Shown here piece by piece: positions 1 to 64,000 of a DNA stretch of 64,000 bases. Position 1 is the stretch's first letter; every line of letters starts with the position of its first letter. The stretch spans positions 124,001 to 188,000 of the forward strand of contig NZ_FUYZ01000002.1 of assembly GCF_900167905.1 (NCBI RefSeq), given 5' to 3'. The notes under the pieces were generated by a model that ran no database searches, had not been told where the DNA came from, and saw only the letters and a program-made list of their open reading frames with translations. Origin of the DNA: Soonwooa buanensis. Its GTDB lineage: Bacteria; Bacteroidota; Bacteroidia; Flavobacteriales; Weeksellaceae. The translations under genes and the position numbers were made by a program.

Positions 1-956
1 TGTGTTACGCGTTTATCATCTAGTTTATCAAAGATGTCGTCCAATAAAAGGATTGGGGTTTTGCCTGTCAATTCTTTAATACGAATCATTTGTGCTAGTT
101 TAAGAGCAACCAAAAAAGTTTTTTGTTGTCCTTGCGATCCTACTTTTTTGATGGGATAATGCATCATTTCAAAAAGCAAGTCATCTTTATGTATGCCTTT
201 TGATGTATAGGTTAGCACACGATCCTTCTCTAAAGATTGACTAAGCAAATCAGAATAATCTTGCTCTAAGTCCGATTGATAAGTGATGTAAACTTCTTCT
301 TTTCCGCCAGAAATACTTTGATAAAAGTTTTGCATAACTGGATTAAGAAGTTCAACAAAGTTTTTACGTTTTGCAAATATTTTTTCGCCGTGTTTTATCA
401 AAGGTTCATCATAAATCTCGAGGCTATCTTTGTCGAAATATCTATTTTTTGCGAAATTTTTTAGAAGCGCATTTCGTTGTTGTAAGGTCTTTTGATATTG
501 TATTAAAGCAAAAAGATAATCGCTGTCAGTTTGAGAAATCATCGCATCTAAAAATTTTCTGCGGCTTTCTCCAGAATCCGAAATTAAATTTTGATCATAA
601 GGCGAAATAATAACAGATGGTAAATAACCAACATGATCTGCGAGTCGGTCATAAGATTTGTCATTTTTTTTAATAACTTTCTTACTTTCCTTACTAAGAA
701 TTATTTTGAGAATATCTTCTTTTTCCTCATTTTGAACTTCCGCTTCGATGCTAAAGAAATCGCAATCGTTTTTAATATTGTTAAAATCGGAGTTTCCGAG
801 GAAGCTTTTACCAACAGAAAGATAATACAAAGCGTCTAGGATATTCGTTTTTCCCACGCCATTATTCCCGACAAAACAGTTGATTTGTGCAGAAAGATCT
901 AGCTGTAGATGATCGTGATTTTTAAAATTATGAAGACTGAGTTTATTAATTCTCAA
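1..956 (-). CDS. recF: DNA replication and repair protein RecF (N-terminal part, runs off the window)
   Basis: RecF is an SMC-like ATPase that loads RecA at gapped DNA with RecO and RecR. About 318 codons are visible and the C-terminus lies beyond base 1. The N-terminus has the family pattern MRINKLSLHNF, a Walker A motif GNNGVGKT at residues 30-37, and a Walker B-like LLLDD followed by DKLDDKR close to the cut edge. The start is a TTG at 956-954. No ATG lies in frame between it and the upstream stop at 1004-1002, and this TTG places the N-terminus exactly where RecF normally begins. A promoter-like TATCTTTG at 986-979 puts transcription start near 974, which argues against another TTG at 992-990. 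recR is also in this window (43868). Confidence 0.93.
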   Translation of the reverse strand, partial: MRINKLSLHNFKNHDHLQLDLSAQINCFVGNNGVGKTNILDALYYLSVGKSFLGNSDFNNIKNDCDFFSIEAEVQNEEKEDILKIILSKESKKVIKKNDKSYDRLADHVGYLPSVIISPYDQNLISDSGESRRKFLDAMISQTDSDYLFALIQYQKTLQQRNALLKNFAKNRYFDKDSLEIYDEPLIKHGEKIFAKRKNFVELLNPVMQNFYQSISGGKEEVYITYQSDLEQDYSDLLSQSLEKDRVLTYTSKGIHKDDLLFEMMHYPIKKVGSQGQQKTFLVALKLAQMIRIKELTGKTPILLLDDIFDKLDDKRVT

Positions 957-978
957 AATAGAAATTGATTTAGTCCTA

Positions 979-986
979 CAAAGATA
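979..986 (-). promoter_or_regulatory. Bacteroidota -7 element TATCTTTG for recF
   Basis: The minus strand reads TATCTTTG, a perfect TAnnTTTG match, about 23 bases upstream of the TTG start of recF. No clear TTTG -33 element lies 19-21 bases further up. Confidence 0.45.
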
Positions 987-1001
987 AGTCAAATCGGATT
1001 C

Positions 1002-1769
1002 TTAAAAAAGAAGGTAATATTTAATCGCCAAGTAAATAATGAGCGGAAGTGCGGAACAACTTTCTATCCAAAAAGAAAAATAAGCATCAGTTTTGTTTTC
1101 AGATGCGAAAAATATCAAAATACAACTTACAAAAGATGTTAACAATAATGCAATAATGCTATCAATTCTAAAAAATAGAATACTTATGATATTTGCTAAA
1201 ATAATCAAAAAATAGGCGAGTAATTTTGTGTTTTTGATACCAATTAATTTCGGAAAAGTCACGACTGTATCGTATTTCATATCACGAATATCAAAAGGTA
1301 AAACAAGTGCGGAGATGAAAAAAAAGCTAAAACCGATAATTGGCCAATTAACTTCTGGCAATCCTAAGAATCCAAAGGATAAGGCCCAAACAAGTCCAAC
1401 GTAAAAAATCTTGACAAATGGTATGTTACGAATGGTATTCGCAAGAAAATTACTGTTGTACAAAAGTCCAAGAACAACTATTAATAACCATTTTAATAAG
1501 ACAATTTCGTTATGATTTCTGATGATCAGGAGGACGCAAATAATACCAGTAAAAAAATTGAATATTAATATTTTTTTAAATATTCGACCTTGTCCTTGGT
1601 ATTTTGTGTAAAGATAACCACTGAAAAATGTTAGAAAAATGAGGTACAGCTTGGGAAAACGGAATGTATTTTGTTCCAAAAAGAAAAAAGCAGCCAACAT
1701 TGTTCCCATTAAGGAAACATAAATTTGGCTGTCTACAATATATTTTTTTGCTAATTTTAAAACTGACAT
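1002..1769 (-). CDS. UbiA-like prenyltransferase-fold integral membrane protein
   Basis: A 255-residue, very hydrophobic protein with about eight predicted membrane segments. Its best landmark is an aspartate cluster, LPFDIRDMKYD, at residues 157-167, followed by FPKLIGIKNTK. This resembles the second Asp-rich loop of UbiA-family prenyltransferases. The first motif, NDxxDxxxD after helix 2, is not visible: the corresponding loop reads TKYQGQGR. UbiA enzymes use both motifs to hold Mg2+-diphosphate, so this copy may have an altered substrate or be inactive. The true DPPR-synthase-like UbiA at 57014 has both motifs. It starts at ATG and lies just upstream of recF on the same strand, separated by 45 bases. 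The family is inferred from the motif and the hydropathy pattern. Confidence 0.6.
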   Translation of the reverse strand: MSVLKLAKKYIVDSQIYVSLMGTMLAAFFFLEQNTFRFPKLYLIFLTFFSGYLYTKYQGQGRIFKKILIFNFFTGIICVLLIIRNHNEIVLLKWLLIVVLGLLYNSNFLANTIRNIPFVKIFYVGLVWALSFGFLGLPEVNWPIIGFSFFFISALVLPFDIRDMKYDTVVTFPKLIGIKNTKLLAYFLIILANIISILFFRIDSIIALLLTSFVSCILIFFASENKTDAYFSFWIESCSALPLIIYLAIKYYLLF

Positions 1770-1829
1770 TATATTACAAAGTAAACAAAATTATAGCTTT
1801 TGTAATGTGATTTTGATAAATAAAAGTTT

Positions 1830-4800
1830 ATGAAAAAACTCATTCCTACTTTAGGATTGTTGTTCTTGACTAGTTTTTCGGCTCCAATTTTTGGACAGAA
1901 TTACTACGAGCAACAATGGAAAATCATTAAAGAACAGGCGAAGAAAGGAAACTTTAAGTCCAACCAGACGATTTTTCAAAATATTCAAAAACAAGCCATG
2001 AAAGATAAAAATCTACCAGAGTTAATTAAAGCGCTGAAAGGTGATTTTAGCATTGTTAAAACCACTTTTGACGATACCGAAAATGATAATGCCAGTCGTT
2101 TTTTTAAAAAAATTGAAGAAACAAAGAATTCTTTTTCTGGGAAGGAAGCTTTGATTTTGGAAGTTTTGAAAGCCGAATTTATCAAAGATTATTACGATTC
2201 TGTACAATGGAAAATTAGAAGTCGTACCAATGTTGACAATCAAGATGTTTCTCAGATTGAGACTTGGACTAATCTCGGTTTCAAAAACTATTTATTAAAA
2301 CAATATCAACTGGTTTTTGACAAAAAGGATGAACTTAAATCGATTAATCTGAGTTCCTATAAAAGCATTTTTGATGGCGCTTATGATGAAGAATATTTTC
2401 CGACGGTGTTAGATTGGGCGTCGACGCAATATGTTCGATTTTTAAATGATTCTAACTTGTTTACAAAGAATGAATTAGATGCGAATCAACCAAAAATTCT
2501 TCAAGTTTATAATGATTTAATAACGACAAATTCAGGGAATGCAAAATTGTATTTTAAGTCTGAAAAGTTAGCTTATCAAATCCAAAGAAATCCTAATGAT
2601 AAAAGTTTAAAAGAGCAATGGCAAGTCTTGTATAATGATGAGACGGAAGGCGATTACAAAGTGATGATTGCGTCAAATCTTGCCTCGGATTTAATAACAA
2701 ATAAAAAGCAAAAAGAAGCTTTAGAAATTATTAAAAATGCAAAATCAAAATATCCAAAATCTGGATTTTTAGGAAATCTTCAAAATGTAGAAAACAGCAT
2801 TATTCAGCCTAACGCCAATCTTTATCTAGAACCGACAAGTTTAGCTAACAAACCAATTCATGTGGTTGTTGAAGCCAAAAATGTGAAAAACATTCAGTTG
2901 AAAATTTATCAAGTTAAAGACGATATTTTAGGATTTTTAAGCTTTGTTTCCGATCCGTATAATTCGAAGTTTTCAAGTGTTAAAAAAACATTAGTGAAAA
3001 CTGAAAATTTTGAAGTTCCAACAAAAGATGATTTCCAAACGCATAAAACATCATTTGAAGTTAAAGCGCTTCCAGCAGGAATCTATATGCTGGAATATTT
3101 GGTTGATGGCGACAATCCAATTAATTACTATGGCAATTATTTTTTAGTGTCTGATGCGAAGTCGATTTATAAAAATATTTCGAATAAAAATCAAGATGCT
3201 TCTGAGTTGTTGTGGATTAATTCTGACAACGGAAGTTTAATAAAAAATCCAAGCTTAAAGGTTTTCGAATATCTTCCGAACGCAAAATCTATATCCAACA
3301 ATGTGGTGACGATTAATAAAGATTCAAGCTTTCAATTGCCGATTACCACAAAGAAATCTTACTATCGTTATCATCTTTTGCAAGATACCAAAACTGGTGA
3401 CGTTGAGTTGAGACAAACTTATGGCTCTAACAATGATTATCGAAACGAAAATAGAGCGAAAAAAGAATATCGCGCACAGATTTTCCTTGACAGACAAATC
3501 TATCGTCCTGGACAAATTGTTTATTTCAAAGTCATAAATACCAAGCTAGAGGCAAGTAAAGAATCTGTTGTAGCAAAGCTTTCGCAAGAAATTGTTTTGG
3601 AAGATGCGAATGGCGAAGAAATCGCAAAACAAAGTTTTACAACTAACGATTTTGGTTCTTATAACGGAAGTTTTACGCTGCCAAAGTCGAAGCTTAATGG
3701 AAATTTCACTTTAGTGATTGATGATGGAAAATTAGATATTTCGGAACAAAAAGATTTCTTGGTCGAAGAATACAAACGTCCAACTTTCGAACTAAATTTT
3801 GAACCTATAAAAGATGAATATAAATACGGTCAAAAGATTGAATTAAAAGGAAAAGCGACGATGTTTTCAGGCGTTCCGTTGTCAAATTCTAATATTCAGT
3901 ACGAGATTAAAAAACAAAATATTCGTTGGCGATATTTCTCTTGGTATCCGAGAATTTATGATAACGAAAATTCGATTTTGGGAGAAACAAAAACCAATGA
4001 CAAAGGCGAATTCACGATTGTATTGGATTTAAAAAAGGATGAAAAACTAGAAGGTGTCCAAGTTGATCAATACAACATAAATGCAAGTGCAACGGATATT
4101 GCTGGCGAAACGCAATCTGTAGATACAAGTTTGACGGTGTCGTCGGTTTCGCATTATATCGATGCAACGCCACTTAAAGACCAGTTTTCGGATGATGATA
4201 TTAAATTAAATGTTGAAACGAAAAATTACAACAATCAAAATCTCAAAAAATCGTATCATGCAAAATTGACGAAGTTGGAAGAGCCACAACGCGTTTTCAG
4301 AAGTCAATTTAAAGATCAAATTCAGGATTTGCCGAAGATGTCGAAATCTGAATTTGTAAATCTTTTCCCAAATGATCGATTTGATAAATCTGATCTTCCA
4401 AAAAACTGGAATTCAGAACGTGTTTTATTTGATAAAACTGCGCAAGATTCGGTATTTAATATTGGTAAATTAAATGCTGGTTATTACCGATTAGATTTTT
4501 ATAATATCGAAGGAAAAGATAGCATCAAAACAAGTCAGGATTTCCAAGTTTGGAGTAAATCGAGTTTGGATTCTAAACAAAAAACTTTCCTTAACACAAG
4601 TTTTGACAAGAAAGAATACAAAGTTGGGGAAACGGCTAATTTGATGATTTATTCGGCGGTTCCAGATGCGATTGCGAATATTTATGTTCAAAATGGTGAT
4701 GGCAATACAGTTTTCGAAAGAAAAGATTTGAAAAATGGTTTCCTAAATTATCCAATAAAAATTTCTGAAAAATCGGAAGTCTTAAATGTACAAGTTGTTT

Positions 4801-7724
4801 TAGTAGGTTTTAATGATGTTCAAACTGAAACTTTGTATGTTCCGATAAAAGGAAAAGATGATGCTTTGAAAGTTGAAACCACAACGTTCCGTGATAAGTT
4901 ACAACCAAATTCTAAAGAAAAATGGACGTTGAAAGTGTCAGGCGCAGAAAACGAAAAAGTGATGGCTGAGGTTTTAGCGAATATGTATGACATGTCTTTG
5001 GACAAATTTGCCGCGAACAGATACTCGTTTAATAATATATTTTATAGAAGCGACATCATCAACGATTATCGAATTAATACAGCTTTGAAGCAATTGTATT
5101 ATAATAAACGTCTTAAATATTCGAATACTAAAAATATCCGTGAGCCGCAGTTTAATTGGATGAATTCTGATCTTTACTCAGTGTCATATGAAAGCATTAA
5201 TGGTCTTGTTAATCAAGAAGGTGTTAAAGGTATGGCACCAGCACCATCAATGCGTAGTGCACCAAAAATGGATGTTGCCAATGATAAAATAGAAGTTGTA
5301 CAAAACATGATTGCAGAACCTAAAAAAAATTCTGCTGATTATAAAACTGATAATGTAGAATCCGATACTTCATTAGAAAACATCAAAGTTCGTGAGAATC
5401 TTAACGAAACAGCTTTCTTCTATCCAAATTTAGTAACTGATGACAAAGGCAACGTAAGTTTCGAATTTACAACGCCTGAAGCTTTGACCAAATGGAAATT
5501 GATGTTGCTTGCACATACCAAAGATGCAAAATCTGCTTATATGGAAAAAACGGTGGTAACGCAAAAAGACTTTTCGGTGACGCCAAATTACCCGCGATTT
5601 TTGAGAGAAGGCGATGTGTTGACGTTCCAAACAAAAATCAACAGTTTGGTATCGAAAGCTTTGACTGGTTATGCAAAACTTCAGATTTTGGATGCATTTA
5701 CCAATGAAGATATTTCGGAGAAGTTTAAACTTAGTAATTTGACGCAAGTTGCTGGTTATAATGTTGAACAAGCTTTTAGTTTAAAAGAAAATTCGAGTAC
5801 CGCTTTGTCTTGGACTTTGACAACACCGAAAGATGTTTCGTCAATTATTATAAAAGTTGTTGCGAAAGCTGGCGAATATTCTGACGGTGAACAAAAAGCC
5901 ATTGCAGTGCTTCCTAACAGAATGTTGGTGACAGATGCGACACCGATTTTTGTAAAAGAAGGCGAAACTAAAACTTTTGAAATTGAGAATTTAATTAATA
6001 ACAATTCGACGACAGTTTCTAATGTAAGAAATACTTTGGAGTTGACGACCAATCCTATTTGGGAAGTGATATTTGCATTGCCAAGTCTTAAAAACGAAAC
6101 TAAAAATTCGGCAGATGTTATCTTTAATAAATGGTTTGCTGATGTTATCGCTTCTGAGGTTTTCCGTGCTAATCCAAGAATGAAAACGATTTTTGACGAA
6201 TACCAATCAAAAGGACTTTTAACATCTAACCTTGAAAAAAATCAAGAATTAAAACAACTTCTTTTGGACGAAACGCCTTGGATGTTGGAAAGCAAAACCG
6301 AGGAAGAACAAATGACTAAGTTGGCAAGATTGTTTGATGCGAACACAATGCGCAATTCGATTCTTGATGATTGGCAGGCTTTGTTACAACTTCAGAATCC
6401 TGATGGTGGTTTTAGTTGGTACGCAGGTTATCCGAGTTCTTACTATTCGTCGTTGTATATTCTTAAAAATTTAGGAAAATTAAACCTTTGGTTAAAAGAC
6501 AATGTTAAAGATTATCAATCGGATTCTCAAAAACAAATGATTTCGAAATTGATTAATTATGTGGATAGCAATGTCAATCGTTATTGGGATGTTCGTAAGG
6601 AAAATCCGTGGAGCAATGCTTCGCTAGAATATTTGGATGCGAGACATTATTGGGAAAAAGATTATCCTTTGACTGCTAATACAAAAGCTTTGAAAAATCT
6701 TGTTATTAAAAAAGCGAAAACTGCAAAAATTTCGGAATTTACATTCTTTGGATTACATAGAGCCGCGATGTTGTTTGATCAATATGGATTAAAGGATGTG
6801 TCTACAAAATTGATGACTTATCTTAAAGAAACGTCTACAAATTCTAAAACGCAAGGTGTATACTGGAAACAAAATCTTGATGATTGGGGTTGGTATTCTT
6901 CAAAAGTTGTGAATCATGCAGGCGTTTTGGAAGCTTTTAATACTTTGAAACCAAATGATATTCAGTTTATAGAAGATTTAAAAATTTGGTTAATTACTCA
7001 AAAAGAAGTTAACTCGTGGGGAACTTCGAGAAGTACAGCTGAGGTTATTTTTACAATTTTAAACTCTGGTAAATCTTGGACAACGCCAGAAAGTGATAAA
7101 GCAACCATTGTTTGGGGAAATAAAGATATGAGCCAAGCGCAGCAAAAAGCGACTGGTTATATCAAAATGAGCGAAGCTTCTTCTAATGTTGATAAATCTT
7201 TAGGAAAAGTAACAGTAACCAAAACAGGCGCTGGAATTGTACAAGGTGGCTTGTTCTGGCAATATTATGAGGATTTGGATAAAATAAAATCTTCTGAGAA
7301 TTATATTTCCATTAAAAAAGAGTACTTCAGAAAAATTAAAACTGAAAATGGTGAAGAATTAAAACCAATTACTGCAAATACGCCATTAAAAGTTGGTGAT
7401 AAAATTACAGTAAGAATGATTCTTAACACCGACCGAAATATGGAATATGTTCAGTTAAAAGATATGCGTGCAGCAGGAACGGAGCCTTTGGATGTAATCT
7501 CTGGTTATCAATGGAAAAATAATCTTGGATATTATCAATCGACAAAAGATGCGTCAACTAATTTCTATATCGAATATATGCCGAAAGGAAAATATGTTTT
7601 TGAATATGATTTGGTGGCAAATGCTTCTGGTGTTTTCTCAACAGGGATTTCAACTTTGCAAAACTATTACGCACCTCAAATGAACAGCCACACAGCAGGT
7701 TCTAAAATGGAAATTAAGGAATAG
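1830..7724 (+). CDS. Alpha-2-macroglobulin family protein, large, thioester motif absent
   Basis: A 1964-residue exported protein with a signal peptide (about residues 1-22, ending FG-Q) and no lipobox. The middle carries MG2/bait-type beta domains (for example RQIYRPGQIVYFK near residue 555). The A2M core signature NETAFFYPNL followed by FTTPEALTKWK lies around residues 1193-1225, and an alpha-alpha toroid with PDGGFSW lies near residue 1525. Bacterial A2Ms are thought to trap proteases in the periplasm. In thioester-bearing relatives the helix start reads CxEQ; here that place reads KNSADVIFNKW (NSADV around residue 1426), so the Cys and Gln are missing. A Met/Pro/Ala-rich stretch near residue 1135 could be the bait region. 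No penicillin-binding protein 1C gene is adjacent, unlike the common yfhM-pbpC pairing. Confidence 0.9.
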   Translation: MKKLIPTLGLLFLTSFSAPIFGQNYYEQQWKIIKEQAKKGNFKSNQTIFQNIQKQAMKDKNLPELIKALKGDFSIVKTTFDDTENDNASRFFKKIEETKNSFSGKEALILEVLKAEFIKDYYDSVQWKIRSRTNVDNQDVSQIETWTNLGFKNYLLKQYQLVFDKKDELKSINLSSYKSIFDGAYDEEYFPTVLDWASTQYVRFLNDSNLFTKNELDANQPKILQVYNDLITTNSGNAKLYFKSEKLAYQIQRNPNDKSLKEQWQVLYNDETEGDYKVMIASNLASDLITNKKQKEALEIIKNAKSKYPKSGFLGNLQNVENSIIQPNANLYLEPTSLANKPIHVVVEAKNVKNIQLKIYQVKDDILGFLSFVSDPYNSKFSSVKKTLVKTENFEVPTKDDFQTHKTSFEVKALPAGIYMLEYLVDGDNPINYYGNYFLVSDAKSIYKNISNKNQDASELLWINSDNGSLIKNPSLKVFEYLPNAKSISNNVVTINKDSSFQLPITTKKSYYRYHLLQDTKTGDVELRQTYGSNNDYRNENRAKKEYRAQIFLDRQIYRPGQIVYFKVINTKLEASKESVVAKLSQEIVLEDANGEEIAKQSFTTNDFGSYNGSFTLPKSKLNGNFTLVIDDGKLDISEQKDFLVEEYKRPTFELNFEPIKDEYKYGQKIELKGKATMFSGVPLSNSNIQYEIKKQNIRWRYFSWYPRIYDNENSILGETKTNDKGEFTIVLDLKKDEKLEGVQVDQYNINASATDIAGETQSVDTSLTVSSVSHYIDATPLKDQFSDDDIKLNVETKNYNNQNLKKSYHAKLTKLEEPQRVFRSQFKDQIQDLPKMSKSEFVNLFPNDRFDKSDLPKNWNSERVLFDKTAQDSVFNIGKLNAGYYRLDFYNIEGKDSIKTSQDFQVWSKSSLDSKQKTFLNTSFDKKEYKVGETANLMIYSAVPDAIANIYVQNGDGNTVFERKDLKNGFLNYPIKISEKSEVLNVQVVLVGFNDVQTETLYVPIKGKDDALKVETTTFRDKLQPNSKEKWTLKVSGAENEKVMAEVLANMYDMSLDKFAANRYSFNNIFYRSDIINDYRINTALKQLYYNKRLKYSNTKNIREPQFNWMNSDLYSVSYESINGLVNQEGVKGMAPAPSMRSAPKMDVANDKIEVVQNMIAEPKKNSADYKTDNVESDTSLENIKVRENLNETAFFYPNLVTDDKGNVSFEFTTPEALTKWKLMLLAHTKDAKSAYMEKTVVTQKDFSVTPNYPRFLREGDVLTFQTKINSLVSKALTGYAKLQILDAFTNEDISEKFKLSNLTQVAGYNVEQAFSLKENSSTALSWTLTTPKDVSSIIIKVVAKAGEYSDGEQKAIAVLPNRMLVTDATPIFVKEGETKTFEIENLINNNSTTVSNVRNTLELTTNPIWEVIFALPSLKNETKNSADVIFNKWFADVIASEVFRANPRMKTIFDEYQSKGLLTSNLEKNQELKQLLLDETPWMLESKTEEEQMTKLARLFDANTMRNSILDDWQALLQLQNPDGGFSWYAGYPSSYYSSLYILKNLGKLNLWLKDNVKDYQSDSQKQMISKLINYVDSNVNRYWDVRKENPWSNASLEYLDARHYWEKDYPLTANTKALKNLVIKKAKTAKISEFTFFGLHRAAMLFDQYGLKDVSTKLMTYLKETSTNSKTQGVYWKQNLDDWGWYSSKVVNHAGVLEAFNTLKPNDIQFIEDLKIWLITQKEVNSWGTSRSTAEVIFTILNSGKSWTTPESDKATIVWGNKDMSQAQQKATGYIKMSEASSNVDKSLGKVTVTKTGAGIVQGGLFWQYYEDLDKIKSSENYISIKKEYFRKIKTENGEELKPITANTPLKVGDKITVRMILNTDRNMEYVQLKDMRAAGTEPLDVISGYQWKNNLGYYQSTKDASTNFYIEYMPKGKYVFEYDLVANASGVFSTGISTLQNYYAPQMNSHTAGSKMEIKE

Positions 7725-7755
7725 GTTTTTAAGTTATGAATTATGAATTAATTTT

Positions 7756-7811
7756 GCTAAACGCTAAACGCTAAACGCTAAACGCTAAACGCTAAACGCT
7801 AAACGCTAAAC
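7756..7811. repeat. Tandem heptamer repeat, eight perfect copies of GCTAAAC
   Basis: Eight exact head-to-tail copies of GCTAAAC lie 32 bases after the macroglobulin stop codon and just before a terminator hairpin. The array is noncoding. Its length (56 bases) makes slippage-driven copy-number variation likely. Confidence 0.97.
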
Positions 7812-7818
7812 ATAAAAC

Positions 7819-7854
7819 CAAATGAGCGACGGATTAATCTGTCGCTCATTTTAT
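7819..7854. terminator. Terminator between convergent A2M and HAF-repeat genes
   Basis: A 9-bp stem, ATGAGCGAC at 7822-7830 paired with GTCGCTCAT at 7841-7849, is flanked by A and T runs. It lies between two convergent genes and can serve both. Confidence 0.75.
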
Positions 7855-7882
7855 AACCTAAACTTAAAAAATATGATTTAAC

Positions 7883-9172
7883 CTATTCTTTTACGATTTT
7901 ATGTGTCGTTGTTGTAGTCGCATCAGTAACTCTTACAATGTAATTTCCTTTTGGAAGGTTAGACACATTAACTTGATTAGTTGTTGCAGAAGCAACTTTC
8001 TGTCCTGTCATATTAATAACTTCAACAGATTTAATGTTTTTAGCATTAGTGATGTTTAAGACATCTTTTACAGGGTTCGGGTAGATTTTGATATCAGATT
8101 TTGCGGATGTATTTCCAGTCGCAAGATAAGTTGTAAGATCGACCATAAAGCCATAAGTTTTAAAATCTGGAGTTCTTGCAACACCAACAATTTTGGTTCC
8201 GTCACCAGAAATGGCTAGTGGTAACGCTAAAGTGTAATTTCCTAAATCGATGCCAAAACTTGACACATAAGTATTAAGATTAACCAAGCCATTTGTCTGC
8301 GACCAGATGAATCCGTCACCACCGTATGGACTTCCTGGGAAGTTTCGGAAAAACCCAATAACTTTTTTCCCGTCAGCGGTTACGTCAGCTGCGCCACCTC
8401 GATAGAAATTGCTAGATAATTCGTGTGTAATAGATTGGTAACCTGACTCTTCTGTGTAGATAAAAGGGTAGATGCCATCAATGCCAACTATAACTTTTCC
8501 GTCTGCTGACACACGATTGGCTTCACCAAAAGTTGGTATTCCTTGCTCATTATTGATAACCGTTTGTACGCCATTTTTCCAATATGTTGCTGCACGTTGG
8601 CCAGATGCTAAATCTTGAAAACCAACAACAACAGATTTATCAGCACTTATGCCATTAGCTCTTGTACTTTTTTCAGGGAAGAGGCTTCCTAGATTTTCGA
8701 TACCGTTTTCAGCAGTCCATTTTATAGCTCTGGTAACAGTATTCGATAAGATACCATAACCTACAAGTGTAGATCCATCCGCAGAAACACCCCAAGTCGA
8801 GCTATTAAGACCATCTTGACTTTGACCAAGACCTCCATGATAAGTCCAACTCGCACTATTTTTGTCATAGCTCGCCATTTCGTTAAGGTTATTTTGAGGA
8901 TTGGTCATATAACCAGCGATTCTTGAACCATTATCAGAGACAACGACATTCCCGATTAGGTTACCAGTCGTTAATCCGCCCATATTAACTATTGACTGAG
9001 TTGGGCTCCACATCCATTGGGTTTTTCCGCCTTGGCTACCTACAACTGTTCCGTCAACGCTAACATCCATTGGTTGTAATCCTTCGCCAATGATATAAAA
9101 TTGTCCATAAGACATTGTTCCGAATAACGAAATTGCCATCACTTGAAACAAACGCTTGTAACTCTTTTTCAT
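7883..9172 (-). CDS. Secreted HAF-repeat protein with T9SS type A sorting domain
   Basis: 429 residues with a signal peptide ending near SYGQ (about 1-23). The body repeats a short unit of the type 'ISADGSxVVG ... A(x)xW' (for example VSADGSTLVGYG, ISADKSVVVGF, VSADGKVIVGI, TADGKKVIGFF, ISGDGTKIVGVA), which matches the HAF/probable extracellular repeat and suggests a beta-propeller-like fold. The C-terminus, from IYPNPVKDVLNIT to YIVRVTDATTTTTHKIVKE, is a typical type IX secretion Por sorting domain, so the protein is expected to cross the outer membrane and be anchored or released. Substrate unknown. It is convergent with the macroglobulin gene and shares the terminator region. Confidence 0.85.
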   Translation of the reverse strand: MKKSYKRLFQVMAISLFGTMSYGQFYIIGEGLQPMDVSVDGTVVGSQGGKTQWMWSPTQSIVNMGGLTTGNLIGNVVVSDNGSRIAGYMTNPQNNLNEMASYDKNSASWTYHGGLGQSQDGLNSSTWGVSADGSTLVGYGILSNTVTRAIKWTAENGIENLGSLFPEKSTRANGISADKSVVVGFQDLASGQRAATYWKNGVQTVINNEQGIPTFGEANRVSADGKVIVGIDGIYPFIYTEESGYQSITHELSSNFYRGGAADVTADGKKVIGFFRNFPGSPYGGDGFIWSQTNGLVNLNTYVSSFGIDLGNYTLALPLAISGDGTKIVGVARTPDFKTYGFMVDLTTYLATGNTSAKSDIKIYPNPVKDVLNITNAKNIKSVEVINMTGQKVASATTNQVNVSNLPKGNYIVRVTDATTTTTHKIVKE

Positions 9173-9368
9173 ATTTTTTCTTCTTTAAATTAAGTTTTAC
9201 AATTTTAAAGGCTTTATTCATTTTTTCAAAATAGATGTGTTTTAAGATTCATGAAATTTTAAAGTATTAAATATTTAAATTGTTTAAAATCAGTGTTTTA
9301 TGTATTTGTAAATTCTAAAATTTGAAAAAAATATTTTAAGAATATTAGTCAGCAATCACTTAAAAAGC

Positions 9369-9376
9369 TATTTTTG
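9369..9376 (+). promoter_or_regulatory. -7 element TATTTTTG abutting the ATG of the TPR-AraC gene
   Basis: A perfect TAnnTTTG match ends four bases before the ATG at 9381, so transcription would begin at or next to the start codon. The -33 region is weak (TTAG around 9345). Confidence 0.45.
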
Positions 9377-9380
9377 TTAG

Positions 9381-10997
9381 ATGTTGCGTCCCCAGAATCT
9401 AATTCTTTTAATGTTTTTGATATTTTCGTTGTTAAACGGACAAAAGAATAATGACTTTTCGTCATTGGTGGATAAGAGCGTGCAAAAGATTTATCAGAAT
9501 CCAGATGAGGCCATTAACTTTATACAAAGCTTTATAATAAGTGAGCAAAATCCGGAGCATCGTTTGGTTTTACAAAACCTAATGGCACAAGCCTACGCGA
9601 TGAAGGGCGATTATGTGCAATCTGTGAGAATGTCTTTGGATAAAGAAAATAATATTCTGCACCAGAGCAATCAAGACTTTGCAAACCTTATTAGAGATTA
9701 TGCTTTGGCAGAACAATATCAAAATTTAAAACTCTATAAACAATCTTCAAAATTAATTTCAGAATTGTTGAAAGATCAATCTTTATACAAATCGGACGAA
9801 AACTATAACATTACGATTGCGAAGATCTATCAACTACAAGCCATTAATTTTTCGGTGAATAAAAAAACGGATGAAGCTCTCAGTTCGTTTCAGAAAAGTA
9901 ACACTTATCTTAAAAGTCAGACCGCTGAGAATTTTATTATTAAAACAGAAAATGACCTTTTACAAGCAAGTATTGACCTGAATCGCAAAAAAATTGACAA
10001 GGCAAAAACTGTATTATTTGCAACAAAGCAAGTTGTCGATAATAAGTCGGAGCAAGTGTTTTTATATAGTTTAACTTACGAAAGATTGGCGCGACTTAGC
10101 TTTTTGGATAAAAACTATTCGGAAGCGATTTCTTTGTTAGAAAAAGCTTTAGCAAATGTGGAAGGTGTCGATTATTTGGTTTTAAAATCTAGGATTTACG
10201 ATCAGATGGCAAAGAGTTATCTCGCACTTCAAAACGAAGATAAGTACAGGTTTTACGAAAAACTTTTTGTCGATAGTAAAGCAAAAATTGATGCCAGTCA
10301 AAAAGAAGGCATCCGATATTTGTTAAAATTGACAGAACTTCGGGAGCAACAAAGTCTGGAGCAAGGTCGTAAAGATGCTAGTTTTTTAACAAGATTTTTA
10401 TTAATTGGTTTTGCTGTTGCTGTTGCGGGATTAGCGATTTATTACTTTTTTGAATACAAAAGAAAAGAAGAACTTGCGAAACAATTAGACTTTTTTAGAA
10501 ATCAAAAATCGTATTTTAAAAAATTGTCCGACGCAAAAGCAGATTTGTCCAAGCCAGCTGTGGAGCCTCAAATTGAAGACAACAACAATCTACAAGAGTC
10601 GGAAGTTAAACAACCGAAGAAGAGTATTTTAATTTCTAAAGAGAAAGAAGACGAGATTTTGCAAAAGTTGGACGAGCTAGAAAAGTCCGATCGATTCTTA
10701 AATAAAGAAATGTCGTTGGCAGTTCTGGCGGGACAATTAGAAACCAATACCAAGTATCTTTCAGAAATTATTAACAAATATAAAGGCAAGAATTTCAATC
10801 TTTATATTAATGAATTACGAGTTAATTATATAGCTTACATGTTGAAAACCAATCCGATATATCTTAATTATAAAGTAAGTTATTTGGCTGAGGTTTCGGG
10901 CTTTTCGTCGCACAGTGCCTTCACGACTGTTTTTAAATCCATTACAGGGATGTCACCCAATGCGTATATCCAACAGATTAATCAAAGCAACAAATGA
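9381..10997 (+). CDS. Membrane-anchored TPR protein with C-terminal AraC-type DNA-binding domain
   Basis: 538 residues. A signal/anchor hydrophobic stretch (about 5-20) is followed by helical TPR-like repeats to about residue 330, one transmembrane helix at about 338-358 (FLLIGFAVAVAGLAIYYFF), a charged linker, and an AraC/XylS double HTH at about 438-535 (MSLAVLAGQLE ... VSYLAEVSGFSSHSAFTTVFK). The layout suggests a one-component regulator that senses in the periplasm or at the membrane and binds DNA in the cytoplasm. Its stop overlaps the ATG of the next gene by four bases, so the two are co-translated. A -7 box directly before the ATG suggests a leaderless mRNA. Target genes are not evident. 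Confidence 0.85.
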   Translation: MLRPQNLILLMFLIFSLLNGQKNNDFSSLVDKSVQKIYQNPDEAINFIQSFIISEQNPEHRLVLQNLMAQAYAMKGDYVQSVRMSLDKENNILHQSNQDFANLIRDYALAEQYQNLKLYKQSSKLISELLKDQSLYKSDENYNITIAKIYQLQAINFSVNKKTDEALSSFQKSNTYLKSQTAENFIIKTENDLLQASIDLNRKKIDKAKTVLFATKQVVDNKSEQVFLYSLTYERLARLSFLDKNYSEAISLLEKALANVEGVDYLVLKSRIYDQMAKSYLALQNEDKYRFYEKLFVDSKAKIDASQKEGIRYLLKLTELREQQSLEQGRKDASFLTRFLLIGFAVAVAGLAIYYFFEYKRKEELAKQLDFFRNQKSYFKKLSDAKADLSKPAVEPQIEDNNNLQESEVKQPKKSILISKEKEDEILQKLDELEKSDRFLNKEMSLAVLAGQLETNTKYLSEIINKYKGKNFNLYINELRVNYIAYMLKTNPIYLNYKVSYLAEVSGFSSHSAFTTVFKSITGMSPNAYIQQINQSNK

Positions 10998-12115
10998 AAA
11001 AATTATTAATATGTTTTATGCTTTGTAGTTTTGGGATTTTGACATTGGCATCTAATCCTCGCGAAGCCTTGTTTAATAAAGCTAAAGACAATCTTTTTAG
11101 AAATCCTGAAGAGACTATCAAAATCTCGAATCAGTTATTAAAAGATGAAACTGATGTTAACAAAAAGGCAGAACTTTATTTAACACTTTCCAAAGCATAC
11201 ATTGCAAAACGGGATTTTGATAAGTCATTAACTTACGTCACCAAAGTGCAGGATTTGTTGGGTGAGATTACCAACTCCGATACCAAAGCTCAGATTTTGA
11301 TATCGATTGCGATTCAGTATCAACAGATGGAGGTTTTTAATAAAAGTCTAAGTTTTCTTGACGAAATTGACCAACATAGTCAAAAGATGCCTGATAGTTC
11401 TAGGATAAAATTTTCCGTTTTAGGAAAGGCTTATGCGGTGCGAGGTATGATTTATAAAAGTCAACTAAATCCGGAATTGGCGCTTTCTAAATTTACAATT
11501 GCTGTCAAAAATTTTGAAAAAATTGCACCAGCTTTGCAATCTAATGCTAATCTAAGTGTCGTTTTTTATAATATCGGATATTGTTATTTGGATCTAAATG
11601 ATAAAAATAAGGCTGAAGAATCATTTCTCAATTCCATTAATTTTGCGCAGAAAGAAAAAGCCAGAAGCCTAGAAGCATTTGCTTACAAAGGACTTTCGGA
11701 TGTATACATGAAGAATGCAAAACATCTAGAAGCGTTACAATTGCTGAGTAAAGCGGATAGTTTGGCTGCTAATATTGGCGATTTACTTTTGAATGAAGGG
11801 ATCTACAAAGTGATTGCGGAAAATTATTTGGCTCTTAACGATATTAATAACTATAATATTTACAATCAAAAATACTTGCAAACGCGCTTTCTAAGAGAGC
11901 AAAACGAACTGCAATCTATTAATACGAGTATTGACAATATTCAAAAAGAAAACAAAAAAAATCTCGATGAGATAAGCCAAAGTCAAACAAAACTGGATAG
12001 TTTTATAATAATTTTTGGAGCAATTTTGGTCATTTTATTCTTGTTTTTAATTTGGAAAAAAAGACAAGCTAATCGTCTTCTTCAAGAGAAAATTAAAGTA
12101 ATTTTAAATTCATAA
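10994..12115 (+). CDS. TPR membrane protein, partner or paralogue of the upstream regulator lacking the HTH
   Basis: 373 residues with a signal peptide (about 1-20, ending near ASNP), TPR-like helices throughout (for example AIAYKGLSDVYMKNAKHLEAL-type repeats around 230-260) and one transmembrane helix near residues 336-354 (IIIFGAILVILFLFLIW). The protein stops about 19 residues after that helix, where the upstream gene continues into its AraC domain. There is no frameshifted HTH remnant: the next gene begins ten bases later. It overlaps the regulator gene by ATGA. It may be a sensor subunit or competitor in a complex with the upstream protein; this is inference from architecture and coupling. 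Confidence 0.8.
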   Translation: MKKLLICFMLCSFGILTLASNPREALFNKAKDNLFRNPEETIKISNQLLKDETDVNKKAELYLTLSKAYIAKRDFDKSLTYVTKVQDLLGEITNSDTKAQILISIAIQYQQMEVFNKSLSFLDEIDQHSQKMPDSSRIKFSVLGKAYAVRGMIYKSQLNPELALSKFTIAVKNFEKIAPALQSNANLSVVFYNIGYCYLDLNDKNKAEESFLNSINFAQKEKARSLEAFAYKGLSDVYMKNAKHLEALQLLSKADSLAANIGDLLLNEGIYKVIAENYLALNDINNYNIYNQKYLQTRFLREQNELQSINTSIDNIQKENKKNLDEISQSQTKLDSFIIIFGAILVILFLFLIWKKRQANRLLQEKIKVILNS

Positions 12116-12124
12116 AATTTTATC

Positions 12125-12583
12125 ATGCGAAATATATTTAATGCTTCAGATGTTGAGGTTTACATCAAAGCGATTAATCAGTTAACACCAGAAACGTCGG
12201 CAAAATGGGGCAAAATGTCCGTTGACCAAATGTTAGCGCATTGCAATGTGACTTACGAGTTAATCTATGAGCCACAAAAACACAAAAAGCCTGGTTTTTT
12301 TGCAAGATGGATGATGAAAAAATTCGTGAAACCTAAAGTAACTAACGAGCTTCCGTACAAACAAAATTTGCCGACGGGACCAATGTTTGTAATCAAAGAT
12401 CGCAAAGATTTTGAAACAGAAAAAAAACGATTAATTGGTTTTCTTCAAAAGACGCAACAACTTGGTGCAAGTGCTTTTGATGGTAAAGAAAGTGCGAGTT
12501 TTGGTACGCTCAATTCTCAAGAATGGAATAATATGATGGCCAAACATCTCGATCATCACTTAGCGCAATTTGGGGTATTATGA
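12125..12583 (+). CDS. DUF1569 (DinB-like) domain protein
   Basis: 152 residues, no signal peptide. The pattern (N-terminal KWGKMSVDQMLAHCN, the central basic FFARWMMKKFVKP, and C-terminal MAKHLDHHLAQFG) fits DUF1569, a four-helix DinB/YfiT-like fold. The His residues near residues 40 and 143-146 could form the metal site seen in DinB-like proteins. The biochemical role of the family is not established; thiol- or metal-linked chemistry is the usual guess. Its stop overlaps the next ATG (ATGA), so it is coupled to the secreted protein downstream. Confidence 0.7.
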   Translation: MRNIFNASDVEVYIKAINQLTPETSAKWGKMSVDQMLAHCNVTYELIYEPQKHKKPGFFARWMMKKFVKPKVTNELPYKQNLPTGPMFVIKDRKDFETEKKRLIGFLQKTQQLGASAFDGKESASFGTLNSQEWNNMMAKHLDHHLAQFGVL

Positions 12584-13071
12584 GATTAATTTATCTTTTT
12601 GTATTTCTATTTTCCACCTTGTTTTTTTCACAAACGAAAGAAGCTTTGGAAACTTATTTATTAAATGATAAAAATGCTTTTGTCGGAAAAATAAATAATG
12701 GAGCACCGATTTTAGTTAATATTACAGAAGTTGATGTTAAGGCTTTTCCAAACGAAATAAAAGTGAAAGGAAAATCTGATGTCGAAGGAACAGTTTGCGA
12801 ATTTACAGGAACTCTAACGCTTGAACCTAATTCTCAAATGGGAAATTCTAAGATGTCAACTCTCTTTTATAAATTCGATTTTCAAGAACAAAAACTTCAT
12901 GAGCATACAGGCATTTTTACTGGAAGTTTAGCGATGAAAGTGCTTACCGATAATTTGGCTTTGGTTGTTTTTGAAGGTAATTGGGAAAGTTATAGTAAGA
13001 AAATGCGCTTCCCTGTTTATTTTGATAACAACGAATTATTAAAAACTAAACTTTTAGAACTCTCGAAATAA
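12580..13071 (+). CDS. Secreted protein of unknown function
   Basis: 163 residues with a signal peptide ending around FFSQT (about 1-18). The mature part is predicted as mostly beta strand and contains one cysteine. I do not recognise a family. It overlaps the DUF1569 gene upstream by four bases and shares one base with the ATG of the Old Yellow Enzyme gene downstream, so it belongs to the 12125-14557 operon. Confidence 0.65.
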   Translation: MRLIYLFVFLFSTLFFSQTKEALETYLLNDKNAFVGKINNGAPILVNITEVDVKAFPNEIKVKGKSDVEGTVCEFTGTLTLEPNSQMGNSKMSTLFYKFDFQEQKLHEHTGIFTGSLAMKVLTDNLALVVFEGNWESYSKKMRFPVYFDNNELLKTKLLELSK

Positions 13072-14129
13072 TGAAGTTGTATGAGCCAATAAGTTTTCGA
13101 AATGTCACGTTAGAAAACCGAATCGTTATGTCGCCGATGTGTATGTTTTCGGCGGAAGATGGTGTTGCTAATGATTTTCATTTTGTACATTACGCTAGTC
13201 GCGCGCAAGGTGGCGCTGGACTTATTATGATTGAGTCGACGGGCATTATTCCTGACGGTCGCATTACGTCAAAATGTCTAGGACTTTGGAACGATGAGCA
13301 ACAAAAGTCGATAAAGAAGATTGTCGACTTTGTACATAAGTTTACGAAATCCAAAATTGGGATTCAGTTAGCGCATGCAGGACGGAAGTCCTCAACTTGG
13401 GGCGGAAAACAATTGTCTAAGGAAGATGGTGGTTGGGAAGTCGTTGCACCAAGTGCGATTCCGTTTCAGCCGAGCGATTGTGAGCCAACAGTTTTAAGTG
13501 TTGATGCTATAAAAGATTTAGTTCAAGATTTTAAAAAGTCAGCTAAACGTGCTGTAGAAGCGGGTTGCGATGTTATCGAAATTCATGCGGCGCACGGCTA
13601 TTTGGTACATCAATTTTTGTCGCCTTTATCGAATGTGAGGACAGATGAATATGGCGGAAGTTTCGAGAATAGAATTCGCTTTCTTTTAGAAATAGTCGAG
13701 GCTATTAATGAAGTTATCGACGAAAATGTTGCTTTGTTTGTTCGCGTTTCGGGCTCCGATTATGCTGATGGCGGTTGGGATATTGATGAGAATGTCAAAT
13801 TGGCGGAAGTCCTAAAAACCAAATCTGTGGACTTAATTGATGTTTCTTCAGGCGGAAATATTTTTGGTGCTAAAATTACGTTGTTCAATTCTTATCAAGT
13901 GCCGTTTTCGCAAAAGATAAAACAACAAACTGGTATTAAAACTGGCGCTGTTGGTTTGATTACCGATGTTAAATCTGCAGAAGAAATTCTTAAAAACAAT
14001 GAAGCGGATTTAATTTTCCTTGCAAGAGAGCTTCTCAGAAATCCATATTTTCCAGTGCTTAATAGTTTTGAAAATAATGAAAATTGTTTCTTTCCAAAAC
14101 AATATGATAAAGCAAAACCTGAAAATTAA
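13071..14129 (+). CDS. namA: NADPH dehydrogenase of the Old Yellow Enzyme family (YqjM/NamA-like)
   Basis: 352 residues forming a full TIM-barrel FMN ene-reductase that reduces activated C=C bonds of enones and nitro compounds with NADPH. Family marks are SPMCMFS near residue 21, where the Cys (residue 24) corresponds to the redox-tuning Cys26 of Bacillus YqjM; QLAHAGRKSS; the substrate-binding HAAHGYLVHQFLSP with its two His; and the end motif LARELLRNPYFP. The start shares a base with the stop of the preceding gene. The gene symbol is by similarity to YqjM/NamA; the physiological substrate is unknown. Confidence 0.88.
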   Translation: MKLYEPISFRNVTLENRIVMSPMCMFSAEDGVANDFHFVHYASRAQGGAGLIMIESTGIIPDGRITSKCLGLWNDEQQKSIKKIVDFVHKFTKSKIGIQLAHAGRKSSTWGGKQLSKEDGGWEVVAPSAIPFQPSDCEPTVLSVDAIKDLVQDFKKSAKRAVEAGCDVIEIHAAHGYLVHQFLSPLSNVRTDEYGGSFENRIRFLLEIVEAINEVIDENVALFVRVSGSDYADGGWDIDENVKLAEVLKTKSVDLIDVSSGGNIFGAKITLFNSYQVPFSQKIKQQTGIKTGAVGLITDVKSAEEILKNNEADLIFLARELLRNPYFPVLNSFENNENCFFPKQYDKAKPEN

Positions 14130-14134
14130 AAACT

Positions 14135-14557
14135 ATGAAAACTAAGGTAGAAAAAGAAATTATCATAAATGCGTCAATTGATAAAGTTTGGAAAGCTTTA
14201 ACCAATAAAGACGACATGAAACATTGGTATTTTGATATTCCAGATTTTAGTTTAGAAAAAGCTGCAGTTTTTAATTTTTATGAACCTGGCGTCGAGAACA
14301 AATTTTGGCATCGTTGTCAAATTGAAGAAGTGATTCCTAATCATATTTTTAAACATACTTGGGAACATCCTGATTTTAGTAAAGCTGTAACACATTTAAC
14401 TTGGACGCTTTCAGAAAAGGATGGTCAAACGGTTGTAAATCTAAATCACGACAATCTTGATGGTCTTGCTGAAGCTGGAGACGATTTTAAAACAGAAAAT
14501 TACGATGCGGGTTGGACAGAAATTCTGAAAGGTTTAAAAGAATACTTAGAAAAGTAA
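14135..14557 (+). CDS. SRPBCC/AHSA1-type START-like domain protein
   Basis: 140 residues with the Activator-of-Hsp90 (AHSA1) pattern: VEKEIIINASIDKVWKALTN at the start, a central FEP/HRCQIEEVIPNHIFKHTW, then THLTWTLSEKDG and GWTEILKGLKEYLEK at the end. The fold is a helix-grip ligand-binding cavity; ligands are not predictable. It follows the OYE gene by five bases and is the last gene of the operon before a terminator at 14588. Confidence 0.82.
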   Translation: MKTKVEKEIIINASIDKVWKALTNKDDMKHWYFDIPDFSLEKAAVFNFYEPGVENKFWHRCQIEEVIPNHIFKHTWEHPDFSKAVTHLTWTLSEKDGQTVVNLNHDNLDGLAEAGDDFKTENYDAGWTEILKGLKEYLEK

Positions 14558-14586
14558 ATTATTTTTATTCTATCAATAACAAATAA

Positions 14587-14616
14587 AGAGCTTGTCATTT
14601 GACAAGCTTTTTTTAT
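14587..14616 (+). terminator. Rho-independent terminator
   Basis: Hairpin AGCTTGTC / GACAAGCT (14589-14596 with 14601-14608) followed by a run of T. It ends the 12125-14557 operon. Confidence 0.85.
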
Positions 14617-14766
14617 GTGGATAATTCTTTACTTAGTTTTAATTTCGTTTGTTTATGTGGAATTTGTGACGTTTTTGGGTTTATTTTTGTTTTGTATTTA
14701 AATATTTTCAATTATTTCGATTTATTTAATATTTATATCTTCGCTGGGACTAAAAATAAAATTTAT

Positions 14767-15873
14767 ATGAAGAAGTTTTTATCGACTCTCGGACTTTTAT
14801 CGTTCGGGACTCTTATGCATGCGCAGATTACTGGTTGTACCATTGCTCCCAACGGAGCTTATCCTTCAGGAGTTGTAACACCTGTTTGTAATAATTCTAA
14901 TGAAATTGTAGCAGAATGGGGTTTTACTGGTGAATATACGATGGTGAAGCTCACCAAAAATGTTAGTTACGAATTTGCTGCAGCCCTAGATAATGGTCCA
15001 GCTTTTATTACGATTTCAGAAAATACAGCTAATCCAACAATTCTAGCGTCGGGTAGTGGCAAAGTTGTTTTCAAACCAGCCGAAGATATTGTTATTAGAT
15101 TCTATACACATCTTAATTCTAATTGCGGAAACAATGATTATGAATTTGTAGATAGAAAAGTAAAATGTTTCTTAGATGTTCGAGATGTTTACTGTGAGCC
15201 AACATTGGACTGTTCGGATGGGGCAGTTATAAAGAATGTGAAGTTTGCAGATCTAGTTAATGCTTCAGATTGTTCTACAAATGGTTTTAATGATTTTACT
15301 GCAAAAAAAGCCAATGTTAAAAAAGGCGAAACCTATAATTTTGAAGCTGAAATAGGTTACGGTTGGTACAATCAGTCGGTTTCGGTTTGGATCGATTATA
15401 ATAAAAATTTCTTGTTTGAGCCACACGAGTTCACTTATATTGGTACGATTGACCAAGGTGTTTTATCAAAAGATATTACAATCCCAGACAATATAGTAAA
15501 TGGAGAATACAGAATGCGTGTAAGATTAGCAACTGTGACGCAATCTGGAGCAACGGCGGATAAAGCTTGTGATATGAATGATGCTTACGGCGAAACTGAA
15601 GATTATACTTTGAATGTTGTTGATTATTTGTCAACACAAAATCACAAAGATTCCGAAATTAAATTGGCACCAAATCCTGTTGTAGATATTCTTAATATTT
15701 CGACAAGTGTAAAGGTATCAGAAATTAATATTGTTGATATAAGTGGTAAAGTCGTAAGTAGCGTAAAATCTAAAAATAGTATAGATTTCAAATCTCTGCC
15801 TTCTGGTATTTACATTGTTAATGTGACATTAGAAAATCAAAAAACGCTTAGTAGAAAAGTTGTTAAGAAATAA
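14767..15873 (+). CDS. Secreted GEVED-domain protein with T9SS type A sorting domain
   Basis: 368 residues from the ATG at 14767, whose product begins with a clear signal peptide (MKKFLSTLGLLSFGTLMHAQ). A longer TTG-initiated reading would begin inside the upstream terminator and is unlikely. The middle carries a GEVED domain (VWIDYNKNFLFEPHEF, the IPDNIVNGEYRMRVRL stretch and GETEDYTLNV), and the C-terminus (LAPNPVVDILNIS to LSRKVVKK) is a type IX sorting signal. Several Cys pairs probably form disulfides. The protein is probably cell-surface adhesive or structural. The same GEVED-plus-sorting tail occurs in the protease at 35094. Confidence 0.85.
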   Translation: MKKFLSTLGLLSFGTLMHAQITGCTIAPNGAYPSGVVTPVCNNSNEIVAEWGFTGEYTMVKLTKNVSYEFAAALDNGPAFITISENTANPTILASGSGKVVFKPAEDIVIRFYTHLNSNCGNNDYEFVDRKVKCFLDVRDVYCEPTLDCSDGAVIKNVKFADLVNASDCSTNGFNDFTAKKANVKKGETYNFEAEIGYGWYNQSVSVWIDYNKNFLFEPHEFTYIGTIDQGVLSKDITIPDNIVNGEYRMRVRLATVTQSGATADKACDMNDAYGETEDYTLNVVDYLSTQNHKDSEIKLAPNPVVDILNISTSVKVSEINIVDISGKVVSSVKSKNSIDFKSLPSGIYIVNVTLENQKTLSRKVVKK

Positions 15874-15879
15874 CAAAGA

Positions 15880-15911
15880 AAAATCCCCAATAATCTTGGG
15901 GATTTTATTTT
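15880..15911. terminator. Bidirectional terminator between GEVED gene and hemL
   Basis: AAAATCCCC (15880-15888) pairs with GGGGATTTT (15898-15906), with A/T tracts on both sides, between convergent genes. Confidence 0.88.
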
Positions 15912-15913
15912 AT

Positions 15914-17197
15914 CTAAAATTCGAATCTTCGAACCGCTTCTAGAGTTTTATCAATTTCTGCATCTTGGATCGCAGCGGAGATAAACCAAGTTTCGTAACC
16001 ACTTGGTGGAAGATAAATTCCGTTTGCTAACATCTGTTGGAAGAAGTTATTGAAAATACAAGTGTAAACGGAATCGTAAGCCTCTTGGAAGTTAGAAACT
16101 TTGTTGGTTTCAAAGAAGATGGACATCATACTTCCTTTTCGGTTGATGCGATGTTTTAGACCTTTTTCGTTAAGGATTTTTCCAATTTCGAAATCTAAAG
16201 TTTCGGTCGTTTTATTGATTTTATTATAGAAATCTTTATCCGATTTAATCAATTCTAAAGTTGTTAAACCAGCGCGCATCGCCAGAGGATTTCCGCTCAA
16301 AGTTCCAGCTTGATAAACTGGACCATTTGGCGCCAGATAATCCATGATTTCTTGTCTAGCTGCAAATGCACCAACTGGCATTCCGCCACCGATAACTTTC
16401 CCGAAAGTGACAATATCAGCGTCAACACCAAAAGTTTCTTGTGCGCCACCAAAAGCCAAACGGAAACCTGTCATCACTTCATCAAAAATTAGTAAAGCGC
16501 CATTGTCTTGACAAACTTTTTTAAGATTTTGAAGAAAATTATTTTCTGGCAAAACACAACCCATATTTCCTGCAACGGGTTCTACAATAACGGCAGCGAT
16601 TTCGCCTTGGTTATGACGGAAAATATCAGCAACATTTTCGATATCGTTATAAGTAGCAATCAAAGTATCTTGCGCGGTTCCTTTGGTAACACCAGGCGAA
16701 TTTGGATTTCCGAAAGTTGCGGCGCCGCTTCCAGCTTTTATTAAAAACGAATCCGAATGTCCATGATAACAACCATCGAATTTGATGATTTTATCTCTTC
16801 CTGTAAAACCTCTAGCCAAACGAATCGCGCTCATACAAGCTTCAGTTCCCGAAGAAACCATACGGATTTGGTCGATATTTGGAACATTGTCGACGATAAG
16901 TTTCGCAATTTCAGTTTCTAATTCGGTTGGAGTTCCGTAAGAAAAACCATGTTCTGCTTGTTTCTGAATTGCTTCTAAAACAACAGGATGTGTGTGTCCC
17001 AAAATCGCAGGTCCCCAAGAGTTGATGTAGTCAACATAGTTGCGATCATCAGCATCTGTAAGGTAAGCGCCTTTTGCAGATTTCATGAAAACGGGAACGC
17101 CTCCAACAGATTTGAAAGCTCTTACAGGTGAGTTAACACCACCGGGAATATACTTTTGTGCCTCGTCAAATAAGGCTGAACTTCTTTGATATAACAT
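15914..17197 (-). CDS. hemL: Glutamate-1-semialdehyde 2,1-aminomutase
   Basis: 427 residues, the usual length. It converts glutamate-1-semialdehyde to 5-aminolevulinate with PMP/PLP in the C5 tetrapyrrole route. Visible marks are the N-terminal [28 protein letters not shown] near residue 115, GCYHGHSD, the PLP-phosphate region [10 protein letters not shown], and the Schiff-base Lys267 in [15 protein letters not shown]. It starts at ATG. No other hem genes are adjacent, so it appears to be a single gene downstream of the glucosaminidase on the same strand. Confidence 0.97.
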
Positions 17198-17282
17198 GTT
17201 TTGTTATGAATTTATTATTGTCTGAAAAACAGTTTTTATTGAATTAAAATTTCGAATCTCGAATCTCAAATTACAATCAAAA

Positions 17283-18347
17283 CTAGCTTCTCGGTTTTTT
17301 ATTTTTAAGATAGATCACTTGCCCAACGCGCGGTTGTTGACCTTCATCCATTCTGTTTTTTGAATAAAGTTTGGAAAGTTTAATTCCAAATTTTTGAGAA
17401 ATGTCGTGCATATCCTCACCAATCTCGGCTTTGTAAGTATCAACATTACCAGAAGATGACTTTTTGTCTAAGAAAACAATGTCATTTTTCTTCAAAGTAT
17501 TGCTATTAAGTTCATTAAATTTAATGATTTTCTTTTCGCTAATTCCGAATTTTTTAGAAATCGTCGCAACATCCGTATCTACTGGAACTACGAAAAACTT
17601 CATACCACCATTTGGATGATTTTTCACCAAAATATTTTTAAGTAAAGCTGGAGCAGAAAGTGTCTCGCTCTGTTTGTTAACGTCTTTTTGATATTGTGCA
17701 TACGAGGTTTGCTCGTAAGTTGCTTTAACAGTCGCAGGCGTTACTTTAGAGTTGGCTTTGTTTTGATCCATTTGCGCCATAAAAACCGCATCGTTATTAA
17801 GCGCAGGATATAATTTTAGAACTGCGTAATAGACTTGATCTGTCGACGTATTATCAAATTCGTAGAGTTTGTATTTTTCGATTTTATCAATCAAAATATA
17901 AGCATAGCGCGGATTGGTCGCATAACCAGCTTTTTTAAGACCATGTGCCCAAGCACGATAATCTTTCATGTCTAAATCAAAAAGCTTGGTATAATATTTA
18001 CGAGTCGCCAAGAAAATAGAATGATCTTCATAAGATTGACGTGGATCATCATAAACACGGAAACACTCATTAGGTGCGTCATCCGTATGCTTCATGCTTT
18101 TACCAGTCCAGTCTTCTTTACATTTGATACCGAAATGGTTGTTACCTTGTTGAGCCAATCGACTTTGTCCGCCGCCAGTTTCCAAAAGGCCTTGCGCTAA
18201 AGTTATACTTGCTGGGATTTTATATTTTTCCATTTCTTCGACTGCGTATTTCGCAAATCGTTGGATGTATTGATCTTCTGTTTTCCAAGTTTGTGCTTTG
18301 GCAAATCCAAGCGTCATGATACAAACTAAAGCAAATATTCTCTTCAT
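17283..18347 (-). CDS. Exported glucosaminidase with LysM domains
   Basis: 354 residues from ATG at 18347, which gives a clean signal peptide (MKRIFALVCIMTLGFAKAQ). A longer TTG reading from 18365 adds six residues ahead of it. The glucosaminidase (FlgJ/LytG-type) domain covers about residues 25-165, with the active-site region ITLAQGLLETGGGQSRLAQ and NNHFGIKCKEDWTG. The C-terminal third contains two LysM-type peptidoglycan-binding repeats (VDTDVATISKKFGISEKKI and MHDISQKFGIKLSKLY). It is likely a periplasmic beta-N-acetylglucosaminidase that trims peptidoglycan glycan strands during growth or division. Confidence 0.88.
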   Translation of the reverse strand: MKRIFALVCIMTLGFAKAQTWKTEDQYIQRFAKYAVEEMEKYKIPASITLAQGLLETGGGQSRLAQQGNNHFGIKCKEDWTGKSMKHTDDAPNECFRVYDDPRQSYEDHSIFLATRKYYTKLFDLDMKDYRAWAHGLKKAGYATNPRYAYILIDKIEKYKLYEFDNTSTDQVYYAVLKLYPALNNDAVFMAQMDQNKANSKVTPATVKATYEQTSYAQYQKDVNKQSETLSAPALLKNILVKNHPNGGMKFFVVPVDTDVATISKKFGISEKKIIKFNELNSNTLKKNDIVFLDKKSSSGNVDTYKAEIGEDMHDISQKFGIKLSKLYSKNRMDEGQQPRVGQVIYLKNKKPRS

Positions 18348-18379
18348 AATTGTTTTAAGTTTCAAAATTTTTAAAAGAA

Positions 18380-19285
18380 TTAAAACTGAATCAATGTTTT
18401 ATTCTTCTTTTGAAGTTGTTGGTTAGCACCCGCAATCGCTTGCAATCCTCCAGTATGAAATGCTAAAATTTTTGTCCCTTTTTCGAAATAATTATCATCG
18501 ATAAGTTGTATTAATTTTTGCATCATTTTTCCTGTATAGATTGGATCCAGCGGAATCTGATATCGTTTATAAAAATCATTTATAAAACGAATATTATCGT
18601 CGGTTATTTTGCCATAACGAGCTTCTAAAGCATTTAATAATTCAAAATTTGATTGTCCTGACCAATTTTTAACAAGATTTTCGAGGCTGTCGTCTTGGAC
18701 AACTTTTATCCCGATAACTTTTTGATGAGGTTCTGCAACTTTTGAAATCCCTGCAATCGTTCCGCCTGTGCCAACTGCAGTGCAAAGATAATCAAAATCT
18801 TTAGTATGCTCATTGAGCATCCATTGGACACCTTCAACCGCCAAATTGTTACTTCCTCCTTCTGGAATGATCAAAGCTTCGGGGAAGTTTTGTTTTAAAG
18901 TTTGGTTTAAAAAAGATTTGTCGCGGTAACTCTCCCTTGAAACAAAATTAAATTCCATTCCATTGTTAAAAGCTTGATGAAGAGTAGGATTGTCGTAGAT
19001 TTTATCCTTTAATTCCTCACCTCGGATAATACCAAGATTTGATATGTTTAAAGATTTTCCTAAAGCTGCAACCGCTGCAATATGATTGGAAAAAGCACCA
19101 CCAAAAGTGATGAGTTTTGCATTACTTGGATTTTGGTCCAAATAATATTTAACGTTATAAAAAAGCTTCCAATATTTATTGCCAGAAATATCAGGGTGGA
19201 TGAGGTCTTCACGTTTTATCCAAAGTTCTACACCATTAAAGTTTCCGATCTTCTCAATCGGGATATTGTGCTCGGTTGTCAGCAT
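18380..19285 (-). CDS. PLP-dependent 1-aminocyclopropane-1-carboxylate deaminase / D-cysteine desulfhydrase family protein
   Basis: 301 residues, fold type II PLP enzyme. The N-terminal WIKREDLIHPDISGNKYWKL holds the expected PLP lysine in SGNKY; FGGAFSNHIAAVAA is the cofactor/substrate loop, TAVGTGGTIAG binds the PLP phosphate, and the C-terminal AFHTGGLQAI is conserved in the family. Bacterial members are usually D-cysteine desulfhydrases rather than true ACC deaminases; the sequence alone does not settle this. It lies 36 bases after the transketolase C-terminal gene on the same strand. Confidence 0.85.
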   Translation of the reverse strand: MLTTEHNIPIEKIGNFNGVELWIKREDLIHPDISGNKYWKLFYNVKYYLDQNPSNAKLITFGGAFSNHIAAVAALGKSLNISNLGIIRGEELKDKIYDNPTLHQAFNNGMEFNFVSRESYRDKSFLNQTLKQNFPEALIIPEGGSNNLAVEGVQWMLNEHTKDFDYLCTAVGTGGTIAGISKVAEPHQKVIGIKVVQDDSLENLVKNWSGQSNFELLNALEARYGKITDDNIRFINDFYKRYQIPLDPIYTGKMMQKLIQLIDDNYFEKGTKILAFHTGGLQAIAGANQQLQKKNKTLIQF

Positions 19286-19321
19286 ATTGAAAAAAAATCC
19301 GCAACTAAGTGCGGATTTAAT

Positions 19322-20275
19322 TTATTTGGTTTTGTTAATGATTGTCTTAACCGCTTCGATCACTGCGTCCGAATCAATTTTGTATTTCTTCATCAACTCA
19401 GCTGGCGTACCAGACTCACCGAAAGTATCGTGTACTGCAACAAATTCTTGAGGCGTTGGTCTTCTTCTCGCCAACATTCCTGCAACAGATTCGCCCAAAC
19501 CACCTAGATAGTTGTGTTCTTCAGCAGTTACAATTTTACCAGTTTTTTCAACAGATTTAAGAATGATTTCTTCATCCAAAGGTTTGATGGTGTGGATGTT
19601 GATAATTTCACAAGAAATGCCTTCTTTCTCCAAAGCTTCAGCAGCCAAAAGACTTTCCCAAACCAAGTGACCAGTCGCAACAATCGTCACATCTGTACCT
19701 TCTTGCAAAAGAATACCTTTTCCGATTTCGAAAGGCATATCTTCAGGAATGAAAACTGGAACTACAGGACGTCCAAATCTTAGATAAACTGGACCTTCGT
19801 GTTTAGCCGCTGCCAAAGTCGCTGCTTTAGTTTGGTTGTAGTCACAAGGATTAATCACCGTCATACCAGGAAGCATTTTCATCATACCGATGTCTTCTAA
19901 AACTTGGTGCGTTGCGCCATCTTCACCCAAAGTAAGACCTGCGTGAGATGCTGCGATTTTTACATTTTTACCAGAGTAAGCGATAGATTGACGGATTTGG
20001 TCGTATACACGAGAGGTTGCGAAATTCGCGAAAGTTCCAGCAAAAGGGATTTTTCCGTTGATAGTAAGACCTGCAGCCATACCCATCATGTTAGCTTCTG
20101 CGATACCAACTTGGAAGAATCTTTCTGGTGCTTTCTCAATGAATTTTTCCATTTTAAGAGAACCAATAAGGTCGGCACAAAGTGCAACAACGTTAGGATT
20201 AGTATCTGCTAATTCTGCCAAACCTGCTCCAAAGCCAGATCTTGTATCTTTTTTTTCTGTATATGTATATTTCAT
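19322..20275 (-). CDS. Transketolase, C-terminal (pyrimidine-binding) subunit
   Basis: 317 residues covering the Pyr and C-terminal domains of transketolase. Visible parts include [35 protein letters not shown] with the catalytic Glu that contacts the thiamine ring, and [19 protein letters not shown]. The C-terminal domain carries [17 protein letters not shown]. It works with the partner encoded at 20309 to make a two-chain transketolase for the non-oxidative pentose phosphate pathway. The genes are separated by 33 bases. Split transketolases are usual in this phylum. Confidence 0.93.
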
Positions 20276-20308
20276 GAGGATTTCTTTTTTGTTTCGATTA
20301 TTAGATGT

Positions 20309-21160
20309 TTAGTAGTCTGTAATTTCGTCAAGTTGAAGTTGCTGAAGTGCACTTGCCAATTGCTCATCGTTTGGCGCTTTACCATGCCAAGCGTGAGAAC
20401 CCATCATATAATCGATACCTTGTCCCATTTCTGTATGTAGAAGAATAGCAACAGGTTTTCCGTTTCCAGTTTCTGATTTTGCTTTTTCTAAAATTGCGAT
20501 AACTGCTTCTAGGTCGTTTCCGTTTTTCTCTTCAAGAACCAACCAACCGAAAGCTTCTAGTTTTGCATGAAGATCACCAAGGCTTAATACATCATCTGTA
20601 TCGCCATCGATTTGTCTTCCGTTGTAGTCAATAGTTGCGATGATGTTGTCAACTTTTTTAGCCGCTCCATACATCAAAGCTTCCCAGATTTGACCTTCTT
20701 GTAATTCGCCATCACCGTGAAGTGAATACACAATTGACTTGTCACCATCTAACTTTTTAGCTTGTGCAGCGCCTAAAGCGACAGAAAGTCCTTGTCCTAA
20801 AGATCCCGATGCTACACGAATACCAGGAAGTCCTTCGTGTGTCGTTGGGTGACCTTGTAATCTAGAATCAAGTTTTCTGAAAGTTGCTAATTCTGCTACT
20901 GGAAAGAAGTCAAATCTAGCTAGTGTACTGTAAAATACCGGAGAAATATGTCCGTTTGATAAGAAGAATAAATCTTCGTTTTTACCTTCCATTGTGAAAG
21001 GCAAGTTGTAGTTCATTACTTTTCCATAAAGGGCTGTGAAGTATTCTACACATCCTAAAGATCCGCCCGGATGTCCACTGTTAACTGCGTGAACCATTCT
21101 TACAATGTCTCTTCTGATTTGTGTACTCAAGCTTTTTAGCTCTTCGATATTTTTACTCAT
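20309..21160 (-). CDS. Transketolase, N-terminal (TPP-binding) subunit
   Basis: 283 residues covering the PP domain. Marks are MVHAVNSGHPGGSLGCVEY, FFLSNGHISPVFY, GSLGQGLSVALGAAQAKK, and the ThDP motif GDGELQEGQIWEALMYGA (GDG ... N-type) with TIDYNGRQIDG. It supplies the diphosphate/Mg2+ side of the active site, while the downstream gene supplies the pyrimidine side. It starts at ATG, and the upstream intergenic region is short and AT-rich. Confidence 0.93.
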   Translation of the reverse strand: MSKNIEELKSLSTQIRRDIVRMVHAVNSGHPGGSLGCVEYFTALYGKVMNYNLPFTMEGKNEDLFFLSNGHISPVFYSTLARFDFFPVAELATFRKLDSRLQGHPTTHEGLPGIRVASGSLGQGLSVALGAAQAKKLDGDKSIVYSLHGDGELQEGQIWEALMYGAAKKVDNIIATIDYNGRQIDGDTDDVLSLGDLHAKLEAFGWLVLEEKNGNDLEAVIAILEKAKSETGNGKPVAILLHTEMGQGIDYMMGSHAWHGKAPNDEQLASALQQLQLDEITDY

Positions 21161-21246
21161 TTTTAAATTTTTTCGTGTTGCGAATTTACGATTTTAGTTT
21201 TTGTTTTCGAAACTTAACAGGTGTTAATTGCTTGTTAATTTAGACT

Positions 21247-21759
21247 TTAGCAACCTTCGTTCATTCCGACCATGATTTCAACAACAATATTGTTTTCCAT
21301 CACAAAAGTTAAGTAAGTGCCAGCATCGTAATCATTTAATGTGAAAAAAGATTGTTTGTCATTTTTACCGTTTTCATCTTTATATTGATGAACTTCAAAA
21401 TTTGCATAATTTCTATAAGTGTCGATAAGTTGATCTCTTGTATTACCAACGCCCATTCCGCTTTTTGTTTTGAATTTTGGACTTTTCGTTTTAAGTGAAT
21501 AGACTTGCTTTTGCATTGGTTTGTTTTCGTCAACCCATTGATCCATCAGCGTCACATCAACATTTTCTCCATTAAGACTAACCTTATTTGTTTTTTCGTA
21601 ATCTTCAAAAGTTTGAAGCGCTTTTTTCGCAATTTTATCAGCTTCACTTTTTGGCATAAAGACTTTAAAATCACCAATTCTTAAAGTAGAAACTTCAAAA
21701 TTTTGAGCAAAAAATAATTGACAAAATCCTAAAAATAAAAAGATGCTAAGCTTTTTCAT
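21247..21759 (-). CDS. Secreted protein of unknown function
   Basis: 170 residues with a signal peptide (MKKLSIFLFLGFCQLFFAQ). The mature part contains TKSGMGVGNTRDQLIDTYRNY, a pattern reminiscent of small periplasmic domains in which 'G.T...L...YG' scores a regulatory fold, and ends in a cysteine. No family recognised. Its start overlaps the end of the symporter gene by 14 bases, so it is translationally coupled to it and may assist or monitor that transporter. Confidence 0.6.
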   Translation of the reverse strand: MKKLSIFLFLGFCQLFFAQNFEVSTLRIGDFKVFMPKSEADKIAKKALQTFEDYEKTNKVSLNGENVDVTLMDQWVDENKPMQKQVYSLKTKSPKFKTKSGMGVGNTRDQLIDTYRNYANFEVHQYKDENGKNDKQSFFTLNDYDAGTYLTFVMENNIVVEIMVGMNEGC

Positions 21760-23326
21760 ATTCGATAGTTTTATTGTTTTTAATTAAATATAATCCGATG
21801 AAAGTTAGTAGTCCGTTTAACACAATTAACTCAACGCCGATGCGGTAAGACGTATAATTGGTTACTAGATAATTGATAATATAAGTCAAAACTGGCGCGA
21901 TTAAAGTCACCGCCAAAATGCTTCCTTTTTTTGAAATTTGATATTTAGTAAAGATTCCAAAAGCGAATAATCCTAGAAGTGGTCCATAAGTGTAACCAGC
22001 AACTTCCATGATGAGATATACGATGGATTTATCATTAATTGCTTTAAAAATCATAATTAAAATAAAGAAAACAATCGTGAAAATTAAATGCACCTTCATA
22101 CGAAGACGTTTTTTCTGTTTTTCAGATTTTGTTTGATCTTCATTAATGTTAAGAATGTCGACACAATAAGAACTTGTAACGGCTGTTAAAGCGCCATCAG
22201 CAGAAGGAAACAATGCCGAAATAAGTCCAATAATAAAAATCACCGAAATAAAAATTGGAAAATAACCTTGCAATGACAAAGCAGGGAAGAGGTCGTCACC
22301 CATAATGTTGTTAACATTTCCTGCTGCATCTTTCATCCCGAAAAGGTTTTGTATCGTTTCTTGTCCGTTAACCAATTTGGTGATTTGCATATATTCAGCG
22401 CCATTTTGTAACGCAAATAGGTATAAAAGTCCACCAAGAAATAAGAATGCGAAATTGACAATCAACAATGTTCCTGCAAAAGTTAACATGTTCTTTTTTG
22501 AATTTTTAAGATTGTCAACAGAAATGTTTTTCTGCATCATTTCTTGGTCAAGTCCAGTCATCGCAATCGTGATAAACATACCGCCAATGATGGTTTTTAA
22601 GAAAAATGTTTTAGAATTAATATCCGTATTGATGAGGTGCGTGTAGTTTTGTTTTTCTAAAAGTGTATAAGCATCGCCAACAGAAATATTAAGATGATTA
22701 AGGATATAAATAATACAAGCTGCCAAACTGATAATCATAAAAGAAGTCTGCAAAGTATCAGTGATGACAATGGTTTTTACACCGCCTTCAAACGTATAAA
22801 GTAGCACCATTAAAAGTAAAACTAAAGCCGTTAACCAAAACGGAATTCCGATTTGCTCTAACAAGAAAATTTGCAACACATTAACTACCAAATATAATCT
22901 TGCAGTCGCACCAATTGCTCTCGAAATAATAAAAAATACAGAGCCAATTTTGTGTGCTTCAACATTGAATCTTTTACCCAGATAAGTATAAATCGAGGTC
23001 AAATTCATTCTGTAATAAAGCGGAAGCAAAATAGCTGCAACAATAAAGTAGCCTATGAAAAAGCCGACAACCATCATGTAATATTCGAAGCCACCAAACG
23101 GATAAGCGCCGTCCGTCATCTTGCCAACCGTCCCCGGAACCGAAATAAAAGTTACGCCCGAAAGACTCGTTCCAATCATCCCAAAAGCAACGAGCCACCA
23201 TTTACTTTTTTTGTTCCCGATAAAGAAAGATTGATTGTCAGAATTACGACTTGTAAAATAAGAAATCACAAGTAATCCGATAAAATATGCGAATACGAAT
23301 AGTAATAATAAAGTTGCAGAACTCAT
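21746..23326 (-). CDS. Sodium:solute symporter (SSS family)
   Basis: 526 residues with about 13 membrane helices. The N-terminal TSRNSDNQSFFIGNKKSKWW followed by GMIGTSLSGVTFISVPG is typical of SSSF transporters. The Na+ site region MTGLDQEMMQKNISV and the later GLISALFPSADGALTAVTS are also in place. The family moves sugars, amino acids, nucleosides or sialic acids with Na+; the substrate cannot be named from sequence. It is divergent from yceI, and a TACTTTTG -7 box lies upstream on its strand. Confidence 0.9.
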   Translation of the reverse strand: MSSATLLLLFVFAYFIGLLVISYFTSRNSDNQSFFIGNKKSKWWLVAFGMIGTSLSGVTFISVPGTVGKMTDGAYPFGGFEYYMMVVGFFIGYFIVAAILLPLYYRMNLTSIYTYLGKRFNVEAHKIGSVFFIISRAIGATARLYLVVNVLQIFLLEQIGIPFWLTALVLLLMVLLYTFEGGVKTIVITDTLQTSFMIISLAACIIYILNHLNISVGDAYTLLEKQNYTHLINTDINSKTFFLKTIIGGMFITIAMTGLDQEMMQKNISVDNLKNSKKNMLTFAGTLLIVNFAFLFLGGLLYLFALQNGAEYMQITKLVNGQETIQNLFGMKDAAGNVNNIMGDDLFPALSLQGYFPIFISVIFIIGLISALFPSADGALTAVTSSYCVDILNINEDQTKSEKQKKRLRMKVHLIFTIVFFILIMIFKAINDKSIVYLIMEVAGYTYGPLLGLFAFGIFTKYQISKKGSILAVTLIAPVLTYIINYLVTNYTSYRIGVELIVLNGLLTFIGLYLIKNNKTIEYEKA

Positions 23327-23346
23327 TCTTAAAATTTATTAAAAAA

Positions 23347-23354
23347 CAAAAGTA
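23347..23354 (-). promoter_or_regulatory. -7 element TACTTTTG for the symporter gene
   Basis: Perfect TAnnTTTG on the minus strand, 20 bases upstream of the ATG at 23326. No convincing -33 element. Confidence 0.4.
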
Positions 23355-23408
23355 AACTTTTGCCACGATTTATTATCATACATCAAGTAGCTTTTTTAGT
23401 TATATTAC

Positions 23409-23416
23409 TAATTTTG
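23409..23416 (+). promoter_or_regulatory. -7 element TAATTTTG for yceI
   Basis: Perfect TAnnTTTG match 25 bases before the ATG at 23442, in the divergent symporter/yceI spacer. The -33 region is poor. Confidence 0.45.
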
Positions 23417-23441
23417 CAGTTCATTTTAAAACTCAATTATT

Positions 23442-24011
23442 ATGAAAAAATTATTCTTATCTTTTATGTTAATGTTTGCCGTGACAATGTCATTTGCGCA
23501 ATCAACTTGGACAATTGATCCAATGCACTCTTCATTTAATTTTAATATCAAACATATGGGAATTAGCTTTGTACAAGGGCGCTTTGATAAGTTTGATGCT
23601 TCAATTTTAACAAGTGATGCAGATCTTAAAGATGCAAAATTTGATTTTACAATTGATACCAATTCTATTGATACCGATGTTGAACCTCGTGACAAACATT
23701 TGAAAAGTGCTGATTTTTTCGATGTTGAAAAATTCCCAACGATGACTTTTAAAAGCACATCGATCCACAAAGCAAAAAATAACGCTTATGTGTTGCAAGG
23801 TGATTTAACAATAAAAGGCGTGACCAAGCCAATTGTTGTGACTTTAACTTATGGTGGAAAAGCTAAAGATCAACAAGGGAATGAGAAGCTAGGTATCCAA
23901 ACTAAGTTTAAAATTAATCGTTTCGATTATGGTGTAAGCTATGATCCATCAGGAGCAGCTGTCGGTAAAAATGTTGACATCACTGTTTTTGCAGAGTTTA
24001 CAAAAAAATAA
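23442..24011 (+). CDS. YceI family periplasmic lipid-binding-like protein
   Basis: 189 residues with a signal peptide ending near SFAQS (about 1-19). YceI marks are WTIDPMHSSFNFNIKHMG, the DVEPRDKHLKSADFFDVEKF signature and DLTIKGVTKPI, ending in VDITVFAEFTKK. The family forms a lipocalin-like barrel that binds polyisoprenoids in characterised relatives. It is monocistronic, with a promoter box upstream and a terminator downstream. Confidence 0.93.
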   Translation: MKKLFLSFMLMFAVTMSFAQSTWTIDPMHSSFNFNIKHMGISFVQGRFDKFDASILTSDADLKDAKFDFTIDTNSIDTDVEPRDKHLKSADFFDVEKFPTMTFKSTSIHKAKNNAYVLQGDLTIKGVTKPIVVTLTYGGKAKDQQGNEKLGIQTKFKINRFDYGVSYDPSGAAVGKNVDITVFAEFTKK

Positions 24012-24032
24012 ATTTATAGTTATGTGTGTGTG

Positions 24033-24071
24033 AATCCGTTTCTTGAAATTCTCGAGAAGCGGATTTTTTTT
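24033..24071 (+). terminator. Terminator after yceI
   Basis: Long imperfect stem, AATCCGTTTCT paired with AGAAGCGGATT, followed by eight T. Confidence 0.85.
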
Positions 24072-24117
24072 GAATTATAAACTTTGTTAAAAATTAGTTT
24101 TAAATAATTATTGATGT

Positions 24118-24125
24118 TAATTTTG
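24118..24125 (+). promoter_or_regulatory. -7 element TAATTTTG abutting the start of the small lipoprotein gene
   Basis: Perfect TAnnTTTG ending two bases before ATG 24128 and five before ATG 24131, so the expected transcription start falls on the start codons. The second ATG is then the likelier initiator. Confidence 0.45.
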
Positions 24126-24127
24126 CA

Positions 24128-24493
24128 ATGATGAAGACTTCGATTTTACACCGACAATTCTTTAAAAGCTTGAGCATTTTATGTTTAAGCCTTGGTATTT
24201 TGGTGGCATCTTGCGGTATCAAAATCGCATTGACGCAAAGCCTTAATATCGAAAACTATTGCGGACAAAGTCTTAAATCGGTTAGTTCTTGTAGTTTTGC
24301 TGCTTTAGAAAATAAACAAGAAAAGTTTTCTATTCAACAGAAGAAATCGGAAGATTTAAGCTTCGGTTTTAATTCAAAAATTCTTTTTCAAGAACATCAA
24401 CAATTAGAAAATGCTAATGTTGATTTTCCACTTTCGCGATCTATTCCGCTGTATATACTGTATCAGCAGCAGCGTGATGCACTCTTTTCATAA
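24128..24493 (+). CDS. Small putative lipoprotein of unknown function
   Basis: 121 residues (120 from the second ATG at 24131). A basic N-terminus and hydrophobic core lead to a lipobox-like LVASC (Cys29), so membrane anchoring is likely. The mature part has two further cysteines (Cys44 in NYCGQ and Cys54 in SSCSF), is Gln/Ser-rich and ends in a basic, hydrophobic tail. No family recognised. It precedes the TlpA-like thioredoxin gene by 73 bases on the same strand, so the two Cys could be redox substrates; that link is speculative. Its promoter touches its start codon. Confidence 0.55.
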   Translation: MMKTSILHRQFFKSLSILCLSLGILVASCGIKIALTQSLNIENYCGQSLKSVSSCSFAALENKQEKFSIQQKKSEDLSFGFNSKILFQEHQQLENANVDFPLSRSIPLYILYQQQRDALFS

Positions 24494-24566
24494 TTTTTTA
24501 TTCGTTTTTTCCTACTTAAAATTTGAATTGATATTCAAGTTAGAAACTCTTTTAAAATAAATTATT

Positions 24567-25181
24567 ATGAATCCGAAAATTAAAAATATAATGAAAAAAT
24601 CATTCAATATCATGTTGATTGGACTTGCATTGTCCATCGTTTTTGTCCCAGAAGTTAAAGCTTATGCCCAACAAGGCCTTATGAAGCTAGGCTTTTTTCA
24701 ACCAAAATTAGAATTACCTGCCGAAATTACTGGAAATGCGAATGAGCCGAAACTTGTAAAAGAGTCTAATTTTAAAATGTCTTTTGTTGATGCAAAAGGA
24801 AAATCTTTAAGCCTTGAAGAACTAAAAGGAAAAGTTGTTTTTATGAATATTTGGGCAACTTGGTGTGGACCTTGTATTGCCGAAATGCCTTCTATCCAAA
24901 AGCTTTATGACAAATTTAAAGATAAAGAAGATGTCGCTTTTGTGATTTTGGAAGCAGAATCTAATAAAGACAAAGCGGTCAAATTTATGACTAATAAAAA
25001 GCTCGATTTACCAGTTTATTTCCCAATAGGGAATATCCCATCAGAGTTTTTCCGAGGAAGTCTCCCAACGACGGTTATCTTCGATAAAAATGGAAACGTT
25101 GCACACATCACTGAAGGAATGGCAGATTATTCTGGTGACGATATTGTTGACTTTCTTAACGAAGTCCGCAATATGAAATAA
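24567..25181 (+). CDS. TlpA-like exported thioredoxin-fold oxidoreductase
   Basis: 204 residues; an N-terminal hydrophobic segment (about 12-35) acts as signal or anchor, and an internal ATG at 24591 (MKKSFN) is an alternative start. The thioredoxin domain spans about 70-200, with SLEELKGKVVFMNIWATWCGPC, active cysteines Cys100 and Cys103, and the cis-Pro loop GSLPTTVIFD. Such periplasmic proteins reduce disulfides in cytochrome c maturation or other envelope proteins, or respond to oxidative stress. No ccm or dsb genes are adjacent. Confidence 0.88.
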   Translation: MNPKIKNIMKKSFNIMLIGLALSIVFVPEVKAYAQQGLMKLGFFQPKLELPAEITGNANEPKLVKESNFKMSFVDAKGKSLSLEELKGKVVFMNIWATWCGPCIAEMPSIQKLYDKFKDKEDVAFVILEAESNKDKAVKFMTNKKLDLPVYFPIGNIPSEFFRGSLPTTVIFDKNGNVAHITEGMADYSGDDIVDFLNEVRNMK

Positions 25182-25195
25182 GAAGCGTATTTAAA

Positions 25196-25232
25196 AATAA
25201 AATCCGAGTTTAATGCTCGGATTTTTTATTTT
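25196..25232. terminator. Bidirectional terminator between TlpA and MFS genes
   Basis: AATCCGAG (25201-25208) pairs with CTCGGATT (25216-25223), with A-run before and T-run after, between convergent genes. Confidence 0.88.
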
Positions 25233-26439
25233 GTAGCATGAGGTTGCTGATCCACCAAAGTCCTACAGCTGCAATTGCAAGGATAATTCCTGAGCCAATC
25301 CAAAGTGTATTAAAACCGAGTTCGCTGGCAACATTAGTTCCTAAAATCGGTGTGATAATAAATGAAAACGAAAATGCCATCCCGTTAAGTCCCATATATG
25401 CCCCTTTGTTACCGCCTTCGGATCGCATCGCAGTAACCGTTGACATAAATGGAAGTGCTAAAATTTCACCAACACTTAAGATCGTCATTGATAATAACAA
25501 GGTGAAAATATGATGATCAAATGCCAGTAACGAATACGAAATTCCGCATGCCAAAGCACCAACAAATAAGGTTTGTCCAATGGTAAAATGCTTTTCTGCA
25601 AAGTTGACAATCAACATTTCTAAAACAACGATGATAAAACCACTATAACCCAAAATGTATCCAATGCTGGTTTGGTCGAGATGCGCAACTTCTTTATAAA
25701 AAATCGGAATCGTATTAAAGAATTGGAAAAAACAAATTGAAAACAACATACACAGCAATGAAAATATAATGAATTTCACGTCTTTGTAAGGTGATTTTCC
25801 AACTGGTTTTATGATGTCCTCTTTTTTTCTAAGTTTTTGTTTAGCTTTAAAAATGATGTTTCTTTTTCTAAAAAATACAACGTACATAATGCCTGCAACA
25901 AGCGCAGCAACAGTATTTACACCAAATAAAAAGTTATAAGAAATTGCCGATAGAATTCCGCCCAAAGCTGGACCAATTGAGAAACCAAGATTAATCGCCA
26001 TTCTGTTTAATGAAAAAGCACGTGTAATATTTTCTGGTCTAGCATATTTTGTGATCGCAACAGAATTGGCTGGACGAAAGGATTCGCTGATGATACTTTG
26101 TATTAATATAATGCTCATCATCCCTTCCAAAGTTGGAAAAAATGGAATGAACATAAATAGCGGCGCACTCAAAAACAAACTAAAACTCTGGACACGATAT
26201 TCTCCAAGTTTATCTGTGAGATAACCGCCAATCCAAGAACCGATAACCGAACCAATGCCGTAAAACATCAATACCAATCCCGCTTCTTTTAATCCGAATC
26301 CTAATTTGTCTGTCATGTAAACACCTAAAAAAGGCAATACCATCGATCCTGATCTGTTGATTAACATGACAATCGATAGCATCCAAGCTTCTTTGGATAA
26401 GCCTTTGAAGGAGTCAACATATACTCTGAAAAGTCCCAA
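25210..26439 (-). CDS. Major facilitator superfamily transporter
   Basis: 409 residues, about 12 membrane helices. The N-terminal WMLSIVMLINRSGSMVLPFL and GVYMTDKLGFGLKEAGLVL are followed by the loop 2-3 signature GSWIGGYLTDKLGEYRV, the classic MFS motif A. The start is a TTG at 26439: there is no in-frame ATG upstream, and the next ATG would remove part of helix 1. It resembles drug/metabolite efflux members of the family; the substrate is unknown. It is convergent with the TlpA gene. Confidence 0.85.
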   Translation of the reverse strand: MGLFRVYVDSFKGLSKEAWMLSIVMLINRSGSMVLPFLGVYMTDKLGFGLKEAGLVLMFYGIGSVIGSWIGGYLTDKLGEYRVQSFSLFLSAPLFMFIPFFPTLEGMMSIILIQSIISESFRPANSVAITKYARPENITRAFSLNRMAINLGFSIGPALGGILSAISYNFLFGVNTVAALVAGIMYVVFFRKRNIIFKAKQKLRKKEDIIKPVGKSPYKDVKFIIFSLLCMLFSICFFQFFNTIPIFYKEVAHLDQTSIGYILGYSGFIIVVLEMLIVNFAEKHFTIGQTLFVGALACGISYSLLAFDHHIFTLLLSMTILSVGEILALPFMSTVTAMRSEGGNKGAYMGLNGMAFSFSFIITPILGTNVASELGFNTLWIGSGIILAIAAVGLWWISNLMLQNKKSEH

Positions 26440-26485
26440 TATTCTGTATTTTTTGCAAAGTTAGGACTTATACATTGGAAATAAA

Positions 26486-26522
26486 ACCGAAAGCGACCTC
26501 AATTTTGAAGTCGCTTTTTTAA
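26486..26522. terminator. Hairpin terminator upstream of the MFS gene / downstream of asnB
   Basis: AAAGCGACCTC pairs with GAAGTCGCTTT (26490-26518). The better T-tract is on the plus strand, but the only gene ending here is asnB on the minus strand, so use as an asnB terminator is likely but imperfect. Confidence 0.6.
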
Positions 26523-26539
26523 TATTCGTTAATGTTGAT

Positions 26540-28201
26540 TTAGTAGGCTGTTTCGTGGACTTTAACCGCACGACCACTCGGATCATTCATTTTTTTGAAA
26601 GCTTCGTCCCACTCTAAAGCGATTGGTGTAGAACATGCAACTGACGGAACAGACGGCACACAAGATGCAGCGCTATCACTCGGGAAATGTTCTTCGAAAA
26701 TACTTCTGTAGCGGTATTCCTCCTTGCTCATTGGCGTGTTAATTGGGAAGCGGTATTTTGCGTTTGCCATCATGTCGTCACTGACAGTTTCTTCAGCAAC
26801 TTGCTTCAATGTGTCGATCCATGAATAGCCAACGCCATCGCTGAACTGTTCTTTTTGACGCCAAGCGACACTTTCTGGTAAAAGATCTTCAAAAGCTTTT
26901 CGGAGTACCCATTTTTCCATACGATCAGGTGTAATCATTTTGTCTTTTGGATTGATGGTCATCGCAACATCCATAAATTCTTTATCCAAAAACGGAACAC
27001 GACCTTCGATGCCCCAAGCCATTAAAGATTTGTTAGCGCGAAGGCAATCATAAAGATGAAGTTTTCCTAATTTTCTAACATTCTCTTCATGGAAAGCTTG
27101 TGCAGATGGCGCTTTGTGGAAGTATAGATATCCTCCAAATAATTCGTCGGAGCCTTCGCCAGAAAGAACCATTTTAATCCCCATCGATTTTATAGCTCTT
27201 GCCAAAAGATACATTGGCGTCGATGCACGAATCGTCGTGACGTCATAAGTTTCTAAATGATAAATTACATCTCGAATAGCATCCAATCCTTCTTGAACAG
27301 TATATTTAACCTCATGATGAACCGAGCCGATATGTTCTGCAACTTTTTTTGCCGCTACCAAATCGGGGGAGGTTTCTAGTCCAACTGCAAAACTGTGCAA
27401 TCTTGGATACCACGCTTCTTGCGTATCTCCACTTTCGATGCGTTGACGCGCAAATTTTGCAGTAACTGCTGCAATAATGCTAGAATCTAAACCACCAGAA
27501 AGCAAAACACCATAAGGAACATCACTCATCAATTGTCGATGGACAGCTTCTTCTAAGCTTTTTCTAATTTTTGCAATGTCGGTTTCGTTATCTTTAACTT
27601 GCTCGAAAGTTTCCCAATCGCGAGCATAGTGTTTTTGCGGTTCGTGACCTTCTGGGCTAAATAATAAATGTCCAGCTGGGAATTCTTCAATCTTGTTGCA
27701 AAAGCCTTCCAAAGCTTTTAATTCCGAAGCGACATAATAATGACCTTGCTTATCCCAAGCTTGATAAAGTGGTACAATTCCCATATGATCGCGACCGATG
27801 AGGTATTCATCTTTTTCGATGTCGTAAAGAGCAAAGGCGAAAATACCATTAAGTTTTTCTAAAAAGTCTTTTCCATATTTTTGATAAAGAGGCAAAATAA
27901 CTTCGCAGTCAGATTTTGTTAAAAATCCGTATTCTGGAAATTCTTTTCTAAGTTCTTGATGGTTGTAGATTTCGCCGTTGACTGCGAGAACCAGTTTTCC
28001 ATCTGTTGAAAACAAAGGTTGTTTTCCAGAAGTTGGATCGACAATCGCTAATCTTTCGTGTGAGAATATTACTTTTTCGTTTTGGAATATTCCTGACCAG
28101 TCTGGTCCACGATGTCTGATTTTTTTGGACATTTCTAAGATTTGAGGTCTCAGTGTCTCTGTTTTTTGTTTTGCATCAAACAAACATACAATTCCGCACA
28201 T
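26540..28201 (-). CDS. asnB: Asparagine synthase B (glutamine-hydrolysing)
   Basis: 553 residues, matching E. coli AsnB. Cys2 after the removed Met (MCGIV) is the glutaminase nucleophile. RHRGPDWSG, FSHERLAIVDP and NGEIYNHQELR complete the class II amidotransferase domain to about residue 200. The synthetase domain has the PP-loop LLSGGLDSS near residue 235 and the later LSGEGSDELFGGY. It makes Asn from Asp, Gln and ATP. A TTG-N20-TAATTTTG promoter lies 41-71 bases upstream. The C-terminal tail is the usual AsnB extension with clustered Cys (SAASCVPSVPSVACS). Confidence 0.97.
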   Translation of the reverse strand: MCGIVCLFDAKQKTETLRPQILEMSKKIRHRGPDWSGIFQNEKVIFSHERLAIVDPTSGKQPLFSTDGKLVLAVNGEIYNHQELRKEFPEYGFLTKSDCEVILPLYQKYGKDFLEKLNGIFAFALYDIEKDEYLIGRDHMGIVPLYQAWDKQGHYYVASELKALEGFCNKIEEFPAGHLLFSPEGHEPQKHYARDWETFEQVKDNETDIAKIRKSLEEAVHRQLMSDVPYGVLLSGGLDSSIIAAVTAKFARQRIESGDTQEAWYPRLHSFAVGLETSPDLVAAKKVAEHIGSVHHEVKYTVQEGLDAIRDVIYHLETYDVTTIRASTPMYLLARAIKSMGIKMVLSGEGSDELFGGYLYFHKAPSAQAFHEENVRKLGKLHLYDCLRANKSLMAWGIEGRVPFLDKEFMDVAMTINPKDKMITPDRMEKWVLRKAFEDLLPESVAWRQKEQFSDGVGYSWIDTLKQVAEETVSDDMMANAKYRFPINTPMSKEEYRYRSIFEEHFPSDSAASCVPSVPSVACSTPIALEWDEAFKKMNDPSGRAVKVHETAY

Positions 28202-28241
28202 ATTTTAATAGTTTTTGAAGTTTTTATTAATAAATATGAGT

Positions 28242-28272
28242 CAAAATTATAAAAGTGATTATTTTTATACAA
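28242..28272 (-). promoter_or_regulatory. asnB promoter (TTG-N20-TAATTTTG)
   Basis: On the minus strand a TTG at 28272-28270 and a perfect -7 TAATTTTG at 28249-28242 are spaced 20 bases apart. Leader to the ATG is about 36 bases. Confidence 0.6.
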
Positions 28273-28428
28273 TAAAAATTTCAATTACGTTAATGAAATA
28301 ATTAAAATAAATTATTTTTTAGAATTTTATTCGTTTTTTTAATTGAAATCCTAATTAATTGTGAATTATATTTTTTCTCGCAAAAATTATTTATGCATAG
28401 CATGGTTTTAAAAAAATGGAAAAAAAAG

Positions 28429-28459
28429 TTTGCATTTAATAAAAAATACTTTAAATTCG
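28429..28459 (+). promoter_or_regulatory. Promoter for the small RNA candidate (TTTG-N19-TAAATTCG)
   Basis: TTTG at 28429-28432 and TAAATTCG at 28452-28459 (one mismatch to TAnnTTTG) are 19 bases apart, the favoured spacing for the housekeeping sigma factor of this phylum. Expected start near 28464. Confidence 0.45.
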
Positions 28460-28463
28460 CTGA

Positions 28464-28602
28464 CGTTAAGATTCTCGAAAAATTCTTTTTTCATTTCTTA
28501 ACATAGATCAATGAATTGGAGTTTAATTACTCTTAATTTAGGATCTCAATAATTTTTTTCATCATTTGTGTTTTTGCCTCCACCTCGTGTGGAGGTTTTT
28601 TT
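28464..28602 (+). ncRNA. Candidate structured small RNA in the asnB / membrane-protein gap
   Basis: The 430-base gap 28202-28631 has no credible protein gene on either strand. The segment after the promoter folds into successive elements: stem 1, GTTAAGA at 28465-28471 with TCTTAAC at 28496-28502, holding an inner GAAAAA/TTTTTC stem; stem 2, AGATC at 28505-28509 with GATCT at 28542-28546, enclosing GAGT/ACTC at 28519-28532; then the terminator CCTCCAC/GTGGAGG with eight T. The plus-strand terminator has no plus-strand gene to serve, because both neighbours are on the minus strand. Length would be about 139 nt. I do not recognise a known RNA family. Confidence 0.45.
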
Positions 28603-28603
28603 A
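28575..28603 (+). terminator. Strong plus-strand terminator with no upstream protein gene
   Basis: CCTCCAC (28577-28583) pairs with GTGGAGG (28589-28595), loop CTCGT, then eight T. The minus strand has only a short T-run after the hairpin. Confidence 0.8.
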
Positions 28604-28631
28604 TGCCTAAATATTGATGAATAAAAGGATG

Positions 28632-30287
28632 TTAAGGATATACTTGTTTAATAATCCTTTGGAGTTCTTGTTGTTCTTGAGTGTTCATTTTTTTCCAAAC
28701 AAATCCATTTTTTAAGTCTTGACCTATTTTTTGGGGAAAGATGCCCGCTTTTTGATAATCGAGAAGATAATCGGGCGAAATTGCGGGTAATGCAGTGTCA
28801 AACGAGAATGGATAATCTTTAACAATATCGAATTTCAGATTTCCGATTTGATAAGTTTTGTATTTATTTAAAGAAAAACTAGATGGACGCACTAATTGTT
28901 TTGTATCCCAACCTGTCATCATTTTTCCTAAACTGAAGCTTGGTATTGAATTTTGTAAAGTTTGCGGAATACTTAAAATGATAATGGCTACAATCGATAA
29001 ACTGATGAAACCTAATTTCGCAAATGAAAACCAAGTTTTAGCAAAAATTAAAATCCCAGCGACTAAGAAAACGTCCAAAAACAAACGATATTGAGCGGAA
29101 AATATAAGCACTAAAATACTTTTCAATAAAATACATCCGACTAATAAACTGATTATTTTTTTCTTTTTTAAAACTGATAAAAAAACGAGTCCAACAAGTG
29201 TCAACACAAATAATTTGTGGATAATGCCTTTGATGCCGTCAAGATTTAGCCAATTAAAAACATAATCTTTAAAACTGAATTTTTGTATATCCTGATAACT
29301 GTATTGTAAATCGTAGCTTAGCTCTGTGCTGGTTTGTTTAGAAAGTTCTAAAAGTAGAGGATTTGCTTGCCAACTTAATCCTAAATCTGGAAAACCAACG
29401 GGGAAAAATGGATGTCCAAACGTCCAAATGTTTTTTAAAAAATAGAGTAGGATTAAACAAAAACCTGGTAATAATGAAATGATTTTGTTGCGCTTGATAA
29501 ACCAAAAATAAACGAAGCAAAAGATTATTAACCAGAAGGATGTTGGTTTTATAATGAATGCTAAACATGACAATAGAAACAAAAACTTTGCATGTCGCGA
29601 TTGGCTGAGAACTTCTTTTACAATGATAAAACTTAAAATCAAGGTTGGTAAATCTGGACTAGGCGATTGCGCAAAAACAAAAAATATTGGCGTGAAAACT
29701 AGACCGATCCAAGCTCGAGATTCGAAAATGTAGACTAAAAATACAATCAGTAAAAAAGTATTTAATCTTAAATAAGGATCGATAAAATTTGAAAATCCCG
29801 TTTGTAAAATATGCCAAGGCGAATATTGTCCCAAAAGCATATCAAGATTAGAAATACCTTTAACCAAACCAAATTCTTGCGTCCATTTAATTGTTGGAAC
29901 ATAATATCCAAAATGATCAAGAATGAAAGGGTAATAACTACCGACAAGCAATATTACTAACAAACAGAAATAGAAAAACTTTGACTGTCTTTTAAAAAAG
30001 ATAAAAAACTTTTGATAGGCTTTAAAATAGATGAAAGAAATAATACCTACAATAGAAAAAACTATTTCTACTATATAATTAATAGGAATGAAAAATGCTG
30101 CTAATGTCCAAATTGCTGTCGTAATCGAAAGTCCAATAAAAATATTAGTCGAAATTCTTTCTTCATAAAAAGGCAACAACTTTTGATACAGATTTCCTAA
30201 TCCGTAAAAGATAATAAGTAGTAAAGTCGTTGTCAGCAGTAGATACAGCATAAAAAAAGATTGCCTAAAAATAGACAATCTTTTCAT
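28632..30287 (-). CDS. Polytopic membrane protein, possible glycosyltransferase-C-like
   Basis: 551 residues with at least 11 predicted membrane helices, a long loop with HFGYYVPTIKWTQEFGLVKG near residue 125, and a C-terminal soluble segment of about 80 residues rich in aromatic and charged residues. The layout (early extracytoplasmic loop with charged/aromatic residues, many helices) resembles GT-C glycosyltransferases or the LIC_10190-type membrane proteins, but I cannot assign it firmly. It follows the glycine-zipper lipoprotein gene by 19 bases and is probably co-transcribed with it. Confidence 0.65.
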   Translation of the reverse strand: MKRLSIFRQSFFMLYLLLTTTLLLIIFYGLGNLYQKLLPFYEERISTNIFIGLSITTAIWTLAAFFIPINYIVEIVFSIVGIISFIYFKAYQKFFIFFKRQSKFFYFCLLVILLVGSYYPFILDHFGYYVPTIKWTQEFGLVKGISNLDMLLGQYSPWHILQTGFSNFIDPYLRLNTFLLIVFLVYIFESRAWIGLVFTPIFFVFAQSPSPDLPTLILSFIIVKEVLSQSRHAKFLFLLSCLAFIIKPTSFWLIIFCFVYFWFIKRNKIISLLPGFCLILLYFLKNIWTFGHPFFPVGFPDLGLSWQANPLLLELSKQTSTELSYDLQYSYQDIQKFSFKDYVFNWLNLDGIKGIIHKLFVLTLVGLVFLSVLKKKKIISLLVGCILLKSILVLIFSAQYRLFLDVFLVAGILIFAKTWFSFAKLGFISLSIVAIIILSIPQTLQNSIPSFSLGKMMTGWDTKQLVRPSSFSLNKYKTYQIGNLKFDIVKDYPFSFDTALPAISPDYLLDYQKAGIFPQKIGQDLKNGFVWKKMNTQEQQELQRIIKQVYP

Positions 30288-30306
30288 AAAAATATATAAC
30301 TAACTA

Positions 30307-30861
30307 CTACTTTCTTTGTACACGACCAGACTTTCGGTCTTCGGATCTACCAATGGTATAACCAGTTGCGCCACCTACAACGCCGCCAATTACAGCGCCA
30401 AGTCCTGGATTTTTCTTAGAAATAATTGCCCCAGCTGCAGCACCACCAACTGTACCAATAATGGTACCTTTAGCAGCAGAACTCATACCTTTTTTCTGAG
30501 GCGCCGTGGTTGTTGTACCAGACGACGCTCCTGTGTTAGAGTTACCAGATGAGCTTGCATAACTATTATTGTTGTTATAGCTAGATGAGCCAGAACTTCT
30601 TTTCTTTTTAGTAGACGTTGACGTATTGCTAACAACGGCTTTTTTGTTATCTTCAGCTTTTGTAATGCTATCTTTCATTTTTGTTTTTTCAAACTCCATT
30701 TTTTCTTTTTCGATAGCTAGCTTTTGTTTTTCAATGTCCAATTGTCGAGCTTGATATTCAATTTTTTGTTGCTCTAAAGATTTTTCAACCTGCTTATCTT
30801 GTTTATTACAAGAAACAACCAACATTATCGTAGCGAATCCGCTTAAAAATATCTTTTTCAT
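30307..30861 (-). CDS. Glycine-zipper lipoprotein with coiled coil
   Basis: 184 residues. Lipobox LVVSC with Cys18; then a highly charged helical stretch (about 25-75, rich in EKQKLAIEKEKMEFEK-type heptads) likely to form a coiled coil; a Ser/Asn/Thr/Gly-rich low-complexity linker (about 85-125); and a C-terminal glycine-zipper membrane segment (GTVGGAAAGAIIS and GLGAVIGGVVGGATGYTIG). Glycine-zipper lipoproteins of this kind sit in the outer membrane or span the periplasm. It starts the two-gene unit with the membrane protein at 28632. Confidence 0.8.
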   Translation of the reverse strand: MKKIFLSGFATIMLVVSCNKQDKQVEKSLEQQKIEYQARQLDIEKQKLAIEKEKMEFEKTKMKDSITKAEDNKKAVVSNTSTSTKKKRSSGSSSYNNNNSYASSSGNSNTGASSGTTTTAPQKKGMSSAAKGTIIGTVGGAAAGAIISKKNPGLGAVIGGVVGGATGYTIGRSEDRKSGRVQRK

Positions 30862-30992
30862 AACAATCTCCTTTTATAATTATATCGTTATGATGAATAA
30901 CGAAATAATTTTGTTTATCGTGTTAGCTATGACAATTACAATTCCAAAGTTGTTAAAAAGAAATGTTAAAAAACTTAAATTTTCTTAAATTA

Positions 30993-31024
30993 AATAAAAA
31001 AGCTCCGAATAATTCGAAGCTTTT
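30993..31024 (-). terminator. purA terminator
   Basis: Minus strand AAGCTTCGAA paired with TTCGGAGCTT, followed by a T-run, directly after the purA stop. Confidence 0.8.
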
Positions 31025-31039
31025 AAAAGGGTTTGTATT

Positions 31040-32326
31040 TTAGAATAACTCTTTTCTGATAATGTTTTGCGAACGTTCTGGTCCAACAGAAACTAAATAT
31101 ACGTTGATGCCTAGATAATTTTCGATAAACTCAATGTATTTTTTAGCATTAGCAGGAAGTTCATCATAAGATCTTGCCTTTGTGATGTCTTCTTCCCAAC
31201 CTTCAAGCTCTTCATAGATAGGCTCGTAATTGTACAGTTTTGTTGTTGAAGATGTGAAGTAGTCGATAACTTTTCCGTCTTCAGTTTTGTAATGTGTAGC
31301 AATTTTTAGTTTTCCGATATTTGATAAAACATCCAATTTTGTAATCACAAGATTATTAATACCATTGATCATACAAGCGTGTTTTAGCGATACCAAATCT
31401 AACCAACCAGTTCTACGAGGACGACCTGTTGTCGCACCAAACTCACCTCCGATTTGACGAATATTTTCACCTAGTTCGTTGTCCAATTCTGTCGGGAAAG
31501 GTCCGTTACCAACTCTTGTTGTATAAGCTTTTGCAACACCAATTAAGTTTTGTAAAGCCGTTGGCGGCACACCAGCTCCTGTACAAACGCCACCTGTTGA
31601 CGGCGAAGATGATGTTACGTATGGATAAGTTCCGAAATCGATGTCAAGCATTAGCGCTTGTGCACCTTCGAACAAGATATTCTTGTTGTCACGAATTGCT
31701 TCGTTAATTTCTAGCTCTGTATCAACGATTCTATCTTTTAATCTTTCACCTAAAGCAAGGAATTCATTATAAATTTCTTCAACATCTAAAGTTGGTTTTT
31801 CGAAATATTTTTCAAAAATTGAATTTTTTACTTTTAAGTTTTTTTCGATTTTTTCACGAAGAACTTCAGGGTTCAAAAGGTCAATCATTCGGATACCAAT
31901 TCTAGCAATTTTATCCTCGTAGCAAGGGCCAATTCCTTTTTTTGTAGTTCCGATTTGTGTACCACCGTTTTCTTCTTCGCGGTAAGTGTCCATCAAGATA
32001 TGATAAGGCATGATAACATGCGCTCTACGGCTGATGAATACGTGGTCAGTTTTTAGACCTTTAGATTCGATAGTTTCAATTTCTTTGATGAATGCTTTAG
32101 GATTAACAACCACACCATTCGCGATGATGCATTTTCCTTTACATTGTAATACGCCAGAAGGCAGAAGGTGAAGTACGAATTTTTCCTCGCCTACGTATAC
32201 GGTGTGACCTGCGTTATCGCCACCTTGGAAGCGTACAACATAGTCAGATTTTGCAGACAGAACGTCGGTTATTTTACCTTTTCCTTCATCTCCATATTGA
32301 AGACCAACAACTACGTAAGTTGACAT
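31040..32326 (-). CDS. purA: Adenylosuccinate synthetase
   Basis: 428 residues, full length. It couples GTP hydrolysis to IMP + Asp, the first committed step to AMP. Signatures are VVGLQYGDEGKGK at the N-terminus, QGGDNAGHTV, GTTKKGIGPCYEDK, and the C-terminal TGRPRRTGWLDLVSLKHA and LDVLSN with SVGPERSQNI. It starts at ATG and stands alone on the minus strand, with its own terminator; ruvB diverges from it. Confidence 0.98.
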   Translation of the reverse strand: MSTYVVVGLQYGDEGKGKITDVLSAKSDYVVRFQGGDNAGHTVYVGEEKFVLHLLPSGVLQCKGKCIIANGVVVNPKAFIKEIETIESKGLKTDHVFISRRAHVIMPYHILMDTYREEENGGTQIGTTKKGIGPCYEDKIARIGIRMIDLLNPEVLREKIEKNLKVKNSIFEKYFEKPTLDVEEIYNEFLALGERLKDRIVDTELEINEAIRDNKNILFEGAQALMLDIDFGTYPYVTSSSPSTGGVCTGAGVPPTALQNLIGVAKAYTTRVGNGPFPTELDNELGENIRQIGGEFGATTGRPRRTGWLDLVSLKHACMINGINNLVITKLDVLSNIGKLKIATHYKTEDGKVIDYFTSSTTKLYNYEPIYEELEGWEEDITKARSYDELPANAKKYIEFIENYLGINVYLVSVGPERSQNIIRKELF

Positions 32327-32436
32327 ATATTTTTACTTTTTTTATTAGATTTCTACAAATTTACTTTTAATTCAGTGCTTTACAAAATTATATTAAACCT
32401 AATTTTTAATTTATTTTTTATTAGTCGCTTGCTAGG

Positions 32437-32467
32437 TTTTTTTTCCGAGGAGAAAATCTTATCTTTG
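32437..32467 (+). promoter_or_regulatory. ruvB promoter (TTTT-N19-TATCTTTG)
   Basis: A perfect -7 TATCTTTG at 32460-32467 and a T-rich -33 (TTTT at 32437-32440) are 19 bases apart, 26 bases before the ATG. Confidence 0.5.
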
Positions 32468-32493
32468 AGTATCAACATTAATATTTTAACACA

Positions 32494-33516
32494 ATGCCGG
32501 AGTTTCTTCATCCCGATAAAGACAATTATTCGCCTGAAGAGTTGATGAGTGAGGAGCAAATTCGTCCCCAGTCGTTTCAGGATTTTGCGGGACAACGTAA
32601 GACTTTAGAAAATCTAGAAGTTTTTGTCGCAGCAGCCAAAAACCGTGGTGCAGCCTTAGATCATGTTCTTTTGCATGGACCACCAGGTCTTGGGAAAACG
32701 ACTTTGTCGCACATTATTGCAAATGAGTTGGGCGTCGGTTGCAAAATTACTTCTGGACCAGTTCTTGACAAACCTGGAAGCCTTGCTGGTTTGTTGACCA
32801 ACCTTGAAGAAAACGATGTTTTGTTCATTGATGAGATCCATCGACTTTCACCTATTGTTGAAGAATATTTGTATTCTGCGATGGAGGATTTCAAGATCGA
32901 TATTATGTTAGAAACTGGACCTAATGCTCGAAGCGTACAGATTGGATTAAATCCTTTCACTTTGGTTGGCGCTACGACAAGATCTGGTATGTTGACAAAA
33001 CCTTTGTTGGCGAGATTTGGGATTCAGTCGCGATTAGAATATTATAATATCGAATTGCTGTCGACAATTATCGTTAGAAGTGCTCGAGTTTTGGGTATTA
33101 AAATCTACGAAGATGCTGCAATCGAAATTGCAAGACGTAGTCGTGGTACGCCGAGAATTGCTAATGCTTTGCTTCGTCGTGTACGCGATTTTGCAGAGAT
33201 AAAAGGTAACGGCGAAATCGAAATTAATATTACTAAATACGCTTTGGATTCTCTTAACGTTGACGAATTTGGTTTGGACGAAATGGACAATAAGATTTTG
33301 TTGACGATGATTCAGAATTTTAAAGCAAAACCTGTTGGTATCAGTGCTTTGGCAACTTCGATTGGCGAAAATCCTGAAACTTTGGAAGAAGTTTATGAAC
33401 CTTATTTAATTCAGGAAGGTTTTATTATTAGAACGCCGCGTGGTCGGGAAGTGACTGAGAAAGCTTATACGCATCTTAATTTAACCAAACCTAAAAGTCC
33501 AGGCGAATTATTTTAA
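32494..33516 (+). CDS. ruvB: Holliday junction branch migration ATPase RuvB
   Basis: 340 residues, usual length. Walker [10 protein letters not shown] at residues 62-70, Walker B LFIDEIHR, sensor [18 protein letters not shown], and the C-terminal winged helix with [21 protein letters not shown]. With RuvA it drives branch migration at recombination junctions. No ruvA or ruvC in the window. A promoter box lies 27 bases upstream of the ATG; the metallo-hydrolase gene follows 24 bases after the stop. Confidence 0.98.
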
Positions 33517-33540
33517 ATTTAAATCAAAGAAAAAAAATAT

Positions 33541-34407
33541 ATGAAATTATATCCCATACAATGTGGAAAATTCAAGCTAGATGGCGGTGCAATGTTTGGC
33601 GTCGTCCCAAAATCTATTTGGAACCAAACCAATCCTGCTGATGAGAAAAACCTTATCGAACTCGGCACGCGCTCTTTGTTAGTTGAAGATGGTAAAAAAT
33701 TAATCTTAATCGATTGCGGACTTGGTAATAAACAAGATGATAAATTCTTTGGACATTATTCGCTTTGGGGTGATGACAGTTTGGACAAAAACTTGTCAAA
33801 GTATGGTTTCGTAAGAGAAGATATTACGGATGTATTTTTGACGCATTTGCATTTTGACCATTGTGGTGGCGCTATCGAATGGAATGATGACAGATCTGGT
33901 TATCGTCCTGCTTTCAAAAATGCACATTTTTGGACTAACGAAAACCATTGGGATTGGGCGGTTAACCCAAATCCTCGCGAGAAAGCAAGTTTCCTAAAGG
34001 AGAATATTTTGCCAATTCAAGAAAGTGGTCAACTTAACTTTTTGCCGATTCCTAAAACGGGTAATTATGGATTTGCACCAGAATTGAAAATGGATGTCAT
34101 CTTTGTGGATGGCCATACAGAAAAACAAATGTTGCCTGTTATCCAATATCAAGAAAAAACGATTGTATTTGCAGCGGATCTTATTGCAACTGCAGGGCAT
34201 ATTCCGTTGGTGTATGTGATGGGTTATGATACAAGACCTTTGTTGACGGTAGCTGAGAAGGAAAAATTCTTAAAACAATGTGTGGATAACGAATATCTTA
34301 TTTATTTTGAACATGATGCACACAACGAATTAGCAAGTCTAAAAATGACTGAAAAAGGTGTAAGACTGGATCAAACTTATTCTTTCAACGAAGTTTTTGG
34401 TTATTAA
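33541..34407 (+). CDS. MBL-fold metallo-hydrolase
   Basis: 288 residues, cytoplasmic. The metal-binding signature HLHFDHCGG near residue 102 is complete, with further ligands suggested by VDGHTEKQM (His) and FAADLIATAGH, and a late FEHDAH. It resembles lactonase/quorum-quenching-type MBL enzymes more than RNase Z or beta-lactamases, but substrate cannot be inferred. It follows ruvB by 24 bases and is one base away from the coaE ATG, so these genes probably form a ruvB-MBL-coaE unit. Confidence 0.88.
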   Translation: MKLYPIQCGKFKLDGGAMFGVVPKSIWNQTNPADEKNLIELGTRSLLVEDGKKLILIDCGLGNKQDDKFFGHYSLWGDDSLDKNLSKYGFVREDITDVFLTHLHFDHCGGAIEWNDDRSGYRPAFKNAHFWTNENHWDWAVNPNPREKASFLKENILPIQESGQLNFLPIPKTGNYGFAPELKMDVIFVDGHTEKQMLPVIQYQEKTIVFAADLIATAGHIPLVYVMGYDTRPLLTVAEKEKFLKQCVDNEYLIYFEHDAHNELASLKMTEKGVRLDQTYSFNEVFGY

Positions 34408-34408
34408 A

Positions 34409-35011
34409 ATGGAAGAACAAAGGACAAGGAATATCGTTGGATTAACTGGTGGTATTGGCTCGGGAAAGACTAGTGTAGCTGAGATTCTTGAGAGCGAAGG
34501 TTTTGCGGTTTATTATTCTGATGATCGTGCGAAAGATATAGTTAATGAAGATGAAGTTTTAATTCAGAAAATAAAAGAATTACTAGGGGAGAAGGCTTAT
34601 GTTGACGGTGTATATAACCGAAAATATGTGTCGGATATTGTTTTTAATGATAAGTCAAAACTAGAGCAACTTAATCATTTGATCCATCCTGCCGTGGCTA
34701 TCGATTTTGAAAATTGGGTTAAAAATCATGATACAAGATTTTTGTTTAAAGAGACTGCTTTGTTGTTTGAACTTGGACTTCATAAAAAATGTTTTAAAAG
34801 CTTGTTAGTTACGGCGGACGAAAATACAAGGATAAAACGTGTCATGGATCGTGATGGGAAAACTTATCGTGAAGTTGAGAAAGTTATCGAAAAACAAATG
34901 CCAGAGCGTGAAAAAATTAAAAAAGCGGATTTCGTAATCTATAATAATTCGAGTTTTCAAGACTTAGAAATTGCAACCAAAGATTTTATCGAAAAGCTAA
35001 ATTCACTTTAG
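34409..35011 (+). CDS. coaE: Dephospho-CoA kinase
   Basis: 200 residues from ATG at 34409; a TTG reading from 34397 would overlap the preceding gene and adds four residues. P-loop VGLTGGIGSGKTSVAE near the N-terminus, then a YSDDRAKDIV lid/CoA region and LNHLIHPAV, KETALLFELGLHK, typical of CoaE. It phosphorylates the 3'-OH of dephospho-CoA in the last step of CoA synthesis. A shared terminator lies downstream. Confidence 0.95.
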   Translation: MEEQRTRNIVGLTGGIGSGKTSVAEILESEGFAVYYSDDRAKDIVNEDEVLIQKIKELLGEKAYVDGVYNRKYVSDIVFNDKSKLEQLNHLIHPAVAIDFENWVKNHDTRFLFKETALLFELGLHKKCFKSLLVTADENTRIKRVMDRDGKTYREVEKVIEKQMPEREKIKKADFVIYNNSSFQDLEIATKDFIEKLNSL

Positions 35012-35033
35012 TTTTATTTAAAAATTTAAAAAA

Positions 35034-35069
35034 ATAAAAGCCCTTCCAAAATCTGGAAGGGCTTATTTA
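35034..35069. terminator. Bidirectional terminator between coaE and the protease gene
   Basis: AAGCCCTTCCA (35038-35048) pairs perfectly with TGGAAGGGCTT (35054-35064), A/T-rich on both sides. Confidence 0.9.
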
Positions 35070-35093
35070 TTACTAAGAATTTATGTATTAATA

Positions 35094-37991
35094 TTAATTC
35101 TTGATGAATTTAGTTTGAGATTTTTGACCATTAGATTCAACAGTGATAATGTATACACCTTTATCTAATTTTGAAACCTGAACTTTACCGTCTGTCGCAC
35201 CGTTTGCTACAACTTGACCAGCCATATTTACGATTTGGTAAGTAGACTTAGCTGCAATATTAGAAATGTTAATCATATCTGTTGCAGGGTTAGGATATAC
35301 TTGTAACTTATTGTTAGTTTGTACATCATTAACTGCTAAAGTTCCGATATTAAGTGTGTAATCTTCAACCTGACCGTAATTGCTACTTCCACAAGGTGTT
35401 GCGTTAGGACCGAAAGAAGTATCTTGTAGACGAACTCTCATTCTTGTTGCTCCTGTAGCTGCGGTTGCTGGGATTGTAATACTACCAGTCCAAGGAGATT
35501 TCTTTTTAGCCGTTACTAATACTTGCTCACCTGCATCATCGAAGTCGCCATCTTTATTGTAATCAATCCAAACAAGTACTTGGTCAGTATCATAACTTGT
35601 ACCAGTAAACTTAGCTGTGAAATCGTAAGAAGTACCTTTCGTCACATTACCTACCACACTTGTGAAATCTTCGTAACCAGCCGTAGAAGTAGAACTTTTG
35701 TTAATGTCTGCAAAAGTAACATTACTAATACTTTCGAATGTTGCATTTCCTGCTGTAGCAGTACAATATTCGACACCTTTTGTTGTAAAGTTATAGTTTG
35801 CAAATGCGCCAACCGTACCGTTACAAACTGCTGCTACACTAATGTCATAAGACGTATTAAGTGTCAACGAAGCTAGGTTGTATGAGTTTGTTGTTAAACC
35901 ATTAGCTTCTGTCCAGTTACTATCAGCAGTTTTTTTGTATTTGAAGTTATAGGTTGCATTAGCAATAGGATCCCAAGTTGCTTGCGCAGATGTTTGGGTG
36001 ATACCAGTTGCTGTAAGACCTGCAGGAGCAGTTCCATCGCATCCAACCATCGACGATACCGTTACATTAGAGACTGCGTAGAATACATTTCCAATTGCAG
36101 AAACTCTTAATATAATATTGCTTCCCGATGTTAAACTTGTTAAATCAGCATTTGCAGTTCCTGTATTTGGTGTTGAAGCAACTAATGTCGTCCAAGTTGT
36201 TCCATTGTCTTTTGTATAGTCAATTTTTACATTAGCAACATTATAAGGTGTTGCTGTTGTATTAACAACATCCCATTGGATTGGCGATGGTGCATTGGTA
36301 TATACTTTAGTCGTGTTAACTTTAAAAGGACCGTCGTTACCTACAGTTACCTTTTGAGCTCCAAATTGTGTTTGTTGTTGCTTAACATCAGGGTTGTTGT
36401 CTCTAACAGTTACACGGAAGTTCATAGGTCTCGCAACATTAGATACAGCTTCCCATTCAGTAGCGCTACTTAGTGTACCAGCTAATACCATTGATTGTTT
36501 AGGGAAGAATCTTGTTGGATTTGAAGTTCCCATTATTGAGCGAAACTTTGGTCCTTGTGTATTATTGCCTGTAACTGTTGTAACCGCGGCGGTCGAACTA
36601 TCATATTGTTCCCAAGTATAGGTTAGGGCATCGTTTTCCGCATCAGTTGCAGAAGCTGTTAGTACGAAAGCAGTTCCTTTAGGAATAGTTACGTCTGGCA
36701 TTGCAGCAACTACAGGTGGGTTATTAGTAATAGGCGTGTTAACATCACAATTTTGCGTATTTGCATAGTCCTGAACTTGCTTTACACTTATAGCGTGGAA
36801 ATAAGGATCAGAGTGTTGTTGTACATCATAGTTGGTTATCCCAGCATATCCCATAATTGTAGATCCTGATCCAGGTTCCATATGTGCTATGCTTCCTGCA
36901 TGTAAACCATGTGAAAAGGTATGCCAAGCACCAAATTGGTGGCCCATCTCATGCGCTACATAATCGATATCAAAAGAATCTCCAGCAGGAGCTCCAGTAC
37001 CAGGTGATGTAAATGCAGAACCTTTAGAAGTAGAATCATTAGATGCAGCTGCATCACGACAAACATTTCCAATATCTCCTGCAGAACCTCCACCTCCAGA
37101 TCTACCGAAAAGATGGCCTATGTCATAGGCTGCATTTCCGATGGTATTGGTTAAAGTTGTTTGGATCTCTTTATTCCATGCGCCCGCTGCACCAGTTGAA
37201 GCTGGAGAATACGGGTCGGTATTAGGATTTGTATAGATAAGTTGTGGGAAATCTTGAAGATTTAAATGAATAGCAAAGTCTTTTTCAAAAACACCGTTAA
37301 CACGAGTCATCGTTGCATTAATTGCAGTAATCGCTTGTTCTACACCTCCGAAATATTGTGTGTATTCGCCCGTTACAGAAATCGCAAGTCTGTAGGTACG
37401 ATATTTTTTATCACTAGCTTTTGAGAAATCACTTGGTAGATTAGTGAAATCCGAGTTTTTAGCCAATTTTGCAAGATCTTGTTTAGATGCAAAAGTTTCA
37501 TTCACCTTACATTCAAAAGCTTTTTCTGTAGAGTTTTTATTTGTTTTTGGGAAAACACCATATACAGTTTTTGCAGCATTTTGAGGCTCAATAAATTCGT
37601 ACTTTCCATTTTGATAAAGCATCGATTGGAAGTCATTAGGAGCAGTGCTAAATCTAACATATTTCGTAGGATCATCGATACCTACACCAGAATATGAACC
37701 TAAGTCATATTTGTCAGCTAAAGATTTTACAACAACAGGTAAGCTGTATACCGCGAACTTTTCCATTTTACCATCCATTGTTGGTAAAGAGATAATCACA
37801 GCCTTTGCGCCATTGCCCATTTCTTGCGCATTTTTTAACTGAGAACGTAGCTGAGCTAGATCTAATGAGTAGTAGTGTTGAGAGTTAACTTCTGGACGTA
37901 ACTTTTCACCTTGCATAGAAGTTGGACTCCATTGTGCAAAAGCTGTAGTAAATAATCCGCAAGCTAAAACACTTGTAAAGATTTTTTTCAT
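35094..37991 (-). CDS. Secreted reprolysin-type zinc metalloprotease with FnIII, GEVED and T9SS sorting domains
   Basis: 965 residues. Signal peptide (about 1-19, MKKIFTSVLACGLFTTAFAQ), a propeptide-like N-terminal 180 residues, then a metzincin domain with HEMGHQFGAWH at residues 347-357 and a Met-turn-like IMGYAG. After about residue 430 come beta-rich domains, a fibronectin type III unit (APAGLTATGITQTSAQATWD), a GEVED domain (VWIDYNKDGDFDDAGEQV) and a C-terminal Por sorting signal (LQVYPNPATDMINIS ... QTKFIKN). It should be exported by T9SS and act as an extracellular protease. It is convergent with coaE. Confidence 0.93.
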   Translation of the reverse strand: MKKIFTSVLACGLFTTAFAQWSPTSMQGEKLRPEVNSQHYYSLDLAQLRSQLKNAQEMGNGAKAVIISLPTMDGKMEKFAVYSLPVVVKSLADKYDLGSYSGVGIDDPTKYVRFSTAPNDFQSMLYQNGKYEFIEPQNAAKTVYGVFPKTNKNSTEKAFECKVNETFASKQDLAKLAKNSDFTNLPSDFSKASDKKYRTYRLAISVTGEYTQYFGGVEQAITAINATMTRVNGVFEKDFAIHLNLQDFPQLIYTNPNTDPYSPASTGAAGAWNKEIQTTLTNTIGNAAYDIGHLFGRSGGGGSAGDIGNVCRDAAASNDSTSKGSAFTSPGTGAPAGDSFDIDYVAHEMGHQFGAWHTFSHGLHAGSIAHMEPGSGSTIMGYAGITNYDVQQHSDPYFHAISVKQVQDYANTQNCDVNTPITNNPPVVAAMPDVTIPKGTAFVLTASATDAENDALTYTWEQYDSSTAAVTTVTGNNTQGPKFRSIMGTSNPTRFFPKQSMVLAGTLSSATEWEAVSNVARPMNFRVTVRDNNPDVKQQQTQFGAQKVTVGNDGPFKVNTTKVYTNAPSPIQWDVVNTTATPYNVANVKIDYTKDNGTTWTTLVASTPNTGTANADLTSLTSGSNIILRVSAIGNVFYAVSNVTVSSMVGCDGTAPAGLTATGITQTSAQATWDPIANATYNFKYKKTADSNWTEANGLTTNSYNLASLTLNTSYDISVAAVCNGTVGAFANYNFTTKGVEYCTATAGNATFESISNVTFADINKSSTSTAGYEDFTSVVGNVTKGTSYDFTAKFTGTSYDTDQVLVWIDYNKDGDFDDAGEQVLVTAKKKSPWTGSITIPATAATGATRMRVRLQDTSFGPNATPCGSSNYGQVEDYTLNIGTLAVNDVQTNNKLQVYPNPATDMINISNIAAKSTYQIVNMAGQVVANGATDGKVQVSKLDKGVYIITVESNGQKSQTKFIKN

Positions 37992-38054
37992 ATAAATTAT
38001 TTTAGGTTGATGAGGCTAAAGTAACAAATAAATCTTATATAATCTTTACTGATA

Positions 38055-38090
38055 TGAAAAAAACGTTTAGAATTTCTAAACGTTTTTATC
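38055..38090 (-). terminator. Terminator after the GlsB/YeaQ gene
   Basis: AAAACGTTTAGA pairs with TCTAAACGTTTT around 38059-38086. On the minus strand it ends in a long T-run; it lies downstream of 38109. Confidence 0.85.
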
Positions 38091-38108
38091 TTTTAAGTGT
38101 ATTAAAAC

Positions 38109-38366
38109 TTATCTTTTAGTGGTAAGTTTACTATAAATGAAGAGTAGTAAAACAGCTCCTGCTATTGAGAAAACCCAATTCGAAAAGCTCCAAAAACTAT
38201 CAGGTTTTGCAAAGCCAATAACGCCCGCGATAAAACCTCCTAGCATACTCCCTAGTATACCAATAATAATGGTGATTAACCATCCTGCAGGATCATTACC
38301 TGGTCTTAACATTTTTGCAATTGCTCCAGCAATTAATCCAAAAACTATCCATCCTAGCCAACTCAT
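38109..38366 (-). CDS. GlsB/YeaQ/YmgE family small membrane protein
   Basis: 85 residues, three predicted membrane segments. MSWLGWIVFGLIAGAIAKML at the start, then a PGNDPAGWLITIIIGILGS and GGFIAGVIGF glycine-rich helix pair: the transglycosylase-associated/YmgE pattern. The family is stress-induced in several bacteria; function uncertain. It lies between the protease and ftsY, with 55 bases to the ftsY stop. Confidence 0.9.
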   Translation of the reverse strand: MSWLGWIVFGLIAGAIAKMLRPGNDPAGWLITIIIGILGSMLGGFIAGVIGFAKPDSFWSFSNWVFSIAGAVLLLFIYSKLTTKR

Positions 38367-38421
38367 AATTTAATTTTTTTAAGTTAATATTTTGTGTGAT
38401 TTTGTGTGTAATGAAAAAATA

Positions 38422-39375
38422 TTATTTCTTCTTAAAAAATGAGTCAACAAATTCCATACCATTGAATAGCTGTAAATCTTCCATCTTTTCTCCCACACCA
38501 ATATATTTTACAGGAATCTGGAATTGATCCGAAATGCCGATAACCACGCCACCTTTTGCTGTTCCGTCCAATTTGGTAACCGCTAAAGCATTAACTTCTG
38601 TTGCCGCTGTAAATTGTTTTGCTTGTTCAAAAGCATTCTGTCCAGTAGAACCATCAAGAACTAATAAAACCTCGTGTGGCGCATCTGGAATAACCTTTTG
38701 CATAACACGTTTAATTTTAGAAAGTTCGTTCATCAAATTAACTTTGTTATGAAGTCGACCTGCGGTATCAATAATCACAACATCCGCATTTTGTGCAACC
38801 GCCGATTGTACGGTGTCAAATGCAACCGAAGCAGGATCTGACCCCATGGCTTGTTTTACAATTGGTACACCAACACGTTCGCTCCAGATAACCAACTGGT
38901 CCACCGCAGCAGCACGGAAAGTATCGGCGGCACCAAGAACAACATTAAGACCTTGGGATTTGAACTGATGTGCCAGTTTCCCGATAGTCGTTGTTTTTCC
39001 AACGCCGTTAACGCCAACAACCATGATAACATAAGGTTTTTTGCTCATGTCAATATTCTCGGTTGAGGCATGAGGATTGTCTAACAACAAACCCGAAATT
39101 TCTTCTCTTAATATATTGTCAAGTTCGGATACGTTAACATATTTGTCTCTTGCAACACGGTCTTCAATTCTTTTGATGACTTTAATGGTTGTTTCTGCAC
39201 CAACATCGGAAGCGATTAGCACTTCTTCTAGATCATCCAGAACCTCGTCATCTACAGTGCTTTTACCAACAACTGCACGAGAAATTTTATCAAAGAAACC
39301 TTCTCTAGATTTTTCGAGCCCTTTGTCAAGACTTTCTTTTTCTTCTTTTTTAAATATTTTTTTGAACCAACTCAT
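38422..39375 (-). CDS. ftsY: Signal recognition particle receptor FtsY
   Basis: 317 residues, a short FtsY without the long acidic N-terminal A domain. N-domain helices are followed by the NG GTPase core: GVNGVGKTTTIGKLA (G1), DTFRAAAVDQL, IDTAGRLHNKVNLM (G3), and TKLDGTAKGG (G4 region). It receives SRP-ribosome complexes at the membrane. The gene is downstream of rpmB-rpmG-DUF4295 but separated from them by a terminator at 39467. Confidence 0.97.
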   Translation of the reverse strand: MSWFKKIFKKEEKESLDKGLEKSREGFFDKISRAVVGKSTVDDEVLDDLEEVLIASDVGAETTIKVIKRIEDRVARDKYVNVSELDNILREEISGLLLDNPHASTENIDMSKKPYVIMVVGVNGVGKTTTIGKLAHQFKSQGLNVVLGAADTFRAAAVDQLVIWSERVGVPIVKQAMGSDPASVAFDTVQSAVAQNADVVIIDTAGRLHNKVNLMNELSKIKRVMQKVIPDAPHEVLLVLDGSTGQNAFEQAKQFTAATEVNALAVTKLDGTAKGGVVIGISDQFQIPVKYIGVGEKMEDLQLFNGMEFVDSFFKKK

Positions 39376-39466
39376 TTCAGAGAATTTCGAATTTTAATTT
39401 TTGATTGTAGATTCTTCGGAAAGCAAATGTTTGATCTTTGTTTCAGAAAATCTTTCCTCAAAGATA

Positions 39467-39498
39467 ATAAAAAAACTACCCAAAAATTGAGTAGTTAA
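39467..39498 (-). terminator. Terminator between DUF4295 and ftsY
   Basis: On the minus strand AACTAC pairs with GTAGTT (39474-39496) followed by seven T, directly after the DUF4295 stop. Confidence 0.75.
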
Positions 39499-39524
39499 TT
39501 TATACAATTACAAATCTTGTAGAA

Positions 39525-39677
39525 TTATTTTTTCAAATAAGACTCTACGTCGTCTGCATTCATTACTTTTTCTTCGAAAACGTAAGCTCCTGATTTTGGA
39601 GATTTTACCATTTTCACAACTTTAGTCATCTTTTTAGATGAACCATCTTTAAGGGTTGCTACAACTTTCTTTGCCAT
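39525..39677 (-). CDS. DUF4295 family small protein
   Basis: 50 residues, too short for most gene callers. The frame reads MAKKVVATLKDGSSKKMTKV at the start and ends in NADDVESYLKK. DUF4295 is a Bacteroidota-specific, Lys-rich protein encoded next to rpmB-rpmG, so a ribosome-associated role is the natural guess. It starts at ATG, 25 bases after rpmG, and is followed by a terminator. Confidence 0.9.
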   Translation of the reverse strand: MAKKVVATLKDGSSKKMTKVVKMVKSPKSGAYVFEEKVMNADDVESYLKK

Positions 39678-39702
39678 TTTTAAATATCTTTAATGGATTA
39701 GA

Positions 39703-39885
39703 TTACTTGATTTCTTTGTGTAGAGTGTACTTCTTAAGAACTGGGTTAAATTTTTTAAGCTCCAATCTTTCAGTAGTGTTCTTTTTGTTTTTGGTAGTGA
39801 TGTATCTTGACATCCCAGCCATACCTGTTTCTTTGTGCTCTGTGCACTCTAGAATTACTTGAACTCTGTTACCTTTTTTTGCCAT
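39703..39885 (-). CDS. rpmG: 50S ribosomal protein L33
   Basis: 60 residues: [20 protein letters not shown] then [20 protein letters not shown], ending in [13 protein letters not shown], the standard L33 pattern. It has a single Cys and lacks the second CxxC pair, so it looks like the zinc-free type. It lies nine bases after rpmB in the same unit. Confidence 0.97.
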
Positions 39886-39894
39886 TGCTTAAAA

Positions 39895-40131
39895 TTATTT
39901 AATAAATCCGTTTCTTACAGCTCTTTCAATAGCTTCTTCGATTCCAATCTTGTTGATTACTCTTAATCCGTGAGCAGAAACTCTTAGAGTTACATGCTTA
40001 CCATGCTCAGGAAGAAAAAATTTCTTCTCTAATAAGTTAATTTCAAAACGTCTTTTCGTTTTGTTATTTGCGTGAGAAACGTTGTTTCCTACCATTGCAC
40101 GCTTACCTGTTATTTGGCAAATTCTTGACAT
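39895..40131 (-). CDS. rpmB: 50S ribosomal protein L28
   Basis: 78 residues: [20 protein letters not shown], then [20 protein letters not shown] and [15 protein letters not shown]. First gene of the rpmB-rpmG-DUF4295 operon, with a TTTG-N21-TATTTTG-like promoter 39-70 bases upstream. Confidence 0.98.
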
Positions 40132-40169
40132 ATCTCGATGTTCTTTTTACTATATGATATTTGAGGTTG

Positions 40170-40201
40170 CAAAATAACGAATTTTTTTTCGTATTGACAA
40201 A
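40170..40201 (-). promoter_or_regulatory. rpmB operon promoter
   Basis: Minus strand TTTG at 40201-40198 and TATTTTG at 40176-40170, 21 bases apart. The -7 element is one base short of TAnnTTTG. Confidence 0.5.
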
Positions 40202-40266
40202 TCTTTTTAAAAATAAATAGAATATTCTATGTTAATTTTTTTCAAGTTTTTATCAAAGTCCTTTTG

Positions 40267-40620
40267 TTATGTGTTTTCAACAAAGAATTTGATGTTGTCA
40301 ATCGGTGTTCCGAGCATTGCTACTTGTCCTTTTATTAGGATTGGACTTTCTATCAAATCTGGCGTTGTGTGTAGGATTTCATAGATGTTATCGTCGGTTA
40401 AAGCTTCTATTTTAGCCCCAATTTTTTCTTTCCATTTGTTGATTCTGTCTAAGAAATATTGTGGCTTAATATTTAGTTTTTTAACCAAATTTTTAAGTTC
40501 TAAAACAGATAATTGGTGCGTCTTTAGATCAATTAATTGGAACTTGATGTTGTGTTCGTCCAAGTATTCTAGAATAGCTCGGGATTTCGGGCAATTACTG
40601 TTGTATATAACCTCTAACAT
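40267..40620 (-). CDS. ArsC/Spx/YffB-like thioredoxin-fold protein
   Basis: 117 residues. The N-terminal NSNCPKSRAILEYL puts the reactive Cys (residue 10) at the start of helix 1, like ArsC/Spx proteins; the C-terminal half has the typical SPILIKGQVAMLGTP cis-Pro and Arg-less segment. The arsenate-reductase Arg triad is not obvious (Lys and Gly stand in this segment), so it may be an Spx/YffB-like redox protein rather than a true arsenate reductase. It is followed by a 90-base gap to the deoxynucleoside kinase. Confidence 0.72.
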   Translation of the reverse strand: MLEVIYNSNCPKSRAILEYLDEHNIKFQLIDLKTHQLSVLELKNLVKKLNIKPQYFLDRINKWKEKIGAKIEALTDDNIYEILHTTPDLIESPILIKGQVAMLGTPIDNIKFFVENT

Positions 40621-40709
40621 GATAAGGTTTTTTAGGATTTTTGTAATAATAAAGTGTCAATCTTCATTGTTGGCAGTTAGCCATATCCTTCAACTTGCCG
40701 AAATTTTGT

Positions 40710-41324
40710 CTAGAACAAACCGTTCAGTTCTCCGTCAATTCTTTCCAGAATGTAACCAAAATCTTCAGGTTTTTCAACGAAGTCTAAGTTGTCAACTTCT
40801 ATAACTAGAAGTTTTCCTTCTTTGTAATTAGAAATCCAACTCTCGTATTTGTTATTAAGTTTTGATAAATAATCGATGCTGATACTTGTCTCGTAATCGC
40901 GTCCTCTTTTCGCAATTTGACGTACCAAAGTTGGTATTTCGGCTTTTAAATAAATTAGCAAATCTGGTGCCGAAACAAAGTCTTTCATCAAGTTAAAAAC
41001 GGATAAATAATTCTTGTAATCGCGCTCCGAAAGTAGATTCATCTCTGCAAGATTTTCTGCAAAAATGTGTGCATCTTCGTAGATTGTACGATCTTGGATA
41101 ACGTTTTTCCCACTGTCACGAATCTCTTTAACTTGACGGAATCTGCTTCCCAAAAAGTAGATTTGCAATGCAAAAGACCATTTTGACATATCACCATAAA
41201 AATCGTCCAAATAAGGGTTGTGATCAACGTCTTCGAACTGCGCTTCCCACTCATAATGTTTAGAAAGCATTCTTGTTAAAGTCGTTTTTCCTGCGCCAAT
41301 ATTTCCAGTTACAGCAATATGCAT
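40710..41324 (-). CDS. Deoxynucleoside kinase
   Basis: 204 residues. P-loop AVTGNIGAGKTTLTR at the N-terminus, then the DRTIYEDAHIFAENL motif with the catalytic DR, a lid region RQIAKRGRDYE and a C-terminal helix. It phosphorylates deoxynucleosides (dAdo/dGuo/dCyd types) for salvage. Similar size and motifs to bacterial dAK/dGK. It precedes the hypothetical at 41369 on the same strand, 44 bases away. Confidence 0.9.
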   Translation of the reverse strand: MHIAVTGNIGAGKTTLTRMLSKHYEWEAQFEDVDHNPYLDDFYGDMSKWSFALQIYFLGSRFRQVKEIRDSGKNVIQDRTIYEDAHIFAENLAEMNLLSERDYKNYLSVFNLMKDFVSAPDLLIYLKAEIPTLVRQIAKRGRDYETSISIDYLSKLNNKYESWISNYKEGKLLVIEVDNLDFVEKPEDFGYILERIDGELNGLF

Positions 41325-41368
41325 GATCTTATTTTGTTCTAAGTTATTGATTATTAAGCTTGAGTGTT

Positions 41369-42136
41369 TTACGACTCGGGCTTGTAAAGATATAGCTTGT
41401 TTTTGCTGCGAACCAAAAATCCTGACTTATTTTTATCCACAATTTCTGAGTCTTGTTTATAACTCAATTTTTTTACTTTTTTGTCGGTAGAATATTGGAT
41501 GAGTTCGGGTTTTGTAAAAACTAAAATAGTCTCGTTTTCACGCTTTAGTTTTGTTGGTAGATTTAGTTCGATTTTATCAAGAATTTCGCCTCTTAAATTC
41601 AAAACTAAAAAAGAATTTTTCTTTAATAAGTAAACTTTATTTTCAAACACCAGCATGTCGAGAATGTCTTCCATGTTTTGATAAAAAGGGAAGCTGTTGA
41701 CAATTTTGTTGTTTCTGTAATTGTATTGAATTAACTTTTTCGAGCTATCATCCAGTAACCAAAGGCTTTGTTGATCTTCAATATAAACGCTTTTAATAAA
41801 ATTAAAATTCTCCGAAAGTCGTATGTTTTGGATATCATTAAGATTGGCGTCCGTTAGTTTAATCTCTTGTGTGTTCTCGGAAAAGAAAACGATGTTAAGC
41901 GGATTGTTAATCGCTTGTGCTCGGAAAGGTCTTGGCAGCATTTGTTGTGCGGTTTTTTGACCAAGTGTATCATATTTAGTAAAACTAAAACTTCTTGCAT
42001 TGTATAAATAGATGTTATCATAGTCGTCAAAATAAATCCCTTGGCTGTCTTTTAAGTTAAGACTGTCGGATTTTATTTCGGTTTGACTAAACAACCAAAA
42101 AGGCAATAAGCAAAACAAAAACAATAAGTTTTTCAT
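41369..42136 (-). CDS. Secreted beta-propeller-like protein of unknown function
   Basis: 255 residues with a signal peptide (MKNLLFLFCLLPFWLFSQ). The rest is predominantly beta and contains repeated short phrases (IYFDDYDNIYLYN, IYLYNARSF and LWLLDDSSKKLIQY) suggesting propeller-like blades. No conserved family recognised. A terminator lies 40 bases upstream, after the cyclotransferase gene. Confidence 0.6.
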   Translation of the reverse strand: MKNLLFLFCLLPFWLFSQTEIKSDSLNLKDSQGIYFDDYDNIYLYNARSFSFTKYDTLGQKTAQQMLPRPFRAQAINNPLNIVFFSENTQEIKLTDANLNDIQNIRLSENFNFIKSVYIEDQQSLWLLDDSSKKLIQYNYRNNKIVNSFPFYQNMEDILDMLVFENKVYLLKKNSFLVLNLRGEILDKIELNLPTKLKRENETILVFTKPELIQYSTDKKVKKLSYKQDSEIVDKNKSGFLVRSKNKLYLYKPES

Positions 42137-42175
42137 TTAATAAATAAGATTAGCGATTTCTGATTCAAAAATAAA

Positions 42176-42208
42176 TAAAAAAGTCCAAGCATCAACTTGG
42201 ACTTTCTG
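42176..42208 (-). terminator. Terminator after the glutaminyl cyclase-like gene
   Basis: AAGTCCAAG pairs with CTTGGACTT (42181-42203). On the minus strand it is followed by a T-run. Confidence 0.85.
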
Positions 42209-42226
42209 AATTCTTATTTCGAGAAA

Positions 42227-43249
42227 TTATTTGAATTTTACTTCATAGATTTTTGGCCAATTTTTACCAGTAACTAGCATGTTTTCACCTTTGAAGGCGA
42301 TGCCGTTAAGGACATTGTCTGTGCTTGTTGTATTTTCTTTTGCAATGTTTGTGAAATCCATTTTACCAACAACTTCACCGGTTTTTGGATCGATTTTCAA
42401 GATAATTGGTTTCATCCAAACATTCGCGTAGATGTAGCCTTTATAATATTCTAGTTCGTTGATTTGGTCGTAAGATTCTGTATTGCCAGCAACTGCGATT
42501 TCGCGAACGATTTTAGAAGGATTTTTCGGATCTAAGAAATAAATGCTTTTTGTTCCGTCTGATAAAATCAAATATTGTCCATCATAAGTTAAGCCCCAAC
42601 CTTCGCCAATCTCGTCTGGATATGCAAATTCTGAAAGAAGTTTTAAACTTGCTTTGTCATAAATAAAACCTTTTTTATTCTTCCAAGTTAATTGATAAAC
42701 TTTATCGCCGATAATTGTGCTGCCTTCAGCAAAAACATCTTCTGGATTTTTAGTTGCAACAATTGGCGTTGTTGATCCAAGCGTGTATTTTAAGATTTGT
42801 GAAGCACCATTTTGACCATCACTTTCGTAGATTGTGTTACCATCAATTTGGAAACCTTGTACAAAGTTTTGTGGGTTATGCGGATATTCTGCAATTATGT
42901 CGTAGGCGATTGTAGCTTCTGGATTTTTAGCAAAAACGTTGATGGTGGCATCTTGTGTCAAAACTTGACCATCTTTCTTCTTGATATTAAAAGTTACCGC
43001 ATTGTCACCAAGTGTAAAGAATTTAGGATCGATAACTAAATTGCTCGTTTCTTTGTCGCCAAAATTAATACTAATACTTTCGGCGTTGTTAAGAACCTCT
43101 TGCGGAATATTAAGCTTGTCACCGAAGTGATAACCTTTGCTTTCCATAGAGATATTGTAGTCGTTGAGATTATTAAGAATTTCCTTGTCCTTATTACATG
43201 ATACCAACATCATAAAAGCAACTGCGGAAAGGATGAAATATTTTTTCAT
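42227..43249 (-). CDS. Glutaminyl-peptide cyclotransferase-like lipoprotein
   Basis: 340 residues from ATG at 43249; a TTG reading from 43279 adds ten residues before the signal peptide. Lipobox LVSC with Cys18. Residues about 25-110 form an Ig-like N-terminal domain; the rest is the five-bladed propeller of the plant-type glutaminyl cyclase family, marked by FVQGFQIDGNTIYESDGQNG, GEGWGLTYDGQYLILSDGT and LNGIAFKGENMLVTGKNWPK. It may form N-terminal pyroglutamate on exported proteins. It is divergent from folA. Confidence 0.85.
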   Translation of the reverse strand: MKKYFILSAVAFMMLVSCNKDKEILNNLNDYNISMESKGYHFGDKLNIPQEVLNNAESISINFGDKETSNLVIDPKFFTLGDNAVTFNIKKKDGQVLTQDATINVFAKNPEATIAYDIIAEYPHNPQNFVQGFQIDGNTIYESDGQNGASQILKYTLGSTTPIVATKNPEDVFAEGSTIIGDKVYQLTWKNKKGFIYDKASLKLLSEFAYPDEIGEGWGLTYDGQYLILSDGTKSIYFLDPKNPSKIVREIAVAGNTESYDQINELEYYKGYIYANVWMKPIILKIDPKTGEVVGKMDFTNIAKENTTSTDNVLNGIAFKGENMLVTGKNWPKIYEVKFK

Positions 43250-43336
43250 AAATGATTTTTCTAAAATTTTAAACATCAAAATTACAAAAATTAAAAATCT
43301 AAGTTGTATAAATTTTTTTTAAAACTGTAGAAGATG

Positions 43337-43344
43337 TAGTTTTG
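43337..43344 (+). promoter_or_regulatory. -7 element TAGTTTTG for folA
   Basis: Perfect TAnnTTTG match 22 bases before the folA ATG. No clean -33. Confidence 0.4.
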
Positions 43345-43366
43345 TAAAATAAGCAATTTTTTCAAC

Positions 43367-43867
43367 ATGGTAAGTATTGTTGTAGCAATGGGGAAAAATA
43401 ATGCCATTGGAAAAGATAATCAACTTTTGTGGCATCTTCCCGAAGATCTAAAACATTTTAAAAATCTAACATCTGGACATCCTATTATTATGGGGCGCAA
43501 AACCTACGAAAGTATTGGTCGTCCACTTCCTAATCGTACCAATATTGTGGTTAGTAGAAAGGAGAATTGGTTTGAGGAAGGGATTTTGATTGTGCCAAGT
43601 TTGAAAGAAGCTTTAAAGCATGCTAAAAAAATTGATAGCGAAGTTTTTGTAATCGGTGGCGGAAATATATACTCGCAAACGATAGATTTGGTGGATAGAT
43701 TGGAAGTGACAATTGTTGATGGTGAAATGGATGCTGATGTTTTCTTTCCTAAAATTGATTCTAAAATTTGGGCAGAAACCAAAAGAGATTGTCATAGCAA
43801 AGACGAAAAAAATGCATTCGATTATTGTTTTGTAACCTACGAAAGAAAGGAAAGTCTTAAGAAGTAG
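43367..43867 (+). CDS. folA: Dihydrofolate reductase
   Basis: 166 residues. Family patterns: IVVAMGKNNAIGKDNQLLWHLPEDLKHF at the N-terminus (W/D active-site Asp as in LWHLPEDL), IIMGRKTYESIGRPLPNR, and FVIGGGNIYSQTID. It reduces dihydrofolate with NADPH. It is directly followed by recR with no gap (TAG ATG), so the two genes are coupled. Confidence 0.97.
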   Translation: MVSIVVAMGKNNAIGKDNQLLWHLPEDLKHFKNLTSGHPIIMGRKTYESIGRPLPNRTNIVVSRKENWFEEGILIVPSLKEALKHAKKIDSEVFVIGGGNIYSQTIDLVDRLEVTIVDGEMDADVFFPKIDSKIWAETKRDCHSKDEKNAFDYCFVTYERKESLKK

Positions 43868-44479
43868 ATGGATTATCCAAGTAAAGTTTTGGCTAAAGCG
43901 GTTGATGAGATTTCTGGACTTCCTGGTATTGGGAAAAAGTCAGCATTGCGTTTGGCGTTGCATCTTCTTAGACAACCAGCGTCGCAAGGTGTGGCTTTAG
44001 GAACTGCGATTCAGAATTTAGTGATCGATATTAAATACTGCAAAGATTGTCATAATTTTTCGGATAATGATATTTGCGAGATCTGTGCGGATGACAAAAG
44101 AAATGCGGAAGTACTTTGCGTTGTCGAAGATGTTCGCGATGTTATGGCGATTGAGAATACGTCAAAATTCAAAGGAAAATATTTGGTGCTTGGTGGTAAA
44201 ATTTCGCCAATGGAAGGTGTTGGTCCTGCACAATTGCATATTGATAGCATCGAAAAAAAGCTGGAAACTGGCGAGGTTAAAGAATTGATTTTTGCGCTAA
44301 GTGCTACGATGGAAGGCGACACGACGGCTTATTATATTTATAAAAAGTTTAAACAATTTAATGTTCAGTTTTCGAGTATTGCACGCGGAATTTCCGTTGG
44401 TGATGAGCTAGAATATGCCGACGAAATATCGTTAGGAAGATCGATTGTCAATCGTTTACCTTATAACGAAAAACTATAG
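43868..44479 (+). CDS. recR: Recombination mediator RecR
   Basis: 203 residues. Helix-hairpin-helix DEISGLPGIGKKSALRLALHLL, a zinc finger CKDCHNFSDNDICEIC (four Cys), and a Toprim domain with VVEDVRDVMAIE and YLVLGGKISPMEGVGP. It works with RecF/RecO in RecA loading. recF itself is at the other end of this window. Confidence 0.98.
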   Translation: MDYPSKVLAKAVDEISGLPGIGKKSALRLALHLLRQPASQGVALGTAIQNLVIDIKYCKDCHNFSDNDICEICADDKRNAEVLCVVEDVRDVMAIENTSKFKGKYLVLGGKISPMEGVGPAQLHIDSIEKKLETGEVKELIFALSATMEGDTTAYYIYKKFKQFNVQFSSIARGISVGDELEYADEISLGRSIVNRLPYNEKL

Positions 44480-44492
44480 AAGAAGGAATTTG

Positions 44493-45335
44493 ATGGTAAA
44501 AATAAGTGTTGTTATTGTTCATTATAATGTTGCGGATTTGCTTCGCAACTGTATTGTGTCGATTAATAAATATTTTACTGATGTTAATTTCGAAATCCTT
44601 GTTGTTGATAATTTGTCTCCAAATGAAGATTGGAAGAATTTGATTCAAGAATTTCCGAAAGTTAATTTCATTGCTTCTCAAAAAAATCATGGTTTTTCGA
44701 TCGCGAATAATATCGGTGTCGAACATGCAAAAGGCGAATATGTTTTAATCCTAAATCCTGATACAGAAATCGAAGGTTTTTATATTAAAGAACTTTTGGA
44801 TTTTGCAGATTCTAAATCAAAATTTGGTTGTCTTGGTGTAAGAATGCATGATAAACAAGGTGTTTTTTTACCAGAAAGTAAAAGGTCTGTGCCTGATATG
44901 CGCAATTCTTTTGAGAAGTTGTTTACACCTTTTTCTAAAAAATCGGATGCTAAAACATATTACCGTAACGACATCGGAGAATTTGATGTCGCTGAATGTG
45001 AGGTTTTTACAGGTGCTTTTTTAATTGTTAAAAAATCTGTTTATCAAGAGGTTGGCGGTTTTGATGAAGCTTACTTTATGTACGGCGAAGACATCGATTT
45101 GTGTTATACTATTGCGCAACACGGCTATCAAAATTACTATTACGGAAAACATTCAATTCTGCATTATAAAGGGGAAAGCACGATGAAAGATGAAGTTTAT
45201 CTTCAAAGATTTTATGGTGCGATGCAGATTTTTATTGGAAAATATTATAAAAAGCAAAAGCCGTTTCAGTATTTTATTTTGAATTTAGGTTTAAAATTGA
45301 GACATTTTTATGCTAAATCTAAACTTCCTCGTTAG
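44493..45335 (+). CDS. Family 2 glycosyltransferase (rhamnosyl-type)
   Basis: 280 residues from ATG 44493; the TTG extension from 44445 runs through recR and is rejected. VVIVHYNVADLLRNCIVSI and NHGFSIANNIGVEHAKGEYVLILNPDTEI with the DXD-like NPDTE, then GGFDEAYFMYGEDIDLCYTI: the GT2 rhamnosyltransferase-like pattern. It likely acts on envelope polysaccharide. It is convergent with, and overlaps by 17 bases, the gene ending at 45319. Confidence 0.88.
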   Translation: MVKISVVIVHYNVADLLRNCIVSINKYFTDVNFEILVVDNLSPNEDWKNLIQEFPKVNFIASQKNHGFSIANNIGVEHAKGEYVLILNPDTEIEGFYIKELLDFADSKSKFGCLGVRMHDKQGVFLPESKRSVPDMRNSFEKLFTPFSKKSDAKTYYRNDIGEFDVAECEVFTGAFLIVKKSVYQEVGGFDEAYFMYGEDIDLCYTIAQHGYQNYYYGKHSILHYKGESTMKDEVYLQRFYGAMQIFIGKYYKKQKPFQYFILNLGLKLRHFYAKSKLPR

Positions 45336-45846
45336 GTTTCATTTCATGTGGAAGTGTCGATTCTTCCGCGAATTTTCTTAACTTTTTCATTTCTTCTTTA
45401 GAAAGTCGTTGTCCAATTTGTGCGGCAATATAAGTTCCTAAAACCAATGCCAAAGCCACAAATGACGCGCTTAATGCCCAAGGAAAATCATTAGAGTTGA
45501 TTTGTTTTTCGACATAATACATGGTGAAAAATGTCATCCACAAAATCGAAAATATAAAGTACAAAAACATGAAAAACGTCCACACAGCCGAGCTTGGTCC
45601 AAAAATACCACGAATGTAGGTTTGTCCCTCTTCGATTTCGGTTCTCAAAGCGAGGTTAGGCTTCCAGTAATTATTATTGTCATTTTTTACAAAAATAGTA
45701 GCTACTTCACGGTTGATGTTTCCTGTGAATTCTTCGTTGTTTTCTTTTAAATAGTTTTTTATGTTTTCCGAATATTCATCGGGCGTCAAGCTTGTTTTTA
45801 GTTTGAATCTTACCCTTGTCCGGATGCTCGTAAGTGTATCTTCCAT
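45319..45846 (-). CDS. Membrane protein of unknown function
   Basis: 175 residues. A cytoplasmic N-terminal part of about 85 residues with DEYSENIKNYLKENNEEF, then two membrane helices (about 88-110 and 121-142), and a charged C-terminal tail. No known family recognised. Its 3' end overlaps the glycosyltransferase gene by 17 bases and it lies one base from the PDZ protease gene upstream on the same strand, so it is probably in its operon. Confidence 0.6.
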   Translation of the reverse strand: MEDTLTSIRTRVRFKLKTSLTPDEYSENIKNYLKENNEEFTGNINREVATIFVKNDNNNYWKPNLALRTEIEEGQTYIRGIFGPSSAVWTFFMFLYFIFSILWMTFFTMYYVEKQINSNDFPWALSASFVALALVLGTYIAAQIGQRLSKEEMKKLRKFAEESTLPHEMKPNEEV

Positions 45847-45847
45847 A

Positions 45848-47191
45848 TTAGTGTTCTTCGTAAGGGATTGGGTCTTTTAAGGTGATGTTATATATGACAG
45901 TTGTGCCATTTCTTTCTGCTTCGATTTTAATAATCTTACCTTCTTGTGATTTTAGGATCTTATTAATTTTTGATAAGGTCATGTCTGATGTTTTTTTATC
46001 ATCAATTTTCACTAAAATATCGCCTTTTTGTAATCCAGCAAGTTGAGCTGGAGAATTTTTCCGTGTTCCAGCAATAATGAATTTTGGCTTTAATGTAAAT
46101 TTGTATTGAAAATCTTCTGTGTTAGTAAATGTGCTTCCTATTTCGAGGGAATTAATATTTTTGGTTTTTGTTTCTATTTTGACAAGGTCTTTTTCCCACG
46201 AAAGTCCATTTTGTCTTACTTCGAGTCCACTAAGGTCAAACAAAAATGGATCGTCATAATATTTATTTTTCTTGAAGTAAACTTTCTCATTTGGGTAATC
46301 AAAAACCATATTGAATCTTCGGAAAATCTCCGAGCCGATTGATCCTTTTCTGTCGGGTACTAGTTGTAGATGTGCAATCGATGTTGCGTCTGGCATTGCG
46401 ACCAAGGGCGTAATAAATTCGAATCTTCCAAAATACAAACCGTGAATTCTACTTCGTTTTCCGTAAATATCACCACTAAAACCAGCGCCAAGATAATCGT
46501 CAATATTTGGACGATTGTAATTAAAACCAGGAATTAAAGTTGGGAAAAGCCAAATAGAATCTGTGTTCCCCGAATCCAAAAGTAGCTTGGAGCTTTTCTT
46601 TTCGCGCGTCATTTCAACATCAGCAAACATGTAAGGCTTGTTGAGTTCTAGACTTATATTAAAAACTTCATGTTTTTTTACTCGTTTTGATAATTTATTT
46701 TCGTTCTGATAGATTCTTAGCTTTTCGCTAACATAATCAACTTCGATTGGGTAGTTTTTAAAAAAAGAGTAACCAATTATGCCATTAACAGGATAACCAA
46801 GGCTTGTTGAGATGTTGAAACTTTCGTCAAGGATGATATTTAAACTTTGTGTTGAATCTACAAATTGGTTACTGATGCTAAGTCTATTGTTAATCGATCT
46901 TAAGGCTTCGATGTCAATGTTTTCGCCAAGTCCAGTGAATTTTAATTTCTCAACATTTTTAAAATTCACTTCTTTGTTTTCTAAACTAAATAACACGGTT
47001 TCTGATACGCCGGTGTCCAGAAGAAAATTAAGATCAACGCCATTGACATTAATCGGGATAATGATAAGGTTGTTGACATTAACGAATTTGATTTCAATTT
47101 TATCTAATTTTTTATCTACAAACTGAAATCCATCTTGCGCATTTAACAAAAAGTGAAATATTGTGAAAACTAAAATTAGTGTGGATTTCAT
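45848..47191 (-). CDS. Retropepsin-like aspartyl protease with C-terminal PDZ domain
   Basis: 447 residues with a signal peptide (about 1-17). Two retropepsin-like domains, each with an active-site loop: NFLLDTGVSETVLF near residue 55 and KLLLDSGNTDSIWLF near residue 205. The C-terminal PDZ (about 375-440) is marked by SPAQLAGLQKGDILVKIDD. Tandem pepsin-like lobes in one chain could make a complete two-Asp active site. PDZ may bind protein C-termini. It is divergent from tonB, with a 240-base spacer that holds a palindrome. Confidence 0.85.
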   Translation of the reverse strand: MKSTLILVFTIFHFLLNAQDGFQFVDKKLDKIEIKFVNVNNLIIIPINVNGVDLNFLLDTGVSETVLFSLENKEVNFKNVEKLKFTGLGENIDIEALRSINNRLSISNQFVDSTQSLNIILDESFNISTSLGYPVNGIIGYSFFKNYPIEVDYVSEKLRIYQNENKLSKRVKKHEVFNISLELNKPYMFADVEMTREKKSSKLLLDSGNTDSIWLFPTLIPGFNYNRPNIDDYLGAGFSGDIYGKRSRIHGLYFGRFEFITPLVAMPDATSIAHLQLVPDRKGSIGSEIFRRFNMVFDYPNEKVYFKKNKYYDDPFLFDLSGLEVRQNGLSWEKDLVKIETKTKNINSLEIGSTFTNTEDFQYKFTLKPKFIIAGTRKNSPAQLAGLQKGDILVKIDDKKTSDMTLSKINKILKSQEGKIIKIEAERNGTTVIYNITLKDPIPYEEH

Positions 47192-47300
47192 GTTTTGAAA
47201 ATACTAATTATTTTCATTAAATGTGGTTTTTATTTTAGTTAAGTTTTTAAAATAATGCATTATCGTTAAATTTTGATTGCAAAAATATATTATGAAGTAT

Positions 47301-47336
47301 ATAGTTAAAGTTTTAAATATTTAAAATTTTAACTAT
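47301..47336. repeat. 36-bp near-perfect palindrome between PDZ protease gene and tonB
   Basis: The 18-base halves, starting ATAGTTAAAG and ending TTTTAACTAT, are complementary except for one G:T pair (47310 with 47327). It lies in a divergent promoter region of extreme AT content, 96 bases before the tonB ATG. Confidence 0.8.
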
Positions 47337-47432
47337 CAAATGGTATTCTTTTTGGTGAAGTGATAGTTAATATAAAATATTATTGAAGAGCGGATTTATT
47401 TTTAATGATTACTAACTATTAATTTTTATGAA

Positions 47433-48275
47433 ATGGAAAATTTATTAAAGGAACTTCAAAAAAGAGGTTTAGGATTGGATGAAGTTGTTTTCGAACATCG
47501 TAACAAAGCTTATGGCGCTTATCAATTGAGACATGGTTACGGAAGTAATCTGTCAAAAGCAATGTTTATCGGTATAGGCTTATTCATTAGTGTTGCTGCT
47601 CTTCCTTTTATTATTAACTCTTTTAAGTCTGATGCTATTATTGAGGATGTTATAACAGGTCCTCCAACGATGGTTCATATCCAACAAGATATCGAGGAGC
47701 CAACGCCGCCACAGGCTACAACACCGCCACAACAGCAGCAAGTTGTTAATACTGTTGAATATATTATTCCTACACCAAGTCGTCATGTTGATAAAGAAAA
47801 ACCAATTGCTTCAACAACTGAGATTAATGATGCTGCAATTGGGATACAGACTATCGATGCGCCAACAGCTCCTAATACATATGTGCCAATAACGCCGCCA
47901 GTGATTGGGACGGGTAATGTACCAACTGTACCAACAACAAGTACCGCTCCTCCAAAAGATCCTAACGCAATCCCATCACATGTAGATGTTGAAGCAAGTT
48001 TTAGAGGTGGAGTAGAGGCTTTCCGACGCGTAATTGGTGAGAATTTTGACACTTCGGAGGTTGATCAAAGTGGGGTAATTAGTACAGTTGTGACTTTTGT
48101 TGTAGAGAAAGACGGAAGTATTTCTAACGTCAAAGCAAAAGGTACTGATGCTGATTTTAACCGTGAAGCAGAGCGTACTATTAAAGATATCAGAACAAAA
48201 TGGACGCCTGCTAAACTAGATGGCGAATCTGTAAGATCTTACTTTAGAATTCCGATTTCTATGAAAATTGAGTAA
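47433..48275 (+). CDS. tonB: TonB family energy transducer
   Basis: 280 residues. A cytoplasmic N-terminus (EVVFEHRNKAYGAYQLRHGY) and one membrane helix at about 45-65 lead into a Pro/Thr/Gln-rich periplasmic linker of about 120 residues (for example TPPQATTPPQQQQV), then a C-terminal TonB domain (VTFVVEKDGSISNVKAKGTD and TKWTPAKLDGESVRSYFRIP). It couples the proton motive force to outer-membrane receptors. exbB/exbD are not in the window. It is transcribed alone; a terminator follows. Confidence 0.92.
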   Translation: MENLLKELQKRGLGLDEVVFEHRNKAYGAYQLRHGYGSNLSKAMFIGIGLFISVAALPFIINSFKSDAIIEDVITGPPTMVHIQQDIEEPTPPQATTPPQQQQVVNTVEYIIPTPSRHVDKEKPIASTTEINDAAIGIQTIDAPTAPNTYVPITPPVIGTGNVPTVPTTSTAPPKDPNAIPSHVDVEASFRGGVEAFRRVIGENFDTSEVDQSGVISTVVTFVVEKDGSISNVKAKGTDADFNREAERTIKDIRTKWTPAKLDGESVRSYFRIPISMKIE

Positions 48276-48300
48276 ACCCTTCTTTTTTAAATATTTAAAA

Positions 48301-48340
48301 TTTTATCCACATTAATTTAAAAATGTGGATAATTTTTTTC
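48301..48340 (+). terminator. tonB terminator
   Basis: TTATCCACAT (48303-48312) pairs perfectly with ATGTGGATAA (48323-48332), followed by eight T. Confidence 0.9.
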
Positions 48341-48415
48341 ACATCTATTCCGTTGAATAATAATGCTTTATGTAATCTCTAAACATCCCTGTGGATATAG
48401 CATTTTAAAAAATTG

Positions 48416-48423
48416 TATTTTTG
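48416..48423 (+). promoter_or_regulatory. -7 element TATTTTTG for the parAB operon
   Basis: Perfect TAnnTTTG match 17 bases before the parA ATG. No clear TTTG -33 element at the right distance. Confidence 0.45.
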
Positions 48424-48440
48424 AGAATTAATTGAATTTT

Positions 48441-49214
48441 ATGGCAAAGATTATAGGTGTAGCGAATCAAAAAGGTGGTGTGGGCAAAACGACAACTGCC
48501 GTTAACTTAGCATCGGCATTAGGTGTTTTAGAAAAAAGAATTCTTCTTATCGACGCCGATCCACAGGCGAATGCAACTTCGGGTTTAGGCATCGAAGAGG
48601 TTAACGCGTCAACTTATGATTTGTTAGAGCACAGTGCAGAAGCTAGAAAATGCATCTTGCCAACCAGTTCTCCTAATGTGGATATTATCCCATCGCATAT
48701 CGATTTGGTTGCTGCCGAAATCGAATTGGTGGATCGTGAAAACCGCGAATACATGATGCGCAAAGCTTTAGAATCGGTTAAAAAAGATTATGATTACATT
48801 ATTATCGATTGCGCGCCGAGTTTAGGTTTAATAACGATAAATGCTTTAACGGCTTCGGATTCTGTTATTATTCCGATTCAATGTGAGTATTTTGCATTGG
48901 AAGGTTTGGGCAAATTATTGAATACGATTAAAAATGTTCAAAAAATTCATAACCCAAATTTAGATATCGAAGGTCTTCTTTTAACAATGTATGACAGTCG
49001 TTTGAGATTGTCGAATCAAGTTGTGGAAGAGGTTAATTCGCACTTTCCAGAAATGGTTTTCGAAACAATTATCAGCCGAAATGTTAGATTGAGCGAAGCG
49101 CCAAGTTTTGGAGAAAGTATTCTTAAATATGATGCTGAAAGTAAAGGTGCTATCCAATATATTCAATTAGCGGAAGAAGTTTTATTGAAAAATGAAAAAT
49201 TAGTAAAATCTTAA
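48441..49214 (+). CDS. parA: Chromosome partitioning ATPase ParA/Soj
   Basis: 257 residues from ATG 48441 (a TTG reading adds three residues). Deviant Walker A QKGGVGKTTTAVNLA at residues 10-24 with the signature Lys11, RILLIDADPQANAT and YIIIDCAPSLGLIT. It positions the origin region with ParB. First gene of the parA-parB-DUF5683-dapB cluster. Confidence 0.96.
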   Translation: MAKIIGVANQKGGVGKTTTAVNLASALGVLEKRILLIDADPQANATSGLGIEEVNASTYDLLEHSAEARKCILPTSSPNVDIIPSHIDLVAAEIELVDRENREYMMRKALESVKKDYDYIIIDCAPSLGLITINALTASDSVIIPIQCEYFALEGLGKLLNTIKNVQKIHNPNLDIEGLLLTMYDSRLRLSNQVVEEVNSHFPEMVFETIISRNVRLSEAPSFGESILKYDAESKGAIQYIQLAEEVLLKNEKLVKS

Positions 49215-49247
49215 TTATTGAAAGTTTTTACTAAATCAATTTAAAAT

Positions 49248-50150
49248 ATGAAAGATAAAAAAAGAGCAATGGGTAGAGGTTTGGGAGCTATCCTAAACGC
49301 CGAAAGCAAAAGTCTTATCAACACAGCTCAGGATGCTGGCGCAGAGGATTTGGTGGGGAATATTGTTGAGGTTGCTATCGAAGATATTTACCCAAATGCC
49401 AACCAACCAAGAACTTATTTTGACGAAAAAGCACTGAATGAGTTGGCGCAATCTATCACAAATCTTGGTGTTATTCAACCAATTACCTTGCGTAAAGATG
49501 GCGAAAAGTTCGAGATTATTTCTGGAGAACGTCGTTATCGTGCTTCAAAATTAGCTGGACTAAAAAGTATTCCGGCTTATATTCGTTTGGTTAATGACCA
49601 AGAGTTGCTAGAGATGGCGCTTGTGGAGAATATCCAACGTGAAAATCTAGACGCAATCGAGGTGGCTTTAACTTACCAAAGATTGTTAGAAGAAATTGGT
49701 TTAACACAAGAAAAATTAAGTCAACGTGTTGGTAAAGAACGTAGTACGATTACTAATGCAATTCGTCTTTTAAATTTGGCGCCTGATATTCAGAATGCAA
49801 TTAGAAGTGGTCAAATTTCTGCTGGTCATGGTCGCGCAATTATCAGTCTTGAGTCTGAAGTTGATCGCAAGAATTTATTTGATAAAGTTTTAGCAGAAGG
49901 ACTTAACGTTCGTCAAGCTGAGAAATTAGCAACGCTTCTTAAAAATCCTGAGAAAAAGGAGAAAGTTGAGAAAGTTGTTAATCTTCCGAATCATATTAAA
50001 AAAGCTCAGAAAACCTTATCCGATATTTTTGAAACAGAGGTAGAAATTAAATCTTCAGGTAATGGTAAAAAAGGTAAAATCGTTCTAGATTTTAAAAATG
50101 AAAACGAATTAGAATTCATTCTTTCTAGATTAAAAGTAGATGAAGTATAA
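49248..50150 (+). CDS. parB: Chromosome partitioning protein ParB
   Basis: 300 residues. RAMGRGLGAILN at the N-terminus, the ParB/Srx core with DIYPNANQPRTYFDEKALNE and SGERRYRASKLAGL (CTP-binding GERRxRA), and an HTH with GLTQEKLSQRVGKERSTITN. It nucleates on parS and slides as a CTP switch. I saw no inverted-repeat parS site nearby. It overlaps the start of the next gene by 11 bases. Confidence 0.96.
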   Translation: MKDKKRAMGRGLGAILNAESKSLINTAQDAGAEDLVGNIVEVAIEDIYPNANQPRTYFDEKALNELAQSITNLGVIQPITLRKDGEKFEIISGERRYRASKLAGLKSIPAYIRLVNDQELLEMALVENIQRENLDAIEVALTYQRLLEEIGLTQEKLSQRVGKERSTITNAIRLLNLAPDIQNAIRSGQISAGHGRAIISLESEVDRKNLFDKVLAEGLNVRQAEKLATLLKNPEKKEKVEKVVNLPNHIKKAQKTLSDIFETEVEIKSSGNGKKGKIVLDFKNENELEFILSRLKVDEV

Positions 50151-50769
50151 AATTGTTTGGGTTTTGATGTTGATGCTTTCGGGTTTTAGCTTTGCGCAAA
50201 TTACGACGGACACCATCAAAACTGATACTCTAAAAGTCAATTCAGGAATCACAAAAATCGACAAATCGGAGGTTCAAGTTCTTGATGAAATTAACAAAAA
50301 AAACGCTCCACAAGGCGTTGTCAAATACAGTCCTATGAAAGCAGGACTGTATTCTGCTGTTTTGCCAGGGCTTGGTCAATATTACAATAAAAAATATTGG
50401 AAAATCCCAATCGTTTGGGGAGCTGTGGGGACGGGTGTTGGTATCGCACTTTGGAATCAAAAAAATTACAATCGTTATCGAAATGCCTTTGTAGCCGAAC
50501 TTAACGGACAACCGCATGAGTTTTCGAATATTCCTGGAGTTGACAAAACTGTTCTTGGTAATGCGCAAGATCAGTACAAAAGACAACGCGATTATGCAAT
50601 TGGTATTGCTGGACTTATTTATATTTTAAATATTGTCGATGCTGTTGTGGACGCGCATTTGTATGAAGGTCGCAAGGATCCCGATTTGGCGATTTCGCCG
50701 ACGGTAATTCCTGATCAATATAGTGTTCAGCCGACGAAAGCTGGACTTAGTTTTAACTATAGATTTTAA
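50140..50769 (+). CDS. DUF5683 domain membrane protein
   Basis: 209 residues with a signal peptide (ending about FSFAQ). The DUF5683 core is around residues 60-175: SPMKAGLYSAVLPGLGQYYN, NKKYWKIPIVWGAVGTGVG and RDYAIGIAGLIYILNIVDA, with two or three membrane helices. Function unknown. It sits between parB and dapB and overlaps parB by 11 bases, a tight coupling typical of this phylum. It may be an envelope protein translated together with the partition genes. Confidence 0.8.
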   Translation: MKYKIVWVLMLMLSGFSFAQITTDTIKTDTLKVNSGITKIDKSEVQVLDEINKKNAPQGVVKYSPMKAGLYSAVLPGLGQYYNKKYWKIPIVWGAVGTGVGIALWNQKNYNRYRNAFVAELNGQPHEFSNIPGVDKTVLGNAQDQYKRQRDYAIGIAGLIYILNIVDAVVDAHLYEGRKDPDLAISPTVIPDQYSVQPTKAGLSFNYRF

Positions 50770-50778
50770 AAAATTAAC

Positions 50779-51483
50779 ATGAAGATAGCATTAGTTGGAT
50801 ACGGAAAAATGGGGCAAATTATTGATGAAATTGCTCAACAAAGAGGACATGAAGTTGTTGCAAGACTTAAAGAAACACCTACAGTTGAGTCTTTAAACAA
50901 TGCAGATGTTGTCATCGAGTTTTCTAATCCAGAAGCGGCTTTTAACAATATTAAATTCTGTCTAGAACAACAGATTCCTGTCGTTTGTGGGACAACGGGT
51001 TGGCTGGATAAAAAACCTGAAATTGAGAAAATAGCGATCGACAACGAAACAGCTTTTATCTACGGATCCAATTTTAGTTTGGGTGTTAATCTGTTTTTTG
51101 CAATGAATGAAAAACTTGCACAATTGATGCAACCTTTCAAAAATGAATACAATTGTCAGTTAGAAGAGATTCATCATATTCATAAAAAAGATGCGCCGAG
51201 TGGTACAGCGATTTCAATCGCGGAAGGTATTATTAAGCATTCTGATTTTAATTCTTGGAAGTTGGAAGAAACACAAGGTTCCGAATTGGGAATTTTTGCA
51301 ATCCGCGAAGACGAAGTTCCTGGGACGCACAGTGTTTTTTACAGATCCAACGTTGACGAAATCGAATTAAAGCACACCGCTTTCAACAGAAAAGGTTTTG
51401 CGCTTGGAGCAGTAATCGCTTCTGAATGGATTGTGGGCAAAAAAGGCATTTTCGGAATGAACGATGTTTTAGGTTTGTCCTAA
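50779..51483 (+). CDS. dapB: 4-hydroxy-tetrahydrodipicolinate reductase
   Basis: 234 residues. Nucleotide-binding ALVGYGKMGQIIDEIA, VCGTTGW, SNFSLGVNLFF, and the catalytic signature HHIHKKDAPSGTA, followed by the C-terminal IGVFRE-like GIFAIREDEVPGTH. It makes tetrahydrodipicolinate in lysine/diaminopimelate synthesis. It follows DUF5683 by nine bases and precedes lepB by 66. Confidence 0.96.
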   Translation: MKIALVGYGKMGQIIDEIAQQRGHEVVARLKETPTVESLNNADVVIEFSNPEAAFNNIKFCLEQQIPVVCGTTGWLDKKPEIEKIAIDNETAFIYGSNFSLGVNLFFAMNEKLAQLMQPFKNEYNCQLEEIHHIHKKDAPSGTAISIAEGIIKHSDFNSWKLEETQGSELGIFAIREDEVPGTHSVFYRSNVDEIELKHTAFNRKGFALGAVIASEWIVGKKGIFGMNDVLGLS

Positions 51484-51549
51484 AATTGTAACATTTTTTA
51501 AATTTGCTTACTAATCATTAAAAAATATCAAATCATAAAATAAATTTCT

Positions 51550-53217
51550 ATGGATTATATATTACAATATAGCATTTATGTCTTGATTGTTAGCGTATTG
51601 ATGGGGCTTTCGACTTGGAAGCTTTTCAAGATCATGGGTTACAATCCGCTATTTGCATTTGTTCCGTTTTATAACTATCTCATTATTCAAAAAGAAACAA
51701 AACATCCGAAGTGGTGGGTTGCTATTGCTTATTTTCCGATTGTTGGACCAATTATGATGTCGGTTTTTCATGTTTTTTTAATGAAAAAATTCGGGAAAAC
51801 AGGACCAATTAATGCTTTGTTGACGGTGATTTTGCCATTTATTTTTATGGCAACTGTTAACTATTCCAAAAATCCAGAAATCGAAGAAGAAGATATTGAT
51901 GAGGAAGGCAAAAAGAAAGAAACTTTTATTGGTTCGGTGACTTTTGCTGTGGTATTTGCGACGATTATTCACGTTTTTATCACGCAGCCTTTTGGGATTC
52001 CGACTGGATCGATGGAAAGAACGCTTCTTGTTGGAGATTTCTTGTTTGTAAATAAACTTAATTATGGTTACAGAATGCCAATGCGTCCTGTTGCATTACC
52101 ATTTTTACAAGGAACTATTTTTGACACTGGACAAAAAGGGAATCCAAAAGATGATCCTAAATCTTATGTTGAAGCCGTTAAGTTACCATATTTAAGATTG
52201 CCAGGTTGGGAAAAACCTGAAAAAAATGATATTGTTGTTTTTAACTATCCAGACGATTCTGTGCATGTTGCGACTGACAGAAAAGATCCTTATGTTAAGC
52301 GTCTTGTAGCGGTTGGTGGTGATGTTGTAGAATTCCGTGCGGGAAGATTATTCATCAATGGAAAGCCAGAGTTTGTAAAAGGCGATCAAGAAGTTCAGCA
52401 TAAATATATTGTAAGAAGTGCTTCGCAATTGGATATTCCGGGACTTTACAAGACTTTCGGATTTTTACCAGTTGTTGAAGGTCAAGATGATAAAGGCTTT
52501 GTGTATCAATTCCAAGGTTTGACGGATAAAATCAGAGATGAAATCAAGCAAATTCCTGGTGTTGAAAGTGTTGACGAAGATGTTATGAAACAAGGTTTGG
52601 CGTCATTAGCTTATTACAAATATGCGACTGATGCAACCGGAAATTATATGCGTGATGCAAATGGTTACCCAGTTCCTGCTTCAAGAATTGACTCAACTAA
52701 CAGTATTTTCCCAGTTAATAAAGCTTGGAATCAAGATTGGTACGGACCTTTGACAATTCCTAAAAAAGGAGATGTTATCAATTTAACACAAGATAATTAT
52801 CCTGAATATCAAAGATTAATTCATGTTTACGAACATAACAAACTAGAAAACAAAAACGGAAAATTCTTTATCAATGGTAAAGAAACTAGCCAATACACGG
52901 TTCAACAAGATTATTATTTTATGATTGGTGACAATCGTGATGCGTCGTTGGATGCACGTTTCTTTGGTTTCGTTCCTGAAGAAAATATCGTTGGAAAGCC
53001 GATGTTCACATGGATGAGCGTACAAGGGCTTTTCCCAGATGCTAACTCGAGTTACCAAGCGGACAAAAAAATCCGTTGGGACAGAATGTTCAAAGCAACC
53101 AATACTGGAGAAGCTAATAAAACATCCTATTGGTGGGTTGCAGCGCTTATTCTTGTCGTGTTCTTTGGGTGGGATTACATCATGAAATTATTTAGAAAGA
53201 AAAAAGAAGACGAATAA
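51550..53217 (+). CDS. lepB: Signal peptidase I, enlarged
   Basis: 555 residues, much longer than the E. coli enzyme (324). An N-terminal hydrophobic region of about 110 residues precedes the S26 core. The catalytic Ser154 lies in PTGSMERTLLVGDFLFVNK and Lys250 in DPYVKRLVAVGGD. Between about residues 280 and 445 lies a long insertion (with DIPGLYKTFGFLPVVEGQDD and VPASRIDSTNSIFPVN), followed by the conserved MIGDNRDASLDARFFGFVP. A final helix (about 535-552) anchors the protein. Enlarged forms occur in Bacteroidota. It removes signal peptides from exported proteins. Confidence 0.93.
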   Translation: MDYILQYSIYVLIVSVLMGLSTWKLFKIMGYNPLFAFVPFYNYLIIQKETKHPKWWVAIAYFPIVGPIMMSVFHVFLMKKFGKTGPINALLTVILPFIFMATVNYSKNPEIEEEDIDEEGKKKETFIGSVTFAVVFATIIHVFITQPFGIPTGSMERTLLVGDFLFVNKLNYGYRMPMRPVALPFLQGTIFDTGQKGNPKDDPKSYVEAVKLPYLRLPGWEKPEKNDIVVFNYPDDSVHVATDRKDPYVKRLVAVGGDVVEFRAGRLFINGKPEFVKGDQEVQHKYIVRSASQLDIPGLYKTFGFLPVVEGQDDKGFVYQFQGLTDKIRDEIKQIPGVESVDEDVMKQGLASLAYYKYATDATGNYMRDANGYPVPASRIDSTNSIFPVNKAWNQDWYGPLTIPKKGDVINLTQDNYPEYQRLIHVYEHNKLENKNGKFFINGKETSQYTVQQDYYFMIGDNRDASLDARFFGFVPEENIVGKPMFTWMSVQGLFPDANSSYQADKKIRWDRMFKATNTGEANKTSYWWVAALILVVFFGWDYIMKLFRKKKEDE

Positions 53218-53277
53218 AATGTAATAAAGGTTCAATATTAAAGTGTAAAAACTAAGATTTTGAACCTTTACTTTAAT

Positions 53278-53889
53278 ATGAAGAATATGAAAGTTGTATT
53301 ACCTCTGTTTTACTTTCCGCCGATTTCTTGGTTTAAAGAATTTCTAAAATCGGATAATGAAGTTGTTTTGGAACAATTTGAACATTTTCCGAAACAAACC
53401 TATCGTAACAGAACCAATATCTATGCGGCCAATGGGAAATTATCATTAATAATACCGACGCAGCATAAAGGTAAACAAGCCATGAAAGATGTTGAAATTT
53501 CTTATGCTGAAGATTGGCAAAAACAACATTGGAAGTCGATAACGTCAGCATATCAAGCCTCGCCATATTTTGAATATTATGAATTAAAATTGGCGAAAAT
53601 CTTCAATAGCCAACCCAAAACTTTATTTGAATTAAATTTGAAATGTTTAGAAATTGTTCTGGATATTTTAAAAATTGAAAAAGAATTTTCTTTGTCAAGT
53701 GATTACGAAAGCTTGCCAGCGGAAGAGGATTTTAGAAATGAATTCTCTGCAAAGGTTGAGTCTGAAGAGGTTTTTCCAGAATATTATCAAACCTTTTCGG
53801 ACAAAGATGGTTTTATTAAAAATCTTTCGGTCTTAGATTTGATATGTAATCTCGGGCCTGAAAGTAGAGCTTATATTAATAATTTATAA
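53278..53889 (+). CDS. WbqC-like family protein
   Basis: 203 residues from ATG 53278 (ATG 53287 gives 200; a TTG start at 53260 is unlikely). VVLPLFYFPPISWFKEFL at the N-terminus and FEHFPKQTYRNRTNIYAANG, then LIIPTQHKGKQAMKDVEISY, EDWQKQHWKSITSAYQASPY fit the WbqC family, often found in polysaccharide clusters but widespread in Bacteroidota next to lepB. Reaction unknown, perhaps a transferase-like activity. It follows lepB by 60 bases. Confidence 0.85.
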   Translation: MKNMKVVLPLFYFPPISWFKEFLKSDNEVVLEQFEHFPKQTYRNRTNIYAANGKLSLIIPTQHKGKQAMKDVEISYAEDWQKQHWKSITSAYQASPYFEYYELKLAKIFNSQPKTLFELNLKCLEIVLDILKIEKEFSLSSDYESLPAEEDFRNEFSAKVESEEVFPEYYQTFSDKDGFIKNLSVLDLICNLGPESRAYINNL

Positions 53890-53901
53890 ATCTTATTTAA
53901 T

Positions 53902-55593
53902 ATGAAAAAAATTGCAGTTGCAATCTGTTATTTAGCAGGATTTGGATGGGCGTTTGCTCAATCGACGCCAGCAGCAGATCAAGACAAAGATCTTATGACT
54001 TGGTATCATAAGGATTTTGCAAGTACAAAAGTATATGGTGTTAACACGCAAAATGCGTACAAATATTTGGAATCTAAAGGTCTTAAACCTAAAAGTGTTG
54101 TCGTTGCTGTATTGGATAGCGGTGTGCAAGTTGATCACCCAGGTTTAGCACCAAATATGTGGAAAAACCCAAACGAAATTCCTAATAACGGTATCGATGA
54201 TGATAAAAATGGTTATGTTGATGATGTCTATGGTTGGAATTTTTTAGGAAATAAAACTAAAGACGTTGATGTTGACAATCTAGAAGTGACTAGAGTTGTT
54301 AAGAAATATAAACCGCTTTTTGAAGGTGCGGATTCTACACAGAATAAAGCCAATCAGGCGAAAATGCCAGAAGATTTCGCAATGTATATGAAGGCAAAAG
54401 CGGAGTTTTCAAAAAAAGGAACAGAAGCAAAGCAAGGTTACCAAACTTATTCGATGATCGAGCAAGTTATTCCGAACGCTGAAAAACTTCTTGAAGGTAA
54501 AACTTTATCTGGAGCGACTTTAGCTAGCATAACGCCAAGTACACAGCAAGATGCCATGGCATTGCAAGTTTTGGCTCAGGTAGCTCAAAATCCAGATATG
54601 CAAGGGAAGACATCGAAGGAAGTTGGTGATTTTTTAAGAAAAGATATTAAAGAAGCTTTAGATTATTTTAAAAATCAAGCAGAGAAGCAATATAATTTAG
54701 ATTTTGATCCTCGTGCAGAAATGGTTGGTGATAATTACGACGACTATTCCGAAAAATATTATGGCAACAACCATTATCAAGGTCCAGATGCTTTACATGG
54801 AACACACGTTGCCGGGATTATCGCTGGTGTGCCACAAGGTAAAGAAATCCAATACGGTGTAGCCAGTAAAGTTGCTAAAATTATGACAGTTCGTACGGTG
54901 CCAGATGGTGATGAGCGTGACAAAGATGTTGCAAATGCAATTCGTTATGCTGTTGATAATGGCGCAAAAATTATGAATATGAGTTTCGGAAAACCAGTTT
55001 CTCCTGGTAAAACACATGTTTGGGATGCTATGAAGTATGCAGAAAGCAAAGGCGTTTTGATGGTGAAAGCTGCTGGTAACGACAACGAAAACTTGGGAGA
55101 ACACGCTTATTATCCAACCAACTTTGCAACACAACAAGATGTTAAACCGTTTGTAAATAATATGATTGTTGTTGGTGCTAGTACTAATGATAATGCGGCT
55201 TTGCGTGCTGATTTTTCTAACTATAATCAATATATGGTTGATGTATTTGCGCCAGGTGATAAGATTTATTCTTCGATTCCAACATCGACTTATAAATATG
55301 AACAAGGAACATCTATGGCTTCACCAGTTGTAGCTGGTGCTTCGGCAGTGTTGCTGGCGTATATGCCAAACTTAACACCTGCTCAGGTTATAGAATCTTT
55401 AACAAAATCTGTTAACAAAAGTTCGGCAAATGATTTTGCTAAACAATCTGTTGCAGGAGGTGTTATTGATGTTAAAAAAGCTGCAGAATATGCTTATACT
55501 CATTTTTACAATGGAAAAAATGAAACGTCAAGCCAGAAAGCGCCTGTTAAAAAAGCAACTAAGAAAATAATAAAAAAAACTGTTAAAAAGTAA
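53902..55593 (+). CDS. Subtilisin-like serine protease (S8) with large insertion
   Basis: 563 residues with a signal peptide ending about FAQ (1-20). Catalytic triad: Asp72 in VVVAVLDSGVQVDHP, His299 in HGTHVAGIIAG, Ser471 in GTSMASPVVAG. The 227 residues between Asp and His (about 40 in subtilisin) hold a helix-rich insertion with PQFE-like charged segments. The C-terminal tail is Lys-rich (KKATKKIIKKTVKK); there is no obvious T9SS sorting domain, so it may be periplasmic. It is preceded by WbqC by 12 bases and followed by a terminator. Confidence 0.93.
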   Translation: MKKIAVAICYLAGFGWAFAQSTPAADQDKDLMTWYHKDFASTKVYGVNTQNAYKYLESKGLKPKSVVVAVLDSGVQVDHPGLAPNMWKNPNEIPNNGIDDDKNGYVDDVYGWNFLGNKTKDVDVDNLEVTRVVKKYKPLFEGADSTQNKANQAKMPEDFAMYMKAKAEFSKKGTEAKQGYQTYSMIEQVIPNAEKLLEGKTLSGATLASITPSTQQDAMALQVLAQVAQNPDMQGKTSKEVGDFLRKDIKEALDYFKNQAEKQYNLDFDPRAEMVGDNYDDYSEKYYGNNHYQGPDALHGTHVAGIIAGVPQGKEIQYGVASKVAKIMTVRTVPDGDERDKDVANAIRYAVDNGAKIMNMSFGKPVSPGKTHVWDAMKYAESKGVLMVKAAGNDNENLGEHAYYPTNFATQQDVKPFVNNMIVVGASTNDNAALRADFSNYNQYMVDVFAPGDKIYSSIPTSTYKYEQGTSMASPVVAGASAVLLAYMPNLTPAQVIESLTKSVNKSSANDFAKQSVAGGVIDVKKAAEYAYTHFYNGKNETSSQKAPVKKATKKIIKKTVKK

Positions 55594-55622
55594 AACTTTT
55601 TGATAGATAAGTATTTAATTAA

Positions 55623-55658
55623 GAAAATGTCAAAATTATTTTGACATTTTTTTTTGTA
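55623..55658 (+). terminator. Terminator after the subtilase gene
   Basis: AATGTCAAAA pairs with TTTTGACATT (55625-55647), followed by nine T. Confidence 0.9.
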
Positions 55659-55711
55659 ATTCTATTTTGGCATAATTTTTAATACTTATAGAACATCTAA
55701 TTGTTTTGACT

Positions 55712-56218
55712 ATGAAAAATTTACTTTTATTAGGAGTTTTAGGAACGAGTTTGTTCTTAACTTCATGTAAGACAGCTAACACTGGAGATTCTAACACGGT
55801 TTCGGCTAAAGAAGCACAAACTAGAAGAGCAGAAGCTTTGAAAATGAAAGGTACTTGGGAAATAACAAGTGTGGACTATGACAAGTCTTTTAAGATTAAA
55901 CCTTTTGACGAAGGTGCGGACGCACAATGTTTTGTTGGAAGTCAATGGAATTTAATTCCAAACAATTACACAGGTACTTATACGATTAACGGTGGGGGAG
56001 ATTGTCCTACTGTAACGCAGCCAATATCTTTTGAAGTAACTAAGTTTAATGAATTTAAATTCAAAAAAGTTATGACAGGAGAAAAAGCTAAACACGTAAC
56101 TGCTGGTTATGTTATGGAACTTCAAAACTTATCGCAAAGTAATTTTACTTTAGTACAGAATGTTAATTTTGAAGGTAATACAATTAAAGTATATTACAAT
56201 TTCCAAAAAGTTCAATAA
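55712..56218 (+). CDS. Lipocalin-like lipoprotein
   Basis: 168 residues from ATG 55712; the TTG reading at 55706 adds two residues. Lipobox LTSC with Cys19. The lipocalin-type motif MKGTWEITSVDYD lies near residue 47 and the beta-barrel pattern follows, with two Cys (AQCFVG, GDCPTV) that could form a disulfide. Ligand unknown. It is 15 bases upstream of the OmpA-like lipoprotein gene and likely co-transcribed with it. Confidence 0.78.
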   Translation: MKNLLLLGVLGTSLFLTSCKTANTGDSNTVSAKEAQTRRAEALKMKGTWEITSVDYDKSFKIKPFDEGADAQCFVGSQWNLIPNNYTGTYTINGGGDCPTVTQPISFEVTKFNEFKFKKVMTGEKAKHVTAGYVMELQNLSQSNFTLVQNVNFEGNTIKVYYNFQKVQ

Positions 56219-56233
56219 TCAAAAAAATAAATT

Positions 56234-56926
56234 ATGAAATATCTAAATAAAACAAATATTGCAGCGTTATTTATTAGTTCAACTTTAATGTTGACAAGTT
56301 GCGAAAGTGTGAAAAACGCTAATAACACACAAAAAGGTGCAGCAATTGGTACTGCAGCTGGTGCTATCCTAGGTGGTATCCTAGGTAATAACATTGGTAA
56401 AGGTGGTAATGCGCCTCTAGGAGCTGTTCTTGGTGGTGTTGTAGGTGGTGTTGCTGGTGGTGTTATTGGTAACAAAATGGATAAACAAGCTAAAGAAATT
56501 AAAGAAGTTCTTCCAGGTGCTGAAGTTGAAAGAGTTGGTGAAGGTATCAAAGTGACTTTGCACGAAAATACGGTTAACTTTGACTTTAACTCATCTAACC
56601 TAACGTCTGCTGCTAAAACTAATCTTGATAAATTGGTGACAGTTCTTAAAAATAATCCTGATACTAATATTAATATTTATGGTCACACAGATAATATTGG
56701 TACAGAAGCTGTTAACTTGAGAATTTCTCAACAAAGAGCGGCGGCTGTTAAAAATTATTTTGTGGCTCATGGTGTTGCAGGATCTAGAATGTTTACAGAA
56801 GGATTAGGTAAAGGAAGCCCAATCGCGTCTAACGATACAGATGCTGGTAGAGCACAAAACAGAAGAGTAGAGTTTGCAATTACAGCAAATGAAAAAATGA
56901 TCGAAGATGCCTCTCAAGGTAAATAA
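56234..56926 (+). CDS. OmpA family lipoprotein with glycine zipper
   Basis: 230 residues. Lipobox LTSC with Cys23, a glycine-zipper (YMGG-like) membrane segment of about 55 residues (GAAIGTAAGAILGGILGNNI), and a C-terminal OmpA-like peptidoglycan-binding domain (VNFDFNSSNLTSAAKTNLDKL, IYGHTDNIGTEAVNLRISQQ, AGRAQNRRVEFAI). It should anchor the outer membrane to peptidoglycan. It ends before a terminator. Confidence 0.9.
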   Translation: MKYLNKTNIAALFISSTLMLTSCESVKNANNTQKGAAIGTAAGAILGGILGNNIGKGGNAPLGAVLGGVVGGVAGGVIGNKMDKQAKEIKEVLPGAEVERVGEGIKVTLHENTVNFDFNSSNLTSAAKTNLDKLVTVLKNNPDTNINIYGHTDNIGTEAVNLRISQQRAAAVKNYFVAHGVAGSRMFTEGLGKGSPIASNDTDAGRAQNRRVEFAITANEKMIEDASQGK

Positions 56927-56945
56927 GAATTAATACATAAAAGAT

Positions 56946-56977
56946 AGAAAAACCGCAACTTGCGGTTTTTTTTATTA
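56946..56977 (+). terminator. Terminator before the DprE-like operon
   Basis: AAACCGCAA pairs with TTGCGGTTT (56950-56968), followed by eight T. Confidence 0.88.
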
Positions 56978-56997
56978 TCAGATAATTCTTAATTTTG
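56967..56997 (+). promoter_or_regulatory. Promoter of the UbiA-DprE1-DprE2-HAD operon (TTTT-N19-TAATTTTG)
   Basis: Perfect -7 TAATTTTG at 56990-56997 and a TTTT -33 at 56967-56970, 19 bases apart and 16 bases before the first ATG. It overlaps the T-tract of the preceding terminator. Confidence 0.55.
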
Positions 56998-57013
56998 GGA
57001 TCTAATAATACAA

Positions 57014-57898
57014 ATGGGAAAATATCTAAAACTTATTCGGGTAGAACAATGGGTCAAGAATCTCTTTGTTTTTCTTCCGCTATTTTTCTCGGGCAATATT
57101 ACCAACGTTGATTTATTCATCAAAAGTATATTTGCTTTCGTAGTGTTTTCGTTTACAGCAAGTTCCATCTACATCATTAATGATTATATGGATATTGAGT
57201 CAGACAAAAAACATCCAGAGAAAAAAAATCGACCTCTGGCAAGTGGAGCGATTTCGAAACCTACAGCAATTGCCATGTTCTTTGGGCTTTTGATTTCGGT
57301 CGTTTTAATAGTCATTTTTGGTGCTTCGTATTTTAATTACGATTTTACAAAATTTGCGATTATTATCGGCGGTTACTTCGTGATGAATCTTCTCTACACT
57401 TTTAAGCTAAAACATGTCGCTATCATTGATGTTTCAATTATAGCGGTTGGTTTTGTATTGAGAGTTTTGGCAGGTGGTTACGCGACAGGTTTAGCAATTT
57501 CTCAATGGGCAATTTTGTTGACTTTTGTGTTGGCATTGGTTTTGGCTGTTGGTAAAAGACGTGGAGAACTGATCAATGCGCAGGTTTCTGGAAGAACAAG
57601 AAAAGCTTTAGATGGTTATAATATTCAATTTGCAGATATTGCGTTATGTATTTGTGTGACATTAGCAATTGTTTGTTATTTGATGTTTACGTTGTCACCA
57701 GAAGTGCAGCACAAATTTCATCAAAGAGTATTTTACACTGTATTTTTTGTGATTTTTGCATTTTTAAGATATTTACAACAGACTTTAGTTTATAACAAAA
57801 CAGAATCTCCCACCAAAATCGTTTACAAAGATCACTACATCCAAGTGACTTTGTTATTGTGGGTTCTTACTTTTTTATTACAGATTTATTATAAATAA
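57014..57898 (+). CDS. UbiA-family decaprenyl-phosphate phosphoribosyltransferase-like enzyme
   Basis: 294 residues with about eight membrane helices. First Asp-rich motif NDYMDIESD at residues 56-64, then KKHPEKKNRPLASGAIS; a second motif, DVSIIAVGFVLRVLAGGYA, and GKRRGEL later, all as in DPPR synthase (Rv3806c). Its role would be to transfer phosphoribose from PRPP to a polyprenyl phosphate. It is the first gene of an operon with DprE1-like (2-base gap), DprE2-like and HAD genes. That context strongly supports the assignment. The other UbiA-like protein at 1002 lacks the first motif. Confidence 0.88.
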   Translation: MGKYLKLIRVEQWVKNLFVFLPLFFSGNITNVDLFIKSIFAFVVFSFTASSIYIINDYMDIESDKKHPEKKNRPLASGAISKPTAIAMFFGLLISVVLIVIFGASYFNYDFTKFAIIIGGYFVMNLLYTFKLKHVAIIDVSIIAVGFVLRVLAGGYATGLAISQWAILLTFVLALVLAVGKRRGELINAQVSGRTRKALDGYNIQFADIALCICVTLAIVCYLMFTLSPEVQHKFHQRVFYTVFFVIFAFLRYLQQTLVYNKTESPTKIVYKDHYIQVTLLLWVLTFLLQIYYK

Positions 57899-57900
57899 TT

Positions 57901-59217
57901 ATGAAACCGAACTTTATTCAAAAAGTTTCCAATTGGGGAAATTATCCAATTGTGGAAGTTGAAATGAAATCTGAAGATTCGCTTTCACAAATTAAATCTT
58001 TTGTCGCAGAACGTAACGAAGTTATCGCACGTGGTAACGGTCGTTGTTATGGCGATGCCTCGCTTGGGCAACATGTTTTTTCAACAAAAAGATTAAATAA
58101 ATTTTTATCATTCGATCGTCTTAATGGCGTTATCGAATGTGAATCTGGCGTGCTTCTATCAGATATTCTTGACGTTGTTGTATTACAAGGTTATTTCCTT
58201 TATGTGACGCCAGGTACAAAGTTTGTCAGTGTTGGAGGCGCAATAGCTTCTGACGTCCATGGTAAAAATCATCATGCTGAAGGTTGTTTTTCAGAATATG
58301 TTATTGAGTTTAAAATTTTAAATCAAAACTCACAGGTAATCACTTGTTCGCGAGAAGAAAATTCTGATTTATTTTGGGCAACTATTGGAGGAATGGGACT
58401 TACAGGTATTATTCTTTCTGCTAAAATCAAACTTAAAAATATTGAAACCGCTTACATTCGACAAGAAAGTATAAAAGCTGATAATCTTGATGAGATTTTC
58501 CAACTCTTTGACGAAAGCGAAGATTGGACATATAATGTCGCTTGGATCGATTGTTTACAAAAGGGGAAAAATATTGGACGTTCTATTCTTATGCGTGGCG
58601 AACATGCTTTGAAGGCTGAGGTTAGTAAGTCTAAAGGTCAAAATCCTTTACGTTTAAAATCAAAATTTAGCCCGAATGTTCCTTTTTATTTTCCAGGATT
58701 TGTCTTAAATACGTTGTCAATCAAGATTTTTAATTGGTTGTATTTTAACAAACAAAGAGCGAAGCAAGTTAACGGTTTTGTCGACTACGAGACATTTTTC
58801 TATCCTTTGGATGCTATCAAGAATTGGAACAGAATCTACGGCAAAAAAGGCTTTATTCAATACCAAATGGTCATCCCAAAAGAGAAGGGTAAAGAAGGTA
58901 TGAAACGTATTTTGGAATGTATCGCGAAAAGTGGAAATGGTTCATTCTTGGCGGTTCTTAAATTGTTTGGGAAAGATAATCCACAAGCTTACAACTCCTT
59001 CCCACAAGAAGGTTACACGTTGGCTTTAGATTTTAAAGTTAATTCTAAACTTAAAAAATTGATTGCACAATTGGATGAAATTGTAGAAGAATTTGACGGA
59101 AGAATTTATCTTACCAAGGACAGCATGAGCAAAAGTAGCTTGACAGATTATCTCAAAAATGTTGAGAATTCCAAATTTGTGTCGCTACAACATCAACGTA
59201 TCCATAATCCCTCTTAA
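57901..59217 (+). CDS. DprE1-like FAD-dependent oxidoreductase
   Basis: 438 residues of the VAO/FAD-linked type. FAD signature IARGNGRCYGDASLG around residues 42-56 and VGGAIASDVHGKNHHAEG around residues 111-128 are close to mycobacterial DprE1 (decaprenylphosphoryl-ribose 2'-oxidase); the substrate region keeps FIQYQMVIP and SFLAVLKLFG. The TKDS lysine (Lys406) matches DprE1 Lys418, and Ala375 (in TLALDF) stands where DprE1 has Cys387; both have the same 31-residue spacing. The expected product is the 2'-keto polyprenyl intermediate. It partners with the SDR nine bases downstream. Confidence 0.88.
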   Translation: MKPNFIQKVSNWGNYPIVEVEMKSEDSLSQIKSFVAERNEVIARGNGRCYGDASLGQHVFSTKRLNKFLSFDRLNGVIECESGVLLSDILDVVVLQGYFLYVTPGTKFVSVGGAIASDVHGKNHHAEGCFSEYVIEFKILNQNSQVITCSREENSDLFWATIGGMGLTGIILSAKIKLKNIETAYIRQESIKADNLDEIFQLFDESEDWTYNVAWIDCLQKGKNIGRSILMRGEHALKAEVSKSKGQNPLRLKSKFSPNVPFYFPGFVLNTLSIKIFNWLYFNKQRAKQVNGFVDYETFFYPLDAIKNWNRIYGKKGFIQYQMVIPKEKGKEGMKRILECIAKSGNGSFLAVLKLFGKDNPQAYNSFPQEGYTLALDFKVNSKLKKLIAQLDEIVEEFDGRIYLTKDSMSKSSLTDYLKNVENSKFVSLQHQRIHNPS

Positions 59218-59226
59218 TTCTACAAA

Positions 59227-59952
59227 ATGATAGTAATAGGTGCTAATTCGGAAGTGGCGCAAGCTTTTGTGGAATGCTGCTTAAAGAAAGGTGAAAAGTT
59301 CAAAACTTTATATTTATTAAGTTCGAATACTGCGACTTCGGAGAAGTTTGCGAATCATATCAATGTTAAATATCTTCAACATACAGAAGTTCTAGAATTG
59401 GACGTTCTTAAAGATATAGACTATAAAAATTTTGACCATATCGAGTCTGATTTGTTGTTTTGCGCAAGCGGATATCTTGGTTTAGGGACGGAAGAAGGTC
59501 TTTACGATGATAAAAATACAGAACGAATTTTAGATATTAATTTCTCTAAATTGGTTCCTGTTCTTAACCATTTTGCAAAAAAAATGGAATCCAAAAGACA
59601 AGGTAACATGATTGTTTTGTCGTCTGTTGCAGGCGATAGAGGTCGTCAAAGTAATTTTATCTACGGAAGTGCAAAGGCTGGTCTTACGGCTTATCTTAGC
59701 GGACTTAGAAATTATTTATTTGATAAAAAAGTTCATGTTATGACGGTTAAGCCCGGCTTTATGGCAACCAAAATGACCGAAGGTTTACCGCTTAATCCAG
59801 CTTTGACAGCAACGCCAGATCAAGCAGCTTTAGCTATTTTTAAAGCTTACAAAAGCAAAAAAAACACAGCTTATGTATTGCCAATTTGGAGTTTGATAAT
59901 GATGATTATCAGAAATATTCCAGAATTTATTTTTAAGAAATTGAAACTTTAA
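59227..59952 (+). CDS. DprE2-like short-chain dehydrogenase
   Basis: 241 residues. The N-terminus IVIGANSEVAQAFVE is the nucleotide-binding loop variant of DprE2-type SDRs; LSSVAGDRGRQSNFIYGSAKAG carries the catalytic Ser, Tyr146 and Lys150 in YGSAK. It would reduce the keto intermediate to give the epimerised sugar (arabinose from ribose in mycobacteria). It sits between the DprE1-like and HAD genes, 9 and 12 bases apart. The C-terminal hydrophobic stretch (SLIMMIIRNIPEFIFKK) may bind the membrane. Confidence 0.88.
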   Translation: MIVIGANSEVAQAFVECCLKKGEKFKTLYLLSSNTATSEKFANHINVKYLQHTEVLELDVLKDIDYKNFDHIESDLLFCASGYLGLGTEEGLYDDKNTERILDINFSKLVPVLNHFAKKMESKRQGNMIVLSSVAGDRGRQSNFIYGSAKAGLTAYLSGLRNYLFDKKVHVMTVKPGFMATKMTEGLPLNPALTATPDQAALAIFKAYKSKKNTAYVLPIWSLIMMIIRNIPEFIFKKLKL

Positions 59953-59964
59953 TTGTTTTAAAAA

Positions 59965-60552
59965 ATGAAAAAATTGTATGTATTCGATTTTGATGGGACT
60001 TTAACTTACAAGGACACGATGTTTTTGTATCTTAAATATTTTAATCCATCGAAGTATAGATTTCAATTTTTGAAACATGCACCGCTTTTTGCTTTGGTTA
60101 AATTAAAACTTGCTGATGCAGAAACTGTCAAGAAGAGTTTTATAGCATCAATTCTTAAAGGTCAAACGGAAACAAAACTTAACCAAGTTGCCGATCAATT
60201 TTTTGAACATCAATATCCAAAACTTATTCGTGATAACGCTTTAGATTTTATTGATAAAATTAAAAAAGAACAAACGGATTCTTACATTGTCACGGCGTCT
60301 TTAGATATTTGGGTGCGACCATTTGCAGAAAAATTTGGGATGCAATTGTTAGCAACCAAAGCAGATTATCAAAATGGCGTTTTTACAGGTAAGTTTGCTA
60401 CTAAAAATTGCAACGGCGAAGAAAAAGTAGTTAGAATAAAAGAAGCAATTAGTGGGCGAAAATTCGATAAAACCATAGCTTTTGGTGACACTTCGGGAGA
60501 TAAACCAATGTTAAAATGGGCAAATGAAAGTTTTTATCAATTTTTTCACTAA
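59965..60552 (+). CDS. HAD-IB family phosphatase, linked to the DprE-like operon
   Basis: 195 residues. The nucleophile motif VFDFDGTLTYKDT has Asp8 and Asp10; the Ser/Thr motif is SYIVTASLDIWVRP; the last motif IAFGDTSGDKPML has the acidic pair. In this operon it is the obvious candidate to remove the 5'-phosphate from polyprenyl-phosphoryl-5-phosphoribose, a job attributed to other phosphatases in mycobacteria; fusions of HAD with UbiA enzymes elsewhere support the link. Assignment to this step is inference. Confidence 0.82.
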   Translation: MKKLYVFDFDGTLTYKDTMFLYLKYFNPSKYRFQFLKHAPLFALVKLKLADAETVKKSFIASILKGQTETKLNQVADQFFEHQYPKLIRDNALDFIDKIKKEQTDSYIVTASLDIWVRPFAEKFGMQLLATKADYQNGVFTGKFATKNCNGEEKVVRIKEAISGRKFDKTIAFGDTSGDKPMLKWANESFYQFFH

Positions 60553-60565
60553 TTTCGTATCAACA

Positions 60566-60599
60566 TAAATGAGGCACATCGCTTCATTTTTTTTTAAAA
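60566..60599 (+). terminator. Terminator of the DprE-like operon
   Basis: AAATGAGGC pairs with GCTTCATTT (60568-60590) and is followed by a long T-run, before the cysteine desulfurase gene. Confidence 0.78.
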
Positions 60600-60612
60600 T
60601 TTTTTAGTAAAA

Positions 60613-61785
60613 ATGGAAAAGGTATATTTAGACAACGCAGCAACTACGCCGCTTAACGAAGAAGTTATTGACGCAATGGTGTCCGTTCTTCGTGATAATT
60701 ATGGTAACCCGTCTTCTACGCACAGTTTTGGTCAAGAGGCAAAAACGCTTTTGGAAGAAGTTAGGCGAAAAATTGCAGAAGCGCTGCGTGTTACGCCAGG
60801 TGAGATTGTTTTCACGTCTTGCGGTACCGAATCCAACAACATGATTATCAAATCTTGTGTTAATTATTTAGGCGTTCAACGTATTATTACATCGCCGTTG
60901 GAGCACAAATGTGTTGCAGAGACTTGCTTAGAAATGAAACGCCTTAATGGTGTTGAGCTTGTCTATTTGCGTCCTGATAACAAAGCAAATTTAAGTTTAG
61001 AAAAACTTGAAGAGCTTCTTCAAAATTCTGAGAAAAAGACTTTAGTGACTTTAATGCACGCTAACAACGAAGTTGGTAATCTTCTAGATTTAGAAAAAGT
61101 TGCAGAACTTTGTAAAAAATATGACGCTTTATTCCATTCGGATACGGTGCAAACGATGGCGCATTTGGATTTAGATTTTTCTAAAATCCCAGTTGATTTC
61201 GCATCTTGCAGCGCGCACAAATTCCATGGTCCAAAAGGAAGTGGTTTTGCATTTGTGAGAAAAGCGTCTGGTCTTAAAGGTATTATTACTGGAGGTCCAC
61301 AAGAAAGAAGTCTTCGCGCAGGTACAGAAAATGTTTGTGGTATCGTTGGACTTGGCAAAGCTTGGGAATTGTCGATTGACAATATGTCGGAGTACAGTTC
61401 TCATATTAAAGATATTAAAAACTATTGTAAATCTGAAATAGAAAAGAATTTCCCTGAAGCTAAATTTAATGGTGAATCAGCAACAGAAAACAGTCTTTAT
61501 ACGGTATTGAATATTTTGTTGCCATTCAAAAATCCGTTAATCGGATTGCAATTGGATATGCAAGGCGTTGCAATTTCGCAAGGAAGTGCTTGTAGTTCTG
61601 GTGCAGCGAAACCGTCAATGGTTTTGATGTCTATTTTGGATGAAGAAGAGTTGGAGAATTGTACACCACTTCGTGTATCTTTCAGTCATTATACGACTAA
61701 AGCTGATATTGATAAATTTATTTCGGCATTAAAAGAAGTTTCAAAAGATTTCATTATAGAAAAACAAAATACCGAGCATAGATAA
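60613..61785 (+). CDS. Cysteine desulfurase (NifS/IscS-like)
   Basis: 390 residues. N-terminal YLDNAATTPLNEEVIDAM, GNPSSTHSFGQEA, the PLP site Lys203 in SAHKFHGPKGSGF, HSDTVQTMAH and the mobile-loop Cys in SQGSACSSGAAKPS. It provides sulfur from cysteine for Fe-S clusters or thio-modifications. IscU/SUF genes are not adjacent. It has the group I (IscS/NifS) loop length; it lies 62 bases before trxA. Confidence 0.94.
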   Translation: MEKVYLDNAATTPLNEEVIDAMVSVLRDNYGNPSSTHSFGQEAKTLLEEVRRKIAEALRVTPGEIVFTSCGTESNNMIIKSCVNYLGVQRIITSPLEHKCVAETCLEMKRLNGVELVYLRPDNKANLSLEKLEELLQNSEKKTLVTLMHANNEVGNLLDLEKVAELCKKYDALFHSDTVQTMAHLDLDFSKIPVDFASCSAHKFHGPKGSGFAFVRKASGLKGIITGGPQERSLRAGTENVCGIVGLGKAWELSIDNMSEYSSHIKDIKNYCKSEIEKNFPEAKFNGESATENSLYTVLNILLPFKNPLIGLQLDMQGVAISQGSACSSGAAKPSMVLMSILDEEELENCTPLRVSFSHYTTKADIDKFISALKEVSKDFIIEKQNTEHR

Positions 61786-61788
61786 TAA

Positions 61789-61821
61789 TTTATCCGATTA
61801 GGTATATTTTTTGTAATTTTG
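61789..61821 (+). promoter_or_regulatory. trxA promoter (TTTA-N21-TAATTTTG)
   Basis: Perfect -7 TAATTTTG at 61814-61821, with TTTA at 61789-61792 and a leader of about 22 bases. Confidence 0.5.
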
Positions 61822-61847
61822 TAGAGTATTAAACAAAGAATAAAATT

Positions 61848-62165
61848 ATGGCAGTAGAGATTACAGATCAGTCTTTTCAAGAAGTAGTATTAGCTTCGGA
61901 TAAGCCTGTATTAGTAGATTTTTGGGCAGCATGGTGTGGTCCATGTAGAATGCTAGGTCCAATCGTAGAAGAATTAGCAAACGATTTTGATGGAAAAGCT
62001 GTTGTTGGGAAAGTGGATGTTGATAATAATCAAAATATATCAATGGAATATGGCATCAGAAATATTCCAACACTATTAATTTTCAAGAACGGAGAAGTGG
62101 TTGATAAGTTAGTTGGTGTTAGCCCGAAAGAGCTAATTGCTGAGAAACTTTCAGCACACATGTAA
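61848..62165 (+). CDS. trxA: Thioredoxin
   Basis: 105 residues. Active site WCGPC with Cys30 and Cys33 in DFWAAWCGPCRMLGP, cis-Pro in GIRNIPTLLIF, and C-terminal LVGVSPKELIAEKL. It is a cytoplasmic general disulfide reductase; thioredoxin reductase is not in the window. It has its own promoter and terminator. Confidence 0.97.
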   Translation: MAVEITDQSFQEVVLASDKPVLVDFWAAWCGPCRMLGPIVEELANDFDGKAVVGKVDVDNNQNISMEYGIRNIPTLLIFKNGEVVDKLVGVSPKELIAEKLSAHM

Positions 62166-62183
62166 AAAAAATAATACTGAAAA

Positions 62184-62217
62184 TGAACGCTTTCCTAATA
62201 GGAGAGCGTTTTTTTTG
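62184..62217 (+). terminator. trxA terminator
   Basis: AACGCTTTCC pairs with GGAGAGCGTT (62186-62210), followed by eight T in all. Confidence 0.9.
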
Positions 62218-62224
62218 TAAAAAA

Positions 62225-62255
62225 TTTGTAGGATTAAAATATTGTCGTATTTTTG
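62225..62255 (+). promoter_or_regulatory. tRNA-Asp promoter, full consensus (TTTG-N19-TATTTTTG)
   Basis: TTTG at 62225-62228 and perfect -7 TATTTTTG at 62248-62255, 19 bases apart. This is the best match to the Bacteroidota housekeeping promoter in the window; expected transcription start is near 62260, 36 bases before the tRNA. Confidence 0.8.
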
Positions 62256-62295
62256 CAACCACAATAATCAAGGCAATTATGCTGAGGTTGGTTGA

Positions 62296-62369
62296 GATCC
62301 GGTAGTTCAGCTGGTTAGAATGCCGCCCTGTCACGGCGGAGGTCGCGGGTTCGAGTCCCGTCCGGATCG
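62296..62369 (+). tRNA. tRNA-Asp (GTC)
   Basis: A complete cloverleaf: acceptor stem GATCCGG with CCGGATC and discriminator G, anticodon stem CCGCC/GGCGG with loop CTGTCAC and anticodon GTC at 62330-62332, T-arm GCGGGTTCGAGTCCCGT. CCA is not encoded. A terminator hairpin follows at 62394. An integrase gene starts 250 bases downstream, so the 3' end may be an att site. Confidence 0.96.
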
Positions 62370-62391
62370 CAATTACAAATACAAAGTAATA

Positions 62392-62435
62392 TAATATGCT
62401 GTAAAATAGATGTTTTACAGCATATTTTGTTTTGT
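62392..62435 (+). terminator. tRNA-Asp terminator
   Basis: Perfect 13-bp stem, ATATGCTGTAAAA (62394-62406) with TTTTACAGCATAT (62413-62425), followed by TTGTTTTG. Confidence 0.85.
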
Positions 62436-62472
62436 GGGTTATCCAAAGAATGTCATAATATCGCAAGATGTT

Positions 62473-62519
62473 AGTGACCTATTCAGTGACTTAAATTACA
62501 TTGACAAAAAGGTCACTGA
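62473..62519. repeat. Clustered inverted and direct repeats upstream of the integrase gene
   Basis: AGTGACCT (62473-62480) is inverted by AGGTCACT (62510-62517), and TCAGTGAC (62483-62490) by GTCACTGA (62512-62519), giving several AGTGAC-type units in 47 bases. Position between tRNA and integrase suits recombinase arm or regulator binding. Confidence 0.65.
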
Positions 62520-62618
62520 AAACTTAGGAGAAAGCTTGTTCAAAGGCTTTTTCAAAATTTGAATATCTTGTGGTAAGATCGAAATAGTAATAGTTTCAAT
62601 TCTTAAAGACACCACGAT

Positions 62619-63863
62619 ATGAACAAGACTTTTAATCTTCTCTTCTATGTGAAGAAAGCCAAAGTTAACACAGTTGGTAAAGCACCAATCTATGTTCGCA
62701 TGACATTGGATGGACAAATATCAGAGCTTAGCACCAAACGCACTATTTCACCTCAAAAATGGAATTCTACAGCACAACGAGCATCTGGTTCATCGGAGGA
62801 AATTAAAGCTCTTAATTTCTACCTTAAATCGTTTGAACAAAAGATTTACGATGCATATCATTGTTTATTGCGAGAGAAAAACCTCATCACTTCACAAGAT
62901 TTGAAAAATCATTTGCTTGGCGTTAAGGAACGAAGCAGAATGTTGGTGTCAATCTTCGAAGATCACAACAATCGAATGGCGCAGCTTCTTGACAAAGAAT
63001 TCTCAAAAGGAACCCTTCAACGTTACAAAACTTGTTTGTCACACCTTAAAGATTTCCTTAATTTAAAATTTCATGTTAATGATATTGCAATCACTAAAAT
63101 TGATTTAGCATTTATTAATGATTTCGAATTTTATCTAAGAACAAAACCAATTAAACCTTGCGCCAATAATTCTGCAGTAAAGTACATCAAGAACTTTGGA
63201 AAGATTATTCGGATATGCTTGGTGAATAGATGGCTTAGTTTTGACCCTTTTATGGGATATAGTTCTAAATTATCCGAAGTTAATCGTGGTTTTTTAGATG
63301 AAGCAGAATTACTATGTTTGGAAAATAAAGAATTCTCAATCGAACGAATTGAACAAGTTCGAGATATCTTTGTTTTTAGTTGTTATACGGGGCTTGCATT
63401 TATAGATGTATGGAACTTAACTACTGATAATATTGGGATAGGTCTGGATGCAAATAAATGGATTTTTACTTCACGTCAAAAAACAAAAATAGCGTCTCAT
63501 ATTCCTCTTTTACCTAAGGCAGAGGCTATTATCCAAAAGTATCAGAACCACCCTCGTTGTGTTTCAAAGAGAAAGTTATTGCCTTTGTTAAGTAATCAGA
63601 AGATGAATGCCTATCTCAAAGAAATTGCAGATCTCTGTGGGATTTCTAAAGAATTGACGTTCCATATCGCTCGTCACACGTTTGCCACAACTGTTACTTT
63701 AGCCAATGGTGTTTCTATCGAAAGTGTTAGCAAGATGCTTGGGCATAAGAGCATAAAAACGACACAGCATTACGCTAAAATTCTTGATAAAAAAGTAGGT
63801 GAAGACATGTTAGCGCTTCAAGTGTTGTTACAAACGAAAAACGATGACGCAAAAATAGGATAA
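62619..63863 (+). CDS. Tyrosine recombinase / site-specific integrase
   Basis: 414 residues of the Bacteroidetes mobile-element type. An N-terminal arm-type DNA-binding domain (FNLLFYVKKAKVNTVGKAPI ... about 1-90), a SAM-like core-binding domain (about 105-200) and the catalytic domain with TGLAFIDVWNLT, His349-x-x-Arg352 in HIARHTFA, His376 in LGHKS and the nucleophile Tyr385 in HYAKI. It is not XerC/D-like in length or N-terminus. It should excise and insert the element whose left part is seen here. It starts at ATG, in the gap after tRNA-Asp. Confidence 0.93.
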   Translation: MNKTFNLLFYVKKAKVNTVGKAPIYVRMTLDGQISELSTKRTISPQKWNSTAQRASGSSEEIKALNFYLKSFEQKIYDAYHCLLREKNLITSQDLKNHLLGVKERSRMLVSIFEDHNNRMAQLLDKEFSKGTLQRYKTCLSHLKDFLNLKFHVNDIAITKIDLAFINDFEFYLRTKPIKPCANNSAVKYIKNFGKIIRICLVNRWLSFDPFMGYSSKLSEVNRGFLDEAELLCLENKEFSIERIEQVRDIFVFSCYTGLAFIDVWNLTTDNIGIGLDANKWIFTSRQKTKIASHIPLLPKAEAIIQKYQNHPRCVSKRKLLPLLSNQKMNAYLKEIADLCGISKELTFHIARHTFATTVTLANGVSIESVSKMLGHKSIKTTQHYAKILDKKVGEDMLALQVLLQTKNDDAKIG

Positions 63864-63886
63864 AACCACGGAAATATAAAGATTTT

Positions 63887-63894
63887 TATCTTTG
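63887..63894 (+). promoter_or_regulatory. -7 element TATCTTTG after the integrase gene
   Basis: Perfect TAnnTTTG match 24 bases after the integrase stop and 27 bases before ATG 63921, suggesting a new transcription unit that runs off the window. Confidence 0.4.
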
Positions 63895-63920
63895 AAGATT
63901 GTTAATTTTAGAATCTACTA

Positions 63921-64000
63921 ATGGTTATGAACATTAATACTTGTTTAAAAGAGGAAAATGAAAATTTCCGAATGTTTAAAAGGAGAAATACAAAGATTGT
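63921..64000 (+). CDS. Start of an unidentified gene, cut by the window edge
   Basis: A reading frame opens at ATG 63921 (also ATG 63927) and continues without stop to base 64000, 26 codons. An overlapping alternative opens at ATG 63958 in another frame, after an A/G-rich leader. The -7 box at 63887 favours the first. The segment contains two similar stretches of TGTTTAAAAG, so both frames share a CLK-E-like phrase. Too short to identify. Confidence 0.3.
   Translation, partial: MVMNINTCLKEENENFRMFKRRNTKI

Follow-up and report, generated by a model that had tools for sequence, protein, structure and literature searches.

A conserved Weeksellaceae operon predicted to supply lipid-linked arabinofuranose, with an AftB-like candidate transferase encoded elsewhere in the genome

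Arabinofuranose is best known from mycobacterial envelopes, and the oxidase DprE1 is a drug target. Descriptions of the pathway already exist for mycobacteria and for Gram-negative three-component pentofuranose systems (PMC11127046). Among the papers listed in a search of the open-licence literature, none reported the present operon in the Bacteroidota. It lies in a 64,000-nucleotide stretch, here called the window, of the genome of Soonwooa buanensis, a relative of Chryseobacterium. The analysis establishes the identities and motifs of four genes, their conservation and modularity, and their co-distribution with a GT-C glycosyltransferase. We infer from these the reactions, the sugar, the acceptor and the user, and it is quite probable that the operon makes polyprenyl-phosphoryl-arabinofuranose for periplasmic arabinosylation via an AftB-like GT-C.

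The operon and its conservation

Four open reading frames, all on the forward strand and separated by gaps of 2, 9 and 12 bases, form the tightly spaced operon that was originally predicted. The first (57014-57898, 294 aa) encodes a predicted UbiA-family polyprenyl-phosphate 5-phosphoribosyltransferase resembling DPPR synthase, which matches Pfam UbiA at 73 bits and has N56, D57, D60 and D64 as well as GKRRGEL. It passes the NCBIfam decaprenyl-phosphate phosphoribosyltransferase model NF008978 (215.3 bits against a cut-off of 207) and falls below the cut-offs of two other models of the same name, NF008977 (225.4 against 234) and NF008976 (159 against 474). Five of the six PRPP/Mg residues given for Rv3806c in PMC10994848 are kept (K28, N73, D77, K143 and K208), the sixth, Q135, being replaced by N125.

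The second gene (57901-59217, forward strand, 438 aa) encodes a DprE1-like FAD oxidase, whose top nine matches in the PDB are without exception DprE1 sequences (best E 8e-74). The FAD domain, the HGKNHH motif and the active-site Lys are kept, as expected of the DprE1-type oxidase first suggested, and Lys406 and His120 are invariant in 76 of 76 aligned homologues. At 387.3 bits the protein misses the cut-off of 500 of the NCBIfam DprE1 equivalog NF053785, a cut-off passed in none of 395 Bacteroidota genomes. The reactive Cys of DprE1, the target of benzothiazinones, is replaced in this relative of a drug target by Ala375, and the homologues have Ala or Thr. The third gene (59227-59952, forward strand, 241 aa), directly linked to the second across the 9-base gap, encodes an SDR reductase whose YGSAK at 146 agrees with the claim that it is DprE2-like around the catalytic Tyr/Lys. 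It misses the cut-off of 250 of the DprE2 equivalog NF053786 (142.3 bits), and a better score, 240 bits, comes from the general SDR model NF005489, though this is under that model's own cut-off of 267. The fourth (59965-60552, forward strand, 195 aa) is a HAD-IB phosphatase, as was claimed (125 bits against a cut-off of 98, with DFDGT as motif I), and a proposed polyprenyl-phosphate phosphoribose 5'-phosphatase.

A promoter had been placed at 56967-56997 but was not confirmed: no sigma-70-like site is reported there, and the left part of that interval is the T-run of a hairpin at 56948-56970 between an OmpA-like gene and the operon (listed for the reverse strand, the T-run following on the forward strand). 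A possible Bacteroidota-type -7 element, TAATTTTG, was read from the sequence at 56990-56997 on the forward strand and would fit the consensus. As to the terminator, a forward-strand hairpin with a T-run is indeed present 3' of the operon at 60567-60589, but the four such sites in the region are no strong excess over the 2.0 +/- 1.2 found in shuffles.

Conservation of the four-gene neighbourhood had been proposed as a check. UbiA, DprE1, DprE2 and HAD genes follow one another without intervening open reading frames in 39 of 81 loci, the window included, DprE1 and DprE2 are neighbours in 66 of the 81, and of the 121 Weeksellaceae genomes positive for DprE1, 109 have HAD 3' of it in the same orientation and no more than 3.5 kb away; the gene order is therefore not due to chance. 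The cluster is found across the Bacteroidota and, with extra genes interspersed, in other phyla. Of the 148 Weeksellaceae genomes, 121 have a strong DprE1 match, a count that leaves out, from 128, seven with weak FAD-oxidase matches (G009, G038, G042, G054, G068, G078 and G087). HAD was matched in all 121, albeit weakly (32% identity) in G007, and eight genomes from two genera have HAD without DprE1. At the four loci read (G061, G092, G045 and G022) UbiA and HAD still occupy this site whereas neither epimerase gene is present, so that UbiA-HAD and DprE1-DprE2 are separable modules. In the UbiA tree the rows of these four genomes nest among DprE-positive rows, implying at least two changes, in trees (UbiA and NifS) of which many branches lack support; L161 is labelled as DprE-negative there solely because the operon of its genome is split, with DprE1 in L160.

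In the proposed pathway UbiA would transfer ribose 5-phosphate from PRPP to polyprenyl phosphate, HAD would remove the 5'-phosphate from the lipid-linked sugar, and the DprE1-like enzyme would oxidise C2 before the DprE2-like enzyme reduced it with inversion to the arabino form. A putative flippase may then move the polyprenyl-phosphoryl-arabinofuranose across the membrane, where the AftB-like GT-C would pass the sugar on to a glycan or glycoprotein in the periplasm. A polyprenyl-phosphate-linked pentofuranose was the product originally proposed, and it agrees with the homology, the motifs and the conservation. HAD had also been proposed to supply the dephosphorylation step, and its place as the partner of UbiA is supported by the UbiA-HAD-only loci, by L078, a locus of another phylum in which HAD and UbiA are fused, and by what is known of the enzyme activity of a fused homologue (PMC11127046). 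BLAST matches between the window HAD and the fused HAD parts are weak or absent. The source genome has a single GtrA gene (C13:75090-75500), unlinked to the operon.

A candidate GT-C transferase

A search for a GT-C transferase, proposed together with the original prediction, found a distantly AftB-like candidate (type 1) in the source genome (G000), at 117507-118982 of contig 10, unlinked to the operon. Elsewhere the gene is directly 3' of HAD in 10 genomes, with gaps of 29-86 bases, and directly 5' of UbiA, as two split open reading frames, in G007, so that it adjoins the operon in 11 genomes altogether; in a Campylobacteraceae MAG, UbiA is joined to a relative of a second subfamily, type 2 (E 1e-43). 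Type 1 was chosen as the query because it follows HAD in one genus, and the test of association was repeated without the linked genera. Type 1 was counted in 79 genomes, leaving out two of 81 with E >1e-5 (G086 and G137), and type 2 only at E <=4e-53, in 46 of 77 genomes. The match lists do not name every genome that lacks a match, 47, 36 and 51 being unlisted in three of the searches.

A GT-C of either subfamily occurs in 101 of 121 DprE1-positive and 2 of 27 DprE1-negative Weeksellaceae genomes (p 6e-14, the genomes not being independent samples). Among genomes at least 90% complete the figures are 97/117 and 0/23, with genera 8, 17, 22 and 29 left out they are 85/96 and 2/25, and by genus they are 22/24 and 2/9 (p 3e-4). 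Neither subfamily was found in 20 of the 121 DprE1-positive genomes. Over the phylum at large DprE1 and the GT-C are less tightly associated (15/40 against 3/40), in a sample hand-picked for family spread from 73 non-Weeksellaceae genomes with strong DprE1 and 313 others and searched with a broad profile, A4, that includes in-operon GT-C rows. The operons of G016 and G041 contain GT-C-like proteins with a similar ED motif. Since the type-1-only profile misses these and they do not match AftB, they were left out of the counts together with one in G100; nor does the type-2 profile match AftB.

The stronger link to AftB runs through an intermediate. Pseudomonas indica has, in its DprE1/DprE2 locus, a GT-C joined to UbiA that matches AftB at E 4e-12, and a profile built only from the type-1 proteins of Weeksellaceae finds this same protein at E 5e-6. 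The direct match between type 1 and AftB is weak (E 0.66), profile A1, in which two distant rows were included, gives E 0.024, and the curated AftB model NF041481 gives 14.2 bits (E 0.008) against a cut-off of 1050. Mutation of D62 or R221 abolishes AftB activity, according to PMC12041299. The catalytic Asp62, in the DD motif, aligns with D29 of the GT-C and R221 with R165, the first D is replaced by E, and the third essential residue, R372, has no placed counterpart. Foldseek ranked AftB first and second, but with a poor model (pLDDT 50), too coarse for detail, a TM of 0.3 and no match at E <0.001. By sequence the protein is AftB-like at most, and not AftB. We infer that it is the user of the arabinofuranose donor, which gives a named candidate transferase, and natural presence/absence pairs offer material for testing.

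A 551-aa, 11-TM protein at 28632-30287 of the window was dropped because it has no Pfam match, belongs to the NCBIfam LIC_10190 family and has no link to the operon. No PMT_2 GT-C enzymes were found in the source genome. A protein of 525-579 aa beside UbiA in Chitinophagales, of which two members were compared with Pfam, matched none of its families and has no match among the window's open reading frames.

Acceptor and sugar

The acceptor had been placed outside the window, with which the analysis agrees. It is possible, with a little less than an even chance, that the same donor serves LPS, in its core or its O-antigen, or else an exopolysaccharide, and not a protein glycan. The characterised Citrobacter prototype acts on O-antigen (PMC11127046), and kdsA, for 3-deoxy-8-phosphooctulonate synthase (369 bits against 242), lies two genes downstream of the GT-C in the source genome. 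Against this, a TMEM260-like gene, of a protein O-mannosyltransferase family, is directly 5' of the GT-C in at least 36 of 79 genomes, the source genome included, with one further pair at L164. TMEM260-like and kdsA genes, however, are arranged almost alike at several loci that lack the GT-C, and for that reason adjacency to either may mean nothing for the acceptor. It is a tentative and rather doubtful proposal that the GT-C works with the TMEM260-like protein, placing arabinofuranose on mannose-initiated periplasmic protein O-glycans, and that genera with UbiA-HAD and no DprE1/DprE2 carry ribofuranose. The TMEM260-AftB pair offers concrete targets for deletion. No description of an arabinosylated branch of Bacteroidota O-glycosylation was found in the open-licence papers searched; a 2025 review gives the core-glycan machinery, OTase and ligase as unidentified, and its main text has no word beginning "pentos" or "arabin" (PMC12871550).

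It is improbable that the operon makes a different pentofuranose, with ribose kept or another epimer formed, or that the DprE1- and DprE2-like enzymes act on another lipid sugar. Both enzymes fall below their curated cut-offs, the SDR favours the general model (240 against 142 bits), and related lipid-linked Ribf and Xylf systems are known (PMC11127046); yet the same source reports DprE1/E2 homologues in Araf-containing glycan systems. That the oxidase has nothing but DprE1 among its first nine PDB matches, the DprE1-DprE2 adjacency and the co-occurrence of DprE1 with the GT-C also favour arabinofuranose. UbiA, SDR and HAD proteins belong to large superfamilies with many roles, but that the four genes come from unrelated pathways (quinone prenylation, a general SDR and a general phosphatase) and are merely side by side is very improbable, given the cluster kept within and beyond the Bacteroidota, the DPPR-synthase model passed, UbiA and HAD together in genomes without DprE1, and a separate MenA gene (TIGR00751, 246 bits against a cut-off of 102) which adjoins a gene read by eye as menB and speaks against the quinone pathway. 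Were the arabinofuranose reading correct, Chryseobacterium, Epilithonimonas and their relatives would be expected to display the sugar at their surface.

Comparison with known systems

The mycobacterial DPA pathway (Rv3806c, Rv3807c, DprE1, DprE2, Emb/Aft) is alike in its UbiA-type phosphoribosyltransferase, in the DprE1/DprE2-like pair and, distantly, in the AftB-like GT-C. It differs in that its 5'-phosphatase is of the Rv3807c type, where the window operon has HAD, in the benzothiazinone-target Cys, which is Ala or Thr in the window protein and its homologues, and in that the GT-C of the window genome is unlinked to the operon. No arabinogalactan would be expected in a Gram-negative. Proteobacterial DprE1/DprE2 loci (L057, L060 and L062) likewise have UbiA, DprE1 and DprE2 next to a multi-TM protein, but they carry a GtrA-family gene (by Pfam in L057 and L060, by clustering in L062), which the window operon does not; their published relative is the arabinosylation of Pseudomonas pilin (PMC11127046). 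The three-component pentofuranose systems of Citrobacter youngae O1/O2 and others, described in the same source, have in common a phosphoribosyltransferase with a HAD-type phosphatase, epimerases that choose the pentose and a GT-C user, for which the window genome has the candidate, and their Araf cases have DprE1/E2 homologues, as does the window operon. In the latter, however, HAD is a separate protein and there is no flippase gene among the four, whilst in the window genome the transferase resembles AftB and the donor genes stand in a conserved locus apart from it.

The four-gene operon and its proteins

The genome holding the window (G000:C29:124001-188000) comprises 3.33 Mb in 30 contigs. 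Four genes, all on the + strand, encode a UbiA protein (57014-57898), a DprE1-like oxidase (57901-59217), a DprE2-like SDR (59227-59952) and a HAD-IB phosphatase (59965-60552), and their coordinates bear out the tight spacing originally noted, with intergenic gaps of 2, 9 and 12 bases. The operon is flanked by an OmpA-like gene upstream and by genes for a NifS/IscS-type cysteine desulfurase and thioredoxin downstream. Downstream of the operon region a tyrosine recombinase of the phage-integrase type (62619-63863) is possibly a mobile element boundary, and at 28632-30287 a protein assigned to the LIC_10190 family, with 551 aa and 11 TM segments, adjoins asparagine synthase B. Judged by DprE1 (77-82% identity), the closest named relatives are records of Chryseobacterium and Epilithonimonas, in a listing that may omit records from the window's own genome.

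The UbiA protein passed one curated decaprenyl-phosphate phosphoribosyltransferase model and missed two others, its best match among solved structures is the mycobacterial DPPR synthase, and it retains five of the six PRPP-site residues named for that enzyme in the available text of PMC10994848. A place in a quinone pathway, the outcome that would have refuted the original prediction, was not seen: two further UbiA proteins in the genome exceed the family cut-off, MenA and one other prenyltransferase, and since MenA is a separate gene, adjoining one that reads as menB, the window's UbiA protein is not the menaquinone enzyme. The oxidase matches DprE1 structures (E 8e-74) and scores 387 against a curated DprE1 model whose cut-off of 500 was passed by none of 395 phylum genomes and by 1 of 14 control genomes, and the SDR scores 142 against a DprE2 cut-off of 250; because both fall under the curated cut-offs they are termed DprE1-like and DprE2-like. 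Ala375 of the DprE1-like protein aligns with the DprE1 cysteine targeted by benzothiazinones; of 76 aligned homologues, 73 have Ala at this position and 3 have Thr.

Distribution of the operon and of its parts

After weak FAD-oxidase matches had been dropped, strong DprE1 matches were found in 121 of 148 Weeksellaceae genomes and in 82 of the 395 genomes of the phylum sample (nine of them Weeksellaceae); the order's other family (f2) yielded none in its 40 listed genomes. The HAD protein was matched in 129 of the 148, covering all that were DprE1-positive, G007 weakly. The search for a conserved neighbourhood called for by the original prediction found all four genes consecutive, without intervening ORFs, in 39 of 81 loci (the window and 80 from the search for DprE1 relatives), Chitinophagales among these; the full set of four, interrupted by additional genes, also occurs in Campylobacterota, Desulfamplus and a Methylococcaceae MAG (L053, L056, L058, L060, L071). 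On sequence grounds, the window holds a real, conserved operon predicted to supply an arabinofuranose donor.

Genus g24 contributes six and g23 two of the eight genomes in which HAD was matched and DprE1 was missing. In the four of their loci that were read (L145, L146, L147, L148) neither DprE gene is present and the site is otherwise unchanged, UbiA and then HAD standing between the OmpA-like gene and that for cysteine desulfurase. The UbiA of L145, the one from such loci that was tested, passed two DPPR-synthase models. DprE-less rows sit among DprE-positive rows in a UbiA tree requiring at least two changes, in which several branches are long and half of the inner branches poorly supported. 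Because these loci keep UbiA and HAD without either DprE gene, the two form one module, probably yielding polyprenyl-phosphate ribose, and DprE1 and DprE2 a second. The same retention supports HAD as the 5'-phosphatase, a role that, in the available text of PMC11127046, Citrobacter ORF15 is shown to fill with its fused PRP domain.

A candidate transferase and its genomic site

In Chishuiella (L026) HAD is followed by a 502-aa multi-TM protein with a homologue in the window's own genome (C10:117507-118982; 49% identity, E 4e-142). Two subfamilies of this GT-C-like candidate arabinofuranose transferase were distinguished. Type 1 lies directly 3' of HAD in 10 genomes (g22 and g29; gaps of 29-86 bases) and, in two ORFs, 5' of UbiA in G007. 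Type 2 (alignment A2) is present in other genera and lies close to a gene for elongation factor G, as tested in L185 alone; a type-1-only profile, made without in-operon GT-C rows, detects two type-2 members (E 7e-12 and 7e-9), and in a Campylobacteraceae MAG a type-2 relative is joined to UbiA (E 1e-43).

Direct matches of type 1 to the mycobacterial arabinofuranosyltransferase AftB are weak (E 0.66 to 0.008 across searches), the remaining matches in the profile search being enterochelin-binding proteins with E of at least 0.13, and profile and sequence searches gave no AftB match for type 2 or the in-operon GT-C-like proteins. At its DprE1/DprE2 locus Pseudomonas indica has a GT-C, joined to UbiA, that matches AftB (E 4e-12) and is itself detected by the type-1-only profile (E 5e-6). 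D29 and R165 of type 1 align with AftB D62 and R221, described in the available text of PMC12041299 as catalytic and essential, respectively; among 15 diverse GT-C members D29 is nearly invariant and R165 invariant. A structure search with a low-quality model of the L026 protein (pLDDT 50) ranked AftB first and second among 350,542 chains.

Other GT-C-like proteins lie within the UbiA-DprE1-DprE2-HAD operons of G016 and G041 (L194:9183-10814; L156:11971-15178). They too have the ED motif, match an L192 protein (E 3e-24) and nothing among solved structures, and were left out of the counts because the type-1-only profile misses them. G041 also has, between DprE1 and DprE2, a ~460-aa multi-TM protein (L156:9805-11196) with weak similarity to a putative glycosyltransferase family, LA_3751/LA_3752, and a similar protein lies near the type-2 GT-C of G126 (L186:11409). 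Near the operon in Chitinophagales and Cytophagales-type loci (L030, L031, L035, L038, L041, L042, L047, L050, L054, L061, L083) is a mostly divergent 525-579-aa multi-TM protein, which is perhaps these loci's own GT-C; scans of the L038 and L042 proteins gave no Pfam family.

Within the Weeksellaceae, type 1 or type 2 was found in 101 of 121 DprE1-positive and 2 of 27 DprE1-negative genomes (p 6e-14), the exceptions (G005, G013) both being ~80% complete. The figures were 97/117 against 0/23 for genomes at least 90% complete, and 85/96 against 2/25 with exclusion of genera 8, 17, 22 and 29, where GT-C adjoins or lies inside the operon. By genus they were 22/24 and 2/9 (p 3e-4), and a broader profile gave a weaker association across the wider phylum (15/40 against 3/40, p 0.0025), shared ancestry being uncorrected in all these tests. 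Counting against the link, 20 DprE1-positive genomes have neither type. As both types are absent from all eight HAD-positive, DprE1-negative genomes, GT-C tracks the epimerases and not the synthase.

The GT-C of the window's genome begins 70 bases 3' of a TMEM260-like gene (1162 aa; Pfam PF11028, 224 bits) and is followed by a DUF1697 gene and kdsA; TMEM260-like then GT-C recurs in at least 36 of 79 type-1-positive genomes, this one counted. The surrounding block is kept, slightly altered, in the absence of GT-C at L165, L166, L168, L169, L171, L172, L173 and L178; GT-C thus behaves like an insertion into a stable site. Further TMEM260 loci (L174-L176, L179, L182, L183) have other neighbours. 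At L181 (G081) a 449-aa, 13-TM protein lies between TMEM260-like and DUF1697, the type-1 position in relatives. Upstream of the TMEM260-GT-C pair (L124:3773-6132, contig 10 of G000) lie two divergent genes, one cysteate-synthase-like (551 bits against a cut-off of 600), the other of BioF/Kbl/serine-palmitoyltransferase type (under all cut-offs); they are possibly sulfonolipid (capnine) genes. The adjacency suggests a common acceptor for the TMEM260-like protein and GT-C, and does no more than suggest it because TMEM260-like genes occur in 146 of 148 genomes irrespective of DprE1 state; the nearby kdsA speaks equally for LPS as the putative acceptor.

Comparison with known pentofuranose systems

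The reactions would follow the order of the mycobacterial pathway and of the systems in PMC11127046. This kind of pathway is already known, because the available text of PMC11127046 reports DprE1/E2 homologues found with Araf-containing glycans; its main text has no word starting 'Bacteroid' or 'Flavobact', and a review of Bacteroidota O-glycans (PMC12871550) is based on few species. The AftB-like GT-C is a concrete, testable candidate for use of the predicted arabinofuranose donor. The system here differs from those of PMC11127046 in that its HAD is a separate protein and its operon is without a flippase, GtrA being unlinked in the same genome, whilst the candidate transferase is AftB-like and the genome splits the conserved donor locus from the transferase site.
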